From Burkholderiales bacterium PBB1 (GTDB lineage: Bacteria; Pseudomonadota; Gammaproteobacteria; Burkholderiales; Burkholderiaceae_C): 64,000 bases of DNA. The stretch's first letter is position 1, and each line of letters starts with the position of its first letter. Under the pieces are notes generated by a model. It ran no database searches. It saw only the letters and a program-made list of their open reading frames with translations, and had not been told where the DNA came from. The stretch is taken from the NCBI GenBank assembly GCA_002255905.1, contig NKIN01000002.1, positions 558,001 to 622,000 on the forward strand, read 5' to 3'. Of this stretch, positions 1 to 64,000 are shown one piece after another. The translations under genes and the position numbers were made by a program.

Positions 1-958
1 CCACGGTCAATCGCTTGTAGCTGTTGACCGTGGGCGCTGCGATGGCGCACAGCGCGTCGGCGTGGTGCAGCACGCCGGCCGTGAACTGACGGCCGAGCAA
101 GGACAGATCTTGCGACGCGTCGTCGAACACGCAGCGCGCATCGAGCGCGGTACGGCCTGCGCCCGTGGCGCTCCACAGCGACACATGGAAATGCATGCCG
201 CTGCCGGGCTGATTGGCAAACGGCTTGGGCATCATCGAGAACACCATGCCGTGCTGCTCCGCCAGCGCCTGAGCGGCCAGCTTGAACAGCATCAGGTGAT
301 CGGCGCTGGCGAGCGCGTCGGCATGGTGGAAGTTCAGCTCGTACTGGCCGTGTGCGTCCTCGTGGTCGATCTGAAACACGTCGAGACCGCAGCGGGTCAG
401 GCCGTCGGCCAACTGATGCAGGAACTCGCGCTGGCGCGGAAGGCTTTTCAGGTCATAAGACGGCTTGTCGAGCCGGTCGTGCGGGTCGGCGGGCTCGAAG
501 CCGTCAGCCGTGCGGCGGAGCAGGAAGAACTCGGGTTCGATGCCAGTGCGCAAAGCCCAGCCGCGTTCGGCCAGGCGTGCGATCTGCCGCTTCAACACCT
601 GACGCGGGCAGGCGTCGAAGGGCTCGCCTGCCACGTAGCCGTCGCACACCACACGCGCGATGCCGGGTAACCACGGAAGAGCGCAGGGCAGGGCGCCGAG
701 CGAACTCATCTGCCCACGGCCGTAATACTCGGCGCGCGGCCCGGTGCGCGGCAGGCCGGTGCCCCAGATCGACGGGCCGGCGAAACCGACGCCTTCGGTC
801 ATCAGCAATTCCAGCTGGTTCAACGGCACCAGCTTGCCACGCGCGACGCCGTGCACGTCGGTGAACTGCGCCAGCAGGCTGTGTACGCCGTCGGCGGCGA
901 GGCGCTCGCGCAGGGTCTGAAAGGTGGCAGGCGTGATGTCGGCCGCGGGCGCTTTCAT
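1..958 (-). CDS. glutamine synthetase family protein (3' end cut by window edge)
   Basis: The minus strand is open from an ATG at 958 to the window edge, giving about 319 residues of an ATP-dependent glutamine synthetase-like ligase; the C-terminal part lies outside. Visible family motifs are ARGKLVP near residue 40, GIEPEFF near 140, EDAHGQYELNF near 200 (metal-binding glutamates) and GSGMHFHVS near 255. It is not canonical GlnA; it resembles the gamma-glutamyl-polyamine or type III-like (GlnT/PuuA) branches. It starts 4 bp after the gabT stop, so it is probably the last known gene of the polyamine operon. The substrate (a polyamine, an amine or glutamate) cannot be told from the sequence. 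Confidence 0.85.
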   Translation of the reverse strand, partial: MKAPAADITPATFQTLRERLAADGVHSLLAQFTDVHGVARGKLVPLNQLELLMTEGVGFAGPSIWGTGLPRTGPRAEYYGRGQMSSLGALPCALPWLPGIARVVCDGYVAGEPFDACPRQVLKRQIARLAERGWALRTGIEPEFFLLRRTADGFEPADPHDRLDKPSYDLKSLPRQREFLHQLADGLTRCGLDVFQIDHEDAHGQYELNFHHADALASADHLMLFKLAAQALAEQHGMVFSMMPKPFANQPGSGMHFHVSLWSATGAGRTALDARCVFDDASQDLSLLGRQFTAGVLHHADALCAIAAPTVNSYKRLTV

Positions 959-962
959 GGCC

Positions 963-2246
963 TCACGCGGGCCGGACGGCATCACGCAACGCCGCGGTCA
1001 GCATGTCCAGCGCTTCGTCGAAATGCGCCGTCGGGATCGTCAGCGGGAACATGAATCGCACGACATTGCCGTAGACCCCGCAGGTCAGCAAGATCAGCCC
1101 GCGCTTCAAGGCGGCGGTCTGCACGCGCTTGGTGAAATCGGCATCGGGCTCGTCGGTACCCGCCCGATTGAATTCAACGGCGACCATGCCGCCCAACCCG
1201 CGCACGTCGGCGATCTGCGCCACCTCGGCACGCAAGCCGTTCAGCAACGCCTTGAGGCGATCGCCGAACTGCTGGCCGCGTTCGGGCAGGCCTTCTTCGG
1301 CCATCACCTCGATCACCGCATGCGCCGCCGCGATTGCCACCGGGTTGCCGGCGTAGGTACCGCCCAGGCCACCGGGGTTCGGCGCGTCCATGATGTCGGC
1401 GCGGCCGGTGACCGCCGACAGCGGCAGGCCAGCGGCCAGCGATTTCGCGCTGATCAGGATGTCGGGCACCACGTCGAAGTGCTGCATCGCGAACAGCTTG
1501 CCGGTGCGGCCGAAGCCGGTCTGCACCTCGTCGGCGATCATCACGATGCCATGCTCGTCGCACAGCTCGCGCAACCATTGCACGGCGGCTGCCTGGATCA
1601 CGTTGAAGCCACCTTCGCCCTGCACCGGCTCGAAGATGATCGCCGCCACGCGGCTGGGTTCGATGTCGGCCTTGAACAGCTGATACACCGCCTTCTTGAC
1701 CTCGTCGAGGTCTGCGCAGTGGCAAGGAAATGGCACGTGGTACAGCTCGGGCGGGAAGGGGCCGAACTGCGCCTTGTAGGGCTGCACCTTGCCGGTCAGC
1801 GCCACCGCAAACAGGCTGCGCCCGTGGAAGGCCCCGCTGAATGCGATGACGCCAGCGCGCTTCGTGTGGGCGCGGGCGATCTTGATGGCGTTCTCGACCG
1901 CCTCGGCGCCGGTGCTGAACAGCGCCGTCTTCTTCGCGTGTGTGCCGGGTGTCAGCGCGTTGAGCTTTTCGGCCAGCGCAATGTAGCCCTCGTATGGCAC
2001 GACTTGGTAGCAGGTATGGGTAAAGCGCTTGAGTTGGGCGTCGATGGCCGCGATGACCTTCGGGTGCCGATGGCCGGTGTTCATCACCGCGATGCCGCCG
2101 GCAAAGTCGATGTAGCGCCGCCCCTCGATGTCCCACAGCTCGGCGTTCTCGGCGTGGTCGGCGAAGAAGGTGCCCATCACACCCACCCCGCGCGGCGTGG
2201 CCGCGGCCTTGCGGGCCATCAACTGTTCGTTTGGGGAGTGATTCAC
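963..2246 (-). CDS. gabT: 4-aminobutyrate aminotransferase
   Basis: This 427-residue, class III PLP-dependent aminotransferase would move the amino group of 4-aminobutyrate to 2-oxoglutarate, giving succinate semialdehyde in the cytoplasm. The body matches GabT closely: STGAEAVENA near 111, FEPVQGEGGF near 205, ADEVQTGFGRTG with the PLP-contacting Asp at about 239, and the Schiff-base lysine in ISAKS at about 268. The start is GTG at 2246, supported by an AAGGAG Shine-Dalgarno sequence 5 bases upstream. It lies in a co-directional set of polyamine genes, where 4-aminobutyrate is the expected product of the Puu and SpuC routes. No gabD is seen nearby; the PuuC-type dehydrogenase may oxidise the semialdehyde. 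Confidence 0.93.
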   Translation of the reverse strand: MNHSPNEQLMARKAAATPRGVGVMGTFFADHAENAELWDIEGRRYIDFAGGIAVMNTGHRHPKVIAAIDAQLKRFTHTCYQVVPYEGYIALAEKLNALTPGTHAKKTALFSTGAEAVENAIKIARAHTKRAGVIAFSGAFHGRSLFAVALTGKVQPYKAQFGPFPPELYHVPFPCHCADLDEVKKAVYQLFKADIEPSRVAAIIFEPVQGEGGFNVIQAAAVQWLRELCDEHGIVMIADEVQTGFGRTGKLFAMQHFDVVPDILISAKSLAAGLPLSAVTGRADIMDAPNPGGLGGTYAGNPVAIAAAHAVIEVMAEEGLPERGQQFGDRLKALLNGLRAEVAQIADVRGLGGMVAVEFNRAGTDEPDADFTKRVQTAALKRGLILLTCGVYGNVVRFMFPLTIPTAHFDEALDMLTAALRDAVRPA

Positions 2247-2284
2247 AATTTCTCCTTGGCACCAGACCGATCAAGCAACGCCCG

Positions 2285-2360
2285 CGGAACCGGCTTTGCC
2301 GGGCCGCTGGGTGGCGCCCCAAGGACACGGAGTGGCCCCGTCCGGGTCCTGGGGCAGGAG
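2285..2360. repeat. GC-rich palindromic intergenic element
   Basis: The 131-bp gap between puuC and gabT holds two stem-loops: CCGGC-TTT-GCCGG at 2290-2302 and a long imperfect hairpin at 2317-2354 whose arms are CCCCAAGGAC and GTCCTGGGG with an inner ACGG/CCGT pairing. There is no U-run, so it is not a classical intrinsic terminator. It may be a dispersed REP-like element or an mRNA-processing or attenuation structure that separates expression of puuC from gabT. No second copy was noticed in this window. Confidence 0.45.
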
Positions 2361-2377
2361 CGTGAGCGACTGGGGGG

Positions 2378-3877
2378 CTAATCGATCCTGATCCACGTCG
2401 TCTTCAGCTCGGTGTACTTGTCGAAAGCGTGCAACGACTTGTCGCGGCCATTGCCACTTTGCTTGAATCCGCCGAAGGGCACGGTGATGTCGTCTTCGTC
2501 GTACTGGTTCACGTGCACGGTGCCGGCACGCAACGCACGCGCCGTGCGGTGGGCGCGGTCGATCTGGTGGCTCCAGACGCTGGCCTGCAGCCCGTAGGGC
2601 GAATCGTTGGCGATGGCGATCGCCTCGGCCTCGGTCTTGAAGCGGATCACCGACATCACCGGCCCGAAGATTTCCTCGCGGGCGATTCGCATCTGGTTGG
2701 TCACGCCGTCAAACACCGTGGGCTCGACGAAGTAGCCACCGCTGTCGCCACGCACCTGCCGGCCGCCAGCCACCAGACGTGCACCTTCCGTGTGGCCGGC
2801 ATCGATGTAGCCGAGCACCGTGCGCAATTGACCATCGTCGACCAGCGCGCCCATCGGCGCCGAGCCGGTGAGCGGGTCACCGGGCTGGTACTTGGGCACC
2901 TCGGCGGTGACGGCGGCGATGAACTCGTCGGCCACGCGGTCCTGCACCAGTACACGCGACGGCGCATTGCAGCTTTCGCCCTGGTTGAAGAACATGCTGC
3001 CCGCCACCGTACTGGCGGCGCGTGCGATGTCGTTGAAGTCGTCGAACACCACAAAGGCCGACTTGCCGCCCAACTCGTTGTAGACCCGCTTGAGGTTGCT
3101 GCGACCGGCGTACTCCAGCATCTTGCGGCCGACGCGGGTGCTGCCGGTGAAGCCGATGGCATCGACGTCCATGTGCAGTGCCAGCGCCTCGCCGGCCTCG
3201 TGACCGTAGCCCGTCACGACGTTGAACACGCCTTCCGGCAGGCCCGCCTCGATCGCCAGTTCAGCCAGGCGGAGCGCCGTCAGCGGGGACTTCTCGCTGG
3301 GTTTGAGCACCACGCTGTTGCCCGTTGCGAGGGCTGGCCCCAGCTTCCAGGCCGACATGATCATCGGGTAGTTCCAGGGCACGACGGCACCGATGACGCC
3401 CATCGGCTCGCGGGTGATCAGCGCCAGTGCGCTGCGTGCGGTGGGTGCGATCTCGTCGTAGACCTTGTCGACCGCTTCGGCATACCAGGCGATGCAGCGC
3501 GCGGCAGAGGGCACATCGACACCCAGGCTGTGCTGGATCGGTTTTCCCATGTCCAGCGTTTCGAGCAGTGCGAGCTCGTCCTTCGCGGCCAGTATTTTCT
3601 CGGCGAAGCGCAGCAGCACCTTCTTGCGCACCGCCGGCGGCTTGTGCGCCCAACGGCCATCGTCGAACGCCCGGCGTGCCGAGCGGACCGCGGCATCGAT
3701 GTCCGTGGCCTGCCCGCGTGCCACCTGCGCGATCGTCCGGCCGTCGATCGGCGAGATGCAGGCAAACGTGTCGCCGGCCGCTGCAGACCGGCGCTCGCCG
3801 TCGATCAGCAGTCTCCCGTCCGGCTGGCACGCCGCGGCGAGCGCGGCCCAATCGCGGGGTGCCGTGGGGCGGTTCAT
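2378..3877 (-). CDS. puuC: gamma-glutamyl-gamma-aminobutyraldehyde dehydrogenase (PuuC-type aldehyde dehydrogenase)
   Basis: A 499-residue NAD(P)-dependent aldehyde dehydrogenase. The fold markers are in order: VVPWNYP near 166, the cofactor-binding GFTGST near 242, the general base Glu268 in NELGGK, and the nucleophile Cys303 in NQGESC. In this operon it most likely oxidises gamma-glutamyl-gamma-aminobutyraldehyde (Puu route) and perhaps 4-aminobutanal made by SpuC, both leading to 4-aminobutyrate. The ATG overlaps the stop of the upstream DUF3138 gene by one base (TGATG), a sign of coupled translation. The family is broad, so the substrate rests on context: pot, puuA, puuB, puuD and spuC lie in the same block. 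Confidence 0.85.
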   Translation of the reverse strand: MNRPTAPRDWAALAAACQPDGRLLIDGERRSAAAGDTFACISPIDGRTIAQVARGQATDIDAAVRSARRAFDDGRWAHKPPAVRKKVLLRFAEKILAAKDELALLETLDMGKPIQHSLGVDVPSAARCIAWYAEAVDKVYDEIAPTARSALALITREPMGVIGAVVPWNYPMIMSAWKLGPALATGNSVVLKPSEKSPLTALRLAELAIEAGLPEGVFNVVTGYGHEAGEALALHMDVDAIGFTGSTRVGRKMLEYAGRSNLKRVYNELGGKSAFVVFDDFNDIARAASTVAGSMFFNQGESCNAPSRVLVQDRVADEFIAAVTAEVPKYQPGDPLTGSAPMGALVDDGQLRTVLGYIDAGHTEGARLVAGGRQVRGDSGGYFVEPTVFDGVTNQMRIAREEIFGPVMSVIRFKTEAEAIAIANDSPYGLQASVWSHQIDRAHRTARALRAGTVHVNQYDEDDITVPFGGFKQSGNGRDKSLHAFDKYTELKTTWIRID

Positions 3878-5286
3878 CAGAAGCTCACGACCATCTGCGC
3901 ACCCAACAGGTGGTTGGTCTTCTTGAAGGTGCCGTTGTCCACGTACTCGAACACCCGCTTGGTCGCGCCGTCGAAGCGGTATTCCAGCTTGAAGATCGTG
4001 TATTCGTTGAAGGTGTAATTGCCGCCGATGCTCAAGGCATAGCGATTCGCACCGCGTTGACTGTCGGCAGCCAGCGGCGCACCGTCGATGTCATAGCCGA
4101 CAAAGCCCTGTCCGATGCCGTTCAGCGAGTCGTTGCCAAAGCCCAGCAAGCCGCCGCCATTCTTGCGGTTGTAGATGTAATCTGCTCTGACGACGCCTTC
4201 CAGGCGTGGCGTGAACTTGTACGCCGCCAGACCCGAGACACCCACCCAGCGGGCGGTCTGCAGGCTGCCATCGGCCTTGGTGGCAATGGCCGCCTTGGCC
4301 TGCTGCCCGTAGCTGATCTGGCCCTGCGCAGTCCAGTCACCGCGGGTGTAGTAGCCATCAACCTCGAACAGGTTCAGTCCGGTGTCGCCGGTGCCGTTCA
4401 CCAGATTGGCGGCCTTGCCGTGAACGCCCGAGAACCCGATGCCCGCGTATTCGTTGATCGAGTAGTCGCCACGGTAGGCCAGCATCGGCGACTTTTCGTT
4501 CGGCTCGCGCTTGGTCGAGTTGAAGTTGCCGACGATGCTCTTGATCACCCAGTCGCCGCGCGTGAGTTCCAGACCGACGCCGGTGTAGGCCAGCGGTGCG
4601 ATCAGGTCGAACAAGAGGTTGTGCGTGACGAGCTTGTTGTCCTTGGAAGGCAGCAACTCATAGCCGGACCAGTCGGGGATCTGGCCGGCGATCAAACGGG
4701 TGTTGTCGCCCGCCAGTGGGATCGACACGCTGGCCTCGTGAACGATCGAGGCGAAGTTGATCTGCGATCCGACGCCGCGCTCTGGCATGAGCGTCAGCCG
4801 GAACTTGGTGCCGCCTTCGAGTTCTTTCTGGATGTCCAGCGTGACCGTGCCAAAGAACGAGTTGTCGTACGCGTAGGGGCCGATCTGCACCTGGTTCAGC
4901 AGCTGAAAGCCCGCCCGGTTCTGCGCGCGGTTGTAGATGAAGGTCGGATCGATGCTGCCGTTGATCGTCATGCCCTTGGAAAACGAGCTTTCCTGCGCCT
5001 CTTCGAGCGAGTCGACCTTGACGGCAAGCCTTGAAAGCTCACGGGCCTGGTCGGGGGTCATGCCCGCCGGCGCCGGCGGCGGTGGTGGCGCCACGGCGAC
5101 AGGTGCCGGTGGCGCTGTCACGGCCTTGGCTTTCTCGACCGACTTCAGCTTTTCTTCCAGCTGAGTCACGCGGTCGCGCAGCGCCCTCAACTCCTTGAGC
5201 AACTCATCGTTGGTACCGGCTGCCGCGGGCAGCGGGTGCGCGGCGGCGATGGCGAGGGTCAGCAGAGTGGGTTGCCAGAGCTTCAT
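3877..5286 (-). CDS. DUF3138-family outer-membrane protein, possible polyamine channel
   Basis: A 469-residue exported protein. It begins with a signal peptide (MKLWQPTLLTLAIAAAHPLP...AAA), then a short coiled coil (ELLKELRALRDRVTQLEEKL), a Pro/Ala-rich linker, and a long region of alternating, Gly/Tyr-rich strands ending in VVSF, as expected of an outer-membrane beta-barrel with a C-terminal Phe. The layout matches the DUF3138 family of Burkholderiales. The ATG at 5286 has a GAGG Shine-Dalgarno sequence 8 bases upstream; a longer reading from a TTG at 5337 has no such support. It sits between the putrescine permease genes and puuC, so passage of polyamines through the outer membrane is a reasonable but untested role. 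Confidence 0.75.
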   Translation of the reverse strand: MKLWQPTLLTLAIAAAHPLPAAAGTNDELLKELRALRDRVTQLEEKLKSVEKAKAVTAPPAPVAVAPPPPPAPAGMTPDQARELSRLAVKVDSLEEAQESSFSKGMTINGSIDPTFIYNRAQNRAGFQLLNQVQIGPYAYDNSFFGTVTLDIQKELEGGTKFRLTLMPERGVGSQINFASIVHEASVSIPLAGDNTRLIAGQIPDWSGYELLPSKDNKLVTHNLLFDLIAPLAYTGVGLELTRGDWVIKSIVGNFNSTKREPNEKSPMLAYRGDYSINEYAGIGFSGVHGKAANLVNGTGDTGLNLFEVDGYYTRGDWTAQGQISYGQQAKAAIATKADGSLQTARWVGVSGLAAYKFTPRLEGVVRADYIYNRKNGGGLLGFGNDSLNGIGQGFVGYDIDGAPLAADSQRGANRYALSIGGNYTFNEYTIFKLEYRFDGATKRVFEYVDNGTFKKTNHLLGAQMVVSF

Positions 5287-5333
5287 GTTCAATCCTCGGT
5301 CGGTGAATCGGAGGGGAAGAGACTCGGTGCGTT

Positions 5334-6176
5334 TCAATTGGCGCGATTGGCGGCCGCGACGTCCAGTGAGCGGTTGCGTTCAGCGCGGGCGATCAGATAG
5401 CTGGCGACCACCACGCCGATGGCGACGACGACGACGATCACCGTCGCCACCGCATTCACTGTCGGGTTCAGCCCCAGCCGAGCGCGCGAGAAGATCACCA
5501 GCGGCATCGTGGTCGAGCCCGGACCGGAGAGGAAGGCCGACAGCACCACGTCGTCGAGCGACAGGGTGAACGTCAGCAGCCAGGCTGACAGCAGCGACTG
5601 CGAGATCATCGGCAGCGTGACCAGCGTGAACACCTGCCAGGGCCGCGCGCCCAGGTCCATTGCCGCCTCTTCGAGCTGGGGGTTCAGATCCTGCAGCCGC
5701 GCCTGGATCACCACCGTGGCGTAGGACATGCCCAGCAGCAGGTGACCCATCCAGATGGTCAGGGATCCGCGCTCCGGAAAGCCCAGGGCGCGCTGCACCG
5801 ACACCAGCATCAGCAGCAGCGACAAGCCGACGATGACTTCCGGCATCACCAATGGCGCGTTCACCATCCCGGAAAAAAGGGTACGGCCCGTGAAGCGCTT
5901 GTACTTGACCAGCGCGAACGCCGCCAGCAGGCCCAGCAGCACCGAGGCGCAGGCGGTGAAGAACGCGATCTTCATCGACAGCAAGAACGCCGTGATCATC
6001 TCGTTGTCGGCGGCCAGCGCGGTGTACCAGCGCAATGTGAAGCCGCGCCAGGCGTTGGGCACCGGCGAGTCGTTGAACGAGAAAACCACCAGCGCAATGA
6101 TCGGCAGGTACAGGAACGCAAAGCCCAGCGCCAGCCAGCTCTTGCCGAACCAGCGGTTGAAGACGGCCGCGTTCAC
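5334..6176 (-). CDS. potI: putrescine ABC transporter permease PotI
   Basis: A 280-residue inner-membrane permease of the polyamine/spermidine ABC type with about six hydrophobic helices and the EAA loop (LEEAAMDLGARPWQVF) that contacts the ATPase. The start is GTG at 6176, which overlaps the potH stop as GTGA; this fits both family length and translational coupling, whereas a reading from 6305 would run far into potH. It is the last gene of potFGHI. With PotH it should form the translocation pore. Confidence 0.92.
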   Translation of the reverse strand: MNAAVFNRWFGKSWLALGFAFLYLPIIALVVFSFNDSPVPNAWRGFTLRWYTALAADNEMITAFLLSMKIAFFTACASVLLGLLAAFALVKYKRFTGRTLFSGMVNAPLVMPEVIVGLSLLLMLVSVQRALGFPERGSLTIWMGHLLLGMSYATVVIQARLQDLNPQLEEAAMDLGARPWQVFTLVTLPMISQSLLSAWLLTFTLSLDDVVLSAFLSGPGSTTMPLVIFSRARLGLNPTVNAVATVIVVVVAIGVVVASYLIARAERNRSLDVAAANRAN

Positions 6177-7096
6177 TTGCGCACCTCCGTGGCCTCGGCC
6201 TGGTATTTGTTGAAGATCGCCAGCGGCACGATGATCAGCAGCACCATCACCACCGCGACCGACGACGCCATGGGCCAGTCGTTGTTGCTGAAGAACTCGT
6301 CCCACAGCACGCGGCCGATCATCAGCGTCTGCGGCCCGCCCAGCAGTTCGGGAATGACGAACTCACCGACGCACGGGATGAACACCAGCATCGACCCGGC
6401 GATGATTCCGGCCTTCGACAGCGGCACAGTGATCTTCCAGAAGGCGACGAAAGGCGTGGCGCCCAGGTCGGCAGCCGCTTCGAGCAGCCGCAGATCCATC
6501 TTCGACAGGTTGGAATACAGCGGCAGGATCATGAAGGGCAGGTACGTATAGGTCATGCCCAGCACCAGTGAAAACGGTGTGTTCATCAGCTGACCTGGCG
6601 CCGAGATCAGGCCCAGAGAGGCCAGCACCTGATCCAGGCCGCTGCCCACCAGGACGGTGTGCGCCCAGCCGTTTTCGCTCAGCAAGCCCTTCCAGGCGTA
6701 CACACGCAACAGGAAGGAGGTCCAGAACGGCAGCATCACCAGCATCAGCAGGGCAGGCTGAACGGTCGCCTTGGCGCGTGCCATGAAATAGGCGAAGGGA
6801 TAGCCGATGGCCAGGCAAAAGGCGGTCGTGACCGCGGCGTACTTCAGGCTCGAGAGGTAGGTCTTGAAGTACAGATCGTCTTGCGTGATGAAGATGTAGT
6901 TGGTGAACTTCAGCGTCAGCGCCAGCGCGCCATCGGTGTAGGTGATGATGTCCTTGAAGGTGACGGTTTCCATCTCCGACACGCTGATCTTCATCACGAT
7001 CAGGAACGGAAACAGGAAGAACAGCAGCAGCCAGCCGTAAGGGATGCCGATCACCGCCGATCGGCCACTGAACCAGCGGGCGAGGCGCTTGTTCAT
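6173..7096 (-). CDS. potH: putrescine ABC transporter permease PotH
   Basis: A 307-residue inner-membrane permease, partner of PotI. It starts MNKRLARWFSGRSAVIGIPY and has about six membrane helices; the EAA-type loop reads LLEAAADLGATPFVAFWKIT. The ATG at 7096 overlaps the potG stop (ATGA). Homologous PotH proteins are about the same length. The longer open frame up to 7429 lies inside potG and is not used. Confidence 0.93.
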   Translation of the reverse strand: MNKRLARWFSGRSAVIGIPYGWLLLFFLFPFLIVMKISVSEMETVTFKDIITYTDGALALTLKFTNYIFITQDDLYFKTYLSSLKYAAVTTAFCLAIGYPFAYFMARAKATVQPALLMLVMLPFWTSFLLRVYAWKGLLSENGWAHTVLVGSGLDQVLASLGLISAPGQLMNTPFSLVLGMTYTYLPFMILPLYSNLSKMDLRLLEAAADLGATPFVAFWKITVPLSKAGIIAGSMLVFIPCVGEFVIPELLGGPQTLMIGRVLWDEFFSNNDWPMASSVAVVMVLLIIVPLAIFNKYQAEATEVRK

Positions 7097-8232
7097 GCGG
7101 TCAGCACCACGTGCGCCATCGGCGACCAACTGGCCCATGCGGTGTCGCCCCAGGTCAGCTCGTCGTCTCGGTGGCGCTGGGTGTTGCTTTCGCTGATCTT
7201 CAGGATCTGACCGCTGGCGAGTGCCAGGTGGTAGACGGTGAAGCTGCCGAAGTACGACATGTCCTTGATCGTGCCCTTCACCCGGTTCAGGCCGCCAGCG
7301 GGCTCGCCGTCGCTCGGCGGCAGGGGCTGACGCCCGATGCGAATCTTCTCCGGACGCAGGGCCACCGTGACCGCCATGCCTTCGCTGCCGGTGATGCCGT
7401 GGCCGACGTAGTGCTTGCAGTCGGCGCACTCGATCACGACGTGATCGGGGTGGTCGTCGGTCAGCGTGCCGTCCATCAGGTTGACGTTGCCGATGAAGTC
7501 GGCCACGAAGCGGGTGGCCGGGGTTTCATAGATGTCGCTCGGCGCGCCGACCTGCAGGAAGCGGCCCTCGCTCATCACCGCGATCCGTGAGGCCATCGTC
7601 ATCGCCTCTTCCTGGTCGTGGGTGACCATCACGCAGGTGACGCCGACGTTCTCGATGATGTTGACCAGCTCGATCTGGGTTTCCTCGCGCAGCTTCTTGT
7701 CGAGCGCGCCGAGCGGCTCGTCGAGCAGCAGCAGCTGCGGCTTCTTGGCCAGACTGCGCGCCAGCGCCACGCGTTGCTGCTGGCCGCCCGAGAGCTGGTG
7801 TGGCTTGCGCTTGGCGAACTTGCCGAGCTGCACCAGCTTGAGCATCTCCTCGACGCGCGCGGCCACCTCGTCCTTGCTCATGCCGGCACGGCGAGGGCCG
7901 AACGCCACGTTGTCCCACACGGTCATGTGCGGGAACAGCGCATAGCTCTGGAACATCATGTTCATCGGACATTCGTAGGCGGGCATGCCTTCGAGGTCCT
8001 GCCCGTTCAACAGGATCTGGCCCGAGGTCGGCGTCTCGAAGCGCGCCAGCATGCGCAGCAGCGTGGACTTGCCGCAGCCCGAAGAGCCCAGCAGCGCGAA
8101 GATCTCGCCCTTGGCGACGTTCAGGCTGACGTCATTGACGGCCTTGTAGCCGCTGAAGTCCTTGGTGACGTTGCGGATCTGGAGGAATTTCGACGGATCG
8201 TTCGTCGGCGTGCTGCTCATGGAAGGCGCCAT
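7093..8232 (-). CDS. potG: putrescine ABC transporter ATP-binding protein PotG
   Basis: A 379-residue ATPase that powers PotHI. It shows Walker A GSSGCGKST near 49, the signature LSGGQQQR, Walker B LLLLDEP with the following D-loop, and the switch His in VTHDQEEA, then a C-terminal TOBE-like regulatory domain (ALRPEKIRI). The ATG at 8232 gives MAPSMSSTP; a second ATG four codons later (8220) is equally possible, since neither has a strong ribosome-binding site. Only 12 bp separate it from potF. Confidence 0.94.
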   Translation of the reverse strand: MAPSMSSTPTNDPSKFLQIRNVTKDFSGYKAVNDVSLNVAKGEIFALLGSSGCGKSTLLRMLARFETPTSGQILLNGQDLEGMPAYECPMNMMFQSYALFPHMTVWDNVAFGPRRAGMSKDEVAARVEEMLKLVQLGKFAKRKPHQLSGGQQQRVALARSLAKKPQLLLLDEPLGALDKKLREETQIELVNIIENVGVTCVMVTHDQEEAMTMASRIAVMSEGRFLQVGAPSDIYETPATRFVADFIGNVNLMDGTLTDDHPDHVVIECADCKHYVGHGITGSEGMAVTVALRPEKIRIGRQPLPPSDGEPAGGLNRVKGTIKDMSYFGSFTVYHLALASGQILKISESNTQRHRDDELTWGDTAWASWSPMAHVVLTA

Positions 8233-8244
8233 GGGGTCAGGTCG

Positions 8245-9384
8245 TCAAAGGCCGGTCTTGAAGGAGGTGTAGGTTCGTGTCATCAGGCGGCGCAAGTCGT
8301 TGGCCAGCGAGTCGGGTGCGGCCATCAGTTTCATGTCCTGCTCGGACAGGAACACGGTCGGGTTGTTGGCAACTTCGGGCTTGACGAAAGGCCGTGAGGC
8401 GGCATTCGGGTTGGCGTAGAACACCTTGTTGGTCAGCGAGGCATGCACCTCGGGGCGCAGGATGTAGTTGATCCACTTCAGCGCGTTGCCAGGGTGTGGC
8501 GCGTCGGCCGGGATCACCATCACGTCGAAGAACAGCAGCCCGCCGGTTTTCGGGATCAGCGCCTCGATCTTCTGTCCGGTCTTGCCATCAATTGCGCGCT
8601 GACGGGCGATGTTGATGTCACCCGACCAACCCAATGCCACGCAGATGGAGCCGCCAGCCATGTCGTTGATGTAGCCCGACGAGCTGAACAAGGTGACGCT
8701 GGGGCGGATGGACTTCAGCAGCGCCGCGGCGGCGGCATAGTCGGAGGCCGTTTTGCTGAACGACGGCTTGCCCAGGTAGTGCAGCGCGGCTGGCACCACT
8801 TCAGTCGGAGAGTCGAGGAAAGAGACGCCGCACGATTTCAGCTTCGACACGTATTCGGGCTTGAACACGAGATCCCAGGCATTGGCCGGCATCGGCAGGT
8901 CACCCAGAGCCGCCTTGACCTTGTCGACATTGATGCCGACGGTGGTGTAGCCCCAGAGCCAGTTGACCATGTACTCGTTGCCTGGATCGAGCTTGGCGAG
9001 CTGCGCCTGGATGACCGGGTCGAGGTTCTTGTAGTTGGGCAACTGCGACTTGTCGAGTTTGGCCAGCAAACCGCCATCGGCCTGCAGCTTGGCCCAGTTC
9101 GACGACGGCACCACGATGTCGTAGCCGGTCTTGCCAGCAACCAGCTTGGCGTGGACGATTTCGTTGTTGTCGAAGTTGTCGTAGCGGACCTTGATGCCCG
9201 TTTCCTTCTCGAAATTCGCGATCGTGTCCGGCGCGATGTAGTCCGACCAGTTGTAGATGTTGAGTACCTTCTCCTCCTCTTGCGCTGCGGCGGGGCCAGC
9301 CCACCACGCAGCGGAGCTGGCAACTGCGGTGGTCACCAGGGTGGCCAGCACCTTGAGCATCGGGTTCAGTGGCGATCGGATCAT
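8245..9384 (-). CDS. potF: putrescine-binding periplasmic protein PotF
   Basis: A 379-residue periplasmic solute-binding protein with an N-terminal signal sequence (cleavage near AGPAAAQ) followed by the polyamine-binding start LNIYNWSDYI typical of PotF/PotD. Further family segments are YDIVVPSSNW, WLWGYTTVGIN, and ALGWSGDINIA. The ATG at 9384 has a GGAGA ribosome-binding site 7 bases upstream. It is the first gene of potFGHI. Whether it prefers putrescine or spermidine is not certain, but the catabolic genes around it favour putrescine. Confidence 0.93.
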   Translation of the reverse strand: MIRSPLNPMLKVLATLVTTAVASSAAWWAGPAAAQEEEKVLNIYNWSDYIAPDTIANFEKETGIKVRYDNFDNNEIVHAKLVAGKTGYDIVVPSSNWAKLQADGGLLAKLDKSQLPNYKNLDPVIQAQLAKLDPGNEYMVNWLWGYTTVGINVDKVKAALGDLPMPANAWDLVFKPEYVSKLKSCGVSFLDSPTEVVPAALHYLGKPSFSKTASDYAAAAALLKSIRPSVTLFSSSGYINDMAGGSICVALGWSGDINIARQRAIDGKTGQKIEALIPKTGGLLFFDVMVIPADAPHPGNALKWINYILRPEVHASLTNKVFYANPNAASRPFVKPEVANNPTVFLSEQDMKLMAAPDSLANDLRRLMTRTYTSFKTGL

Positions 9385-9482
9385 GGCGAAGTCTCCAAAC
9401 GGCGTTGCGTCAACAGGGGATTGATCGAGGGTGAGAGTGTGCCGTGTCTATGACAAGCAATTGGCGAGCCATTGCATGAGGT

Positions 9483-10880
9483 TCACATCAGGCCTCGCTG
9501 CTGCAGATCGCGCAGCGTGGCGTCGAGGCAGAAACGAATCAGTGCGACCATGTCGTCGATCTGCGCGCGGGTGATGACCAGCGGTGGCGCAATGATCATC
9601 CGGTCGCCGACGGCCCGCATGATCAGGCCGTTGGCGAAACAGTGGCCCCGGCAGATCATGCCCACCTCCAGCGCGCTGTCGAAGCAGGTGCCTGCGGCCT
9701 TGTCCTTGACGATCTGCAGCGCACCCATCAGGCCTATCGACTGCGCCTCGCCGATCAGCGGGTGCTCGGCCAGCGCCTTGAAATGTTCGGCCAGGTAGGG
9801 GCCGGTGTCGGTGCGTACCTTGTCGACCAGGCCTTCGCGCTGGATCAGCCGGATGTTGGCAAGCGCCACCGCGCAAGCCACCGGGTGGCCGCTGTAGGTG
9901 TAGCCGTGCTCGAATTCGCCGCCCTGGTCGATCATCACCCGGGCGATGCGGTCGCCGACCATCACGCCGCCGAGCGGGATGTAGCCTGAGGTGACGCCCT
10001 TGGCGAAGGTCATCAGATCGGGCCGGAAACCCATCGTCTCGCAGCCCCACCAGTTGCCGGTGCGACCGAAGCCGCAGATCACTTCATCGGACACCAGCAG
10101 GATGCCGTACTGATCGCAGATGCGCTGGATCTCGGGCCAGTAGGTGGCTGGCGGCACGATCACGCCACCGGCGCCCTGGATCGGCTCGCCGATGAAGGCG
10201 GCGACCTTCTCGGCGCCCACTTCGAGGATCTTCGCTTCGAGCCAGCGGGCGGCTTCGAGGCCGAACTCATCGCGGGATTTGCCGTGGCCATGGGCGAACC
10301 AGAACGGCTGCTCCATGTGCACGATCCCGGGAATCGGCAGGCCGCCCTGTGCGTGCATGTAGCTCATGCCGCCGAGCGAGGCGCCGGCCATCGTCGAGCC
10401 GTGGTACGCGTTCTTGCGGCTGATGATGACGCTGCGCTCGGGCTGGCCCAGCACGTCCCAGTAGCGTCGCACCATCCGAACCACGGTGTCGTTGCCTTCG
10501 GAGCCCGATCCGGAGAAGAACACGTGGTTGAACTGCGGAGGCGTGACCTGGGCCAGCAGTTCGGCCAACTCGATGGCCGGTGGCGTGGCCGTCTGGAAAA
10601 ACGAGTTGTAGAACGGCAGCTGTTTCAGCTGGGCCGTGGCCGCATCGATCAATTCCTGCTGACCGTAGCCCACGTTCACGCACCACAGGCCGCTCATCGC
10701 ATCGAGGATCTTGGCGCCCTCGCTGTCCCACAGGTAGATGTTGTCCGCGCGGGTGATGACCCTGGAGCCCTTGCCGGCCAGCGACTTGAAGTCGGTGAAC
10801 GGGTGCAGGTAGTGCGCGGTGTCGGCCGCCTGCCATTCGGCGGTGGTGCGTGTCGAGGCAGGTTGGAGCACGGCGTTCAT
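9483..10880 (-). CDS. spuC: putrescine--pyruvate aminotransferase (SpuC-type)
   Basis: A 465-residue class III aminotransferase, close in layout to Pseudomonas SpuC, which transfers the terminal amino group of putrescine to pyruvate giving 4-aminobutanal and alanine. Motifs: GLWCVNVGYG, SGSGSEGND (phosphate-binding region), EPIQGAGG, SDEVICGFGRTG, and the PLP lysine in TFAKGVTSGYIPLG. I chose ATG at 10880 (MNAVLQP); it is preceded by GGGAA. A start 10 codons upstream adds residues without a better ribosome-binding site. It gives the cell a second putrescine route besides gamma-glutamylation. Confidence 0.88.
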   Translation of the reverse strand: MNAVLQPASTRTTAEWQAADTAHYLHPFTDFKSLAGKGSRVITRADNIYLWDSEGAKILDAMSGLWCVNVGYGQQELIDAATAQLKQLPFYNSFFQTATPPAIELAELLAQVTPPQFNHVFFSGSGSEGNDTVVRMVRRYWDVLGQPERSVIISRKNAYHGSTMAGASLGGMSYMHAQGGLPIPGIVHMEQPFWFAHGHGKSRDEFGLEAARWLEAKILEVGAEKVAAFIGEPIQGAGGVIVPPATYWPEIQRICDQYGILLVSDEVICGFGRTGNWWGCETMGFRPDLMTFAKGVTSGYIPLGGVMVGDRIARVMIDQGGEFEHGYTYSGHPVACAVALANIRLIQREGLVDKVRTDTGPYLAEHFKALAEHPLIGEAQSIGLMGALQIVKDKAAGTCFDSALEVGMICRGHCFANGLIMRAVGDRMIIAPPLVITRAQIDDMVALIRFCLDATLRDLQQRGLM

Positions 10881-10929
10881 CGAGGTTCCCATCGGGTTCA
10901 GGTGGTGCACATGTCGCAGGCAGGGGCCA

Positions 10930-12297
10930 TCACACGTGGAGCAGCAGGTGTTCGCGCTCCCACGGCGAGATGACCTTCATGAATTCATCGTGCTCGATTT
11001 CCTTGACTTCGGAGTAGACGGTGATGAAGGATTTTCCCAGCACATCGTGCAGATCCTTCTCGTCGGCCAACCAGCCCAGCGCTTCGCTCAATGAGCGAGG
11101 CAGCTGGTACTCCGACAGGTAGGCGTCTCCCTTGCACTCGCTGGCGGGCTCGATCTTGTTCTTGATGCCCAGATAGCCACAAGCCAGGGTCGCCGCGAAG
11201 GCGACGTAGGGGTTCGCATCGGCGCCGATCACGCGGTTCTCGATGCGCCGGGCCCCGGCCGTGGCCACTGGCGACCGGATGCCGACCGTGCGGTTGTCGG
11301 TGCCCCACTGGATGTTGATCGGTGCAGCGGTGGAGCGAGCGAGTCGGCGGTACGAGTTGACGTAGGGTGCGAACAGCGCCATCGCCGCAGGCGTGTATTT
11401 CTGCAGCCCGCCGATGTACCAGTAGAACTCCTTGGACGGCGAGCCGTCGGGGTTGCTGAAGATGTTCTTGCCGGTGACCTTGTTGACCACGCTCTGGTGC
11501 ACATGCATCGCGCTGCCCGGCTCGTTGGACATCGGCTTGGCCATGAAGGTGGCGTACATCTCGTGGCGCATTGCCGCCTCGCGGATCGTGCGCTTGAAGA
11601 AGAAGACCTCGTCGGCCAGGCCCAGTGGATGGTCGTGGAAGAAGTTGATCTCCATCTGGCCGGCGCCGACCTCATGGATCAGCGTGTCGACGTTCAGCTC
11701 CATCTTTTCGCAGTAGGCGTAGATGTCCTCGAACAGCGGGTCGAATTCATTCACGGCATCGATCGAATACGCCTGCCGCGAGGTTTCGGCGCGGCCGCTG
11801 CGGCCCTTGGGCGGGCGCAGCGGCGTGTTGGGATCGGCATTGCGCTCGATCAGATAGAACTCGAGCTCGGGCGCGACCACCGGCGCCCAGCCTTCGGCGT
11901 CGTAGAGGTCGCAGATGCGGCGCAGCACCGAGCGTGGCGCGTACGGGATCATCACGCCGTCGCGGTCGAAGCAGTCGTGGATCACCTGCGCGGTCGGGTC
12001 GGTCGCCCATGGGACGATGCGCACGGTGGACGGGTCGGGGCGCAGGTGCATGTCGCGGTCGGTGGCATGGATCACGTCGTAGTAGGGGCCTTCGGCCGGG
12101 AACTCGCCGGTGACCCCGATGGCGACGATCGCCTCGGGCAGCCGCATGCCGCGGTCTTCGGTGAACTTTTCGCGCGGCAGGATCTTGCCGCGGGCCACGC
12201 CGGTGAGGTCGGGCACCAGGCACTCGATCTCGGTCACGCGGCGTTCGTTGAACCAGTTTTCGAGGTCACTGAAAGTGAAGTTTTCTCGGGCCACCAT
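10930..12297 (-). CDS. puuA: gamma-glutamylputrescine synthetase (PuuA-type glutamine synthetase family)
   Basis: A 455-residue ligase of the glutamine synthetase superfamily; PuuA joins glutamate to putrescine using ATP, the first step of the Puu pathway. Motifs: DLTGVARGK near 30, PELEFYLIE, HEVGAGQMEINF (metal ligands), PGSAMHVHQSV, and NPYVAFAATLACG. The N-terminal domain is shorter than in GlnA and the adenylylation tyrosine loop is not apparent. The ATG at 12297 has AAGGTGA upstream. It lies directly next to puuD and spuC, which fixes the likely substrate as putrescine. The gene at 1-958 is a second member of this superfamily in the same operon region. Confidence 0.88.
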   Translation of the reverse strand: MVARENFTFSDLENWFNERRVTEIECLVPDLTGVARGKILPREKFTEDRGMRLPEAIVAIGVTGEFPAEGPYYDVIHATDRDMHLRPDPSTVRIVPWATDPTAQVIHDCFDRDGVMIPYAPRSVLRRICDLYDAEGWAPVVAPELEFYLIERNADPNTPLRPPKGRSGRAETSRQAYSIDAVNEFDPLFEDIYAYCEKMELNVDTLIHEVGAGQMEINFFHDHPLGLADEVFFFKRTIREAAMRHEMYATFMAKPMSNEPGSAMHVHQSVVNKVTGKNIFSNPDGSPSKEFYWYIGGLQKYTPAAMALFAPYVNSYRRLARSTAAPINIQWGTDNRTVGIRSPVATAGARRIENRVIGADANPYVAFAATLACGYLGIKNKIEPASECKGDAYLSEYQLPRSLSEALGWLADEKDLHDVLGKSFITVYSEVKEIEHDEFMKVISPWEREHLLLHV

Positions 12298-12351
12298 GGG
12301 ATGTCACCTTGAGGAGTTGCAGTCGTTGCGGTGTTGATTTGCGGAGGGCGT

Positions 12352-13134
12352 TCAGCGCGTCCCGTCGGGGCCTCGGTGACGGTCGCGGTAGTGGCTGCAG
12401 GCCCGCCCGAAGGCCTCGAACAGCTGGGTCGACACCGGGTTGAGGTGCGCCTGCCACTCCGGGTGCCACTGCACCCCGAGCAAGAAGCCGCCCGAGGTCG
12501 ACACGCCATCTTCGAGAGAGAAGGCCTCGACGAGCCCGTCGGGTGCCCGGGCTTCCACCCGCAGTCCGGGCGCCAGGCGATTGACGCCCTGGCCGTGCAC
12601 CGAATTGACCTCGATCTCTGCGCGTTGAAGCCACTGCGACAGCAGGCCGCCGGGCTCCAGGTTGACCATGTGGGCCGGGCCATAAACCTGCTCGACCGGC
12701 CCTTCATCGACCCCGCGGTGGTCGAGCCGGCCCTCGAGTTCGTGCACCGCCTGGAACAGGCTGCCGCCGAGCGCGACGTTGACTTCCTGAAAGCCGCGGC
12801 AGATCGCCATCAGCGGGATGCCGCGCGCGATCGCCTGCGGGATCAGCGCCAGGGTAGCCGCATCGCGGTCGGGATCGAGTGGCAGGCGGGTGTTGTGCAC
12901 CTCCTCGCCGAAATGGCGCGGGTGCACGTTCGAGGGCGAACCGGTCAACAGCACGCCATCGGCGAGGTCGAGCAGATCGTCCAGTTCGTCGGGACCCTGG
13001 ATGGTGGTGAACAGCAGCGGCAGGCAGCCCGCGAGCCGCACGGCATCGGTGTACTTCTTGCCGACGGTGTGGCTGATGTGTTGTTCCACCTGGCGGTGGC
13101 AGGCGGGCACGAGGACGAAAGGTTTGCGCTTCAT
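12352..13134 (-). CDS. puuD: gamma-glutamyl-gamma-aminobutyrate hydrolase (PuuD)
   Basis: A 260-residue class I glutamine-amidotransferase-like hydrolase (peptidase C26). The nucleophile Cys lies in PLMAICRGFQEVNVALGG and the catalytic His in GVQWHPEW; SVHGQGVNRLA is also family-typical. It would release 4-aminobutyrate and glutamate from gamma-glutamyl-4-aminobutyrate, the last Puu step. I place the start at the ATG at 13134 (MKRKPFVLVPACH) because the core fold begins there; 24 further codons up to 13206 are open but unlike the family. Confidence 0.9.
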   Translation of the reverse strand: MKRKPFVLVPACHRQVEQHISHTVGKKYTDAVRLAGCLPLLFTTIQGPDELDDLLDLADGVLLTGSPSNVHPRHFGEEVHNTRLPLDPDRDAATLALIPQAIARGIPLMAICRGFQEVNVALGGSLFQAVHELEGRLDHRGVDEGPVEQVYGPAHMVNLEPGGLLSQWLQRAEIEVNSVHGQGVNRLAPGLRVEARAPDGLVEAFSLEDGVSTSGGFLLGVQWHPEWQAHLNPVSTQLFEAFGRACSHYRDRHRGPDGTR

Positions 13135-13228
13135 GGTTGATGGGCGGCTGCCCGGCTTGGAATAACGCGCGCCGGCTTTGGCGTGCGGTCGATCGAACGT
13201 GTGCAATGACTGTGCCCAGACTGCGGTC

Positions 13229-14587
13229 TCACAGCAGATCCTTCAATCGGTAGTAGGCCATGCCGGCCACCAACGCTGGCGTGCGCAGCAGCTTACCCCC
13301 GGGAAACTCGCGGTGCCGCAGTTGGCTGAAGGTATCGAAGCGCTGGGCGTCGCCGTCGATGGCCTCGGCGACCAGCTTGCCCGCCATGCCGGTCAGTGCC
13401 AGCCCGTGGCCCGAAAAGCCCTGCAGGTAGTAGACGTTCGACAAGCCGGTCGCTGCGCTGCCCATCATCCGATCCGACAGGCGACCGAAGTCCGGCGCCC
13501 GGTTCATCGAGATATCGACGAACCCCCCCCAGGCGAATTCCACACCGACGCCACCGAGTTGCGGAAACGTCTGGGCCATGCGTCTTTGCATGCTGGCGGC
13601 CAGGTTCATCGGCGTGGAGGTGCTGTAGCTCACGCGCCCGCCGTAGAGCATGCGGTGCTCGGTCGTGTCTGTGTCGCTGTGGCTGGCCACGCGAAAGTAA
13701 TCAAGTACGAAATTGGTGTCGCAAACCGCCGCGCCGGATGGGATCAGCGAGCGGGCCAGCCCCGCGTCGAGCACCTCGGAGGCAATGATGTAGGTGCCGA
13801 CCGGCATGATCCTCGACTCCAGCACGGGGGCAACGCCCTGCAGGTACACGTTGCCTGCCAGCAGCACATGGGCGGCCCGCACGCTGCCGCCGGCCGTGCG
13901 CACCCGCAGCGAACCACTGGCCGTGGAAGCGGCGTCGAGCGCGATGACCGCGGAGTTTTCGAACATCCGCACCCCCAGCTGGCGTGCGCCTCGCGCCAGG
14001 CCGAGGCTGTACTTCAGCGGATGCAGATGACCCGAGATCGGATCGTGCAACCCGCTGTGAAATCGTGCGCTGGCAATCCACTGGGGCAGTTGCTGCGGCG
14101 GGATCCACGCTGTCTCGTGCTGGTAAAGCGACTGCATGCGGAGCTGCCAGGCCTGCAGCGCGCGTGCCTTGCGCTGGTTCACCGCCAGGCTGAGGTAGCC
14201 GGGGCGCCAGTCACAGTCGATTTGAAAACGCGCGCAGCGCTGCTGAATCAAGGTGAGCGCTTCGATCGTCATCGCCCAGACGCGACGCGCCTCGTCGAGG
14301 CCGAGCTGCGCCTCGATGGTCTCCTGCTCGCAGGCAAGCCCTGCCAGCGCTTGCCCGCCGTTGCGCCCGGAAGCCCCCCAGCCGATCTGTCTGGCTTCGA
14401 GCACCACCACCTGGTAACCGCGGTCTGCCAACTCGATCGCGGCAGACAGCCCGGCCAACCCACCGCCGACGATGGCCACGTCGCATTCGATGTCGGCAGC
14501 CAGCGCAGGCGCGCTCGCCGGCCGCCGCACCGTGGCGTCGTAATACGAGTGCCGAGCCAGTTCGCAGTCGGTGTCGAGGAAGGTCAT
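13229..14587 (-). CDS. puuB: gamma-glutamylputrescine oxidase (PuuB-type FAD oxidoreductase)
   Basis: A 452-residue FAD-dependent amine oxidase of the D-amino-acid-oxidase (DAO) fold. The dinucleotide-binding motif VAIVGGGLAGLSAAIELA lies near residue 38, followed by GWGASGRNGGQ, which in this family contacts FAD, and a late GFSGHGLALTGMAGKL. PuuB oxidises gamma-glutamylputrescine to the aldehyde with release of ammonia and peroxide. Position between puuD and an omega-aminotransferase supports this role. Related DAO-fold enzymes act on other amines, so the exact substrate is inferred. Confidence 0.85.
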   Translation of the reverse strand: MTFLDTDCELARHSYYDATVRRPASAPALAADIECDVAIVGGGLAGLSAAIELADRGYQVVVLEARQIGWGASGRNGGQALAGLACEQETIEAQLGLDEARRVWAMTIEALTLIQQRCARFQIDCDWRPGYLSLAVNQRKARALQAWQLRMQSLYQHETAWIPPQQLPQWIASARFHSGLHDPISGHLHPLKYSLGLARGARQLGVRMFENSAVIALDAASTASGSLRVRTAGGSVRAAHVLLAGNVYLQGVAPVLESRIMPVGTYIIASEVLDAGLARSLIPSGAAVCDTNFVLDYFRVASHSDTDTTEHRMLYGGRVSYSTSTPMNLAASMQRRMAQTFPQLGGVGVEFAWGGFVDISMNRAPDFGRLSDRMMGSAATGLSNVYYLQGFSGHGLALTGMAGKLVAEAIDGDAQRFDTFSQLRHREFPGGKLLRTPALVAGMAYYRLKDLL

Positions 14588-14632
14588 GGCAGATGATGCA
14601 GGGCAGCGGGTCGTCAGTCCGGCCGCCCGATC

Positions 14633-15940
14633 TCAGGCGACCCGCCGAATCGCGTGGGAGAGCGTATCGACGATCTGCTCGATGTGCCTGGGCTCGATGA
14701 TCAGCGGTGGCGACAGTGCGACAGTGTCCCCGGTGGTGCGCACCAGCACGCCACGTTCCCAGCAGTCGAGAAAGACATCGAAGGCCCGCTTGCCGGGCTC
14801 GCCGGCGATCGGCGCCAGTTCGATGCCCGCGACCAGACCGATGTTGCGGATGTCCACCACATTCGGCAGGCCGGCCAGCGAGTGCACTGCGGCTTCGAAC
14901 GTCGGGGCCATCTGGTGGGCGCGGGTCAGCAGCCCTTCCTCGGCGTAGGTGTCCAGCGTGCCCAACGCTGCGGCGCAGGCCAGCGGATGGCCCGAATAGG
15001 TGTAGCCGTGGAAGAACTCGATCAGGTGCTCCGGACCGTTCATGAAGGCGTCGTAGATGAACTGCTGGGCGAACACAGCGCCCATGGGCACACAGCCATT
15101 GGTCAGTCCCTTGGCGACTGTCATCAGGTCGGGTGTGACACCGAAATGGTTGGCCGCAAACGGGGAACCGACACGACCGAAACCGGTGATGACCTCGTCG
15201 AAGATCAGCAGGATGCCGTGCTTGTCGCAGATGGATCGCAGGCGTTGCAGATATCCCTGGGGCGGTACCAGCACTCCCGTCGATCCGGCGACCGGCTCGA
15301 CGATGACGGCCGCGATGGTCGAGGCGTCGTGCAAGGCGATCAGCCGCTCCAGGTCGTCGGCCAGTTCGGCGCCGTGCTCGGGTTGGCCCTTGCTGAACAG
15401 GTTGCGCACCGGGTCGTGCGTGTGGCGGATGTGATCGACGCCACCGAGCATCGGGCCGAATGTCCGGCGGTTGGCGACCATGCCACCGACCGAAATGCCG
15501 CCGAAATTGACACCGTGGTAGCCACGCTCGCGGCCGATCAGCCGAGTGCGCTGGCCCTCGCCGCGCATGCGGTGATAACCCAGCGCCATCTTCAGCGCGG
15601 TATCCACCGATTCAGAGCCCGAATTGGTGAAGAACACCTTGTCGAGCCCGTCCGGTGCCAACTCGACCAGGCGCTCGGCCAGTTCGAACACCTTCGGATG
15701 GCCCATCTGGAAGGGCGGTGCGAAATCCAGTTCGGTGGCCTGCTGCCGGATGGCCTCGGTGATGCGCGGGCGCGCATGACCCGCATTGACGCACCAGAGG
15801 CCAGCCACGCCATCGAGTACCTGGCGGCCTTCTGGCGTGCTGTAGTGCATGCCTTGAGCGCCAGAGATCAGTCGGGGTGCGGACTTGAACTGCCGATTGG
15901 CAGTGAAGGGCATCCAATACGCGTCGAGCTTCCCAGGCAT
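14633..15940 (-). CDS. omega-amino acid--pyruvate type aminotransferase
   Basis: A 435-residue class III PLP aminotransferase, distinct from GabT and SpuC in this window. It resembles beta-alanine/omega-amino-acid:pyruvate transaminases: it begins with AYWMPFTANRQFK, then GLWCVNAGHARP, TNSGSESVDTALK, EPVAGSTGVLVPP, FDEVITGFGRVG, and the PLP lysine in TVAKGLTNGCVPMG. Likely substrates are beta-alanine, 4-aminobutyrate or diamines with pyruvate as acceptor. It heads the minus-strand polyamine block and is divergent from an Lrp/AsnC-family regulator, which may control it. Confidence 0.85.
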   Translation of the reverse strand: MPGKLDAYWMPFTANRQFKSAPRLISGAQGMHYSTPEGRQVLDGVAGLWCVNAGHARPRITEAIRQQATELDFAPPFQMGHPKVFELAERLVELAPDGLDKVFFTNSGSESVDTALKMALGYHRMRGEGQRTRLIGRERGYHGVNFGGISVGGMVANRRTFGPMLGGVDHIRHTHDPVRNLFSKGQPEHGAELADDLERLIALHDASTIAAVIVEPVAGSTGVLVPPQGYLQRLRSICDKHGILLIFDEVITGFGRVGSPFAANHFGVTPDLMTVAKGLTNGCVPMGAVFAQQFIYDAFMNGPEHLIEFFHGYTYSGHPLACAAALGTLDTYAEEGLLTRAHQMAPTFEAAVHSLAGLPNVVDIRNIGLVAGIELAPIAGEPGKRAFDVFLDCWERGVLVRTTGDTVALSPPLIIEPRHIEQIVDTLSHAIRRVA

Positions 15941-16011
15941 CGCGATGTCTTTCAGAGGGGTCGATCCACTACCGATGTACGCGACTTCAGTTTAGTGGCT
16001 GAAACGCGAAA

Positions 16012-16030
16012 TTTGACAGCGCTTTGACAG
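16012..16030. promoter_or_regulatory. direct repeat in divergent aminotransferase/Lrp promoter region
   Basis: The 148-bp gap between the aminotransferase (minus) and the Lrp/AsnC gene (plus) contains TTTGACAG twice, at 16012-16019 and 16023-16030, with starts 11 bp apart, about one helical turn. Each copy contains TTGACA, so one may instead be a -35 element. The rest of the gap is AT-richer than the genes. A regulator-binding site is inferred from position only. Confidence 0.35.
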
Positions 16031-16088
16031 GGTGTTTGGCCCACAACGCGCAACAATACAGCGTCTGATATCTGAATTTTGAACAATC

Positions 16089-16571
16089 ATGCGACGTCAG
16101 AACAGTGATGCGACATTAGATGCCATCGACCGAGCCTTGCTGGAAGTGCTGCAGGCTGATGCCCGGCTGACCAACATCGAGCTGGCCGAGCGGGTGCACC
16201 TGTCGCCCTCGGCCTGTCTCCGGCGGGTCAAGGCGCTGGAGGACAGCGGGGTGATCGCAAAGGTCGTCGCGCTGGTCGACCCGAAGCGGGTGGGGCGCCA
16301 TGGCACCAGCTACACCATCGTGAACCTCGAAAAGCTCACCCGCGCGGCGATGGACGAATTCGAACAGGCCATCCGCGATGTGCCCGAGATCCACGACTGC
16401 TTCTACGTCGCCGGCACCAACGACTACCTGCTGCGTTTCACCTATCGCGATGCCGAAGACCTGGAGCATTTCCACAGCCATGTGCTGTCCAGCCTGCCGG
16501 GCGTCACACGCTCCAACTCCATGCTGGTGCTGCGCACGGTGAAAAAGACCACCGCGCTCCCGATTGACTAG
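16089..16571 (+). CDS. Lrp/AsnC-family transcriptional regulator
   Basis: A 160-residue regulator with an N-terminal winged helix-turn-helix (ALLEVLQADARLTNIELAERVHLSPSACLRRVKAL) and a C-terminal RAM/ligand-sensing domain (CFYVAGTNDYLLRF). Such proteins form octameric assemblies and respond to amino acids. It is transcribed away from the polyamine/aminotransferase block and is the obvious local candidate to control it; the effector is unknown. Confidence 0.92.
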   Translation: MRRQNSDATLDAIDRALLEVLQADARLTNIELAERVHLSPSACLRRVKALEDSGVIAKVVALVDPKRVGRHGTSYTIVNLEKLTRAAMDEFEQAIRDVPEIHDCFYVAGTNDYLLRFTYRDAEDLEHFHSHVLSSLPGVTRSNSMLVLRTVKKTTALPID

Positions 16572-16594
16572 ATCAGCGATCGATCACGGCCGGA

Positions 16595-17569
16595 TCAGGC
16601 TTCCGGGTCGTTCGCGATGCGCCCGCAGAGGTAGGTCCAGACGAAGTTTGCAGCGGCGCTGCTGGTCAGTTCAGCGTGGTCGTAAGACGGGGCCACTTCG
16701 ACGCAATCCATGCCCACGAAGGGCAGGTCGGCCAGTTCTTCCAGCAGGCTGAGCACCTGGTTGGTTGTCATGCCGCCCGGCTCGGGCGTACCGGTGCCGG
16801 GCGCGAACGCCGGATCGAGACAGTCGATGTCCAGGCTCAGATAGACCGGCGGGTGGCTGTGCTCTGCAAGGCGCGAGCGGATGCCACCGAGGATCGGAGC
16901 CAGCTGCAGCGGGCTTTCCAGCCCGCGCAGGTCACGGGCGGTGTAGATCAGGCCGCCCTGGTCGCGCACGTACTCGCGTGCCGCGCGCTCGCCGGAGGAT
17001 CGAATGCCGATCTGGGTGACACATTCCGGGATGACGAGCCCCTCCTGGATGGCCTCGTACACCCAGGTGCCGTGCCCGCTCGGCTCACCGAAATGGTCGG
17101 TCCAGGTATCGCAGTGGGCATCGAAGTGCACCACAGCCAGCGGCCGACCCAGCCAGGCCTTGTAGGCCCGCAGCAAGGGCAGCGTGATCGAGTGGTCACC
17201 GCCCAGCCACACCATGTGGTGCGCGCGTATCAGGTCGTGCACCCACGGCGTCATGGCCTCGCGCATGCGCTCCAGGCTGGTGTTGGGCAGCGGCAGGTCG
17301 CCGGCATCGCCCAGACCCGCCCCGGGCCATGCGAGCGGTGACACGTCGAACAACGGATGGATGGCATCGCAAAGCATGTGACTGGCCTGCCGGATCGCCT
17401 GCGGCCCGAATCGGGCGCCAGGGCGGTTGGTCACGGAGCCGTCCCAGGCCACGCCGGCCACGGCATAGCGGGAGCTCGCATCGGCCGGCGGTGCCTTGAG
17501 GAACGCACCGTGGGACAGAAAGGCAAATGAGGTCATGGCGACGGCCCGCTGAAACGGTCTGGAGATCAT
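16595..17569 (-). CDS. speB: agmatinase / ureohydrolase family (SpeB-type)
   Basis: A 324-residue Mn-dependent ureohydrolase. All metal-binding motifs are present: GGDHSI, HFDAHCDT and SLDIDCLDPAFAPGTGTPE, then the distal GMDCVEV. Agmatinase turns agmatine into putrescine and urea, which would feed the neighbouring putrescine-degrading genes. Guanidinobutyrase and related ureohydrolases share these motifs and cannot be excluded. ATG at 17569 has GAG 5 bases upstream; an ATG 11 codons later (17536) is an alternative start. Confidence 0.87.
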   Translation of the reverse strand: MISRPFQRAVAMTSFAFLSHGAFLKAPPADASSRYAVAGVAWDGSVTNRPGARFGPQAIRQASHMLCDAIHPLFDVSPLAWPGAGLGDAGDLPLPNTSLERMREAMTPWVHDLIRAHHMVWLGGDHSITLPLLRAYKAWLGRPLAVVHFDAHCDTWTDHFGEPSGHGTWVYEAIQEGLVIPECVTQIGIRSSGERAAREYVRDQGGLIYTARDLRGLESPLQLAPILGGIRSRLAEHSHPPVYLSLDIDCLDPAFAPGTGTPEPGGMTTNQVLSLLEELADLPFVGMDCVEVAPSYDHAELTSSAAANFVWTYLCGRIANDPEA

Positions 17570-17724
17570 ACGAACTCAGCGTCGTGTGAGGCGCCGATGC
17601 TGCTGCCAGTCGACTGCACCAGACCGCTGGCAGATCCGGGGATGGGTATCGAATGCTGCGCTGCAGCGAGTTTTACCGAATGGCAAAAAACGTTTTCGCA
17701 TCCCGAAATACAGAACCTAACGCA

Positions 17725-17772
17725 TTGAATTTATTGTGTGTAAATTGACTCTTATATAAGACATAAGTCTTC
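17725..17772 (+). promoter_or_regulatory. aceA promoter region with overlapping inverted repeats
   Basis: The 297-bp stretch between speB and aceA has no gene. Its AT-rich core holds a perfect 12-bp palindrome TCTTATATAAGA (17750-17761) that overlaps a second inverted repeat AAGAC-ATAA-GTCTT (17758-17771); ATAAGAC and ATAAGTC also form a tandem pair. TATAAG at 17755-17760 could be a -10 element, with only weak -35 candidates upstream. The arrangement suggests a dimeric repressor or activator covering the -10 region of aceA. The regulator is unknown. Confidence 0.55.
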
Positions 17773-17866
17773 ACATCAGGGTCATTCGAACGTATCCTCG
17801 ATCACGTCAGACGACACAAACTTCGTTCGATTCCTGAACCTACTCAACCCCTCCGGAGCTGTACCC

Positions 17867-19165
<1,299 letters not shown>

Positions 19166-19225
19166 TGTGATCATGGCGCGGTGATGCTGCCTGCTGTCTT
19201 GCGGCGGCGTTACGATGTCGAGCTG

Positions 19226-19255
19226 GCCCGAAGGTGTCACGCCTTCGGGCTTTTT
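19226..19255 (+). terminator. intrinsic terminator of aceA
   Basis: A perfect 9-bp stem GCCCGAAGG / CCTTCGGGC with a 7-base loop is followed at once by five Ts (19251-19255). It lies about 60 bp after the aceA stop and 31 bp before the next gene. Confidence 0.9.
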
Positions 19256-19286
19256 GCTGCTGTCTTGAATTGAGCGCGATGTCACT

Positions 19287-20114
19287 GTGAATGCACCCGC
19301 GATGCTGCTTGCCCTTGTCTTGCTCGCAGGCATGGCTGTCGCTCAGGCCGCACCCGCACGCGTGCAGCTTGATGAGTTGACCTGGACCGAAGTGCGCGAT
19401 GCCGTCAAGGCCGGCACGACCACGGTGATCATTCCGGTGGGTGGTATTGAACAAAGCGGGCCGCACATCGCCTTGGGCAAGCACAACGTGCGCGTCAAGG
19501 TGCTGGCCGAGCGCATCGCGCAGGCGCTGGGCCACACGCTGGTGGCGCCCGTGATTGCCTATGTCCCCGAGGGGCAGATTGCCCCACCGACGCAACACAT
19601 GCGCTATCCCGGCACGGTATCGATCCCCGACGAGGCCTTCAAGGGCGTTGTCGACGGAGCCGCTCGCAGCTTCCGGCAACATGGCTTCACCGAGGTGGTG
19701 TTGATTGGCGACCACGGCGGCTACCAATCGCTGCTGGCCGCAGTCGCCACCCGGCTCAACCACGATTGGGCCTCGTCGTCAGCGCGGGCGCATTACATCG
19801 GCGCTTATTACGATGCCGCTCAGAAGCCCTACAACCAGGTGCTGCGCGAGCATGGGCTGACCGACGCACAGATCGGTCTGCACGCAGGTGCCGCAGACAC
19901 CTCGCTGATGCTGGCAACCGACGCCAGCCTGGTGCGCCCAGAACAATTGAAAATCGACCGCGATGCAGCGGCTGCAAAGGCGCTGGGTGTGAGCGGTGAT
20001 CCACGGGCTGCCACCGCAGGGCTGGGGCAGCTGGGGGTCGATCTGATCGTTTCGCGCACCACGGCGGCGATCCGGCAGGCGATCGCTGCACCGCGCCACG
20101 CCACGCAGCACTGA
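19287..20114 (+). CDS. exported creatininase-family protein with altered metal-site motif
   Basis: A 275-residue protein with a hydrophobic leader (MLLALVLLAGMAVAQA) suggesting export, followed by a creatininase-fold domain. Family landmarks are GGIEQSGPHIALGKHN near 52 and IGDHGGY near 140. In creatininase the first motif reads EQHGPH...D, supplying Glu, His and Asp metal ligands; here His is Ser and Asp is His, so the metal site differs or another reaction is catalysed. The start is GTG at 19287; an ATG at 19302 also works. It is followed 39 bp later by the beta-propeller gene, probably in one unit. No substrate can be assigned. Confidence 0.7.
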   Translation: MNAPAMLLALVLLAGMAVAQAAPARVQLDELTWTEVRDAVKAGTTTVIIPVGGIEQSGPHIALGKHNVRVKVLAERIAQALGHTLVAPVIAYVPEGQIAPPTQHMRYPGTVSIPDEAFKGVVDGAARSFRQHGFTEVVLIGDHGGYQSLLAAVATRLNHDWASSSARAHYIGAYYDAAQKPYNQVLREHGLTDAQIGLHAGAADTSLMLATDASLVRPEQLKIDRDAAAAKALGVSGDPRAATAGLGQLGVDLIVSRTTAAIRQAIAAPRHATQH

Positions 20115-20153
20115 CCACTCACAAGCTTTCACCCCGTCACTACCCACCTCTCG

Positions 20154-21455
20154 ATGTCACGAATCCTCTGTTCACCTTTGCTCAAGCGCGGCCTGCTGTC
20201 GGGTCTGGTTGTCGCGTGTGCCGCTGGCGTCATTCATACGCAGCTGCCGCAAGCGTCTGCCGCCACGGGTTCTGCGCCCGTGGTCACCGTGCCCGGCATG
20301 CCGCCGGTGATCGATCGCCAGAACCTCTACAGCGAAATCGGCGCGGGCAAGTTCAGCCCTGCGGTGCAGGGTGCCCTCGAGCGTGTGTACGTGCCGAATC
20401 GTGTCGCCAACACGGTGTCGGTGATCGATCCGAAGACGCTCAAGGTGATCGACACCTTCAAGGTCGGGATCAATCCGCAGCACGTGGTGCCGTCGTGGGA
20501 TTTGCGCACGCTGTGGGTGGCCAACAATGCCGAGCACAAGACCACCGGCAGCCTGACGCCGATCGATCCGCTCACCGGCAAGCCGGGTGAGTCGATCGCG
20601 GTGGAGGACCCGTACAACATGTACTGGAGCCCCGACGGCAAGCATGCGATCGTGGTGGTCGAGGCTTACAAGCGCCTCGATTTCCGCGATGCGCACACGA
20701 TGGTGCTGCAGTACTCGATCGAGACACCCGAGTGCGCGGGCATCAACCATGCCGATTTTTCGATCGATGGCCGCTATGCCCTGTTCACCTGCGAATTCAG
20801 CGGCGGGGTGACGAAGATCGATCTGGTCGACAAGCGGGTGATCGGCACCTTGAAGCTGAGCCGCTATTTCGAGCGCCCTGACGTGCTGTCATTGCTGGCC
20901 AAGCCGGGAAAGAAGCCGCGCAAGATCCCTGATCCGTCGCAACTCGGCGGCGAGATCTGCACCACCCCCGGCATGCCGCAGGATGTGCGTGCTTCGCCCG
21001 ATGGCTCTGTGTACTTCGTGGCCGACATGATGGCCGACGGCGTGCACCTCGTCGATGGGGCGAGCTTCAAGCAGATCGGCTTCATTCCCACCGGGGTGGG
21101 GGCCCATGGCCTGTATCCCAGCCGCGATGGCAAGAAGCTGTACGTCGCCAACCGCGGCAGCAACAGCGTGGTCGGGAAGAAGCGCGGCCAGGGCAGCGTT
21201 TCGGTGATCGACTTTGCCAGCCACCGGATCGAACAGACCTGGCCCGTGCCCGGCGGCGGCAGCCCGGACATGGGCAACGTCAGTGCCGACGGCAAGTACC
21301 TGTGGCTCTCAGGCCGTTTCGACAACGTGGTGTACCGCTTCGACACCCAGAGCGGCGCCGTCAACACCATCAAGGTCGGACAGGAGCCGCACGGGCTCAC
21401 CGTGTGGCCACAGCCAGGTCGCTACTCGCTGGGGCACACCGGCAACCTGCGCTAA
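20154..21455 (+). CDS. exported YVTN/YncE-type beta-propeller protein
   Basis: A 433-residue protein with an N-terminal signal sequence (RGLLSGLVVACAAGVIHT...AAT) and repeated blades of the YVTN type: VYVPNRVANTVSVIDPKT, LWVANNAEHKT, LYVANRGSNSV and GSVSVIDFAS. It likely folds as a seven-bladed propeller in the periplasm. No CxxCH heme motif is present. Such proteins occur beside quinoprotein or exported redox systems, but the role here is unknown. Its partner in the same direction is the creatininase-family gene. Confidence 0.75.
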   Translation: MSRILCSPLLKRGLLSGLVVACAAGVIHTQLPQASAATGSAPVVTVPGMPPVIDRQNLYSEIGAGKFSPAVQGALERVYVPNRVANTVSVIDPKTLKVIDTFKVGINPQHVVPSWDLRTLWVANNAEHKTTGSLTPIDPLTGKPGESIAVEDPYNMYWSPDGKHAIVVVEAYKRLDFRDAHTMVLQYSIETPECAGINHADFSIDGRYALFTCEFSGGVTKIDLVDKRVIGTLKLSRYFERPDVLSLLAKPGKKPRKIPDPSQLGGEICTTPGMPQDVRASPDGSVYFVADMMADGVHLVDGASFKQIGFIPTGVGAHGLYPSRDGKKLYVANRGSNSVVGKKRGQGSVSVIDFASHRIEQTWPVPGGGSPDMGNVSADGKYLWLSGRFDNVVYRFDTQSGAVNTIKVGQEPHGLTVWPQPGRYSLGHTGNLR

Positions 21456-21459
21456 AGCC

Positions 21460-22392
21460 TCAGGGCTCGCTTCGACGTGTGCTGCGACGCGGTGTGGTCA
21501 CAGGCTTGAGCAGGCTGCGCACGCGAGTTCGGGGGCCATCGGACACCACGCCAGGCTCCACGGGTCTGGCAGGTGCTTCGTCGCTGTAGCGTGGTGGCCA
21601 GTGCTTCAGCGTCGCCTGGCGCAGCAGCGCGATCGCACCACTGGCGGTGTAGCTGCGTTCCATCACGTGGGTGAGCGTGTGGCGCCCTACGCGCTCGCTG
21701 ATCACGAGGGTCGAGCAACGTGTGCCGTAGCCCCGCTCGGGCATGCGGATGAAGGCGGCCGAGAGTGTGCGTTCCAACTCGAGAGAAACGCCGGTGGCGG
21801 GTAAATCGGCGTCGACGGCGAGTTGTCGATCGCCCAGCGCCGCGAACAATGCACCCGCCAGGGCGTCGACCGAATCGGCCTGGTCCAGGGCCAGACGCAG
21901 GCGCTGCTTCAGTGCTGTCGTCTTCGGCCAGGCGGTGTCCAGCGCGGCATTCGACACGCCATAAGTCCCACGTTCGAGCCGCCGGGGATGGGCCCGGAGG
22001 TTCGAGGCCCAGAAGCATTCGCCGCGTTGGAAATCGGCAGCGATCAGGTTGAAGCCGTTGTAGCCTGACAGCGCGGTGCGCATCCAGAACCGGTCGGTCG
22101 GTTCGGTGCCGCGCAGCCACTGCGGAACGATCTGCCCGCGCGACGGCGCCTGAGGATCGATGCGCGAGGGGTCGCGCACATTGGTCACCATGGCCAGCCG
22201 GCCTTGCGCGGTCAAGCCCAACCAGGTGCCGCCGGCTTCGAGGTCACGACCACCAAGGATCGATGGCCCACCGTCTTCGGGCGTCCACCAGGCCAGGCGG
22301 GCGGAAGGGCGGTTGAAGTACTCGTCGCGGTTAGCCGCCACGACCAGCGGGAAACGCCGACTCTGATCGATGGCCAGCGCGATCAGGCACAT
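21460..22392 (-). CDS. NRDE-family (TANGO2-like) protein
   Basis: A 310-residue protein that opens with MCLIALAI and the eponymous ANRDEY motif near residue 20, then GGRDLEAGGTWLGL, the hallmark of the NRDE/TANGO2 family. Human TANGO2 has been tied to heme and lipid handling; bacterial function is unsettled. The C-terminal 40 residues are basic and low complexity. Its start overlaps the DUF4936 stop by 10 bp, so the two are co-transcribed. It converges with the beta-propeller gene, with only 4 bp between stops. Confidence 0.88.
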   Translation of the reverse strand: MCLIALAIDQSRRFPLVVAANRDEYFNRPSARLAWWTPEDGGPSILGGRDLEAGGTWLGLTAQGRLAMVTNVRDPSRIDPQAPSRGQIVPQWLRGTEPTDRFWMRTALSGYNGFNLIAADFQRGECFWASNLRAHPRRLERGTYGVSNAALDTAWPKTTALKQRLRLALDQADSVDALAGALFAALGDRQLAVDADLPATGVSLELERTLSAAFIRMPERGYGTRCSTLVISERVGRHTLTHVMERSYTASGAIALLRQATLKHWPPRYSDEAPARPVEPGVVSDGPRTRVRSLLKPVTTPRRSTRRSEP

Positions 22393-22697
22393 GGCTCGAA
22401 GACCTCGGTGTGTCGCGGTCCGGTGCGCAGGTGCTGCCAGGCGGCGGCTTCGCGCTCGATGCGGGCGCGCAGTTCGTCACCGACGCCGCTGGCATCGGGC
22501 ACGTCGATGGGTGCCGGCGCTGCATAGGTTTCCATCCACGTGTCCTCGCCAGAGAGGGCATCCGCGCGCCGCAGCAGCCGCGTCTGCAAACCTGGGTGCG
22601 CGTGGCGCAGCCGATCGTGCATCGCGCTCACGGCGAGCCGCAGCGCATCGGCGTCTCGCGTGGCCACCCGGTAGTAGACATACAGCTCACGTGGCAT
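22383..22697 (-). CDS. DUF4936-family protein
   Basis: A 104-residue soluble protein, MPRELYVYYRV at the N-terminus and METYAAP in the middle, matching the DUF4936 family of betaproteobacteria; function unknown. It overlaps the NRDE gene downstream by 10 bp and follows ygfZ by 13 bp, so the three form one minus-strand unit. Confidence 0.75.
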   Translation of the reverse strand: MPRELYVYYRVATRDADALRLAVSAMHDRLRHAHPGLQTRLLRRADALSGEDTWMETYAAPAPIDVPDASGVGDELRARIEREAAAWQHLRTGPRHTEVFEPCA

Positions 22698-22710
22698 CGG
22701 CAGGGTCGGC

Positions 22711-23646
22711 TCACGCCGTCTCGGCGTTCAGCACCTCGTAGGGCATCGGGCAACGTGTCAGCAGCGCGCCATCTGGCGCCCCCAGATGCAGGGTGCCACC
22801 TTCCAACGCGGCCAGCTTGACTTCAATCAGCGCGCGGTGTGTGAGCGGTGCGGCGTCGTCTGGCGCGGGTGCGGCGCACGCGACCAGCCCGGCGGGCTGG
22901 GTCGGGTCGGCGCTGTGGAACACCTCTCGTCCGGCAGCGATAGGCGCCTCGGCGGCAAAAAGCAAGGTTCGGCGCTTGGTCGTGCCCCGGTACTGCGAGC
23001 GCGCGACCACCTCTTGGCCTGGGTAGCAGCCCTTCTGGAAGTTCACCGCGCCGATCAATTCGAAATTCAACATCTGTGGCACGAACTGATCAACCGTGGC
23101 TGCCTCGATCGTCACGATGCCGCTGTCGACTTCCAGCCGCTGCCAGGCGGAGAGTGCGAGCGGATCCACCGTTCGAGGCGCGGCGTTGTTGGCGACCCGC
23201 CAGGCGCGCGCGATACCCGCCACGCCGGGCAGTCGGATCCAGCTGCCATGCTCGTCGGCCCGGTGACCCCAGGTCGGCAGATCTTGAGTGGCAGTTTGCG
23301 CCGCCGCACCGCTCACGCCGGTCAGGGCGACTTCGGCACTGGCGTCGCTCAACCGGCACTGTGCGCGCAGTACGAACATCGACAGTCGTTTCAGCGTGGC
23401 CGGCAACACGCTTGCATGGCAGGCCATCAGCACCTCGTTGTCACTTGGCTTCCAGATGACGAAGCTCGCCAGCAAGCGGCCTTTGGGTGAGCAGTAGCCG
23501 GCCAACCGAGCTTGGTGAGGCCCGAGTGTCTGAACGTCCTGCGTCAACTGACCATGCAGAAAGGGGGCGGCATCGGCACCGACGGCTCGGATCACGCCCC
23601 AATGGGACAGCGGAACGGACAGCGACGACAGCACAGGCAGCGACAT
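22711..23646 (-). CDS. ygfZ: folate-binding Fe-S cluster assembly protein YgfZ
   Basis: A 311-residue GcvT-like protein. The family signature KGCYPGQEVVARSQYRG lies near residue 210 and includes the essential Cys. YgfZ binds tetrahydrofolate and helps make or repair certain Fe-S proteins. The start at ATG 23646 (MSLPVLSSLSVPLSHWG) begins the conserved fold; upstream codons to 23757 overlap the divergent mltG and are not used. Divergence from mltG is the usual arrangement in Burkholderiales. Confidence 0.92.
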   Translation of the reverse strand: MSLPVLSSLSVPLSHWGVIRAVGADAAPFLHGQLTQDVQTLGPHQARLAGYCSPKGRLLASFVIWKPSDNEVLMACHASVLPATLKRLSMFVLRAQCRLSDASAEVALTGVSGAAAQTATQDLPTWGHRADEHGSWIRLPGVAGIARAWRVANNAAPRTVDPLALSAWQRLEVDSGIVTIEAATVDQFVPQMLNFELIGAVNFQKGCYPGQEVVARSQYRGTTKRRTLLFAAEAPIAAGREVFHSADPTQPAGLVACAAPAPDDAAPLTHRALIEVKLAALEGGTLHLGAPDGALLTRCPMPYEVLNAETA

Positions 23647-23741
23647 GCGCCGATTATGATTTGCACGATGTTGCCCGGCAGCCCACGGTGTCATCCCCGA
23701 GTACGTCGCCAGGGCGCCGGTCGGACGCTTGCGACACGCGC

Positions 23742-24737
23742 ATGAAGCGCTGGACACTGCGCGCGCTGTACGTGCTCATCGCACTGGTCGCGGGGGGCGC
23801 GGTGGCGCTGTACCTCTGGTTGCAGCGGCCGCTCGAGCTGGCCACCGACACGGTCGAGGTGTCGATCGAACCTGGTACGTCGCCACGCGCCATGGCGAAC
23901 GCCTGGGTGCAGGCGGGCGTGCGGACGCCGGCTTGGCTGCTGTATGAATGGTTCCGATGGTCGGGCGAATCCCGCCGCATCCGTGCCGGCAGCTATGAAA
24001 TCGACCGTCAGACCACGCCAGCTTCGCTGCTGGGGATCATGGTGCGCGGCGATGAGTCGAAGGCCTTCGTCAGGCTCAACGAAGGCTGGACGCTGCGGCA
24101 GTTCCGCGCCGAGCTGGCGCAGGCCGAGGCACTGAAGCCGACCACGGCGGCGATGAGCGATGCCGAACTCATGGCTGCGCTGGGCGACGCCGCGACCCCG
24201 GCCGAAGGGCGCTTCTACCCCGACACCTACACCTACAGCAAAGGCAGCACCGACCTCGCCGTGCTGCGCCGCGCCCACCATGCGATGCAGCAGCGCCTGG
24301 CCGCCGCCTGGGCACAACGCGCGGCCGACACCCCGCTGCGCAACCCCGACGAAGCCTTGATACTCGCCTCCATCGTCGAGAAGGAAACCGGCCAGCCGGA
24401 AGACCGCGGCAAGGTGGCGGCGGTGTTCATCAACCGCCTGCGCATCGGCATGCCGCTGCAGACCGATCCGACGGTGATCTACGGCCTGGGGGCCACCTTC
24501 GACGGCAACCTGCGCAAGCGCGATCTGCAGTCCGACACGCCCTACAACACCTACACCCGCACCGGTCTGCCGCCGACCCCGATCTCGATGCCGGGCAAGG
24601 CCTCGCTGCTGGCGGCCGTTCAACCCGCACCGTCGCGAGCGCTTTACTTCGTGGCTCGTGGCGACGGCACGAGCGAATTCAGCGACGACCTCGCCGCCCA
24701 TAATCGCGCCGTCAACAAGTTTCAGCGCGGGCGCTGA
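23742..24737 (+). CDS. mltG: endolytic murein transglycosylase MltG (YceG-like)
   Basis: A 331-residue inner-membrane protein: a single N-terminal membrane helix (LRALYVLIALVAGGAVALYLW), a LysM-like middle, and the C-terminal catalytic domain with EGRFYPDTY, LASIVEKETG (catalytic Glu) and LQTDPTVIYGLG, ending in YFVARGDGTSEFS. MltG cuts nascent glycan strands and sets their length. ATG at 23742 is chosen because it directly precedes the membrane anchor. It leads the mltG-tmk-holB-pilZ-tatD series. Confidence 0.95.
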   Translation: MKRWTLRALYVLIALVAGGAVALYLWLQRPLELATDTVEVSIEPGTSPRAMANAWVQAGVRTPAWLLYEWFRWSGESRRIRAGSYEIDRQTTPASLLGIMVRGDESKAFVRLNEGWTLRQFRAELAQAEALKPTTAAMSDAELMAALGDAATPAEGRFYPDTYTYSKGSTDLAVLRRAHHAMQQRLAAAWAQRAADTPLRNPDEALILASIVEKETGQPEDRGKVAAVFINRLRIGMPLQTDPTVIYGLGATFDGNLRKRDLQSDTPYNTYTRTGLPPTPISMPGKASLLAAVQPAPSRALYFVARGDGTSEFSDDLAAHNRAVNKFQRGR

Positions 24738-24779
24738 CCGGCCTCGGCCCACGTGGACCCCGGCCCGCTCCATTCGTAA

Positions 24780-25412
<633 letters not shown>

Positions 25413-25425
25413 TGGGCTCGCACTG

Positions 25426-26538
25426 ATGCCACCCGCATCGCTGGCGGCAGATGCCGCTGCAGCGTCTTCGGCGGCATCGCCGGCCCTGCCGTGGCTTGCG
25501 ATGCCGTTGCGTGAAGCCCTGGCCACCCAGCGCACGCATGCCTTGTTGCTGCATGGGCCGAAAGGCGTGGGCCAGTTCGAGATGGCGCTGACCCTCGCCC
25601 AGGCCTGGCTGTGCGAGGACACCGTCCCACCGGGGGGCGACCGGCCACGCCCGTGTGGACTCTGTGCCAGCTGCCGCCTGGTGCAGGCGCGCTCGCATCC
25701 GGATCTGATGGTGTTGATCCCTGAATCGATGGGCGCCGCCATGGGCTGGGTGGCCGATGAGGGGGGCGAGGAGGGTGGCGCAGGTGCAGTCGATGCGGCA
25801 GGCAAGCGCAAGCCCAGCAAGGAGATCCGTGTGGCCGAAGTGCGCCGGATACTCGCCTTTGCCCACACCACGGCCGCGCGCGACCATGGCAAGGTGGTGG
25901 TGGTGTATCCGGCCGAGGCGATGAACACCATCGCGGCGAACGCGCTGCTGAAGATTCTGGAAGAACCGACAGGGCGCTTGCGGTTCGTCCTGGCGGGCTC
26001 CTCGGCCGACAGCTTGTTGCCGACGATCCGCAGCCGCTGCCAATCGCTGCGACTTGATCTGCCGGATGCGCGTATGGCCGCTGAATGGCTGAGTGCAGAG
26101 GGCGTTCCGAATCCCGACGTGCTGTTGGCGGCCGCTGGCGGGCAGCCGCAGGAGGCCCTGGCTTGGTTTCGCGAGGGCATCGATGCCACGCTCTGGCTCG
26201 CGCTGCCGGGCCAGTTGGCGCGGGGCGAGCCCGGGCCGTTGCCGAACTGGCCGCTGTCCCGTGTGGTCGACACGATGTTCAAGTTGTGCCATGACGCGAT
26301 GCGGCTGGCCGTTGGTGCAACGCCGCGCTACTTTTCAGCGGAGGCACTGCGCGCCTGGCCCGATCGCACTGCTGACATCGCAGCGCTGGACGACTGGTAC
26401 CGCGAACTCGGTCGCATTGCGCGGCATGCCGAGCACCCCTGGCAGGCGGCGCTGACGATCGACTCGTTGGTCCTGCAGGCGAAGAAGGCGTGTTCCTCAG
26501 GCCAAAGTCCGCGTCCACAAGCGGCCCGCGTTCGATAA
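25426..26538 (+). CDS. holB: DNA polymerase III delta' subunit
   Basis: A 370-residue clamp-loader subunit. It has LLLHGPKGVGQFEMALTLA (a P-loop-like segment that is degenerate, as in delta'), the zinc module CGLCASCRLV with an upstream Cys, and NALLKILEEPTGRLRFVLA plus SRCQSLRL (the SRC motif). ATG at 25426 follows the tmk stop by 13 bp. An insertion of Gly/Glu-rich sequence near residue 115 is unusual but tolerable. Confidence 0.93.
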   Translation: MPPASLAADAAAASSAASPALPWLAMPLREALATQRTHALLLHGPKGVGQFEMALTLAQAWLCEDTVPPGGDRPRPCGLCASCRLVQARSHPDLMVLIPESMGAAMGWVADEGGEEGGAGAVDAAGKRKPSKEIRVAEVRRILAFAHTTAARDHGKVVVVYPAEAMNTIAANALLKILEEPTGRLRFVLAGSSADSLLPTIRSRCQSLRLDLPDARMAAEWLSAEGVPNPDVLLAAAGGQPQEALAWFREGIDATLWLALPGQLARGEPGPLPNWPLSRVVDTMFKLCHDAMRLAVGATPRYFSAEALRAWPDRTADIAALDDWYRELGRIARHAEHPWQAALTIDSLVLQAKKACSSGQSPRPQAARVR

Positions 26539-26547
26539 ACTGCCTGC

Positions 26548-26940
26548 ATGAACGAACCCGCCTCCCGCCCGTCGACGGCCGGCATCCCTGCGCTGGCAGG
26601 CAGCCGTCCGAGCGTGATCCAGCTGGTGTTTCGTGAGAAGGGCGCGCTGTACGCGGCCTACATCCCGCTGATGAACGACGGTGGGTTGTTCGTGCCCACC
26701 ACCCGCGACTACCGGTTGGGGGAAGACATCTACCTGCTGCTGTCCTTGCCGGAGGACACCCAGCGCTACCCGGTGGCCGGCAAGGTGGCCTGGATCACCC
26801 CCGCGAACGCGTCTGGGGGACGCACCCAAGGTGTCGGCGTGCGTTTCCCTGCCGACGAAAAGACCCGCGTGCTGCGCCTGCGGATCGAAGAGTTGCTGGG
26901 CACCTCGATCTCGTCATCGAAGCCGACCCAGACCATCTGA
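26548..26940 (+). CDS. pilZ: PilZ-domain protein
   Basis: A 130-residue single-domain PilZ protein, needed for type IV pilus biogenesis in the founding examples. The domain runs from about residue 22 to 118 and includes GGLFVPT, YPVAGKVAWITP and GVGVRFP. The RxxxR and D/NxSxxG residues needed to bind cyclic di-GMP are not evident, which is usual for the pilus-type PilZ next to holB. It lies 9 bp after holB. Confidence 0.9.
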   Translation: MNEPASRPSTAGIPALAGSRPSVIQLVFREKGALYAAYIPLMNDGGLFVPTTRDYRLGEDIYLLLSLPEDTQRYPVAGKVAWITPANASGGRTQGVGVRFPADEKTRVLRLRIEELLGTSISSSKPTQTI

Positions 26941-26978
26941 GTCTGGCGGCAACGGCGCCGCAAGCCGCACCGCACACG

Positions 26979-27779
26979 ATGTACGTCGATTCCCATTGCC
27001 ACCTGAGCTATCCCGAGCTGTCCGATCGGCTGGCGGAGATCCGAGCCGACATGCAGACGGGCGGGGTGGGGCGGGCACTGTGCATCTGCACCACGCTGGA
27101 AGAGTTCGATCGGGTGCATGCGCTGGCGCTGGCACACGACAACTTCTGGGCCAGCGTCGGCGTCCATCCTGACAACGAAGGTGTGCAGGAGCCGACGCTC
27201 GACGATCTGCTCCGACGCGCCTCGCTGCCGCGCGTGGTGGCGCTGGGCGAAACCGGGCTCGACTACTACCGTCTGAATGGGCGCTCCCAGGCCGAGATGG
27301 AATGGCAGCGCGAGCGCTTCCGCGTGCACATTCGCGCCGCGCGCCGCACCGGGCTGCCACTGGTGATCCACACCCGCAGCGCCTCACGCGACACCCTTGA
27401 CGTGTTGAGCGCCGAAGGTGAGCGCGACGTCGGTGGCGTGTTCCATTGCTTCACCGAAACCATGGATGTGGCCCGCGCAGCGCTGGATCTGGGCTTCTAC
27501 ATCTCGTTTTCAGGCATCCTGACCTTCAAGAACGCGAAGGACCTGCGTGAGGTGGCGCGCTTCGTGCCGCTGGACCGCTGCCTTATTGAAACCGACAGCC
27601 CTTACCTGGCACCGGCACCGTTTCGTGGCAAGACCAACACGCCGGCGCTGCTGCCTTGGGTGGCCAAACAGCTGGCTGAGCTGAAGGGTCTGAGCGTGGA
27701 AGAGATCGGCCGCATCACCTCAGCCAATTTCGAATACTTGTTCAGAATTCCACCGGTCGCATGCGATGAAAACAGCTAG
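26979..27779 (+). CDS. TatD-family metal-dependent hydrolase
   Basis: A 266-residue TIM-barrel hydrolase of the TatD/YcfH class (deoxyribonuclease-like). Metal-site motifs: DSHCHLS at the start, ALGETGLDYY near 87, LPLVIHTRSA near 126, GVFHCFTE near 149 and IETDSPYLAP near 203. It is the usual partner of tmk-holB-pilZ. Its 3' end overlaps the ankyrin gene by 14 bp. Confidence 0.94.
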   Translation: MYVDSHCHLSYPELSDRLAEIRADMQTGGVGRALCICTTLEEFDRVHALALAHDNFWASVGVHPDNEGVQEPTLDDLLRRASLPRVVALGETGLDYYRLNGRSQAEMEWQRERFRVHIRAARRTGLPLVIHTRSASRDTLDVLSAEGERDVGGVFHCFTETMDVARAALDLGFYISFSGILTFKNAKDLREVARFVPLDRCLIETDSPYLAPAPFRGKTNTPALLPWVAKQLAELKGLSVEEIGRITSANFEYLFRIPPVACDENS

Positions 27780-28416
27780 AAAAAGCTTTAGCTTTATTCT
27801 CTATCTGACTGTCACGTTGTTTGTTTTTCCGGTGATGGCTGGATCGTATGACGACTTCTTCACGGCCATCAAACGGGACCATCGCCACACCATCGAAGCG
27901 TTGTTGCAGCGCGGATTCGACCCGAACTCGGTCGATGAAACCGGTCAGCCAGGCATCATCGCCGCGTTGCTCATCGAGTCTTACGAGGCCGCAGATGCGT
28001 TGGCCAACAGCGACAGATTGCAGCTGGAAGCTGTCAATCAGTCGGGTGAAACGGCGCTGATGATGGCCAGTCTGCGAGGCCAGGCGGCGCTGGTCCAGCG
28101 GCTGCTGCAACGTGGGGCCGCGGTGAACCGGGTCGGTTGGTCGCCTTTGCACTACGCCGCGACGGCGCCCGATGAAACGTCGATGAAACTGCTGCTGGCG
28201 CATGGCGCCGCGGTCGACGCCCGCTCACCGAACGGCACGACGCCCCTGATGATGGCGGCCGACTACGGGCCATCTGCGTGCGTCGATCTGCTGTTGGCTG
28301 CTGGTGCCAGGGTTGATCTGAAGAACGATCTGGGTCTGACCGCGATCGACTTCGCCCGCCAGCGCGGGCGTGATCGACTGGCCGATCGCCTCAGCCAGCG
28401 TCTTCCGACGCCGTGA
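27766..28416 (+). CDS. exported ankyrin-repeat protein
   Basis: A 216-residue protein with a signal peptide (FSFILYLTVTLFVFPVMA) and about five ankyrin repeats; clear ones are NQSGETALMMASLRGQAALVQ, WSPLHYAATAP and NGTTPLMMAADYG. It likely acts in the periplasm as a protein-binding scaffold. It overlaps tatD by 14 bp, and the same pair is seen in other Burkholderiales. No partner can be named. Confidence 0.88.
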   Translation: MKTARKSFSFILYLTVTLFVFPVMAGSYDDFFTAIKRDHRHTIEALLQRGFDPNSVDETGQPGIIAALLIESYEAADALANSDRLQLEAVNQSGETALMMASLRGQAALVQRLLQRGAAVNRVGWSPLHYAATAPDETSMKLLLAHGAAVDARSPNGTTPLMMAADYGPSACVDLLLAAGARVDLKNDLGLTAIDFARQRGRDRLADRLSQRLPTP

Positions 28417-28543
28417 CCGCAGGATCGGCCGCAATCCAAGTAACGGGTTGTCAGCGCGCTTCTGACACTGCTTATGGTGCCAGGACGACTTGTCAGTAAA
28501 CACCGCGAAATTACAGTGGACTCATCCATTCAAGGAGTCCGCG

Positions 28544-28738
28544 ATGCAATCCAGCCAACTCAGAAGCAACCCCTTCGTGCTGATGACCCATCCCGAGGTC
28601 GTCCTTCAGGCGGTCGAAAAGTCGGAGTCATTGGCCCGATTGCAGGGTCAGGTTTTCCGTCCGCTCGACAAGCCCATCCTTGGCAACGCGCCAGCTGATG
28701 TCGCCGCGTACGACCGCCGGATCGATCAAAGCAACTGA
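28544..28738 (+). CDS. small protein of unknown function (64 residues)
   Basis: A short ORF with a strong ribosome-binding site (AAGGAG 9 bases before the ATG). The product begins MQSSQLRSNPFVLMTHPEVVLQ, has an amphipathic Leu/Val/Arg-rich middle and the segment RPLDKPILG; it has no membrane helix and no recognised domain. A weak promoter-like pair (TTGTCA at 28448, TTATGG at 28472) lies upstream. It is the last gene before the photosynthesis cluster. I do not recognise it. Confidence 0.55.
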   Translation: MQSSQLRSNPFVLMTHPEVVLQAVEKSESLARLQGQVFRPLDKPILGNAPADVAAYDRRIDQSN

Positions 28739-28932
28739 TCCAGCACCTGGCCAACCTGGTCGGGCGGCGGGTTACACAAGCTGTCCATCAGCGACGGCCA
28801 AAATGGTAACTTTGCTGGTGTGTGGTGGATGCTGTGGAGCTGGATTTTCATAGGAGGAAGCCTCCTGCCAGCGGGCCTACATATGCATGACTATGTATGT
28901 TATGTAAATAACAAGATCTGGTGGACTCAATG

Positions 28933-28958
28933 AAAAAGGCGGCCCGTAGGCCGCCTTT
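28933..28958 (-). terminator. intrinsic terminator of the puf operon
   Basis: A perfect 10-bp stem AAAGGCGGCC / GGCCGCCTTT with a 4-base loop (28935-28958). On the minus strand it ends in a run of Ts (complement of 28933-28937) and lies 23 bp after the pufC stop. The rest of the 242-bp gap up to the small gene is AT-rich, with a separate AGGAGG/CCTCCT hairpin at 28852-28866 and no gene. Confidence 0.9.
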
Positions 28959-28980
28959 GTTCATTTGATGCGCCGTGTCT

Positions 28981-30066
28981 CTATCTGGCAGCCACGGCCA
29001 CGGGATTTGCGGGCGCTTGCGCGGCCGGTGCCTCGACCGCAGAGGCTGCGAGCGAAGGTCCCTGTACGGCCAGTTCTGGGTGATCCTTCAGCATGCTCAC
29101 GCCATAGAGCGGTTTGAACACACCTTGGTGACATGTCTGGCAGTTGGCCTTGGCCACATCGCCGGTTGGGCCCAGTCGATGCGCCGGGAACACCTTGGTG
29201 ATCGGCTCCATGTACTGATTGTTCAGATCACGCACCATGCGGATGCCATACCAGGCGGTTGCGCGTTGTGGCGGGCTGGTTTCCCAGGCAGCGAACGAGC
29301 GGCTGTTATGACAGTAGGTGCAGTTGACGCCCAGAGCCGTCGACATGTGCGTCATCAGACTGTAGGTCCACTCGGCCTGCTTGATGTTGTGCTTGTTCCC
29401 GGTGGGCAGAGCCGTCGTGCCGTGCACACGAATCTCCTGCGACCCCAGCAGGAAAGGCGTGAACGGATCTTCCGGCAGCGACGACAAGTTCGCTACCTTG
29501 GACACCGTGTTCTGCCCTGCCCTGTCACCCAACAAACCCACCGACCGCTTCTCGGGCTCAGCCTTGAACCACACGTTGGCCGGGATGTTGTTTCCGCGGT
29601 GGCAGGTGTAGCAGGTCACACCGGTTTGGGCGACGTGGGTCTTGTAGTCGGCGTTGATCTTGCGGGTCATCTGCAACATCTTGCGCGCCACCACCTTGGT
29701 GTACTTCTCGTCCAGCGCGAAGTTCTGTGGGTTGTGGCAGTAGGTGCAGCCTTGTTCAGGTGCCACCCATGCCGTCATGGAAACCATCAAACGCGTGAAC
29801 TCGCCCAGGCTGAGATCGTTGAGAACCTGCACGTTCTGGTAGATCGACGCTGCTGCCGGGCCACCAGGTGCTGCAGGCGGTATCGCTGCCGGCACCTGGT
29901 TCAAAGGCACCTGTGCATCCAGCGTACGGGGGTTGTAGATCTCTGCCATGCCCGTGCCGCGGAAGCCGTGCTGCACCGCTTCGATCGGCGGTCTTTCGCA
30001 ACCGGCCAGCAGTGCCGCGGCAGCGATCAGGATCAAGCGCAATGTCATCGTGAAATTCCTGTTCAT
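28981..30066 (-). CDS. pufC: reaction-centre tetraheme cytochrome c subunit
   Basis: A 361-residue lipoprotein that re-reduces the photo-oxidised special pair. The signal peptide ends in the lipobox LLAGC (lipid-modified Cys near residue 23). Four heme-binding motifs are present in order: CTYCH, CYTCH, CTYCH and CQTCH. The C-terminal tail is Ala/Pro-rich. The ATG at 30066 overlaps the pufM stop (ATGA) and has GGGAG 7 bases upstream; an ATG at 30048, also with AGGA upstream, is an alternative. The protein requires the Ccm system encoded 10 kb away. Last gene of the puf operon. Confidence 0.97.
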
Positions 30067-31037
30067 GGCTTGACTCCCTGCAGGGTCGAGGGATCGATCA
30101 CCGGAGCCCACACGGCGGGGTACATCGGTGCGACATGGTGTTTCACCGCCCACAGATACCAGTTGTCGACCACGGTGCCCGTGAGAAGGATGCCGATGCC
30201 GCCGGTGAGCGGTGTCAGCACTGCAAACCACCACGCCCAGCGGTGGATCGATTCCATCGTGGCGTTGAAGCCCATGGTCCAGCGCCAGAACAGCGCGGCG
30301 CGCTCCGAAGCGGTTCCGCGATCGGTGATCTGCTCGATTTCACGTTCACCACCGAAACGGCTGACCGCAAGGATGGTCGCTCCGTGCATCGCAAACAGCA
30401 GCGCCGAGCCGTAGAGGAAGGCAATCGACAGCATGTGAAACGGGTTGTAGAACAGGTTGCCGTAGCGGATCGAGAAAGCTGCAGTCCAGTCCAGGTGCGG
30501 GAAGATGCCGAACGGCACGCCCTCGCCCCAGTTGCCCATCAACACCGGACGGAAAAAGCCCAGCACCAGGAAAAGCCAGATCGGCGACAGGAAGGCCCAG
30601 GCCACGTGCGTGCCCATGCCCAGCTCGCGGGCGCGGCGGTAGGTTCGTGCCCACCACAGCAGGATCGACATCGTTAGGAACAGCCCGGCAATCTGCCACC
30701 AACCGCCCTGGTTCAGCGGCGCTAGGCCCAGCCCATTGCTGGGGGCCGGTGGCTCCAGCGCCAGCCAGAACAGCTGACGGATGAACTGGACGGGATCCCA
30801 GTTCACCGATGCCAGCATGTTGAAGCCCATGATGTTGATCGCGAGCGTGCCGAAAAAGATCGACGCCAAACCGAGCGCGCCGAGGTACAGCGGCCCGATC
30901 TGCGCGTTGCCGATGCGCCCGATCAGATGGACGAGAAACGGCTCGCCGAGACGCGTGCTCTCTGTTTTGTGCTCGATGCCGTGATGGATCGGGCCGACCG
31001 CTTGTACGGCGGTGAAGATGTTCTGGTATTCAGCCAT
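30063..31037 (-). CDS. pufM: photosynthetic reaction centre M subunit
   Basis: A 324-residue, five-helix membrane protein. It carries the special-pair region [23 protein letters not shown] with the bacteriochlorophyll His and a downstream iron-ligand His, and [22 protein letters not shown] near the quinone site. The C-terminal extension beyond VVDNWYLW is typical of species with a bound PufC. A strong AGGAGA ribosome-binding site lies 6 bases before the ATG. It follows pufL by 24 bp. Confidence 0.98.
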
Positions 31038-31061
31038 GGGTTGTCTCCTGGTGCACGCGCG

Positions 31062-31886
31062 TCAATGCCAGATGGGAAGATTCAGCCACCAGCCCCACCA
31101 TTCGGGCCAGCCGCGTGTCCAGAATGGGCCGCTGATCACGATGCACACGGCGCTCCAGAACACGGCGGACAGCGCCAGAAAGAGGCCAAGTCGGTGGATG
31201 CCCAAGGTGCCGATCGAGTAGCCGATGGTGTCGCGGAAGAAGGTGTCCTCGTGCTCAGGCGCCTTGACGGTTTCGCCTGCCTTCGGGTTGGTGGCCGACA
31301 GCACCAGCGCACCGTGCAGTGACAAGGCCAGACAGGTGGTGAAGAAGAATGTGATGGCCAGCATGTGGGCTGGGTTGTAGTGGAAGTGCAGGTATTGGTA
31401 CCCGGTATTCGAAACCCAATCGAGGTGACTCAGAATACCGTAGGGGAATCCGTGGCCCCATGCCCCCATCAGGATTGGCCGAATCACGACCAGCGTGACA
31501 TAAGCGAATATCGCGAATGAAAACGCAACCGGCACATGCAAGCCCATGCCGAGTTTTCTACAGATCTCGACTTCGCGCAGTGCCCAGGATCCGAATGCGC
31601 CGATGGCACAGACAGTAATCAACTGCCATAAGCCACCTTCGCGCAGCGGCGCAAAGCCCAGCCCGTATTTGAGATCAGGTGGCGCAATATTGATCTGCCA
31701 CACATTCCACGTGCCACCGATGGCGGCGCCCCACAGTATCAAGGCAGTGCCGAGAAAGGTGAAGAATAACGTCGTGACGCCGAAGAATCCGACGTAGAAC
31801 GGCCCGACCCAGAAATCGAAAAGATCCCCTCCGACCAGGGTCCCTCCGCGGATACGGTATTTTCTTTCAAAACTGAGCGTGGCCAT
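31062..31886 (-). CDS. pufL: photosynthetic reaction centre L subunit
   Basis: A 274-residue, five-helix membrane protein, partner of PufM. Typical segments are [30 protein letters not shown] at the N-terminus (shown here only as a landmark), [18 protein letters not shown] near 170 with the special-pair His, and LGIHRLGLF near 230 with the iron-ligand His. The ATG at 31886 ([10 protein letters not shown]) has GGAGGAG 6 bases upstream; the TTG two codons earlier is less likely. Confidence 0.98.
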
Positions 31887-31945
31887 GGGCAACTCCTCCG
31901 GGCCCCAGGCAATACAGGATTGCCGAGGGCGAAAATCATGTTGGC

Positions 31946-31998
31946 AGACGGGGCCGGGCGTGAGCCCGCGCCGCGTCTACCTCGGGCGCAAGCCCGAT
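31946..31998 (-). promoter_or_regulatory. two intercistronic stem-loops between pufA and pufL
   Basis: The 116-bp gap between pufA and pufL holds two hairpins in the transcript. One has a 6-bp stem TCGGGC/GCCCGA at 31982-31997, just after the pufA stop. The other is long, 31946-31978, with an inner CGGGC/GCCCG stem around GTGA and an outer AGACG/CGTCT arm, interrupted by a bulge and a mismatch. In Rhodobacter, hairpins at this place protect the pufBA part of the mRNA from 3' decay, giving an excess of antenna over reaction-centre transcripts. The same role is inferred here. Confidence 0.75.
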
Positions 31999-32002
31999 GC
32001 TG

Positions 32003-32203
32003 TCACTTGACGACGGGTGACGTCGTTTCTGCAGGCATGGTCGCATGCTGCGCCAGCTTGGCCCTGGAGTTCGCGCCATCGAGCCAGTTGAAGGTCGATG
32101 TGCTCAACAGCACCAGATGAATCAGCACAGCCAAACCGAACAGGAATACGCCTTGCGCAACCATCGTACGAAGCGGGTCGAACAAACGCCAAATTCTCCA
32201 CAT
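32003..32203 (-). CDS. pufA: LH1 light-harvesting alpha chain
   Basis: A 66-residue antenna polypeptide with the alpha-chain start [13 protein letters not shown], one membrane helix, and the bacteriochlorophyll-ligating His29 in [12 protein letters not shown], then NWLDG. The polar C-terminal tail of about 20 residues is longer than in Rhodobacter. AGGAGA lies 6 bases before the ATG. It is separated by only 10 bp from the extra beta-like gene upstream. Confidence 0.96.
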
Positions 32204-32213
32204 GGTCTATCTC

Positions 32214-32438
32214 CTAAAGTAAATGGGACATGAAGGTGTAAACCGCACCTTTTACGCCACCGATCAAAGATTTCTCTGCTTCAGACCCGGGTAACCAGGA
32301 ACGCCATTGCCATGTCATCGCTTGCGCGCACAAGGCAACCACCAACAACAAGCAAAAGCTCACCGCAAAGATGCCAAGATACGCTTTTGAGTCGTTCTTT
32401 AATATCTGCTGCAAAGAGAGATTAGTTGTTTCAGGCAT
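32214..32438 (-). CDS. extra LH1-beta-like single-helix protein lying between pufB and pufA
   Basis: A 74-residue ORF packed between pufB (24 bp away) and pufA (10 bp away), with an AAGGGG ribosome-binding site 6 bases before its ATG, so it is very probably translated. One membrane helix spans about residues 20-41. Residues 38-49 (AQAMTWQWRSWL) match the beta-chain end of PufB ([12 protein letters not shown]) without gaps: A, W, W, R, W and L are shared, but the bacteriochlorophyll-ligating His38 is Gln39 and the conserved His20 is Leu21. A 25-residue tail (PGSEAEKS...FMSHLL), absent from PufB, follows. It may bind pigment through Gln or act as a pigment-free ring element, comparable in concept to PufX, PufY or the LH1 gamma chain. 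Not recognised as a known gene. Confidence 0.8.
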   Translation of the reverse strand: MPETTNLSLQQILKNDSKAYLGIFAVSFCLLLVVALCAQAMTWQWRSWLPGSEAEKSLIGGVKGAVYTFMSHLL

Positions 32439-32462
32439 AGCATTCCCCTTCCGGGATTTAAA

Positions 32463-32609
32463 TCAGAGCCAAGGACGCCAAGCCCACACCAAGAAGTGCG
32501 CTATCACTGCAACAGCAGTAAAGCCGATGAAGCCTTGCACATAGAATCTGTGAAACTCTTGTGCCTCTTCATCGGTCAGGCCTGATATAGAGCCTTTTCT
32601 TTCAGCCAT
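32463..32609 (-). CDS. pufB: LH1 light-harvesting beta chain
   Basis: A 48-residue antenna polypeptide read directly from the minus strand: [20 protein letters not shown], then one membrane helix with His38 (AVIAHFL), and the aromatic end VWAWRPWL. His20 is the second conserved His of beta chains. AAGGAG lies 8 bases before the ATG. It is the first puf gene; no pufQ-like ORF is found in the 144 bp between it and bchZ. Confidence 0.97.
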
Positions 32610-32753
32610 AGGATTTACTCCTTAAGGACGGCCTGTTGGCCGGTATCGCGCAGAGCCCGCGCGATCGAGGCAGCCGCGGCACTGCGCCACGACATTCGGT
32701 GTGTTCAGCATCTGGCTGAACGAATTCATCTACAACGGCTGATGCACGGGGCG

Positions 32754-34232
32754 TCATGCCGGCTCTCCCTGCCTCATGGCGTCACGCGAGGTCGCCACAC
32801 GTGCCGCGGTGATACGGTCTTCGCCAGCCTTGCGGGCATCACGTTCTGCGCGGTCGCGCAGACGCTTTGCCGCCGAGATCTGCACCAGGACCGGCTCGGT
32901 CTGCACGATGTCGTCGAGCAGTTCCTGCGCGTCCGTGTCCCATGGGCTTGGCGCCTGGCCATCGATGCGAGCGGGTGTCGGGTCGACGCGGTCGAGGTCC
33001 GTCCCCAGCGGAAGGATGTGGAACAACGCATCGAACAGCGCGTTGCAGAACTCCTGCACGATGTAGGTCGCGCCGGAGTAGCCCATGAACGGCGTACCGG
33101 TGTGACGGCGGATGATGGGCAGTGGGAACGACGCCGGGATGAAGCTCGCCTTCATCATCGAACCACCGCCGCATTCGGCGAGGTAGATGCGTTCGTTGTA
33201 GCTGCCGTACATCACCAACGGTGTCTTGTCCTTCACCAGCTGGCGCACTTCTTCGTTGTTCGTCTTGGCGCCCGGCAGCCGCGAGACCGCAAACTGGCAG
33301 GGCAGTCCCATCTCGTCTTCGAGGAAGTGACGGATGCCGCGGGTGTAGGTGTCGTTGGCAACGACCGCAAAGCTGGCCGTGCCGAAGAAGTCTTGGGTGA
33401 CCGAGCGCCACAGGTCCCAGATCGGCTTGATGGTGGTGTGCTTTTCCCGCTCGATGAAGGGTTCCGGGTCCAGGCCCAGCAATTCCCCCAGCTTGCGCAA
33501 GAACTTGGTGGTGCTGTGCAGGCCGATCGGCGCCTGCAGGTACGGCCGATCGAGCGCCTCGCACAGCATGCGGCCGAACTCGCGGTACATGCAGATGTTG
33601 ACGTCGGCTTCGACCAACCTCGACACGTCGGCCAGGTGGCTGCCGAGCGGGAACGTCATGTTCACTTCGGCGCCGATGCCCTGAACCAGGCGGCGAATCT
33701 CTGCGAGATCGCTCGGGCAGTTGAACGTGCCGTAGCACGGGCCGATGATGTTGACGCGCGGCTTCTCGCCGGCAGGGCGCTCCGCATAGGGCTTGCGCGC
33801 CGGCACCTTCTTCATGCCGTACTCGCTCCATAGCCAGAACATCGCGCGATTCGCGCATTGCCACTGGTCTTCGTCGATCGTGCGCGGCAGGAAACGCTGG
33901 ATGTTGGTGCCCGACGGCGTGACGCCGCCACCGATCATTTCGGCGATCGACCCGGTGACCACCACGGATGGCAAATCGGGGTCGAGCGCGGCATGCGCGC
34001 GGCGCATGGAGCCTTCGGTGCCTTCGCGGCCGAGCTGCTCTTCAGCCAGACCGGTGACGACGATGGGCAACTCATGCGGCGGCAGCGCGTCGGTGTAATG
34101 CAGCACCGAAGTCACGGGCAGGTTTTCGCAACCGACCGGGCCGTCGATGACCACCTGCAGCCCCTTGATGGCCGTGAAGACGTACACGGCACCCCAGTAG
34201 CCGCCGGCGCGATCGTGATCGAGTACCAGCAT
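32754..34232 (-). CDS. bchZ: chlorophyllide a reductase subunit Z
   Basis: A 492-residue nitrogenase-like catalytic subunit, which with BchY forms the heterotetramer that reduces ring B of chlorophyllide a. Putative Fe-S/catalytic Cys motifs are [20 protein letters not shown] near 30 and [14 protein letters not shown] near 163. The C-terminal 80 residues are charged. The ATG overlaps the bchY stop by one base (TGATG). As in other purple bacteria, bchZ directly precedes the puf genes, and a puf promoter may lie in its 3' part. Confidence 0.97.
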
Positions 34233-35821
34233 CAGATCATCTCCTCGGCTTTGCGCTTTTTCGCCAGCTTTTCAGCCTGGCGACGCTGGTCGGCCTTGAA
34301 TTCGGGGCGGTCTTTCGGGATGCCGTTGGCCGGCTCCCACACGCCTGATGAATGGCCCTCGCCCACCGTGCCGAAGAAATCCTTCATCTGCGTGAAGCGC
34401 GCCTTGTTGCCGATGGCGGCATTGATCACCGTGGCCAGCGAACCCGCACCGGCTGGGCCCATCAGAGGGCGCGCCGAGATCAGGTTGGTGAAGTAAAGCG
34501 AGGGTGTGCTTTGTGCCTTGGCGTACTGCACGACCGGCGTGGTGCCGATGGCGAGATCGGGTTGGTACTCGGCAATCGCAGCCAAGTCTTGTTCGAGCGA
34601 GGCGCGGAACTGAACCTGCACGCCCTTGGACTGCAGCCACTGCAGATCGGCTTCGTTCCACGCGGTGCGCGGGCACGCGCTGCCAACGTAGCGGAGATCC
34701 GCGCCGGACTCCACCAGCAAGCGGCCGACCAGCAATTCGGAGCCTTCGTAGCCGCTGAGCGTGATGCGACCCTTGATCGGCGTCTTCGCCAGCGCGCTAC
34801 GGATGGCAGGCAGGATGCGGTTCTTCGCCGCATCGATCAGGTCTTGCGGGGTGTTGGTGGCCTGGCCGATGGCCTGCAGCCACGCTTCGGTGCCGTCGTA
34901 GCCGACCGGTGCCGAGCCAACGATCGGGCGCCCTGCTGCTTCGAACTCGCGGATGCTGGCGGTGTAGAACGGGTGGATCGCGGCGACTGCCGTGCAGTCG
35001 AGGGCGGCGTAGAGCTCGCGCCATTCACGGGTCGGCACGACCGGCCCTGCTGCCAGACCCATCGGCTCCAGCATCATGCCGATGATCACCGGGTCGGCCG
35101 GGAACACCTCGCCGAGCAGCGCGATCGTGGGCTTGTCGGAGCGACCGGTGCGCGGCGCTTGCACAGGGCCTGCCAGGACCTCGTTGCGTGCATATTTCAG
35201 CATCGCACCGGCGAGCACGTCCTTCGCTTCAGCATGCGTGGGCACGCCGAAACCTGGCACATCAATGCCGATGATGCGCACGCCGTTGATGTCCTTCGGC
35301 AGGATCTGCAGCGGCACGCCACTGGCCGTCGGCACGCACAGGTTGATGATGACGATCGCGTCGTACTTCGCCGGATCAGCTTCCTTGTGGACCGCCTCGC
35401 GGATGTCCTCGAACAGCTTGCCTGTGACCAGCGATTCACTGTTGAACGGCACGTAGCCGACGCTGCGCTTCGCACCGTAGAAATGCGATGTGAAGGTCAG
35501 GCCGTAGACGCAGCAGGCTGAGCCCGACAGGATGGTCGCGGTGCGGCGCATCCGCAAACCGACTCGCAGCGAACCGAAGGCCGGGCACATGCTCTGCGGC
35601 TGGTCGTGCGGACCAGCTTTCGGGTCCTTCGGATAGTCCTTCGCGTACTGGTCCAGGACTTCCGATTTGCCCGCCGACTTGGCAGCAGCCAGCAGCTGAT
35701 CGCCGCCCGCATGGCAGCCCATGCCGTCACCTTCGAGCGTGGTCGAGGGCACGCCCGGGGCCGTGGGCGACGCCGGGGTGGCTGCCTGCGCCGCTGCGAT
35801 GATGGGGATGGTCTTGGACAT
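34232..35821 (-). CDS. bchY: chlorophyllide a reductase subunit Y
   Basis: A 529-residue nitrogenase-like subunit, partner of BchZ. Cys-containing segments [15 protein letters not shown] near 80 and [20 protein letters not shown] near 100 are expected to hold the intersubunit Fe-S cluster. The N-terminal 40 residues are Ala/Pro-rich and variable. It begins 13 bp after bchX. Confidence 0.97.
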
Positions 35822-35834
35822 GGTGCGCTGCCGC

Positions 35835-36860
35835 TCAGACTTCGTCGTAGACGACTTCGAGCGTTTCCTTCTTGCTCTCGGTCTTGCCGCACATGTCGAA
35901 CTGCGTGGCGGGTTCCAGCACCACGTCGCGGCCGACCGAGGCTGCGGAGAACAGGCCGAGCAGCGCGTCCTGAGTCATCGGCTTCGGACGGATCGGCACC
36001 GAGGTGCCGACGTTCTCGGCCAGTTGCGCAAACATCGGGCCCCAAGGTGAATCCGGGCGGCCGATGATTTCGTAGCTGGCGCTCTTGCGGCGGATGTCGT
36101 CGTTGGCCGGGATCACCGACAGCACCGGGATGCCGACCTGCTCGGCAAACGCCGTGGCCTCGCCGGTGCCGTCGTCGCGGTTGATCACCATGCCGGCCAC
36201 GCCGACGTTGCCGCCGAGCTTGCGGAAATACTCGACCGCGCTGCAGACGTTGTTCGCGACGTAGAGCGATTGCAGGTCGTTGCTGGCGACGACGATGACC
36301 TTCTGGCACATGTCGCGGGCGATCGGCAGGCCGAAGCCGCCGCAGACCACGTCGCCCAGGAAGTCGAGCAGCACGTAGTCGAAGCCCCACTCATGGAAGC
36401 CGAGTTTTTCGAGCAGCTCGAAGCCGTGGATGATCCCGCGACCACCGCAGCCGCGGCCGACTTCCGGCCCGCCGAGTTCCATCGCGTAGACGCCATCGCG
36501 CTTGAAGCAGACGTCGCCGATCGCGACCGCCTCGCCGGCCAGCTTCTTCTTCGAACTGGTTTCGATGATGGTCGGGCAGGCGCGGCCGCCGAACAGCAGG
36601 CTCGTGGTGTCGCTCTTCGGGTCGCAGCCGATCAGCAGTACCTTCTTGCCCTGCTGCGCCATCATGTAGCTGAGGTTGGCCAGCGTGAAGCTCTTGCCGA
36701 TGCCGCCCTTGCCGTAGATCGCGATGATCTGCGTTTCCTTGGTCACCGGCCCGGTGGACACCGGAGGGGGCTCGACGGCGGCTTCGTTGCGCAGGTCTTT
36801 CATCATGATGGTCACGGGAGTTGCCTTGGCGGAACTCAGCGTCGATTCAGTGGTACTCAT
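35835..36860 (-). CDS. bchX: chlorophyllide a reductase iron protein subunit X
   Basis: A 341-residue NifH-like ATPase that delivers electrons to BchYZ. Walker A is YGKGGIGKSFT near 50; the two Cys that hold the [4Fe-4S] cluster lie in GRGCGGRG and DVVCGGFG. I place the start at ATG 36860 (MSTTEST) because GGAGGT lies 7 bases upstream and the codon overlaps the bchC stop as ATGA; a longer reading to 36896 lies inside bchC. Confidence 0.97.
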   Translation of the reverse strand: MSTTESTLSSAKATPVTIMMKDLRNEAAVEPPPVSTGPVTKETQIIAIYGKGGIGKSFTLANLSYMMAQQGKKVLLIGCDPKSDTTSLLFGGRACPTIIETSSKKKLAGEAVAIGDVCFKRDGVYAMELGGPEVGRGCGGRGIIHGFELLEKLGFHEWGFDYVLLDFLGDVVCGGFGLPIARDMCQKVIVVASNDLQSLYVANNVCSAVEYFRKLGGNVGVAGMVINRDDGTGEATAFAEQVGIPVLSVIPANDDIRRKSASYEIIGRPDSPWGPMFAQLAENVGTSVPIRPKPMTQDALLGLFSAASVGRDVVLEPATQFDMCGKTESKKETLEVVYDEV

Positions 36861-37795
36861 GGGCAAGACCTCCAATCCAAAATCATCTTCAAACACGTCG
36901 GGTCGCCGAACGCTGTGCGGTAGGCCGAGTCGGCCTCCATGGCGTCGGCACGGTGTGTGATCAGGCCGTCAAGTGACAGCCGGCCGGACTCGGCCAGGTT
37001 CTTCACCGCGACCAGGTCGCTGGGCAGCCATTGCGCGGCGATGCGGATGCGGGCTTCACGCATGAAGGCCGGGGGAAACACGAACGACAGCGGCTCGTCG
37101 TAGAAGCCGGCCAGCACGACTTCGCCACCGGGGGCGAGGCGAGAAATGAGTGTGTCCAGCAGTGACGAATCGCCACTGACGTCGCAGATGCAGTGATAGT
37201 CGCGGCGCGAGTCGGTCGACGGATCGATCACCGCATAGCCGGTGGCGCCTTCGCGGCGCGTGGGGTTGGTTTCCCACACGGTCGGTGTGGTCCCTGCCAC
37301 CACGGCCAATCGGGCAATCATCCGGCCCAGCACACCGTGGCCGATGATCAGATCGGGCTGGGTCAGGCCTGCGATCGAATGCGCGTGGTAAGCGGTGGCT
37401 GCCAGAGCCAGCAAGACGCCCTGCTCTGCCAAGTTTTCTGCAAATGGAATCGTCCGCGCTCCGGGCAGCACAACGTGTGCGGCGGCGCCACCGAACAGGC
37501 CGCGCACATCGCCGAAGCACTTCGCGCCCGGCACGAACACGCGTTCGCCTACTTGGCGGCCCGACCGAGAGCCTGCCTTGGCCACGCGGCCGACCGATTC
37601 ATAACCCGGCACCAAGGGGTAGCCCATGCCTGGGAAGGCAGGCATCCGGCCCGACCACAGCAGGCGTTCGGTGCCGGTGCTGATGCCACTCCATTCGATG
37701 TCGACGGTCACGTCTTCGTCGGTTGCGTCAGTCAGGTTCAAACGGCTGAGCACCAGCTGCTCAGGTCGTTCCAGGACGACAGCCATCGTGTTCAA
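36857..37795 (-). CDS. bchC: bacteriochlorophyllide a dehydrogenase
   Basis: A 312-residue medium-chain dehydrogenase-like enzyme that oxidises 3-hydroxyethyl bacteriochlorophyllide a to the 3-acetyl form. Visible landmarks: SGISTGTERLLWSGRMP near 36, GYPLVPGYESVG near 58, and the NAD-binding IIGHGVLGRM near 150. It is the first gene downstream of the tandem PpsR-like boxes and leads bchCXYZ-puf. Confidence 0.96.
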   Translation of the reverse strand: MNTMAVVLERPEQLVLSRLNLTDATDEDVTVDIEWSGISTGTERLLWSGRMPAFPGMGYPLVPGYESVGRVAKAGSRSGRQVGERVFVPGAKCFGDVRGLFGGAAAHVVLPGARTIPFAENLAEQGVLLALAATAYHAHSIAGLTQPDLIIGHGVLGRMIARLAVVAGTTPTVWETNPTRREGATGYAVIDPSTDSRRDYHCICDVSGDSSLLDTLISRLAPGGEVVLAGFYDEPLSFVFPPAFMREARIRIAAQWLPSDLVAVKNLAESGRLSLDGLITHRADAMEADSAYRTAFGDPTCLKMILDWRSCP

Positions 37796-37882
37796 GTCAC
37801 CTCCCCGGTGCGGACAGACGCTCTGCGGCGCGGCATATCAACGGTGAATTTCAGGTACATCACGCCGCCTCATCAACATGTC

Positions 37883-37926
37883 TGTAATCCTAAGCTGACA
37901 TTTCAAACTGTCAACTTACATTTACA
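37883..37926 (-). promoter_or_regulatory. bchC promoter with tandem PpsR/CrtJ boxes
   Basis: Two perfect TGT-N12-ACA palindromes lie at 37883-37900 and 37909-37926, exactly 8 bp apart, in the 148-bp gap before bchC. On the minus strand TTGACA (37909-37914) and TAGGAT (37887-37892), 16 bp apart, form a good sigma-70-type promoter that both boxes overlap. TGT-N12-ACA is the established PpsR/CrtJ consensus, and paired boxes 8 bp apart are the known bchC arrangement in Rhodobacter, giving oxygen and redox repression. Confidence 0.88.
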
Positions 37927-37943
37927 GTATTTTTAGCGAGGGT

Positions 37944-39113
37944 TTACTCGCGGAGTGGCCGTGCCACGATCAACTGGGTCTGCAACGGCATGTGGTTGCG
38001 CAGCAGACGAACCTCACCGAAACCTGCTGCATGCAGCAATTCGGTCAGCTGCGCTGCGCTGCGCGAACGCCCCTTGCCCATCGCCAGCAAATAGAAACCG
38101 AAATACGCGTCGCCCATCGCTTCGGCACCGGGGGTGCCCGACATGGGTTCGGTCAGCAGCAGCGTGCCGTCCTCGGGCAACGCACGGCGCACGGCCTTCA
38201 AGATCATGAGTGCCCGCGCGTCGTCGTGGTCGAAGATCACTCGCACCAGGCTGATCAGGTCGCAGCCGGTGGGCAGCGGATCGCTGAAGAAGCTGCCACC
38301 GCAGGTGGTGGTCCGTTCGGACAGTCCTTGTTCGGCGAATCTGGCACGGGCGCGCTCGGCCACGGCAGGCAGGTCGAACAGGACCAGCTGAAGATGCGGT
38401 GCGCGCGCGGCAACCGCCGACAGGAACGTCCCCTCGCCGCCGCCCACGTCGAGCAGTCGACGGTGCTTGTCGAACGAATACGCCTCCAGCACTTCGTCGG
38501 AAACCAGCGTCTGCGATGCCGACATCAGCGCCGAATAGGGGCTCACGTGGTCGGTCCCGAGCGAGTCGGGTGCATCGGCGGCCGCATAGGGCCAGTACTG
38601 CGCCAGCGCAGATGTACGGGCTTCGCCGCGCAGCAGGGCCACGGGATCGGCCAGATCGATGTAGAGCTCGGCGTGGTGTTCGACCATCGAGCTGATGGCG
38701 GCATCGCCCACCAGCGGCGCGCCCAGTGGCCCGAGCCCATATCGGCCGCGGCTGCGCTTCTCGACCAGTTTCAGAGAGACCGCGCCGGCGAGCAGACGTT
38801 GTGCGGCGTCTTCGGTCAGGCCCAGCTGCGGCGCCAGCGCAGACAATGTTTGCGGCTCTTTTGCCAGCAGGTCGAAGAGGTGCAGCCGCACACAGGCCAG
38901 CAGGATCTGCGAATACACGAAGCCGGCGACAAGATCGAACAGGCCGCTGGCACGCTTCTGGGCAATCGGGCGGGTCAGCGGAAAGGCCGCCGCCCAGCGC
39001 CGGAAGCTGCGGCTGCCGGTGAGCCCGTCTCGCCATGCCAACCAGCGATCGAGCAGGCGGTCAAACAGCGACGGGGGGGCTGGCAGATCGGCCTTCTGGC
39101 TCAGTGAACTCAT
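37944..39113 (-). CDS. crtF: hydroxyneurosporene/rhodopin O-methyltransferase
   Basis: A 389-residue SAM-dependent methyltransferase that makes the methoxy group of spheroidene- or spirilloxanthin-type carotenoids. An N-terminal dimerisation helix domain is followed by the SAM-binding LLDVGGGEGTFL near 237 and a late LVRVIFDHDD. The ATG at 39113 overlaps the crtE stop (ATGA). A longer open frame to 39302 lies within crtE. Confidence 0.93.
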   Translation of the reverse strand: MSSLSQKADLPAPPSLFDRLLDRWLAWRDGLTGSRSFRRWAAAFPLTRPIAQKRASGLFDLVAGFVYSQILLACVRLHLFDLLAKEPQTLSALAPQLGLTEDAAQRLLAGAVSLKLVEKRSRGRYGLGPLGAPLVGDAAISSMVEHHAELYIDLADPVALLRGEARTSALAQYWPYAAADAPDSLGTDHVSPYSALMSASQTLVSDEVLEAYSFDKHRRLLDVGGGEGTFLSAVAARAPHLQLVLFDLPAVAERARARFAEQGLSERTTTCGGSFFSDPLPTGCDLISLVRVIFDHDDARALMILKAVRRALPEDGTLLLTEPMSGTPGAEAMGDAYFGFYLLAMGKGRSRSAAQLTELLHAAGFGEVRLLRNHMPLQTQLIVARPLRE

Positions 39114-39991
39114 GCTGCGACGCGGACCACTTCCTCGGCGATGGCCTTGGGCACCAGGCGTTCGGCCTCCAGCCGCACCAGGGCGCGCATCTGCGCAGCA
39201 CCGGGGCATGGCGGAATGGCGGCGATGGCCGCTGCCACGAGGCGATCGAAATGGTGGATGGCCCCCTCGAGGCCCAGTTCTCGGGCTGCGCTGGGGCGGC
39301 ACAGTGCCACGTCCTGGCCGGACGGCTTGCCCAGCGAAGCCGCGTCACAAGCCACGTCACGGATGTCGTCGGCCACCTGGTAGGCCTCGCCCAACCACTC
39401 ACCCAGTGCCTGCCAGGGCGCTGCATCGGCGCCGGCGGCTTGCGCGCCCGCGATGGTGGCCGCTGCGAACAGCGAGCCGGTCTTGGCGCGCTGGTAGTCG
39501 GCCAGCGACACCCGTGGCTCGCATTCCCAGGCCTGCCCCGCCACGATGCCGTGCGGCATACCGGTGGCGCGGCCGATGGTTTTCAGCAGTTGCGGCAGGC
39601 GCAGCGGCGATTGCGTCGCCGCGGTGCCGAGCGTCTGGAAGGCCAGCACGATAAGCGCGTCGCCGGCCAGCACTGCCAGTGGCTCGCCGAAGGCGAAGTG
39701 CACCGACGCGCGGCCGCGCCGCGTCTCGGCGTCGTCAAAACAGGGCAGATCGTCATGCACCAGCGAGGCACAGTGCAGCAACTCGATGGCCGTGGCCGCG
39801 GCTTCGGACAGCACAGGATCGTCATCGCCGCAAGCCTGTGCGACCGCCAGACACAGCTGGGGACGGATCCGGGCGCCGCCGGGAAACACCGCGTGGCGGA
39901 TCGCGCCCGCCAGCTTCGGCGGGCAGCCCTCTTCTTCTCCGGAGGCAATGGCGACGGCCAGGGCCTGTTCAATGCGGGTGATGGGCTTCAT
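39110..39991 (-). CDS. crtE: geranylgeranyl diphosphate synthase
   Basis: A 293-residue trans-prenyltransferase that supplies GGPP for carotenoids and for the bacteriochlorophyll tail. The first Asp-rich motif is VHDDLPCFDDAETRRG near 82 and the second is YQVADDIRDV near 217. ATG at 39991 (MKPITRIEQ) has GGAG 6 bases upstream; 15 extra codons to 40036 are open but unlikely. It is the first gene of the crtEF-bchCXYZ-puf superoperon arrangement and is divergent from ccmA. Confidence 0.94.
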   Translation of the reverse strand: MKPITRIEQALAVAIASGEEEGCPPKLAGAIRHAVFPGGARIRPQLCLAVAQACGDDDPVLSEAAATAIELLHCASLVHDDLPCFDDAETRRGRASVHFAFGEPLAVLAGDALIVLAFQTLGTAATQSPLRLPQLLKTIGRATGMPHGIVAGQAWECEPRVSLADYQRAKTGSLFAAATIAGAQAAGADAAPWQALGEWLGEAYQVADDIRDVACDAASLGKPSGQDVALCRPSAARELGLEGAIHHFDRLVAAAIAAIPPCPGAAQMRALVRLEAERLVPKAIAEEVVRVAA

Positions 39992-40038
39992 GCGTGACTC
40001 CGGCAGTTGCCTCGTGGCAAGGTGGTGGCCCGACAAAC

Positions 40039-40082
40039 TGTCAAGTCAGCTTGTCGGAAGAAAGTGTCAACTAATGTAGACA
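40039..40082. promoter_or_regulatory. PpsR-like box in the crtE/ccmA divergent promoter region
   Basis: A perfect TGT-N12-ACA palindrome lies at 40065-40082. A second, degenerate one (TGT-N12-TCG, 40039-40056) stands exactly 8 bp away, the spacing seen before bchC. On the minus strand TTGACA (complement of 40065-40070) could be the crtE -35. On the plus strand TAATGT (40072-40077) is a possible -10 for ccmA. The 226-bp gap holds no gene. Shared redox control of carotenoid and cytochrome c maturation genes is an inference. Confidence 0.7.
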
Positions 40083-40217
40083 CTGCCTTGCCCGTCGTCA
40101 ACAGCACTGGCCCGGTGGTCGCCGGCATGCACCGCGGGCGTCACCGGGGCATTTGACCGGACCACCGGCGCGTCGGGATAATCCACAGCCTTTCCACCGA
40201 GCCCACGCCCCGTTTTG

Positions 40218-40895
40218 ATGTCTGCCTCCGGCCCGATGGACGCGCTGGCCCCTCCCCTGTCTTCCGTGCTTCCGGCCACGCTCGAGCTGATCGGTGTGTC
40301 TTGCGTGCGCGGTACGCGCCGCCTGTTCGACAGTGCGAATGCCGTGATCCGCGCAGGAGAACTGCTCCGCGTGCAAGGCGCCAACGGCGCTGGCAAGACC
40401 AGCTTGCTGCGCACGGTGTGCGGGTTGTCCTCGCCTGATCGCGGCGAAGTGCGGTGGAAAGGTCAGGCACTGGCTGGCCAACGTGACGAGTTCCACCGCG
40501 ACCTGATTTACATCGGACACGCTGCCGCGCTGAAAGACGATTTGTCGGCGCGCGAGAACCTGCTCGCCGCCTGTCTGCTGGGTGGACAGCGGCCTGCGTC
40601 GGCGGCGTTGATGCAGGCGCTGGCTGCGGCAGGTCTGCGCCAGCGCGAACACCTGAGTGCGCGCAGCCTGTCCCAGGGGCAACGGCGCAGGGTGGCGCTG
40701 GCGCGGCTGCTGCTGGAGCCCCATCCGCCGTTGTGGGTGCTGGACGAGCCTTTCAATGCGCTCGACGCTGCCGCCAGCGATTGGTTGCTGGGCGTGGTGA
40801 CGAGCCAACTGCGCCGCGGTGGGATCGTGGTGCTGACCAGCCACCAGCCCGTGGCCATCGACCCATCGTTGCCTCAAGTGACGTTGACGCTGTGA
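40218..40895 (+). CDS. ccmA: cytochrome c maturation heme exporter ATP-binding protein CcmA
   Basis: A 225-residue ABC ATPase: Walker A GANGAGKTS near 54, signature SLSQGQRRR near 152 and Walker B LWVLDEPFNAL near 173. CcmAB powers release of holo-CcmE from CcmC. ATG at 40218 is used; ATG at 40236 is an alternative. First gene of a gap-free ccmA-I operon, divergent from crtE. Confidence 0.95.
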   Translation: MSASGPMDALAPPLSSVLPATLELIGVSCVRGTRRLFDSANAVIRAGELLRVQGANGAGKTSLLRTVCGLSSPDRGEVRWKGQALAGQRDEFHRDLIYIGHAAALKDDLSARENLLAACLLGGQRPASAALMQALAAAGLRQREHLSARSLSQGQRRRVALARLLLEPHPPLWVLDEPFNALDAAASDWLLGVVTSQLRRGGIVVLTSHQPVAIDPSLPQVTLTL

Positions 40896-41578
40896 GCCAG
40901 ACCGCCACCGCCTTCGATGCCATGCGTGGCGTGTTCGTGCGTGATCTGCGCCTGGCGCTGCGCCGCCGTGCCGACACGGCGGCTGCCCTGTTCTTCTTCG
41001 TGATCGTCGCGAGCCTGTTTCCACTCGGTGTCGGGCCGGAGCCGGCCTTGCTTCGCACGATGGCGCCCGGCGTGGTGTGGGTGGCCGCATTGCTGGCGTC
41101 GATGCTGTCGCTCGGGCGGCTGTTTGCCGACGACCATCAGGACGGCACGCTGGAGCAGCTGTTGCTGTCCGTGTGCCCATTGCCGCTGATCGTGCTGTCG
41201 AAGATGGCCGCGCACTGGCTGTGTTCAGGCCTGGCGCTGACGCTGGTGGCGCCATTGCTGGCGTTGCAGTTCGACCTGCCACCCTCCACGATCGGGGTGC
41301 TGGTCTTGTCGTTGTTGATCGGCACGCCCCTGCTCAGCCTGATCGGCGGCATCGGGGCCGCACTGACCGTGGGCGTGCGCGGCGCCGGCGTGCTGCTGTC
41401 GTTGCTGGTGCTGCCCTTGTGTGTGCCGGTGCTGATCTTTGGCGCTGGGGCCGTCGATGCGGCCGCGGCCGGCTTGCCGATCGCGGCCCATTACTCACTG
41501 CTCGGGGCGATGCTGGTGCTGGCGCTCTTTGCGGCGCCCATCGCTGCAGCGGCAGCCCTGAGGATCGCAATCGAATGA
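40892..41578 (+). CDS. ccmB: heme exporter protein CcmB
   Basis: A 228-residue inner-membrane protein with six hydrophobic helices, the membrane half of CcmAB. DHQDGTLEQLLLSVCPLP near 80 is family-typical. The start is GTG at 40892, which overlaps the ccmA stop as GTGA; ATG at 40921 would remove the conserved N-terminus. An 81-bp gap to ccmC follows. Confidence 0.93.
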   Translation: MSQTATAFDAMRGVFVRDLRLALRRRADTAAALFFFVIVASLFPLGVGPEPALLRTMAPGVVWVAALLASMLSLGRLFADDHQDGTLEQLLLSVCPLPLIVLSKMAAHWLCSGLALTLVAPLLALQFDLPPSTIGVLVLSLLIGTPLLSLIGGIGAALTVGVRGAGVLLSLLVLPLCVPVLIFGAGAVDAAAAGLPIAAHYSLLGAMLVLALFAAPIAAAAALRIAIE

Positions 41579-41659
41579 GGCCGTTGCACAATCGTGGGCT
41601 GTCCGGACGGTGCGCGACCGACGCGCACGCCCCATCGGTGACAGCCGGAGCCCGACCTC

Positions 41660-42406
41660 GTGCAGTTTTCTGACATCAACTGGTTCAAGTACGCCGCGCC
41701 GCAGCGTTTCTATCCCCTCGCCGGGCGCATCATCCCGTGGTGCAGCGCGCTGGCTGTGGTGCTCACCGTCATCGGCCTGTACGTCGGGCTGCTGGTGGCG
41801 CCGGTCGATGCGCAGCAGGGCGACGCCTATCGCATCATCTTCATCCACGTGCCTGCCGCCTGGATGTCGATGGTCATCTACCTCGCGATGGCGTTCTGGG
41901 CGGCCATGGGGCTGATCTTCAATGCGAGGCTGGGCGCCATGCTCGCGACGGCGCTGGCGCCTTCGGGCGCATTGATGACCTTCATCGCGCTGTGGACCGG
42001 GGCCTTGTGGGGCAAGCCGACCTGGGGCACTTGGTGGGTCTGGGACGCGCGGCTGACCTCCGAGCTGGTGTTGCTGTTTCTGTACATCGGCTTCATGTCG
42101 TTGCATGCCGCGATCGACGATCCGCGCCGTGCCGACCGAGCTGCAGCGCTGCTGGCGCTGGTGGGGGCGGTCAATGTGCCGATCATTTATTTTTCGGTGA
42201 AGTGGTGGAACACCTTGCACCAAGGCGCCTCTATCAGCTTCAGCAAGGGGGCGACGATCGCCACGCCGATGCTGCTGGGGATGCTGGTGATGGCGTTGGC
42301 GTTCTGGGCCTATGCCATTGCCATGGCACTCGCTCGGTTGCGCGTCGTCATCCTCGAACGTGAACAGCACGCGCAGTGGGCGCGTGCCGAACTGGGTGCC
42401 GTTTGA
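41660..42406 (+). CDS. ccmC: heme exporter / heme-handling protein CcmC
   Basis: A 248-residue, six-helix inner-membrane protein that loads heme onto CcmE. It holds the tryptophan-rich heme-binding WWD loop (WGTWWVWDARLTSELV) near 117 and flanking His residues (IHVPAAWMS near 62; NTLHQGASI near 185). The start is GTG at 41660 with GGAG upstream. It ends in TGATG shared with ccmD. Confidence 0.96.
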   Translation: MQFSDINWFKYAAPQRFYPLAGRIIPWCSALAVVLTVIGLYVGLLVAPVDAQQGDAYRIIFIHVPAAWMSMVIYLAMAFWAAMGLIFNARLGAMLATALAPSGALMTFIALWTGALWGKPTWGTWWVWDARLTSELVLLFLYIGFMSLHAAIDDPRRADRAAALLALVGAVNVPIIYFSVKWWNTLHQGASISFSKGATIATPMLLGMLVMALAFWAYAIAMALARLRVVILEREQHAQWARAELGAV

Positions 42407-42585
42407 TGGTCTGGAACAGCTGGTCGGATTTCGTGGCCATGGGCGGCTACGGCTTGTATGTCTGGGGATCGTTCGGCGTGACGGCGTTGGTACTGGCCGC
42501 TGAAGTCTGGTCTGTGGCGGCTCGTCGGCGAGCCTTAAGGCAGCGCATGCACGATGCCACCAGTGCAGAGTGGGGAGACGTTTGA
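42406..42585 (+). CDS. ccmD: heme exporter accessory protein CcmD
   Basis: A 59-residue protein with one membrane helix ([20 protein letters not shown]) and a basic tail ([10 protein letters not shown]). CcmD helps release holo-CcmE from CcmABC. The ATG overlaps the ccmC stop by one base and the stop overlaps the ccmE start by one base. Confidence 0.93.
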
Positions 42586-43085
42586 TGAAACCCAGAACGA
42601 AGCGGGGCCTGGCCATCGTGACCGGCCTCGCAGTGTTGGGCGTGGCGAGTGCGCTGGTGCTGAATGCATTCCAGAGCAACATGGTGTTCTTTTTCAGCCC
42701 GACCCAGGTCGCGGCGAAAGAGGCGCCACTCGAGCGCAATTTCCGCATCGGCGGCCTGGTCGAGGAAGGCAGCATCCAGCGCGACGAGAAGACCTTGACG
42801 GTCAGTTTCGTGGTCACCGACCTCGCGCAGAAGATCCCCGTGGTCTACACCGGCCTGTTGCCCGACCTGTTCCGCGAGGGCAAGGGGGTCGTGGCACAAG
42901 GCAAGCTGGGCCCCGATGGCGTGTTCCGTGCTGAACAGGTGCTGGCCAAGCACGATGAGAACTACATGCCGCCCGAAGCCGCCGATGCACTGGCGAAGGC
43001 GCGCAAGGGCGAGATGCCAGCGGGTGCGATGACGACCTCGTCCAGCGAAACGCCCGCTGCAAAGACGTACGGAGCAACCCCATGA
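42585..43085 (+). CDS. ccmE: periplasmic heme chaperone CcmE
   Basis: A 166-residue membrane-anchored protein: N-terminal anchor ([20 protein letters not shown]), OB-fold domain ([12 protein letters not shown] near 53), and the heme-linking His123 in [12 protein letters not shown]. The tail after about 140 is Ala/Ser/Thr-rich. It carries heme to CcmF. Confidence 0.96.
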
Positions 43086-45115
43086 TTCCTGAGCTGGGCC
43101 ATGTGGCCCTGATCCTGGCGCTGGCGATGGCCATCGCGCAGAGTGTCCTGCCGCTGATCGGCGCCCAGCGCGGCAACGCGGCCTGGATGTCGCTGGCCCG
43201 CCCCTCGGCGCGTGGACAGTTCGTGTTCTTGGTGATCTCCTACGGCTGCCTCACATATTCCTTCGTCAACAACGACTTCTCGGTGCTGCTGGCGGCCGAG
43301 CACTCCAACTCGACGCTGCCGCTGGTGTATCGCTACACGGCCGTCTGGGGCAACCACGAAGGATCGATCCTGTTGTGGGCGCTGATCCTGGCGGGCTGGA
43401 CCTTGGCTGTGGCCACATTTTCCAGAAGCCTGGACGAGCCCATGGTGGCCCGCGTGCTCGGGGTGATGGGGTTGATCAGCTGCGGCTTCATCCTGTTCAC
43501 GCTGTTCACCTCGAACCCGTTCGAACGCCTGATCCCGGGCGCTCCCGATGGCCGTGACCTGAACCCATTGCTGCAGGATCCGGGCATGGTCATCCACCCG
43601 CCCATGCTCTACATGGGGTATGTCGGCTTCGTGGTGGCGTTCGCCTTCGCCATTGCGGCGCTGCTGTCGGGCCGCCTCGATGCATCGTGGGCGCGCTGGT
43701 CACGGCCATGGACGACGGTGGCCTGGTGCTTCCTGACCTGCGGCATCGCGCTGGGCAGTTTCTGGGCGTATTACGAGCTGGGCTGGGGTGGCTGGTGGTT
43801 CTGGGACCCGGTCGAGAACGCCTCGTTCATGCCCTGGCTGGTCGGCACCGCGCTGATCCATTCGCTGGCTGTGACGGAAAAGCGCGGCGGCTTCAAGATG
43901 TGGACGGCGCTGCTGGCGATCCTGGCGTTCTCGCTGTCGCTGCTGGGCACCTTCATCGTCCGCTCAGGCGTGCTCAGCTCGGTGCATGCGTTTGCAACGG
44001 ACCCGGCGCGCGGCATCTTCATCCTCGGGTTCCTGGTCGTGGTGATCGGTGGCTCGCTGCTGCTCTTTGCCTGGCGGGCCCCCAAGGTCGGGCTGGGCGG
44101 TAGTTTCGATCTGGTCTCGCGCGAGTCGATGCTGCTGGCCAACAACGTGCTGCTCGTCGTCGCGGCCGCCGCGGTGCTGCTTGGCACGCTGTACCCACTG
44201 GTGCTCGACGCACTCGGCATGGGCAAGATCTCGGTTGGTCCGCCGTACTTCACGGCGGTGTTCGTGCCCTTGATGGCGCCGGCGCTGTTCCTGATGGGGG
44301 TCGGGCCGCTCGCGCGCTGGCGGCAGGCGGGTGCCATCGATCTGGCGCGCCGGCTGCGCTGGGCCTTTGCCGTCAGTGCGGTGTCGGCGGTGGTGGCTCC
44401 GTTCGCGCTGGGCCACTGGACTCCGATGATCGGGTTTGGCCTGCTGCTTTCCGCGTGGATTGCCAGCACGGCCCTGCTCAACCTGTGGACGCGCGTGCGC
44501 GGGGGGCCGCTGGAGATGGTCGCCGCGCGCATGGCGACCCAGTCCGGCAGCTACTACGGCATGCTGTTCGCGCACTTCGGGGTGGCGGTGTTCATCGTCG
44601 GCGTCACGATGGTCAGCGGCTACCAGAGCGAGAGCGACGTGCGCATGCAGGTCGGTGAGACCACCACGGTCGGCGGCTACGTCTTCACGATGCAGGGTGT
44701 GCGCGAAGTCAAGGGCCCGAACTATGTGGCAGCCCAGGCCTCGATCGGGGTCACCCGGGATGGCAAGCAGGTCACCACCTTGTGGCCCGAGCGCCGCATC
44801 TACAACGTGACCCGGTCACCGCAAACCGAAGTCGCCATCGACCGCAGCCTGGCACGCGACCTCTATGTGGCACTCGGCGAGCCCGTCAGCCCCACCGCCT
44901 GGAGCGTGCGGGTACACCACAAGCCCCTGGTCAACCTGATCTGGCTGGGCTGCCTGTTGATGGCAGGTGGCGGCCTGCTGGCAGTGCTCGATCGGCGCTA
45001 TCGCACCAGCCGCAGCACGGTGAGCGACAAGGTGCCGTCGGACGGCGGACGTGGTGCCCCACCACGCCCGATGTCGCTGATCGGCACGCTGGTTCGCAAG
45101 TACCGCGCACGATGA
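43082..45115 (+). CDS. ccmF: cytochrome c heme lyase subunit CcmF
   Basis: A 677-residue membrane protein with about 15 hydrophobic helices; it ligates heme to apocytochromes. The WWD domain reads [19 protein letters not shown] near 235, and the conserved GNHEGS is near 93. The ATG overlaps the ccmE stop (ATGA). Length is normal. Confidence 0.97.
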
Positions 45116-45642
45116 AGCGCTATTTGCTGCCGCTGCTGGTGTTCGTGGTGATGGCCGGATTTCTGGCGATCGGCCTGAAGCTCGATCCGCGCGAAGTGCC
45201 GTCCCCGCTGATCGGCAAGCCCGCACCGGCGTTCGACCTGCCGCAACTGGCGGCACCGGATCAGCGCCTGGCGGCCAAGGACCTGCGCGGGCAGGTCTGG
45301 CTGCTCAACGTCTGGGCCTCCTGGTGCGTCGCCTGCCGCCAGGAGCACCCTTTACTGGTCGAGATTGCGAAGACAGGCCAGCTCAAGCTCTACGGCCTGA
45401 ACTACAAGGACAAGCGCGACGATGCACTCGGCTGGCTGAACCGGTACGGCAACCCGTACCTCCAATCGGTGTCGGACACCGACGGACTGGTCGGCATCGA
45501 TTACGGGGTCTACGGCGTGCCCGAGACCTTCGTCATCGACAAGCAGGGCGTCATTCGCTACAAGCAGATCGGTCCGGTGACCCCCGAGGCGTTGCGCGAC
45601 AAGCTGTTGCCCCTGGTCGCGCAGCTGGAGCAGGCGCCATGA
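45112..45642 (+). CDS. ccmG: thiol:disulfide interchange protein CcmG/DsbE
   Basis: A 176-residue membrane-anchored thioredoxin. The redox motif is WCVAC (Cys72, Cys75) in NVWASWCVACRQEH, and the cis-Pro region is GVYGVPETFVID. It reduces apocytochrome c cysteines before heme attachment. ATG overlaps the ccmF stop (ATGA). Confidence 0.96.
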   Translation: MKRYLLPLLVFVVMAGFLAIGLKLDPREVPSPLIGKPAPAFDLPQLAAPDQRLAAKDLRGQVWLLNVWASWCVACRQEHPLLVEIAKTGQLKLYGLNYKDKRDDALGWLNRYGNPYLQSVSDTDGLVGIDYGVYGVPETFVIDKQGVIRYKQIGPVTPEALRDKLLPLVAQLEQAP

Positions 45643-46103
45643 TCCGCCGTCTGCTGATGGCGCTGGCGCTGGCCGGCGCGCTGCACAGCGCCCAGGCGAC
45701 CGAGGCGGCACAGCTCGCGGCCGATCCGGTGCTCGAAGCGCGGGTGATGAAAGTCGCCGAGGAACTGCGCTGCCTGGTTTGCCAGAACGAAACCATCGCC
45801 GCCTCGCACGCCGATCTGGCGGTCGATTTGCGCAAGCAGATACGCACCAAGCTCAGCCAGGGCCAGTCCGAGCAGCAGATCCTCGATTTCATGGTCGAGC
45901 GCTATGGCGATTTCGTGCTCTATCGCCCCGCGCTCAAGGCCAGCACCGTGCTGTTGTGGGTCGGTCCCTTTGCGCTGCTGCTGATCGCGGCCTACTCCCT
46001 CACGCGGGCCATCCGCGGCCGCCAACGCCGTACCGACCCTCTGACGCCTGTCGATGCCGAGCGCGCCCGACGGCTCCTCGACGAATCACCTCCTGGCCCA
46101 TGA
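45639..46103 (+). CDS. ccmH: cytochrome c maturation protein CcmH
   Basis: A 154-residue membrane protein with a signal sequence, the redox pair LRCLVCQN (Cys45, Cys48) and a C-terminal membrane helix (VLLWVGPFALLLIAAYSL). It works with CcmG in apocytochrome reduction and with CcmF in ligation. Overlaps both neighbours by ATGA. Confidence 0.96.
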   Translation: MIRRLLMALALAGALHSAQATEAAQLAADPVLEARVMKVAEELRCLVCQNETIAASHADLAVDLRKQIRTKLSQGQSEQQILDFMVERYGDFVLYRPALKASTVLLWVGPFALLLIAAYSLTRAIRGRQRRTDPLTPVDAERARRLLDESPPGP

Positions 46104-47401
46104 CCCTCTTCTGGATATTGACCGCGGCGCTGACGGCGCTCGCGCTGGCGCATGTGCTGCCCGTGTTGTTGCGCTCGCGTCCCGCCAAGGCTGCGCTCGA
46201 TGCAGCTGCCCGGCGAGCGTCGACGCTGGCCATCCTGCGCGAGCAAGCCGCTCAGCTGGATGCCGAGCTGGCCTCAGGCCAGCTCGACGCCAAACAGCAC
46301 CGTGCCGCCCGCGAAGACATCGAGCGCCGCGTTCTCGAGGAAGCCGATGCGGTGGGTCCGACCACCAAGACACTGGCGACCAACGCGCCTGCGGAGCGGC
46401 CCTGGAAAAGCGCATGGTTGCTCGGGCTGGGTGTTCCGTTGCTGGTGGGCACGATCTACAGCCGCGTCGGCTCGCCTCAGGCGATCGATGCCCCGCCGCC
46501 GCCGCCCGTGGCCTCGCTTGGCGCCGACAACGTCACCGATGCGCAGGTGGAAGAACTGGTGACGAAGCTGGCCACGGCGATGGAGCAAAAGCCGGACGAC
46601 CTCGCTGGCTGGACCTTGCTGGCACGCACCTATGCGGTCTTGCAGCGCTACACCGAAGCCAGCAAGGCGTATGCACGCGCGTCCGCGCTGGCACCCAACG
46701 ATGCGCAACTGCTGGCCGACCACGCCGATGTGCTGGCCATGCTGCAGGGTCAGAAAATCTCGGGTGAGCCGGCGCGGCTGGTCACGCGTGCCCTCCAGAT
46801 CGATCCGAAGAACCTGAAGGCACTGGCCTTGGCCGGTGGTGCTGCCTACGAGGCCGGCCAGTATCCGCAGGCGATCGAGTACTGGACGCTGGCCCGCCGG
46901 CTGTCGCCGCCCGACACGCCATTCAGCGAGAACCTGGACCGCAGCCTGGTCGATGCCCGCCGCGCGCTGCAAGGCGGAGCACCGGGCGTGCCGGAGGCCC
47001 CGACGGCGACCGCTGACACGGGAGCCGCCGCCCAGCCTTCGCCGTCGGTCCCCGGCCCCGCCCATGTGGCTGGCACGGTCAGCCTGTCGCCCGCACTGGC
47101 CGGCAAGGCTGCTCCGGGCGATACCGTGTTCATCTTCGCGCGTGCCGCCGAGGGCCCGCGCATGCCGCTGGCCATCCTGCGTCGCACCGTGGCCGATCTG
47201 CCGATCCAATTCACGCTCGACGATGCGATGGCGATGTCGCCGGCGATGAAGTTGTCGAACTTCCCGGTCGTCGTGGTGGGCGCTCGGGTGTCCAAGACGG
47301 GCAATGCACTGCCGAGCCCCGGCGATCTGAGCGGTCAGGCGAGCGGGGTGAAACTGGGTGCCGAGGGCTTGCAGATCGTCATCGACACCGTTCAACCCTG
47401 A
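46100..47401 (+). CDS. ccmI: cytochrome c maturation TPR protein CcmI
   Basis: A 433-residue protein: two N-terminal membrane helices separated by a coiled-coil cytoplasmic loop (AREDIERRVLEEADAV), a periplasmic TPR domain (about 160-290; GWTLLARTYAVLQRYTEASKAY), a Pro/Ala/Thr linker near 300, and a C-terminal beta domain. CcmI chaperones apocytochromes to CcmFH. Last gene of the ccm operon. Confidence 0.95.
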   Translation: MTLFWILTAALTALALAHVLPVLLRSRPAKAALDAAARRASTLAILREQAAQLDAELASGQLDAKQHRAAREDIERRVLEEADAVGPTTKTLATNAPAERPWKSAWLLGLGVPLLVGTIYSRVGSPQAIDAPPPPPVASLGADNVTDAQVEELVTKLATAMEQKPDDLAGWTLLARTYAVLQRYTEASKAYARASALAPNDAQLLADHADVLAMLQGQKISGEPARLVTRALQIDPKNLKALALAGGAAYEAGQYPQAIEYWTLARRLSPPDTPFSENLDRSLVDARRALQGGAPGVPEAPTATADTGAAAQPSPSVPGPAHVAGTVSLSPALAGKAAPGDTVFIFARAAEGPRMPLAILRRTVADLPIQFTLDDAMAMSPAMKLSNFPVVVVGARVSKTGNALPSPGDLSGQASGVKLGAEGLQIVIDTVQP

Positions 47402-47408
47402 TCCGCAT

Positions 47409-47430
47409 CCGGGCCGGAATGCCGGCCCGG
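47409..47430. terminator. bidirectional hairpin between ccmI and bchO
   Basis: A perfect stem CCGGGCCGG / CCGGCCCGG with an AATG loop sits in the 33-bp gap between the convergent ccmI and bchO stops. There is no T-run on either side, so termination may be weak or need other factors. Confidence 0.6.
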
Positions 47431-47434
47431 ACGC

Positions 47435-48346
47435 TCACCCGGCGCCCAGCGCTGCCAAACACAGCGAGGCCACCCGCTCCGGCTGTTCCTCGTGAACGAT
47501 GTGGCCGGCACCGCTCAAGCGGACCAGCGTGGTGCCTTCCTGGGGCGGCAACAGGGAAAGCACCCGCTGCGCCTGTGCCGGTGGCACCGCCCGGTCCTGG
47601 TCTGCAACGATCAGCCGGACGGGGGTGCTCAAGCGTGGCAGGTCACGCAGCAGCGGCTGCACGTCCCAGTTGGCCATCATCGCCAGCGCGCCCTCGACGT
47701 GTCCGGGGTTGCTGACGATGCACCCATACAGCGCCATGCCTTGTGCATCGAGCACCGAGCCGGTGTCGCTGACCAGGCGAGCGATGGCGCGCGGATCGGC
47801 CGCGCGCCTGGCGACGAAACCAGGTGCGAACGGCAGCGCCGCCATCAGCTTGGCCGCCGGCGGAAACAACCACCCGGCCAGCCCGCCGAGCGGCATGAAC
47901 GCCCCGTTGATGCTGACCAGACACTGCGGTGCGATGTGACCGTCGAGGCACATGCGCGCGCCCAGCGCAGCACCCGCCGAATGACCGATCACGATGGCCG
48001 GCTGCACGGCCAGCACATCCAGCAGGGATTTGACCGCGGACGCCATGCCGGGCAGCGAGGCCTGCCAGGCGTTCGCCATGCCGGTGTAGGCATGGCCGGG
48101 CAGATCGATCAGCAGCAGATCGAGATGCGGCCGCAACCACGGCAGCATCGGGTACCACGAGTGCGCAGACGCTCCGGTGCCGTGCAGCAGCAACGCGAGC
48201 GGTGCCGGAGCGAACCCGGAACCTGATGGGGCTTCGCGCGCAAACCGCTGCACGTGCCAGCGCAGTCCGCCAGCATCGATGAACTGACTCGCGGTGCGAT
48301 GAGGCCAGTCACGGCCGTCCCGGTCCCAATCCAGCCGAGTGGCCAT
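47435..48346 (-). CDS. bchO: magnesium chelatase accessory alpha/beta hydrolase BchO
   Basis: A 303-residue alpha/beta-hydrolase-fold protein: oxyanion region LLLHGTGASAHSW near 53, nucleophile elbow IGHSAGAALG near 120, and the late His in SGAGHIVHEEQP. Always found next to bchID; helps Mg insertion in a way not understood. ATG at 48346 has GGAG 6 bases upstream. It follows bchD by 12 bp. Confidence 0.92.
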   Translation of the reverse strand: MATRLDWDRDGRDWPHRTASQFIDAGGLRWHVQRFAREAPSGSGFAPAPLALLLHGTGASAHSWYPMLPWLRPHLDLLLIDLPGHAYTGMANAWQASLPGMASAVKSLLDVLAVQPAIVIGHSAGAALGARMCLDGHIAPQCLVSINGAFMPLGGLAGWLFPPAAKLMAALPFAPGFVARRAADPRAIARLVSDTGSVLDAQGMALYGCIVSNPGHVEGALAMMANWDVQPLLRDLPRLSTPVRLIVADQDRAVPPAQAQRVLSLLPPQEGTTLVRLSGAGHIVHEEQPERVASLCLAALGAG

Positions 48347-48358
48347 CACTGACTCCGT

Positions 48359-50323
48359 TCAGCGGCTGGCCAAGGGCGCGGCCGACGCCGATTTCGTCGC
48401 CAGCGCCACCGCTTGCGACAGCGCTGACGCGCCGGCATACGGCAGGGGCAGATAGCTGGCGCCCATCTCCTGCGCCAGTTGTCTGGCTGCGGCCTGTGGT
48501 TGCGGCGAGGTGTCGATCAACAGCGCACGCAACTGGGCTGCACGGAACTGGCGCGCTGCCTGTTGCACGTCGTCACCGGCCCGGGCGCGGCCGGGGCTGC
48601 CATCGCGCGCGATGTTGCCGCGGCCATCGGTGAGCAGCACCACGATCGGGGTTTCGCCCCGTCGTGCGATCGACTCGGCCAAAGCCGCTGCCGCATCGAT
48701 GCCAGATGCCAAGGGCGTACCACCACCGCCCGGCAGACCGGCCAGACTGCGCTTGGCGCGCACCAGCGAGCGTGTCGGTGGCAGCAGCAGTTCAGCACCC
48801 TTGCCACGAAACGCCAGCACCGCCACCTGGTCGCGCCGCACATAGCAATCGGCCAGCAGCAGCTCGACCGCGCCCTTGGCCTCGGCCAGACGGTTGAGTG
48901 CCGAGGAGCCTGACGCGTCGACGACGAACACCGTGGTGGTGGCGCTGCGCTGCTTGTAGCGGGTGACGTGGAAATCGTCGCGCCGCACCTGCACGCGGGC
49001 GCGCGTCGGTGGTACCTGGGTGGGCTTCACGGCCTGCGCGCGGGCGACTTCGGCGTGTCGAATCTTTTGCCATGGTGCCGCCGCGCGCAGTGTCTCGATG
49101 ACATTCAAGCGGGCGCCCGCACGCGGCTCACCCCGCCGAGCACCGCTCGGGCGTCCGCGCTTGCACCCTTGCTGTACCGCGCCGGCGCGGCCTGATGCCT
49201 GCGCGTTCGAGCGGCGGTCCTGTCCGGCCATCAAGGCCGCCAGCAGACCGGCCGGGATCGCGGCTTGCGCCGCTTCAAGCACCCGGTCTTCGAGGTCACC
49301 GACCGGTGGTTCCGGGGTGTCGTCATCATCGCCGGTGTCGTCGCCATCCTCGGGTGCCGGTGGCTCCGGGGTGTCTTCCGATGCCTCGGGCTCTTCGGGT
49401 TCGGGAGGCGCCTGCGCATCGTCCGGCGGCTGATCAGCGGGCGGTGCCGGCACTTGCGTGGCCCGCGGTGCCAGGACCAGCGCTGCGGCCAGCTGGGCAT
49501 CGTCGTCGGTGATCCGCAGTCGGCCGTCGAGGGCCGCCGAGGCGCGCGCCACACGCACCGCCAACAACGGCGCGCGCAGCGACGCCACGCCGAGCGCGAG
49601 CGCGGTTGACACCAAGGCCTGCACGATCTCGGCCGGTGCATCGATCTGCGGCAGCAAGGCGCGCGCGGCAGCGACATCGCTGGCACTCCAGCCGGGCATC
49701 GATGCCAGTTCGTCTTCCAACGCCCGTTCATCGGTGGTGCGGTGGGCTGCGTCCTCGACGAGTGGATGCAGATCGATCGAAAACGCCAGCCGATCGATCA
49801 AGGCAGGCGCCACGCGTTCGTCGTCGGCCAGGCCTTCGTCGAGTGCGATCACGCCGAAACGGGTGGCGTGCCGGGTGGCGAGGCCGTCGCGTTCGAGCGC
49901 GACCTCCTGCGTGTCCAGCACCGCGGCCAGCCTTGCTGCCGTGGCGGGGGCCAGGCGTTCGGCCATGGCCAGCACCGCCACGCCACCATCGGCCAGCGTC
50001 AACACGCCCTGCTGCGCGATGGGGCGTCCGGCCTGCAGCGTGGCGGCGAGATCGAGGCCGCCCAGCAGGCGTTCGTCGTTGATGTGCAGTGGTACGCGCC
50101 GCACCGGGGTGCCCTCGGGCAGAAGTTCACTCAGGCGCTGCAGCCAGCCGTCTCGTGCCGGACCAGGCAGCGCCCGGATCACGGCGCCGCCGGTGCCGAC
50201 CGGGTCCACCGCGAACAACGCGGCCGCATGGAGCGCAGCGACCGTGAGTGAGGGCCGTGCGCAGCGCCAGCGTGACTCCGGCGACGTCGCCGCCACCACG
50301 CTGCCGGGCAATGCCGGGGTCAT
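48359..50323 (-). CDS. bchD: magnesium chelatase subunit D
   Basis: A 654-residue subunit with an N-terminal AAA+ domain lacking a clear P-loop, an acidic Pro-rich linker (about 300-355, rich in PEPEEPEASED), and a C-terminal VWA domain with the MIDAS motif VVDASGSSALNR near 465 and LLTDGRGN. BchD bridges BchI and the catalytic BchH. The ATG at 50323 overlaps the bchI stop (ATGA). The frame stays open further upstream, inside bchI, without meaning. Confidence 0.96.
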   Translation of the reverse strand: MTPALPGSVVAATSPESRWRCARPSLTVAALHAAALFAVDPVGTGGAVIRALPGPARDGWLQRLSELLPEGTPVRRVPLHINDERLLGGLDLAATLQAGRPIAQQGVLTLADGGVAVLAMAERLAPATAARLAAVLDTQEVALERDGLATRHATRFGVIALDEGLADDERVAPALIDRLAFSIDLHPLVEDAAHRTTDERALEDELASMPGWSASDVAAARALLPQIDAPAEIVQALVSTALALGVASLRAPLLAVRVARASAALDGRLRITDDDAQLAAALVLAPRATQVPAPPADQPPDDAQAPPEPEEPEASEDTPEPPAPEDGDDTGDDDDTPEPPVGDLEDRVLEAAQAAIPAGLLAALMAGQDRRSNAQASGRAGAVQQGCKRGRPSGARRGEPRAGARLNVIETLRAAAPWQKIRHAEVARAQAVKPTQVPPTRARVQVRRDDFHVTRYKQRSATTTVFVVDASGSSALNRLAEAKGAVELLLADCYVRRDQVAVLAFRGKGAELLLPPTRSLVRAKRSLAGLPGGGGTPLASGIDAAAALAESIARRGETPIVVLLTDGRGNIARDGSPGRARAGDDVQQAARQFRAAQLRALLIDTSPQPQAAARQLAQEMGASYLPLPYAGASALSQAVALATKSASAAPLASR

Positions 50324-51348
50324 GCCCCGAACAGTTCCGCCACGGCACGATCCACCCGCACCGTCGAGCCCGCATCGTCGAGCGGGTTGCGGCGCAGGCG
50401 GTGGCGCAACGCCGGCGGCGCGACCCGCTTCAGGTGCGCATCGGAAACCTCTGCATCGCCTTGCAGCGCGGCCAGCGCGCGTGCCGCACGAATGAGCGTC
50501 AGCTCGCCGCGCAGGCCGTCGGTGCCCAGCGCCATGCACAGCTGCGCGGCGCGCTCCAGCGCGGCATCGGGCACCGCTACTGAAGCCAGGTGTGATTTGC
50601 CCTTGACGATGCTGCGGCGCACGCGCTCGTCGTCCTTCTTCCACTTGTCGGTGAAGCCGGCAGGGTCGCGCTCGAACTGGTCTCTGCGGCGCACGACCTC
50701 GATGCGCGACGGCAGATCGGTCGGCGTCTTGACCTCGACCGACAGGCCGAAGCGGTCCAGCAGTTGCGGGCGCAGCTCGCCTTCTTCCGGGTTGCCGCTG
50801 CCCACCAGCACGAAGCGTGCGGGGTGGCGCACGCTCAGGCCTTCGCGCTCGACAACGTTTTCGCCAGAGGCCGCCACGTCGATCAGCAGATCGACCAGGT
50901 GATCTTCGAGCAGATTCACCTCGTCGATGTACAGGAAGCCACGGTTGGCGCGTGCCAGCAGGCCGGGCTCGTACGCCTTGACGCCTTGCGACAGTGCGCG
51001 CTCGAGGTCCAGCGCGCCGACCACGCGGTCTTCGGTGGCGCCCAAGGGCAAGTCGACCACGGGCACCGGGATCAGGTGCGATTTGACGGGCGTGCCGGCC
51101 AGCTTGAGCGCCTTGCACTCGTCGCAGGCCGAGCCGCCTGCTTCGGGATCGCAGTGGTAGCGACAGCCCACCACCGCGCGCATCTTCGGCAGCATCGCCG
51201 CCAGCGCTCGCACGGCAGTCGATTTGCCGGTGCCGCGATCACCGAAGACCAGCACGCCCCCGACACTCGGGTCGACGGCAGCGATCAGGATGGCAAGCTT
51301 CATTTCGTCTTGGCCGACGATGGCGGAGAACGGGAACTGCACGGACAT
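50320..51348 (-). CDS. bchI: magnesium chelatase ATPase subunit I
   Basis: A 342-residue AAA+ ATPase that forms the hexameric motor of Mg-chelatase. Walker A GDRGTGKST near 36, Walker B GFLYIDEVNLL near 137, sensor segment LVGSGNPEEGELRPQLLDRF near 187. BchH is outside the window. The 168-bp gap upstream has no gene; it holds a GTGAT direct repeat near 51400 on the minus strand but no TGT-N12-ACA box. Confidence 0.97.
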   Translation of the reverse strand: MSVQFPFSAIVGQDEMKLAILIAAVDPSVGGVLVFGDRGTGKSTAVRALAAMLPKMRAVVGCRYHCDPEAGGSACDECKALKLAGTPVKSHLIPVPVVDLPLGATEDRVVGALDLERALSQGVKAYEPGLLARANRGFLYIDEVNLLEDHLVDLLIDVAASGENVVEREGLSVRHPARFVLVGSGNPEEGELRPQLLDRFGLSVEVKTPTDLPSRIEVVRRRDQFERDPAGFTDKWKKDDERVRRSIVKGKSHLASVAVPDAALERAAQLCMALGTDGLRGELTLIRAARALAALQGDAEVSDAHLKRVAPPALRHRLRRNPLDDAGSTVRVDRAVAELFGA

Positions 51349-51516
51349 GGTCGGCGGCTGGCAAAAAGGCAGCGGGAAAGACGGTGAGGAAATAAACGAA
51401 TCACGTTATCACACGGTCTGCGGGCCGGCGATTCGGATCAGCACCGGCTCGCGACCCACGGCGCCGCTGGTTTCCAGCGTTCCTGCGAGCAGATGCCGTG
51501 ATCGACAATCGGGGCC

Positions 51517-51741
51517 ATGGCCAAACCTGTTCCACGCCTCACACCCGATGACATCCAGCGCATCATCGCCACCGCCTGGGATGATCGTCCGCCATTTGAT
51601 GCGGTGCTGCGCACCCACGGGCTCACCCACGGGCAGGTGGTCGCCTTGCTGAAGCGGGAGTTGACGCCGAATGCCTACAAGGTCTGGACAGCACGTACGA
51701 AATCCGCGGCCGGTTCGCCTGCACGCAACGCGCGGCGATGA
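51517..51741 (+). CDS. TIGR03643/DUF2805-family small protein
   Basis: A 74-residue protein with the family pattern DDIQRIIATAWDDRPPFDAV, then HGQVVALLKRELTPNAYKVW, which looks like a helix-turn-helix-like fold; function unknown. It is divergent from bchI. Confidence 0.8.
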   Translation: MAKPVPRLTPDDIQRIIATAWDDRPPFDAVLRTHGLTHGQVVALLKRELTPNAYKVWTARTKSAAGSPARNARR

Positions 51742-51760
51742 GCTGAACGAAGGATCGGGG

Positions 51761-52780
51761 ATGGTCACGCCGCCGTTGACACACCACGAGATCCTCGCGC
51801 TGGTCGCACCGTTCACCGCGCGCGGCCGGCATGTCGATCTGGCTGCAAGCGATCGGGCCGAGCGTCGGCTGGTGTTCAAGCGGATCCACCATGCCGAACA
51901 GGCCGATGGATCGCCAGAACTTCGGGAGACCCTGGTGCTGGAGAACGCGAGCGCCAAGGATTTCCGCCTGACGCGTCGCCTGTCGTTGCCCATGGGACTC
52001 GAAGCCACGTTGCACACCGAAGGCCGCGATCCTGGCGAGTTGCTGGCGCGCATCGAAGCCATCCCGCTGCGCCGGCAGATCCGCTGGCAGCCGGGTTTCG
52101 TGATCGCCGAGCACCATCGGCTGGATGCATCCACGCCGGCCGGCCGTGATGCAGCGGCCACAGCAATGATCCTGACGCACGCCACCGCGCAGATCGGCGC
52201 ACTGACGGTGGAGCTCAAGCTGCCTGCGCTGGGCGGGATTCCGGCCGAACTTGAGCTGAAGATGGCAACCGAGCGCCTGGCGTGGTGGCCCGAGGACCTG
52301 CTCGCGGTGCTGGGCTGGAGCTGGGCTCGGTTGATACGCGCTGGCGGCGCCTGGAAATGCAGCCTGCGTGTCCGCGGAAAGTCCGAGGCACGCAGCCGCG
52401 ATGCCGAGCAGAAGTTCGAACGCACCGCCGAGCACCTGGTACAGACCTTCGCTGCGCCCCCTCAACGCTTTCACGAGCGTTGGGCATCGCGACGCTGGGG
52501 CGTGACCGTGCGGCGCGCGATCCCGCTGGTGGTCACGGTGGCGCTGATCGGCACCGCTGCGGCGGTGCCCAGCATGGGTCTGTCGGAAGACTCGCTGTGG
52601 CGCATGGTCGTGTTCCAGTCGCCGCCGTTGCTGCTGGTGCTGGTGTTCTGCTTTCGCGAGCTGCCGCAGATCGAGATTCCGCCGTGGCCGCGCGGTCTGA
52701 CCCAGCCCCATTGGTTCACCACACCGGTCACGGTTGACACCGACCAGACTGCGGCCCCCTCCTCTGCAACCACACCATGA
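51761..52780 (+). CDS. membrane-anchored protein of unknown function
   Basis: A 339-residue protein with a soluble, Arg/Glu-rich N-terminal part (about 1-240) and two adjacent hydrophobic segments near the C-terminus (AIPLVVTVALIGTAAAVPSM and WRMVVFQSPPLLLVLVFCF). No catalytic motif is recognised. ATG at 51761 is preceded by AAGGA; the frame is open a further 30 codons. It ends 15 bp before the MoxR-like gene, so it may belong to the same unit and anchor that system to the membrane. Confidence 0.65.
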   Translation: MVTPPLTHHEILALVAPFTARGRHVDLAASDRAERRLVFKRIHHAEQADGSPELRETLVLENASAKDFRLTRRLSLPMGLEATLHTEGRDPGELLARIEAIPLRRQIRWQPGFVIAEHHRLDASTPAGRDAAATAMILTHATAQIGALTVELKLPALGGIPAELELKMATERLAWWPEDLLAVLGWSWARLIRAGGAWKCSLRVRGKSEARSRDAEQKFERTAEHLVQTFAAPPQRFHERWASRRWGVTVRRAIPLVVTVALIGTAAAVPSMGLSEDSLWRMVVFQSPPLLLVLVFCFRELPQIEIPPWPRGLTQPHWFTTPVTVDTDQTAAPSSATTP

Positions 52781-52795
52781 CCTGATGGGTGATCG

Positions 52796-53905
52796 ATGCT
52801 CGGCAACCCGATGAACATTCCTCCGATCTCGATCAGCGCGGCCAAGGCCGCACTGATCGAGCAGTACGCCGACCCCACGCTGCGCAAGCGAGCCACCATG
52901 TTGTGGGGCACACGCGGGGTCGGCAAGTCGTCGGTGGTGCGGCAGGTGGCGGCGCACTTCGGTGTGCCGCTGGTCGATCTGCGATTGACCACGATCGAGC
53001 CAGTGGACATCCGGGGCGCCATCTACGCCGACGAGGTTCAGGGCAAGACGGTGTGGTTCCCGCCGGAGTTCCTCCCGGCGCCCGATCAGTCTGCGGGCAT
53101 CCTGTTCCTCGACGAGCTCACCGCGGCCGACCAGCGCCTGCAGATTTCGGCTTACTCGCTGATCCTCGATCGCCGCGTCGGCAACTACCGGCTGCCCGAG
53201 GGTTGGCAGGTGATCGCCGCCGGCAACGCGAGTTTTCATGGCGCGGTCAGCCACGACATGGGCACGGCGCTCGCCGACCGGATGTTCCACTTCAATGTGC
53301 AGACGGTGATCGACGCCTTTCTGGCGCACGCCCTCACCAGCGGTTTCGCGCCCGAGGTCATGGCGTATCTGAAGGTGCGGCCCGATCGCCTGGACGACAC
53401 CCCGTCCCAGCTGGCCAACGACCACCTGATCGGCGCCAGCCCGCGCGGTTGGGAAGACATCTCGAACGTGCTGCAGTCGGGGTTGTCAGAGCAGGCGCAG
53501 CGGGTGTTCGTGCAGGGTCGCATCGGCGCGGCGAACGCGGCTGAATTCTTCGGCGTGCTGCGCGAGTTGCAGGCCGCGGTCGATGTGGTGCGGCTGCTCG
53601 GCTGCCAGCCCGGGGCAGAAACCCAGGCCCTGCTGCCCAAGACACTCGACGGCCTCTACGGCATGGTCTACGGGTTGCTCGCCGCCAGCACCGATGGCCC
53701 CACGCTGGCCCGCGCGCTGGAGATCATCGAAGAGCTGCCCGAGGTGCGCAGCAACGTTGCGCTGCCAGTGCGCGAAGCGCAGACGCTGGCGATGGAGCTG
53801 CTGATGCAGTCGGCGCTCGACAAGGGGCTCGAGGCCGCCATCCTCGACAGCGCGGCGTACCGACGCTACGCCGAGCGCCGCAGCCGAGAGAGCCAGGGTG
53901 GTTGA
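52796..53905 (+). CDS. MoxR-type AAA+ ATPase
   Basis: A 369-residue AAA+ protein: Walker A WGTRGVGKSS near 37, Walker B GILFLDELTAA near 101, and the sensor region VIAAGNASFHGAVSHDMGTALADRMFHF (the GN motif and Arg finger). MoxR proteins act as chaperones with VWA-domain partners, and the next gene encodes one, overlapping by 8 bp. ATG at 52796 or 52811 may start it. Confidence 0.87.
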   Translation: MLGNPMNIPPISISAAKAALIEQYADPTLRKRATMLWGTRGVGKSSVVRQVAAHFGVPLVDLRLTTIEPVDIRGAIYADEVQGKTVWFPPEFLPAPDQSAGILFLDELTAADQRLQISAYSLILDRRVGNYRLPEGWQVIAAGNASFHGAVSHDMGTALADRMFHFNVQTVIDAFLAHALTSGFAPEVMAYLKVRPDRLDDTPSQLANDHLIGASPRGWEDISNVLQSGLSEQAQRVFVQGRIGAANAAEFFGVLRELQAAVDVVRLLGCQPGAETQALLPKTLDGLYGMVYGLLAASTDGPTLARALEIIEELPEVRSNVALPVREAQTLAMELLMQSALDKGLEAAILDSAAYRRYAERRSRESQGG

Positions 53906-55238
53906 CCCGGCCTGCGCGCCGATCGATCCCGAGGTGCCGTTCGCGTTGTTCCAGCACCGCGGCACCCGGGCGATTCAGCGCATGGTCGAGTACGCGCCGT
54001 CCACGGGCGGCCTGGCGTTGTGGGTGCAGCATCAGGACGTGTCCGACGATGATGCGCAGCGCATCGAGCGTGGTGCTTCGTCGAAAGCACCGGCGCCGCC
54101 CGTCACCACCGACGGTTACACCATCCGCTACAGCGCCGCCTTCGACGCCTTGCCGCTCCCCGAACAGGTGGGCTGGGTGGCCCACGAAGTGCTGCACATC
54201 GCATTGCGCCATGCGCAGCGGTTTCTCGATCTGCAGCACCGGCTGGGCGACGCCGATCTGCAGTTGTTCAATCTGTGTGCCGATGCCATCGTCAACAGCA
54301 CGCTCGACCACCTGAGCTGGCTGCAACTGCCTGCCAAGGCGGTGACGATCGACCAGTTGCTGGCCGCCGAAGTCGGCATGCAGAAGAACGTCGAGGCGGC
54401 GCTGCTGGAATGGGATGTCGAGCGCCTGTACCGGGCCATCGACGACCGCCGCCCCCAGGAACGGGGCGGCAAACGCGATGGTCCTCGCGCGGCCAGTGTG
54501 CGCGCGCTGGGTCGCACCGATCAGGCCGATCTGAAACCGGCAGCGGACACCCGGGAGGCGCCTGAAAAAGGAGCCGAGCAAGCCCGCGAGTGGAGCGAGC
54601 GCATCGCCCGCGCCCACGCGAACGACGGCGAGTTCTCGATGCTGCGCACCTTGATCGCCGACGTGCCCAGCACCCACACGCCGTGGGAGCAGGTGCTGCG
54701 GACCCAACTCGCGCGCAGCCTCGCACCCAAGCGCGACATCTCGTGGTCGCGGCCGTCGCGCTCGTACCTTGCGAACCAGGGGCGCGCCGGATCGAGTCGG
54801 CGCATGCCCTGGGAGCCAGGGTTCAGTTCATCGAAGGCATCGCCCAGGCTGGTGGTGATCGTCGACGTCTCGGGCTCGATCGACGACACGCTGATGCAGC
54901 GCTTTGCCTGCGAGGTCGAGGCCATCGTGCGTCGGCTCGAAGCCGCCCTGGTGCTCGTGATCGGCGACGAGCAGGTGCAACAGGTCACTCGGTTCGAGCC
55001 GGCACGTGCGGTGCGCGGCGGCAGCGGCTTGCGCGACATCGTGTTCCAGGGAGGTGGCGGCACCGATTTCACACCACTGCTCGAGGAGGCCGACGGGCAC
55101 CGGCCGGACATCGGCGTCGTGCTGACCGACCTCGATGGCCCGGCGTACTTTCGCCCGCGCTGGCCTGTGATCTGGGCGGTGCCCGAGGCGCATGGGGCGG
55201 CACATGCCCCGTTCGGCCGCAAGCTGGTGCTGCGCTAG
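53898..55238 (+). CDS. VWA-like protein with HExxH motif (DUF2201-type)
   Basis: A 446-residue protein with a putative zinc-peptidase-like N-terminal domain (HEVLH at 96-100 in WVAHEVLHIALRHAQ), a charged linker (200-250), and a C-terminal VWA-like domain with the MIDAS motif VIVDVSGSID near 322 and VVLTDLDG near 418. The start is GTG at 53898, overlapping the MoxR gene by 8 bp, so the two are coupled. The pair is a MoxR-VWA system; target unknown. Confidence 0.82.
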   Translation: MVDPACAPIDPEVPFALFQHRGTRAIQRMVEYAPSTGGLALWVQHQDVSDDDAQRIERGASSKAPAPPVTTDGYTIRYSAAFDALPLPEQVGWVAHEVLHIALRHAQRFLDLQHRLGDADLQLFNLCADAIVNSTLDHLSWLQLPAKAVTIDQLLAAEVGMQKNVEAALLEWDVERLYRAIDDRRPQERGGKRDGPRAASVRALGRTDQADLKPAADTREAPEKGAEQAREWSERIARAHANDGEFSMLRTLIADVPSTHTPWEQVLRTQLARSLAPKRDISWSRPSRSYLANQGRAGSSRRMPWEPGFSSSKASPRLVVIVDVSGSIDDTLMQRFACEVEAIVRRLEAALVLVIGDEQVQQVTRFEPARAVRGGSGLRDIVFQGGGGTDFTPLLEEADGHRPDIGVVLTDLDGPAYFRPRWPVIWAVPEAHGAAHAPFGRKLVLR

Positions 55239-55274
55239 CGGTTCAGCGGGCGACCCTGGCGCGCTGGATGCCGG

Positions 55275-55820
55275 CTATTTCAGCCACGTCAGCGTCTGCT
55301 TGAAACGAGGGTGCGTGCAGCTGCGCAGCCACTCGAAGGCGACCATCTCGACGCTCACGATCTCGGCCCCCGCCTGTCGCAGGCGTTGCATGGCCAGTTC
55401 GTGGTTGCGGGCCGTTCGCGAGCCACAGGCATCGGCGACCACCGACACCTTCAGATCCGCCGCCAGCAGGCTCAGTGCGGTCTGCAGCAGACAAACATGG
55501 GCTTCGCAGCCAGCGATGACGATTTCGCGCGGCGCCTTCATCCCATCGAGGGGCAGCAGTTCGAGCAGCCCGTCGGCACAGGCGTCGAAGTGCATCTTCG
55601 ACAAGGTGGTCTCGCACCGCTGCCGGATGGCGTCGTCGTTCGGCCCGAGGCCGCGCGGGTTCTGCTCGGTGCCGTAGACCGGGATGCCGAGTTCGCGGGC
55701 GACCTCTGCGACGCGCACTGCCTGCGCCAGCACCTCGGCCCCTTGGTGGATGGCCGGCAGCAATTTCTGCTGGTAGTCCACGAGCACCAGCACCGAGTTC
55801 GTGGCGTCGATCGGCTTCAC
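55275..55820 (-). CDS. isochorismatase-family cysteine hydrolase
   Basis: A 181-residue hydrolase (YcaC-like branch). Catalytic residues are expected at the Asp in LVLVDYQQKLLPA, a Lys in LSKMHFDA, and the Cys in GCEAHVCLLQTA. The GTG at 55820 overlaps the TetR stop as GTGA and yields the usual family N-terminus (KPIDATNSVLVLVDYQ); an ATG at 55865 is open too. Substrate unknown; such enzymes cleave amide or ester bonds. Confidence 0.82.
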   Translation of the reverse strand: MKPIDATNSVLVLVDYQQKLLPAIHQGAEVLAQAVRVAEVARELGIPVYGTEQNPRGLGPNDDAIRQRCETTLSKMHFDACADGLLELLPLDGMKAPREIVIAGCEAHVCLLQTALSLLAADLKVSVVADACGSRTARNHELAMQRLRQAGAEIVSVEMVAFEWLRSCTHPRFKQTLTWLK

Positions 55821-56569
55821 CGGACTGGGGTCAGTGGGCGTGACGCGCTGGGCGCCTGGGTGCACGACCGCGTGATCAGCGCATCGAGATAGCGGTCGAA
55901 CAAGGCCTGCGATTCCTGGCGGAACATGCGGATGCGGCCGGTGTGGCTGAGCAGCAGCAGCCCCACGATGTGGGCAAACAAGGCCGTGACCTCGGCTTGC
56001 GCCTCGATGCTGCTCAGGCCGAGCGCGGCCAGCGCCTGCTGTGTCGGTGCAAGCGCATCGCGCAACCGGGCGTTGAGCTGCTCGTTCAGGGTGGGTGTCA
56101 GGCCGCGCGGCTGCATGCCGTGGAACAGATAGAAGCCGAGGTCGAGATCGCGCGGGCTCTCGCGGTAGAACTCGAAGAAGGCGGTGGCCTTGGCTCGCAG
56201 CGTGCGTTTCGCCAGGCTCAGGCGGGCCACTTCGGCATCGTCAGGGGCTGCTCGCAGATCCGGTGCCGGTTCGGCTGCCGCGACAAAGGCGTTGAGCCGC
56301 TCCAGCGATTCGCCGAGCAGCGCGCCGTAGACCTCTTCCTTGCTCGAAAAGTAGCTGTAGATCGCACCGGGGGTGTAGCCGGCACGCTTGGCAATCTCTC
56401 GCAGGCTGGCGCCCTCGAGACCCAGTTCCAGGAACGCTGAGCGGGCAGCGGCGAGCACCATGCCACGACGCACATCCGTGACTGCACGCTGGCGTGCGCT
56501 GCGTGCGTCGCTGTCAGCCGGAGCCTGGGCGGCAGGCTCGGGCAGCAGGGCTTTGCCGGTTCGAGACAT
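55817..56569 (-). CDS. TetR-family transcriptional regulator
   Basis: A 250-residue regulator with the TetR helix-turn-helix at about 38-85 (GASLREIAKRAGYTPGAIYSYFSSKEEVY) and a helical effector domain. The first 35 residues are a low-complexity extension. It is divergent from the HpaB/AbfD-like gene, with a perfect palindrome in between, so autoregulation and repression of that gene are likely. Confidence 0.9.
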   Translation of the reverse strand: MSRTGKALLPEPAAQAPADSDARSARQRAVTDVRRGMVLAAARSAFLELGLEGASLREIAKRAGYTPGAIYSYFSSKEEVYGALLGESLERLNAFVAAAEPAPDLRAAPDDAEVARLSLAKRTLRAKATAFFEFYRESPRDLDLGFYLFHGMQPRGLTPTLNEQLNARLRDALAPTQQALAALGLSSIEAQAEVTALFAHIVGLLLLSHTGRIRMFRQESQALFDRYLDALITRSCTQAPSASRPLTPVR

Positions 56570-56596
56570 TCCAAAATTCTACATTGCAAGGCCGAA

Positions 56597-56611
56597 TTGA
56601 ACAGTGTTCAA
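56597..56611. promoter_or_regulatory. 15-bp palindromic operator for the TetR regulator
   Basis: TTGAAC-AGT-GTTCAA is a perfect inverted repeat placed 28 bp from the tetR start and 32 bp before the HpaB/AbfD-like ATG. Size and position are those of a TetR-family operator. It overlaps a GTG at 56604 that would otherwise be an alternative start for the plus-strand gene, which argues for the later ATG. Confidence 0.75.
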
Positions 56612-56642
56612 ATACTGGCCCGACGACCCGAAAGCGAGCCTC

Positions 56643-58292
56643 ATGACTGCCGCCCCGCCCGAACATCCACCGGCCCAAGAACGTGCCACGGGGGCGGCGA
56701 CCGCCCAGCTGATGACCGCGAGCGACTACCGCGAATCGCTGCGCCGTTACCGGCCCGTGGTGTACGTCGATGGGCAACTGATCGACTCGGTGGCCGACGC
56801 GCCCAGCCTGCAGCCGGGCGTTCAGGCGCTGGGTGTCACTTACGACTTCGCGCATCGTCCCGAGATGGCGCCGTTGATGACGGCAGTGCAGACGACCACC
56901 AGCGGCAAGGTTGTCAACCGCATGCTGCACATCAACGAATCGGCCGGCGACCTGCTGAACAAGCTGGAGGCGGTGCGCCTGCTGTGCCAGGAAACTGGCT
57001 GTGCCCAGCGCTACCTGGCACACGATGCACTGAACGCCATCGGCCAGGTCAGCGCGCGCATCGACGATGCCCGTGGCAGCACCGAACACCGTGCGCGCTT
57101 TACCCATTACCTGCAGCGCGTGCAGGACGAAGACCTGTCGCTCGGCATCGCGATGACCGATGCCAAGGGCGACCGCTCACGCAAGCCGCATCAGCAGGCC
57201 AACCCCGACACCTACGTCCACATCGTCGAGCGCAACGCCAAGGGCATCGTGATCTCGGGCACCAAGGCGATCGTCACGGGCGCGCCCTACATGCACGAGT
57301 TCCTCGTGATGCCGGGGCGCCACATGGGCGAGGAAGACGCAGCCTTCGCGGTGTGCTGTGCAGTGCCGGTCGATGCCAAGGGGATCACCATCGTGGCGCG
57401 GCCTGCAGGGCGGCCCGGCGACAAGGTCGAGCATGGCGCCGCGCTGTTTTCCCGCCGCTATGGCCAATCGACCGGCGTGGTGATCTTCGACCAGGTGTTC
57501 GTGCCCTGGGAGCGGGTGTTCTTCGCCGACGAGTGGGAACACTCGGGCACGCTGACCTACCACTACGCGACCCACCACCGCCACAGCTGCATCGCGGCGC
57601 GCGCCGGTTTTGGCGACCTGCTGATCGGCGCCGGCGCCCTGATGTGCGAGGCCAACGGCTTCGATCCCGGTGAGACCAGCAGCCTGCGCGATCCGATGGT
57701 CGAGCTGATCAAGATCACCGAAGGCTTCTTCGCCTGTGGCGTGGCCGCCAGCGTGTATGGCCTGCGCGACGAGTACAGCGGCAACTTCATGCCCGAGCCG
57801 GTGTTCAGCAACATCGGCAAGCTCTTGCTTGCCACACAGATTTACGACATGCACCGGCTGGCGCACGAGGTGTCGGGCGGCCTGGTCGTCGCCCTGCCCG
57901 GCCCCGACGAAGACCACAACCCGGCCACCGCCGCCACGCTGGCGGAAGTGTTGCGCGCCAACCCGGCGGTGCCGTACGACAAGCGCATCGAAGTGGCGCG
58001 CTTCGTCGAGGACCTGACTGCGTCGTACCAGGGTGGCTGGTATTCGGTCATCAGCCTGCACGGTGGCGGCTCGCCGGCTGCAATGAAGCAGGAAATCTGG
58101 CGCAACTACCCGGTGGGCAACAAGGTCGATCTGGTCGAGCGCCTGCTCGACCGCGGTGTCTTGACCCCCGAGCAGCCCGACGAAGCCCGGGCCATCACCC
58201 GCAACCGTCAGCCCGGCCGCTGCTGCGACACCGGTTGCACGGTGCCTGGGCAGGCGGTGATGGTGCCGTTGCCAACGCCTCACCGACGATAG
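56643..58292 (+). CDS. 4-hydroxyphenylacetate 3-hydroxylase / 4-hydroxybutyryl-CoA dehydratase superfamily protein
   Basis: A 549-residue flavoprotein of the HpaB/AbfD superfamily with an acyl-CoA-dehydrogenase-like core (FDQVFVPWERVF near 285; NIGKLLLATQIYDMHRLA near 390). In 4-hydroxybutyryl-CoA dehydratase the [4Fe-4S] ligands are Cys99, Cys103, His292 and Cys299. By hand alignment only the first Cys (Cys120, in TGCAQRY) and the His (HHRHS) remain; the second Cys is Tyr124 and the last is Ala. So a cluster is unlikely, and a flavin-dependent oxygenase is more probable. ATG at 56643 is used. The nearby flavin reductase (61883) could supply FADH2. Confidence 0.75.
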   Translation: MTAAPPEHPPAQERATGAATAQLMTASDYRESLRRYRPVVYVDGQLIDSVADAPSLQPGVQALGVTYDFAHRPEMAPLMTAVQTTTSGKVVNRMLHINESAGDLLNKLEAVRLLCQETGCAQRYLAHDALNAIGQVSARIDDARGSTEHRARFTHYLQRVQDEDLSLGIAMTDAKGDRSRKPHQQANPDTYVHIVERNAKGIVISGTKAIVTGAPYMHEFLVMPGRHMGEEDAAFAVCCAVPVDAKGITIVARPAGRPGDKVEHGAALFSRRYGQSTGVVIFDQVFVPWERVFFADEWEHSGTLTYHYATHHRHSCIAARAGFGDLLIGAGALMCEANGFDPGETSSLRDPMVELIKITEGFFACGVAASVYGLRDEYSGNFMPEPVFSNIGKLLLATQIYDMHRLAHEVSGGLVVALPGPDEDHNPATAATLAEVLRANPAVPYDKRIEVARFVEDLTASYQGGWYSVISLHGGGSPAAMKQEIWRNYPVGNKVDLVERLLDRGVLTPEQPDEARAITRNRQPGRCCDTGCTVPGQAVMVPLPTPHRR

Positions 58293-58354
58293 CGATTCGC
58301 GATTCGTGGCCCGCCGGTATCCTCTGGCCTCGAACTGAATCCCCCGTAAACCTG

Positions 58355-59470
58355 ATGAGCGACTTGTTTTCACCCTGGCAGCTCGGCGCGCTGCGCCTTC
58401 CCAACCGCATCGTCGTGGCGCCGATGTGCCAGTACTCGGCCACCGACGGCACGCCGGGCGACTGGCACATGATCCACCTGGGACACTTGGCGTTGTCGGG
58501 TGCCGGGCTGCTGATCCTCGAGGCCACGGCGGTGTCGCCCGAGGGCCGGATCTCTCCGCAGGATCTGGGGCTGTATTCCGATGCCAACGAGGCGGGGCTG
58601 GCGCGCGTGTTGTCGGCCATCCGCACCCACTCGCCGATCGCGGTGGCGGTGCAGATCGCCCATGCGGGTCGCAAGGCGTCGAGCCGTGCGCCCTGGGAGG
58701 GCGGCTCGCAGATCCGTCCTGACGAGCCGAGTGGCTGGCAAACGGTTTCGGCCTCGAACCTGCCGCATTCAGACAGTGAAGTGCCGCCGCATGCACTCGA
58801 CCGCGTCGGCCTCGCCAAGGTGCGTGACGACTTTGTGGCCACGGCTCGTCGTGCCGCGCGACTGGGTTTCGACGGCATCGAAATCCACGCCGCGCACGGC
58901 TACCTGCTGCACCAGTTCCTCTCGCCACTGTCCAACCAGCGCACCGACGAGTACGGCGGCAGCCTTGAGAACCGCATGCGCTTTCCGCTGGAGGTGTTCG
59001 ACGCCGTGCGCGACGTTTTTCCAGCAGACAAACCGGTGTGGGCGCGGGTGTCGGCCACCGATTGGGTCGCAGGCGGATGGGATCTCGAGGGCACGCTCGC
59101 GTTCTCGCAGGCGCTGAAGGCGCGCGGCTGCGCTGCGGTGCATGTCTCGACCGGCGGGTTGTCACCTGCGCAGGCCATCCCGCTGGCGCCGGGTTACCAG
59201 GTGGACTTTGCTCAGCGCGTCAAGGCCGAGGTGGGGCTCCCGACCATCGCGGTCGGCCTGATCACGGAGGCCGAGCAGGCCGAGGCCATCATCGCCAGTG
59301 GCCAGGCCGATGCTGTGGCGCTGGCGCGGGCGATGCTGTACGACCCGCGCTGGCCCTGGCACGCCGCTGCGAAGCTGGGCGCCAAGGTCACCGCGCCGCC
59401 GCAGTACTGGCGTTCGCAGCCGCGCGAGTTCAAGGATCTGTTCGAGGCGGCCCGTTTCGGCCAGCGCTAG
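58355..59470 (+). CDS. NADH:flavin oxidoreductase (old yellow enzyme, YqjM/XenA-like)
   Basis: A 371-residue FMN-dependent ene-reductase. The thermophilic-like/XenA class is marked by Cys25 in APMCQYSA; other markers are QIAHAGRKAS near 107, EIHAAHGYLLHQFLSP near 174 and YGGSLENRMRF near 196. It reduces activated C=C bonds; physiological substrate unknown. It follows the HpaB/AbfD-like gene by 62 bp in the same direction. Confidence 0.93.
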   Translation: MSDLFSPWQLGALRLPNRIVVAPMCQYSATDGTPGDWHMIHLGHLALSGAGLLILEATAVSPEGRISPQDLGLYSDANEAGLARVLSAIRTHSPIAVAVQIAHAGRKASSRAPWEGGSQIRPDEPSGWQTVSASNLPHSDSEVPPHALDRVGLAKVRDDFVATARRAARLGFDGIEIHAAHGYLLHQFLSPLSNQRTDEYGGSLENRMRFPLEVFDAVRDVFPADKPVWARVSATDWVAGGWDLEGTLAFSQALKARGCAAVHVSTGGLSPAQAIPLAPGYQVDFAQRVKAEVGLPTIAVGLITEAEQAEAIIASGQADAVALARAMLYDPRWPWHAAAKLGAKVTAPPQYWRSQPREFKDLFEAARFGQR

Positions 59471-59491
59471 CCACCGAGCGGGCCGGCCTCG

Positions 59492-60970
59492 TCAACCCAG
59501 CACAAAGGGGTTGGCGATGCCCGGTTTCGGGTTGATGAACACGCTCTTCGATTCCAGGTATTCATAGATCGCCCGGATGCCGTTTTCGCGGCCGAGGCCT
59601 GAGGCCTTGACGCCGCCGAACGGCGCCATGTAGCTCACCACGCGGTAGGCATTGACCCACACCGTGCCGGCCTTCAGGCGTTTGGGCATTGTCATGGCGC
59701 GCTCGAGGTCGCGCGTCCACAGGCCGGCGGCCAGGCCGTAGGCCGTGTCGTTGGCGATGGCCACGGCCTCGTCGTCGGTGTCGAACGGGATCACCACCAG
59801 CAGCGGGCCGAACACCTCTTCCTGCGCGATGCGCATGTCGTTGCGCACGCCGGTGAAGATCGTGGGCTCGACGAACAGACCCTTCTCGCACCCTGGCCGA
59901 CGCGAGCGTTCGCCACCCAGCACGCAGGTGGCACCCTCGGAGCGGGCCACATCGATGTAATGCAGCACCTTGGCCAGCTGAGGCGCAGTCGACACCGGGC
60001 CGACATTCGTGCTCTTGTCGAGCGGGTCGCCGAGCCTGGCGGTCTTCATGAACTCGACCAGCCGTGCCACGACCTCGTCGTGCACCGCGCGCTGCACCAG
60101 CAGCCGCGAGCCCGCCATGCAGGTCTGGCCGGTGGCGGCGAAGATGCCCGACACGATGCCCTTGACGGCGTCGTCGAGTGCGGCGTCGGCGAACACGATG
60201 TTGGCCGACTTGCCGCCCAGCTCGAGCGACACCCGCTTGAAATCGGTGGCTGCGTTCAGGTACACACTGCGCCCACCCGATTCGCTGCCGGTGAAGGCCA
60301 CCTTGGCCACCCGCGGGTGCTTCACCAGCGGCTCGCCCACGTCGAGCCCGAAGCCGGTGACGACGTTGAACACGCCCGGCGGGAAACCGGCCTGCGCGAC
60401 CAGTTCGGCGAAGAACACCGTCGATGCCGAAGAAAATTCCGACGGCTTTACCACGATGGTGTTGCCCGCCGCCAGCGCCGGAGCGATCTTCCAGGCGGCG
60501 AGCAGCAACGGCGAGTTCCACGGCGCAATGGCCGCAATCACGCCGAGCGGCTCGTAGGTGATGTAGTGAAACATGCCGGGTTTGTCGATCGGCGTCACCG
60601 CGCCTTCGACCTTGTCGGCCAGGCCCCCGTAGTAGTAGAACCACTGCGGCAGGTACTTCATCTGCCCCAGCATTTCGGCCTTCAACTTGCCGTTGTCGCG
60701 CACTTCCAGATCGGCCAGGTGCTCGGCGTTCTCGGCGATCAGGTCGCCCAGCCGGTGCAGCAACTGACCTCGCGCACTGGCCGTCAGCCGCGGCCATGGG
60801 CCCTCTTCGAAGGCCCGATGGGCTGCTGTCACCGCCAGATCGACATCGCGCGCATCGGCCTTCGGGAACTGTGCCCAGGTCTCGCCGGTGGCCGGGTTCA
60901 TGCTGTCGAAAACTTCACCGCCGATGGCGTCGGCGGCCTGGCCGCCTATGTGCATGCGAAAACGTTCCAC
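59492..60970 (-). CDS. aldehyde dehydrogenase
   Basis: A 492-residue NAD(P)-dependent aldehyde dehydrogenase with APWNSPLLLAAWK near 150, the general base Glu in SLELGGKSANIV near 250 and nucleophile Cys in GQTCMAGSR near 285. It is distinct from PuuC. The start is GTG at 60970 with AGGA 6 bases upstream; the frame runs to a TTG at 61009. It converges with the ene-reductase and diverges from an XRE-cupin regulator, a possible control element. Substrate unknown. Confidence 0.9.
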   Translation of the reverse strand: MERFRMHIGGQAADAIGGEVFDSMNPATGETWAQFPKADARDVDLAVTAAHRAFEEGPWPRLTASARGQLLHRLGDLIAENAEHLADLEVRDNGKLKAEMLGQMKYLPQWFYYYGGLADKVEGAVTPIDKPGMFHYITYEPLGVIAAIAPWNSPLLLAAWKIAPALAAGNTIVVKPSEFSSASTVFFAELVAQAGFPPGVFNVVTGFGLDVGEPLVKHPRVAKVAFTGSESGGRSVYLNAATDFKRVSLELGGKSANIVFADAALDDAVKGIVSGIFAATGQTCMAGSRLLVQRAVHDEVVARLVEFMKTARLGDPLDKSTNVGPVSTAPQLAKVLHYIDVARSEGATCVLGGERSRRPGCEKGLFVEPTIFTGVRNDMRIAQEEVFGPLLVVIPFDTDDEAVAIANDTAYGLAAGLWTRDLERAMTMPKRLKAGTVWVNAYRVVSYMAPFGGVKASGLGRENGIRAIYEYLESKSVFINPKPGIANPFVLG

Positions 60971-61122
60971 GTGGTTTCCTCGGGTCAGTGCTGTGCTGGA
61001 AGCGATCAACTAGGGATGTCGCCGATGCGAAAAATCGCACGGGTGAATTCTTCTATAGCAGACGACTTTCGCGCGGCGATGCACCCGTGTCAAGGCACGG
61101 TGAACCCGTATACCGGTGCGTC

Positions 61123-61132
61123 ATTTGCAAAT
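61123..61132. promoter_or_regulatory. ATTTGCAAAT palindrome in divergent promoter region
   Basis: The 248-bp gap between the aldehyde dehydrogenase and the XRE-cupin regulator contains the perfect palindrome ATTTGCAAAT, in an AT-rich patch of otherwise GC-rich sequence. It may be an operator of the divergent regulator. Nothing else is seen in the gap. Confidence 0.4.
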
Positions 61133-61218
61133 TGAAAAGGCGGATGAGGCCTTTGACCTGGGTGTCGCCGCTAGACTTGGCGCCATCGCCCGGCTTCCAC
61201 TAAAGAAGAACGCAGCAC

Positions 61219-61869
61219 ATGGCCCCGATGCCCCACCGCAGCAGCACGTCATCGGCCGCCCGCACGCAGCGCGGGTCGGTCCTGCCTGCAGCGCCGGCCT
61301 CCGACGAGGCCATCAGCCAGGCCCTGGGCCAGCGCATCCGGGCGCTGCGGGCGCGGTCGGGTCTGACGCTGGAGCAGTTGTCGCGGCAGTCGGGTGTGAG
61401 CCGCGCCATGTTGTCGACCATCGAGCGCGGTGAAAAAAGCCCCACGCTGCCCATCATCGTCCGCATCGCCGCCGGGTTCGGCATCCCGTTGTCGCGCCTG
61501 CTCGGTGCCGAGCCCGATCCGTCGAGCGTTGCCGTCATCCGTGCTGGGCAGCGAATTGCGTTTCGAGATCCTGAAACCGGCTTCGAGCGGTGGATGTTGT
61601 CCCCCGCCCACGTAGACAATGGGGTGGAGTTCGTTTTGCACCGGCTGCCGGCGGGTCGCTCGACGGGAATGCTGCCGGCCTACGCCCGACCGACCGAGAA
61701 ACACCTCACCGTGGCCTCGGGAACGCTGACCGTCGTTGTTGACGAGCAGCGGCAGGTGCTGAACACCGGTGACGCGATCTATTTCGAAGTCCGGGCGCCC
61801 TATTGCTTCGTCAACGAAGACCCGCGCACGGATTGCACGTACTACATGGTGATTGCCCGCAAGCGCTGA
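61219..61869 (+). CDS. XRE-type regulator with C-terminal cupin domain
   Basis: A 216-residue regulator: helix-turn-helix at about 37-92 (IRALRARSGLTLEQLSRQSG, then SRAMLSTIERGEKSPTL) and a cupin domain at about 120-210 (EKHLTVASGTLTVVVD; LNTGDAIYFEV) that likely senses a small ligand. The architecture matches regulators of amine and aldehyde catabolism such as PuuR. It is divergent from the aldehyde dehydrogenase and precedes the flavin reductase by 13 bp. Confidence 0.9.
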   Translation: MAPMPHRSSTSSAARTQRGSVLPAAPASDEAISQALGQRIRALRARSGLTLEQLSRQSGVSRAMLSTIERGEKSPTLPIIVRIAAGFGIPLSRLLGAEPDPSSVAVIRAGQRIAFRDPETGFERWMLSPAHVDNGVEFVLHRLPAGRSTGMLPAYARPTEKHLTVASGTLTVVVDEQRQVLNTGDAIYFEVRAPYCFVNEDPRTDCTYYMVIARKR

Positions 61870-61882
61870 TCACGGGCACCCG

Positions 61883-62404
61883 ATGAAACACATGACCGAC
61901 ACAATCGCCTCCGCCGTGGTGCCCGACTTCCGCAAGGCGATGCGTCGCATGGCCGCCACCGTGACGCTGATCAGCACCATCGATGCGTCGGGCCGCCGCC
62001 ACGGCATGGTCGCCACAGCGGTCAACTCGGTGACGATGGACCCGCCCACGCTGCTGATCTGCGTCAACCAGGTCGCGAGCCTGCACGCACCGCTGATCGA
62101 ACGGGGCCGTTTCTGCGTCAACGTGCTGATGCCCGCGCACCATGAACTGGTCGGACGTTTCAGCGGCCAGAAGTCCGGAGAAGACCGTTTCGACGCGGGC
62201 GACTGGCGCATCGATGGCGCCAGCGGCTTGCCTTACCTGCATGGTGCGCAGTGCAATCTGTTCTGCCGGATCGAGTCGGCGACCCCGGTCGGCACCCACT
62301 CGGTGATCATCGCCGCGGTCGAAGCGGTGCATGTCCACGATGACGTGAAGCCGCTGATCTATGCCAACGGGCGCCTGCACGCCGTTGGCGATGCCATGTC
62401 CTGA
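61883..62404 (+). CDS. flavin reductase (HpaC-like)
   Basis: A 173-residue flavin reductase-like protein with the FMN-binding split barrel: FRKAMRRMAATVTLIST near 23, GMVATAVNSVTMDPPTLLICVN and RFCVNVLMPAHHELVGRFSG. Such enzymes give reduced flavin to two-component monooxygenases; the HpaB/AbfD-like protein 4 kb upstream is a candidate partner. ATG at 61883 starts the conserved part. Confidence 0.88.
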   Translation: MKHMTDTIASAVVPDFRKAMRRMAATVTLISTIDASGRRHGMVATAVNSVTMDPPTLLICVNQVASLHAPLIERGRFCVNVLMPAHHELVGRFSGQKSGEDRFDAGDWRIDGASGLPYLHGAQCNLFCRIESATPVGTHSVIIAAVEAVHVHDDVKPLIYANGRLHAVGDAMS

Positions 62405-62416
62405 AGCGAGCCTGCC

Positions 62417-63358
62417 ATGAACGCCCTTCGCACCCCAGATGTGTCTGCATCACCCGAGCCTTTGCGCATCCACGAGGTGTGCGTGCGAGACGGGTTCCAG
62501 ATCGAGCCGGTGTTCGTGCCGACCGAGCGCAAGATCGAGTTGGTGAATGCGCTCAGCCGCAGCGGCGTGGCCAAGATCGAGGTGACCTCGTTCTCGTCGC
62601 CCAAGGCGATCCCGGCACTGGCCGATGCCGAGGCGGTGATGCGTGGCATCGATCGTGTGCCCGGTGTCGAGTACGCCGCGCTGGTGCCCAATGTGCGCGG
62701 CGCGGAACGCGCCCTGGCCTGCGCCGTCGACGAACTGAACCTGGTGATGTCGGCCAGCGATTCGCACAGCCGCGCCAATCTCCGCATGACGCGCGAACAG
62801 TCGCTCGCGCAATTCGCCGACATCGTCGCCGCCGCGGCCGGCCAGGCGGCGGTCAACGCCTCGCTGTCGACCGCGTTCGGTTGCCCGTTCGACGGTGACG
62901 TGCCCGCCGAGGTGGTGCTGGGCTGGGTTGCCCGGCTGGTCGATCTGGGCATTGACCGCATCGCCTTGTGCGACACCACCGGCATGGCCAACCCGGCGCA
63001 GGTGCAGCGGCTCTTTCGGGCGGTGACCGAGCGCTGGCCCGATGTGACCTTCACCGCTCACTTCCACGACACGCGTGCCATGGGCCTGGCCAATGCGCTG
63101 GCGGCGCTGGAGGTTGGCATCACGCACTTCGATGCCTCGCTCGGCGGCCTGGGTGGCTGCCCGTTCGCACCCGGTGCCAGCGGCAATGTGTGTACCGAGG
63201 ATCTGGTGCACATGTTCGAGGCCATGGGTCGGCGCACGGGCGTCGATCTGGAGCGCTTGCTGACCTTGGCGCGCCAGCTTCCCGACATCGTCGGGCACCC
63301 CGTGCCTGGCCAGGTGATGAAGGCCGGCCCGGCGACGCGGCGTTATCCGTTGCCTTGA
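62417..63358 (+). CDS. hydroxymethylglutaryl-CoA lyase family protein
   Basis: A 313-residue TIM-barrel lyase of the HMGL family. The N-terminal metal-binding motif is HEVCVRDGFQIE near 20, a central SASDSHSRAN, the metal His pair in TAHFHDTRAMG near 215, and the flexible-loop Cys in GGLGGCPFAPGASGNV near 242. It would cleave HMG-CoA or a related 3-hydroxyacyl-CoA, as in leucine or terpenoid degradation. It follows the flavin reductase by 12 bp. Confidence 0.9.
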   Translation: MNALRTPDVSASPEPLRIHEVCVRDGFQIEPVFVPTERKIELVNALSRSGVAKIEVTSFSSPKAIPALADAEAVMRGIDRVPGVEYAALVPNVRGAERALACAVDELNLVMSASDSHSRANLRMTREQSLAQFADIVAAAAGQAAVNASLSTAFGCPFDGDVPAEVVLGWVARLVDLGIDRIALCDTTGMANPAQVQRLFRAVTERWPDVTFTAHFHDTRAMGLANALAALEVGITHFDASLGGLGGCPFAPGASGNVCTEDLVHMFEAMGRRTGVDLERLLTLARQLPDIVGHPVPGQVMKAGPATRRYPLP

Positions 63359-63359
63359 G

Positions 63360-63731
63360 TCAGGTCGTCAGCAGCGAACGGACGCTGGCCGCGAACGTGC
63401 GGACGTCGATCGGCTTGGAGAGGTAGCCGTCGCAGCCCGCGGCGAGCATCTTCGTCTCGTCGCCTTGCATCGCATAGGCAGTGAAGGCGACGACGACGAT
63501 GTGCTGCAGCAAGGGGTCGGCCTTCAGCATCCGTGTCAGTTCCAGGCCGTCCATGCCCGGCATCTGGATGTCCATCAGGACCAGCTCGGGCTGGAAGCTG
63601 CGGATGCACTGCAGCGCCTCGTGCGCATCGGGTGCCGATTCGATCGCGAAGCCATCGTGCTCGAGCACATACCGCACCAGTTCCACGTTGATGGCGTTGT
63701 CATCGACGACCAACACGCGCGGGGTCGTCAT
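63360..63731 (-). CDS. single-domain response regulator
   Basis: A 123-residue CheY-like receiver with the acidic pair VDDN at 9-12, phospho-acceptor Asp54 in LVLMDIQMPGMDG, the Thr in AFTAYAMQGD and Lys in YLSKPIDV near 105. No output domain. ATG at 63731 (MTTPRVLVVDD). It begins 2 bp after the stop of the next receiver gene upstream, so they form a phosphorelay unit. Confidence 0.92.
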   Translation of the reverse strand: MTTPRVLVVDDNAINVELVRYVLEHDGFAIESAPDAHEALQCIRSFQPELVLMDIQMPGMDGLELTRMLKADPLLQHIVVVAFTAYAMQGDETKMLAAGCDGYLSKPIDVRTFAASVRSLLTT

Positions 63732-63733
63732 GA

Positions 63734-64000
63734 TCAGCTCGATGCGCCCGACAGCAACGGGACGGTGCGCGTCACGCGCAAGGTGTGCAGCCAGGAGGGG
63801 ATCGTTCCGCCCCCCTTGCTCAGGATCTGGCGTGCCGACGCCGACAGCTGCGCGTACTCGGCCTCGGTGAGCATCATGCTGGTCCAGATGAACACCGGCA
63901 GATCGCGCCATTCAGGCGCCTGGCGCAAAGCTGCCAGCACCTCGAAACCATCGAAGCCCGGCATCATCAGGTCGAGGATCATGGCGTCGGGCCGATGGTG
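63734..64000 (-). CDS. receiver-domain protein, probably hybrid histidine kinase (5' end outside window)
   Basis: The frame enters from the right edge as HHRPDAMILDLMMPGFDGFE, the phospho-acceptor segment of a receiver domain, and continues through FIWTSMMLTEAEYAQLSAS to a stop at 63734. About 88 residues are visible. A C-terminal receiver after a kinase core, or a tandem-receiver protein, is likely. Confidence 0.8.
   Translation of the reverse strand, partial: HHRPDAMILDLMMPGFDGFEVLAALRQAPEWRDLPVFIWTSMMLTEAEYAQLSASARQILSKGGGTIPSWLHTLRVTRTVPLLSGASS

Follow-up and report, generated by a model that had tools for sequence, protein, structure and literature searches.

The 64-kb stretch of DNA analysed here (the window) carries on its minus strand the genes bchX-bchY-bchZ-pufB-ORF74-pufA-pufL-pufM-pufC in that order, and it raises the question of what ORF74, a short open reading frame lodged between the genes for the two LH1 antenna polypeptides, encodes and does. 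ORF74 (32438-32214, minus strand, 74 aa, ATG start) is separated by 24 bp from pufB (32609-32463, minus strand, 48 aa), which encodes a tail-less LH1-beta protein with both His residues (PF00556 E 6.3e-14; NCBIfam NF040862 E 8.1e-25), and by 10 bp from pufA (32203-32003, minus strand, 66 aa), which encodes LH1-alpha (PF00556 E 8.7e-14; NCBIfam NF040861 E 1.1e-18). An earlier inspection of the letters of the window alone (the sequence-only reading) had described such a 74-codon frame, and its particulars were all found on the minus strand: both gaps; the frame's own ribosome-binding site (GGAAGGGG) 5' of the start codon; a segment, residues 38-49 (AQAMTWQWRSWL), identical to the end of PufB at six of 12 positions; replacement of PufB His38 by Gln39 and of His20 by Leu21; and a 25-residue C-terminal tail beyond residue 49.

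The surrounding genes are those of a photosynthetic locus. The names bchX, bchY and bchZ are our own assignments from position and sequence; bchZ (32754..34232, minus strand) lies immediately upstream of pufB, and no pufQ is present between these two genes in the window. The region between pufA and pufL (31895..32010, minus strand) folds into hairpins of -59.3 kcal/mol (z -3.39; none of 200 shuffles is equally stable). Beyond them lie pufL (31062..31886, minus strand, PF00124 match, start taken as the ATG of MATLSF, nearest solved reaction-centre L chain E 7.1e-159), pufM (30063..31037, minus strand, PF00124 match) and pufC for the reaction-centre tetrahaem cytochrome (28981..30234, minus strand, PF02276 E 2.6e-146; these coordinates span the entire open frame, and the real start is probably internal).

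The sequence-only reading was aware of no earlier description of a gene here, but the gene has in fact been named before. According to the accessible text of PMC12817894 (2025, citing Nagashima 1994), the puf operon of Rubrivivax gelatinosus contains two open reading frames without known function, one of which, ORF2, lies upstream of pufA; the same text compares ORF2 with PufA and with the PufA2 of Gemmatimonadota, notes its missing His and rejects an origin of PufA2 from ORF2. Position and sequence identify this ORF2 with the gene described here (74 aa in locus L070; loci L070 and L072). The ORF74 of Roseateles depolymerans (PMC10037100, accessible text) is taken to be the same gene by its locus order. 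The accessible parts of these two open-access papers do not state the likeness to LH1-beta, the order-wide spread or the exclusion of tailed PufB reported below, and subscription papers may say more. What is new here is thus the kinship with tailed LH1-beta, the one-tail layouts and the variable ligand site.

ORF74 is a real gene under purifying selection

ORF74 is matched in 17 of 60 relatives (own genome included) at E<=3.3e-12 by tblastn, and all 17 are among the 18 of these 60 genomes that carry the reaction-centre (RC) family PF00124. In the 18th RC-positive relative, G013, there is no strong ORF74 match and just a single RC subunit was matched, perhaps because its contig is cut. The 42 RC-negative relatives gave no strong tblastn match to ORF74 (best E 0.0157). 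In a sample of 300 genomes of the order, Burkholderiales by their record titles, PF00124 is present in 38, and the ORF74 profile at E<=0.001 matches 38 of the 300, a figure that includes matches to PufB and was hence split by inspection. This placed ORF74 in 29 of the 38 RC-bearing genomes, always between pufB and pufA where the locus is readable, so the homologues at this place in related phototrophs that the sequence-only reading proposed to look for are there. One RC-bearing genome (G182) could not be assessed, since its contig stops 179 bases past pufM, and the other 37 show three layouts: ORF74 with a tail-less PufB (29 genomes), a tailed PufB alone (five: G064, G288, G318, G201 and G214), and a tail-less PufB accompanied by an upstream PufQ-like ORF, with ORF74 absent (three, all of one genus: G104, G223 and G254). 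A further genome (G309) has ORF74 and no RC match, and its contig stops just past pufA.

A scan of named records found 189 relatives and kept 80 loci, which include those of Rubrivivax gelatinosus, R. benzoatilyticus, Rivibacter, Piscinibacter, Ideonella, Aquincola and Sphaerotilus; the record titles point to Betaproteobacteria, apart from a handful that are vague or strange. Two ORF74 loci (L056, L110) come from metagenome bins that bear the names Bordetella parapertussis and Candidatus Fonsibacter lacus, probably through mislabelling or faulty binning. Wider samples gave matches in 6 of 274 genomes of the class and 15 of 299 of the phylum, RC-bearing or not; among the class and phylum matches listed, no His-less ORF lies between pufB and pufA outside the window's order. 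Those matches from outside the order are tailed or tail-less PufB proteins, PufQ-like ORFs and one chance match (L179); three others are own-order genomes (G000, G084 and G298), and L178 is empty at the threshold used. The plasmids searched for ORF74 contained no match.

The gene order pufB-ORF74-pufA occurs in 120 of 131 locus rows, and the other 11 are accounted for by overlapping frames sorted by start (five), a cut locus (one), a second antenna pair (two) and tailed PufB (three, L136-138). Among 93 loci that differ in their ORF74 DNA, the median gaps are 29 bp (17-54) before and 12 bp (10-26) after ORF74. Median dN/dS among 12 near relatives (66 pairs) is 0.096 for ORF74, 0.071 for pufB and 0.124 for pufA; ORF74 is a real gene under purifying selection.

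Kinship with tailed LH1-beta and distant likeness to PufQ-like proteins

In a phmmer search of PDB sequences the best match of ORF74 is the LH1-beta chain 8z81_B (E 1e-9), followed by further LH1-beta chains, and a 12-row ORF74 family profile finds 40 distinct PDB sequences at E<=1 that are named light-harvesting or antenna proteins. These searches and the conservation of the frame place the LH1-beta likeness proposed by the sequence-only reading beyond chance. Family models respond less: PF00556 does not match ORF74 at E<=10, the NCBIfam PufB model scores it at 17.9 bits (cut-off 61), and Pfam PufQ (PF05398) matches neither ORF74 nor, at E<=0.001, anything in its own genome. Pfam DMT_YdcZ scores ORF74 at 24.7 bits against a cut-off of 24, which we read as chance resemblance among membrane helices and which could lead automatic annotation to mislabel the gene as a transporter.

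The PDB chains that resemble ORF74 over most of its length are tailed LH1-beta proteins (8z81_B, 75 aa; 7xxf_B, 73 aa, which we take to be from Rhodopila globiformis) that share with it W-R-x-W-L/I-P and a C-terminal tail. The tailed PufB proteins of the genomes examined retain both His residues and the N-terminal motif (below), unlike ORF74. Profile comparison by hhalign ranks the relatives of ORF74 (92 rows) as follows: tailed LH1-beta (12 rows) at probability 99.65 (score 121, 67 columns), PufQ-like proteins at 97.9 (score 66.6), tail-less PufB at 95.9 (score 48.7, a value depressed by the shorter PufB) and canonical PufQ at 18.9 (score 21.3). In a tree of 72 representative proteins (ORF74 52, tailed PufB 12, PufQ-like 8; 74 columns, unrooted, without tail-less PufB or canonical PufQ), all but one of the ORF74 rows (51 of 52) group in a single clade (100/100) and the PufQ-like rows in a second (96/93), the bootstrap not having settled; the sole ORF74 row outside its clade, G087, sits on a very long branch. 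The position of ORF74 among the tailed PufB proteins is left undecided by this tree. Sequence comparison thus supports well the view that ORF74 is a paralogue of LH1-beta nearest to the tailed form. A plausible history would be duplication of a tailed LH1-beta gene, after which PufB lost its tail and ORF74 its His residues; we infer this direction only, because the tree is unrooted, although tailed PufB exists outside the order too.

PufQ (PF05398) resembles ORF74 in being small, single-helix and puf-encoded with a conserved C-terminus, but its gene lies upstream of pufB and its PufQ-like relatives form a separate clade. Because profile matches also reached PufQ-like ORFs upstream of pufB, a PufQ that had moved between pufB and pufA was considered as an origin of ORF74; the profile scores and the tree reject PufQ as its nearest relative. 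In PMC5725709 (accessible text), PufQ is a protein of a single membrane helix with a conserved C-terminal end; it is missing from some purple bacteria and has been connected with ferrochelatase and pigment synthesis. PufQ-like ORFs upstream of pufB were seen in L160, L161, L175 and L142-L144; among them only the L175 protein matches Pfam PufQ, weakly and under the cut-off (E 0.016), and the L160 protein has a His at the beta-His column. The PufQ-like proteins align with tailed LH1-beta at hhalign probability 97.85 (canonical PufQ 0.36), a resemblance that offers a possible origin for PufQ, which may be an old offshoot of LH1-beta.

Tallied over 126 ORF74 loci, repeat copies of one place among them, PufB lacks a tail in 122, is uncalled in three, is absent from the stretch in one and is tailed in none. 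The five RC-positive genomes with tailed PufB and no ORF74 carry on that PufB a tail resembling the ORF74 tail, and one genus (f30 g57) has both layouts: tailed PufB alone in G064, G288 and G318, and ORF74 with tail-less PufB in G110, G153 and G192. A PufQ-like profile run on the window's own genome gives ORF74 as best match (E 7.7e-9), then the PufB region (2.4e-4) and a chance-level match (0.353), and detects no separate pufQ; in the five genomes with a tailed PufB, the top match of this profile is that PufB. Where a genome of the order has the PufQ-like layout (three genomes), the PufQ-like protein bears the tail. Outside the order PufQ-like genes coexist with tailed PufB (L160, L162, L173, L175), and the "one tail" rule is therefore limited to the window's order. 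In most phototrophic genomes of the order the His resides on tail-less PufB and the tail on ORF74, as if a duplicated gene had divided its labour. Carriage of the tail by PufB or by its His-less paralogue, never by both, provides a handle on the function of the LH1-beta tail.

The pigment site and the tail

In LH1, Trp residues C-terminal to the pigment-binding His contact the acetyl group of the pigment, and the C-terminus of beta is periplasmic. His20 and His38 are present in all 78 distinct tail-less PufB proteins, and His occurs at ORF74 position 39 in none of 92 homologues, where the residue is Gln in 79, Thr in five, Glu in two, Ser in two, and Gly, Cys, Val or Ala in one each. (The 92-row counts omit two tailed PufB proteins with His, L136 and L138, and three ORF74 homologues, G084, G110 and G087.) On a quick tree built with column 39 omitted, Gln and non-Gln residues interchange at least 11 times. 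Since position 39 varies and includes Val, Ala and Gly, pigment ligation there cannot be obligatory, and Gln as a required pigment ligand is disfavoured by the 13 homologues without Gln; its retention in most homologues nevertheless speaks for some use of Gln39. Around this position the site is well kept, with Ala at -4 in 92 of 92, Ala, Gly or Ser at -1 in 86, Trp at +6 in 91, Arg at +7 in 92 and Trp at +9 in 90. The surface facing pigment or alpha is thus retained while the ligand is free to vary.

Over the whole protein A35, R46, P50, G51 and V66 are invariant in the 92 rows, and W45 (91), V62 (91), W48 (90), Y67 (90), S71 (90) and M70 (89) nearly so. These residues make up a W45-R46-x-W48-L-P50-G51 motif and a conserved set in the tail (V62, V66, Y67, M70 and S71). 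The N-terminal SGLTxxEAxEFH motif of PufB (G10, L11 and E15 in 77 of 77; F19 and H20 in 78 of 78) is not retained in ORF74, and an ordinary alpha-beta contact on the cytoplasmic side is therefore unlikely, which leaves room for a transient role in assembly. Among the omitted homologues, that of G084 has Gln39 and a change of Arg46 to Gln. Two others were seen to be divergent: G110 (L149) has Leu39 and has lost Trp48 (Trp+9), and G087 (L146) has Ser39 and a PufQ-like tail end.

Hydropathy places the beginning of the ORF74 membrane helix at about residue 19. AlphaFold2, at a modest mean pLDDT of 66.9, predicts helices at 5-46 and 57-73; the helical moment of the tail exceeds chance only slightly, a value as high being reached by 127 of 2000 shuffles. 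Foldseek found no PDB match to this very simple AlphaFold model, and neither phmmer nor the family profile found a solved chain of the ORF74 protein in the PDB. Among the open-access papers listed for a betaproteobacterial core-complex structure, none brought one up; the PDB matches carry no organism, so a solved betaproteobacterial complex without ORF74 could be among them.

Expression and possible roles

A 1-kb transcript of Roseateles depolymerans carries pufA, pufB and ORF74 together, and in a sigma-factor mutant these three are the loci that drop the most, to 0.71, 1.09 and 2.34% of their level, respectively (PMC10037100, accessible text). As this organism has no LH2 genes (same source), ORF74 is independent of LH2. 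Median Shine-Dalgarno energies are alike, at -8.4 kcal/mol for pufB, -7.7 for ORF74 and -7.3 for pufA; locus by locus, the ORF74 site is the weaker one in 52 of 92 loci when set against pufB and in 33 of 92 when set against pufA. A low ORF74 copy number set by a weak ribosome site was considered and is not supported by the medians, though the site is the weaker one relative to pufB in those 52 loci. In Rhodobacter sphaeroides stem-loops 3' of pufBA raise the pufBA share of the mRNA (PMC5725709, accessible text), and the pufA-pufL hairpins of the window could similarly protect a pufB-ORF74-pufA segment. The shared transcript, the ribosome sites and the hairpins argue for many copies of ORF74 over one per RC.

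Most likely ORF74 is a pigment-ligand-free derivative of beta that acts, by way of its conserved tail, in the LH1-RC core or in its building. The more specific proposal, that this LH1-beta paralogue divides its labour with PufB by serving in the LH1 ring as a structural subunit of beta type that has no pigment ligand, seems to us evenly balanced between true and false. Such a subunit would be made from the pufB-pufA mRNA (a transcript known in Roseateles only) from a ribosome site of similar strength and would form a beta-like membrane helix whose C-terminus faces the periplasm. It would keep the beta surface toward alpha and pigment (Ala-4, Trp+6, Arg+7 and Trp+9) and as a rule hold no bacteriochlorophyll of its own. 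Its tail helix may dock on the LH1-RC core from the periplasmic side, and the protein may space or locally loosen the LH1 ring, which could in turn let quinone pass. We found no protein-level support for ORF74, and the three genomes of one genus that have neither ORF74 nor a tailed PufB count against a subunit role.

The main rival is a PufQ-type assembly or pigment-supply factor, that is, a His-less beta-like helper that would steer tetrapyrrole flux or deliver pigment to nascent LH1 and not stay as a lasting subunit. That ORF74 is the best PufQ-like match of a genome with no separate pufQ, and that the one genus just mentioned has a PufQ-like gene upstream of pufB, speak for this, as do the profile relationships of the PufQ-like proteins to both ORF74 (97.9) and tailed PufB (97.85), the absence of the PufB N-terminal motif from ORF74 and PufQ-like proteins alike, and the single helix, conserved C-terminus and patchy occurrence of PufQ itself (PMC5725709, accessible text). 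However, ORF74 is nearer to tailed LH1-beta than to the PufQ-like proteins and has no Pfam PufQ match, and the five tailed-PufB-only genomes, whose best PufQ-like match is PufB, indicate that an antenna protein can carry the tail; we regard a PufQ-type role as a possibility to be taken seriously though doubtful. Far less probable is a true antenna beta in which Gln39, or a water molecule, serves as the bacteriochlorophyll ligand and absorption is tuned by alternation of ORF74 with PufB: the prevalence of Gln and the kept Ala-4, small -1 residue, Trp+6 and Trp+9 would suit it, but the 13 non-Gln homologues with their repeated changes, the L149 protein with Leu and no Trp+9, and the loss of the second His as well all speak against it.

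PufX, protein W and LH1 gamma are single-helix accessory proteins of LH1-RC, and an analogue of these, present in one or few copies, might open or seal the ring for the passage of quinone. Such a gate would be one form of the structural subunit, so the likelihoods of the two overlap, and those of all the readings need not sum to one. The single membrane helix of ORF74, its lack of a fixed pigment ligand and its place in the puf operon speak for a gate, and helices of this kind sit in the open rings of other species (PMC10214105, accessible text). Against it, phmmer at E<=10 found no PDB chain named PufX, protein W or gamma (a weak test for short proteins), and co-transcription with pufBA (Roseateles; PMC10037100, accessible text) and a similar ribosome site are unlike a one-per-RC protein; pufX, moreover, differs in position, being the last gene of the puf operon in Rhodobacter sphaeroides (PMC5725709, accessible text). 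We consider the gate unlikely, though less so than the antenna beta. A chance ORF or decaying duplicate, which the shortness of the frame and the missing PF00556 match might suggest, is refuted by conservation, namely the dN/dS value, the invariant residues and the strong match in 17 of 18 RC-positive but 0 of 42 RC-negative relatives, and can for practical purposes be dismissed.

Taking the structural subunit further, we offer as a tentative and probably less than likely proposal that phototrophic Burkholderiales have an LH1 of three polypeptides (alpha, tail-less beta and several copies of a tailed pigment-free beta) made from one protected mRNA, with PufQ as an older offshoot of beta. If so, the tail function of beta has moved to a dedicated subunit, and if PufQ is also such an offshoot, antenna proteins have yielded pigment-free partners twice. 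Were ORF74 a subunit, the two-polypeptide picture of LH1 would fail for much of the order, to which the laboratory species Rubrivivax gelatinosus and common freshwater phototrophs belong. As a part of the photosynthetic core complex, or a helper to it, that would so far have been overlooked, ORF74 can now be tested.

A link of ORF74 to PufC was considered as well, and it does not discriminate, since the tetrahaem cytochrome is present in 21 of 21 genomes tested regardless of layout. Near pufC and convergent with it, the plus strand carries an ORF of 216 aa (27766-28416) whose repeats we take to resemble ankyrin repeats. On a second contig the window's own genome has a further PF00556 antenna pair (G000:C16:145404-145646; loci L003 and L004), which is probably peripheral LH2.
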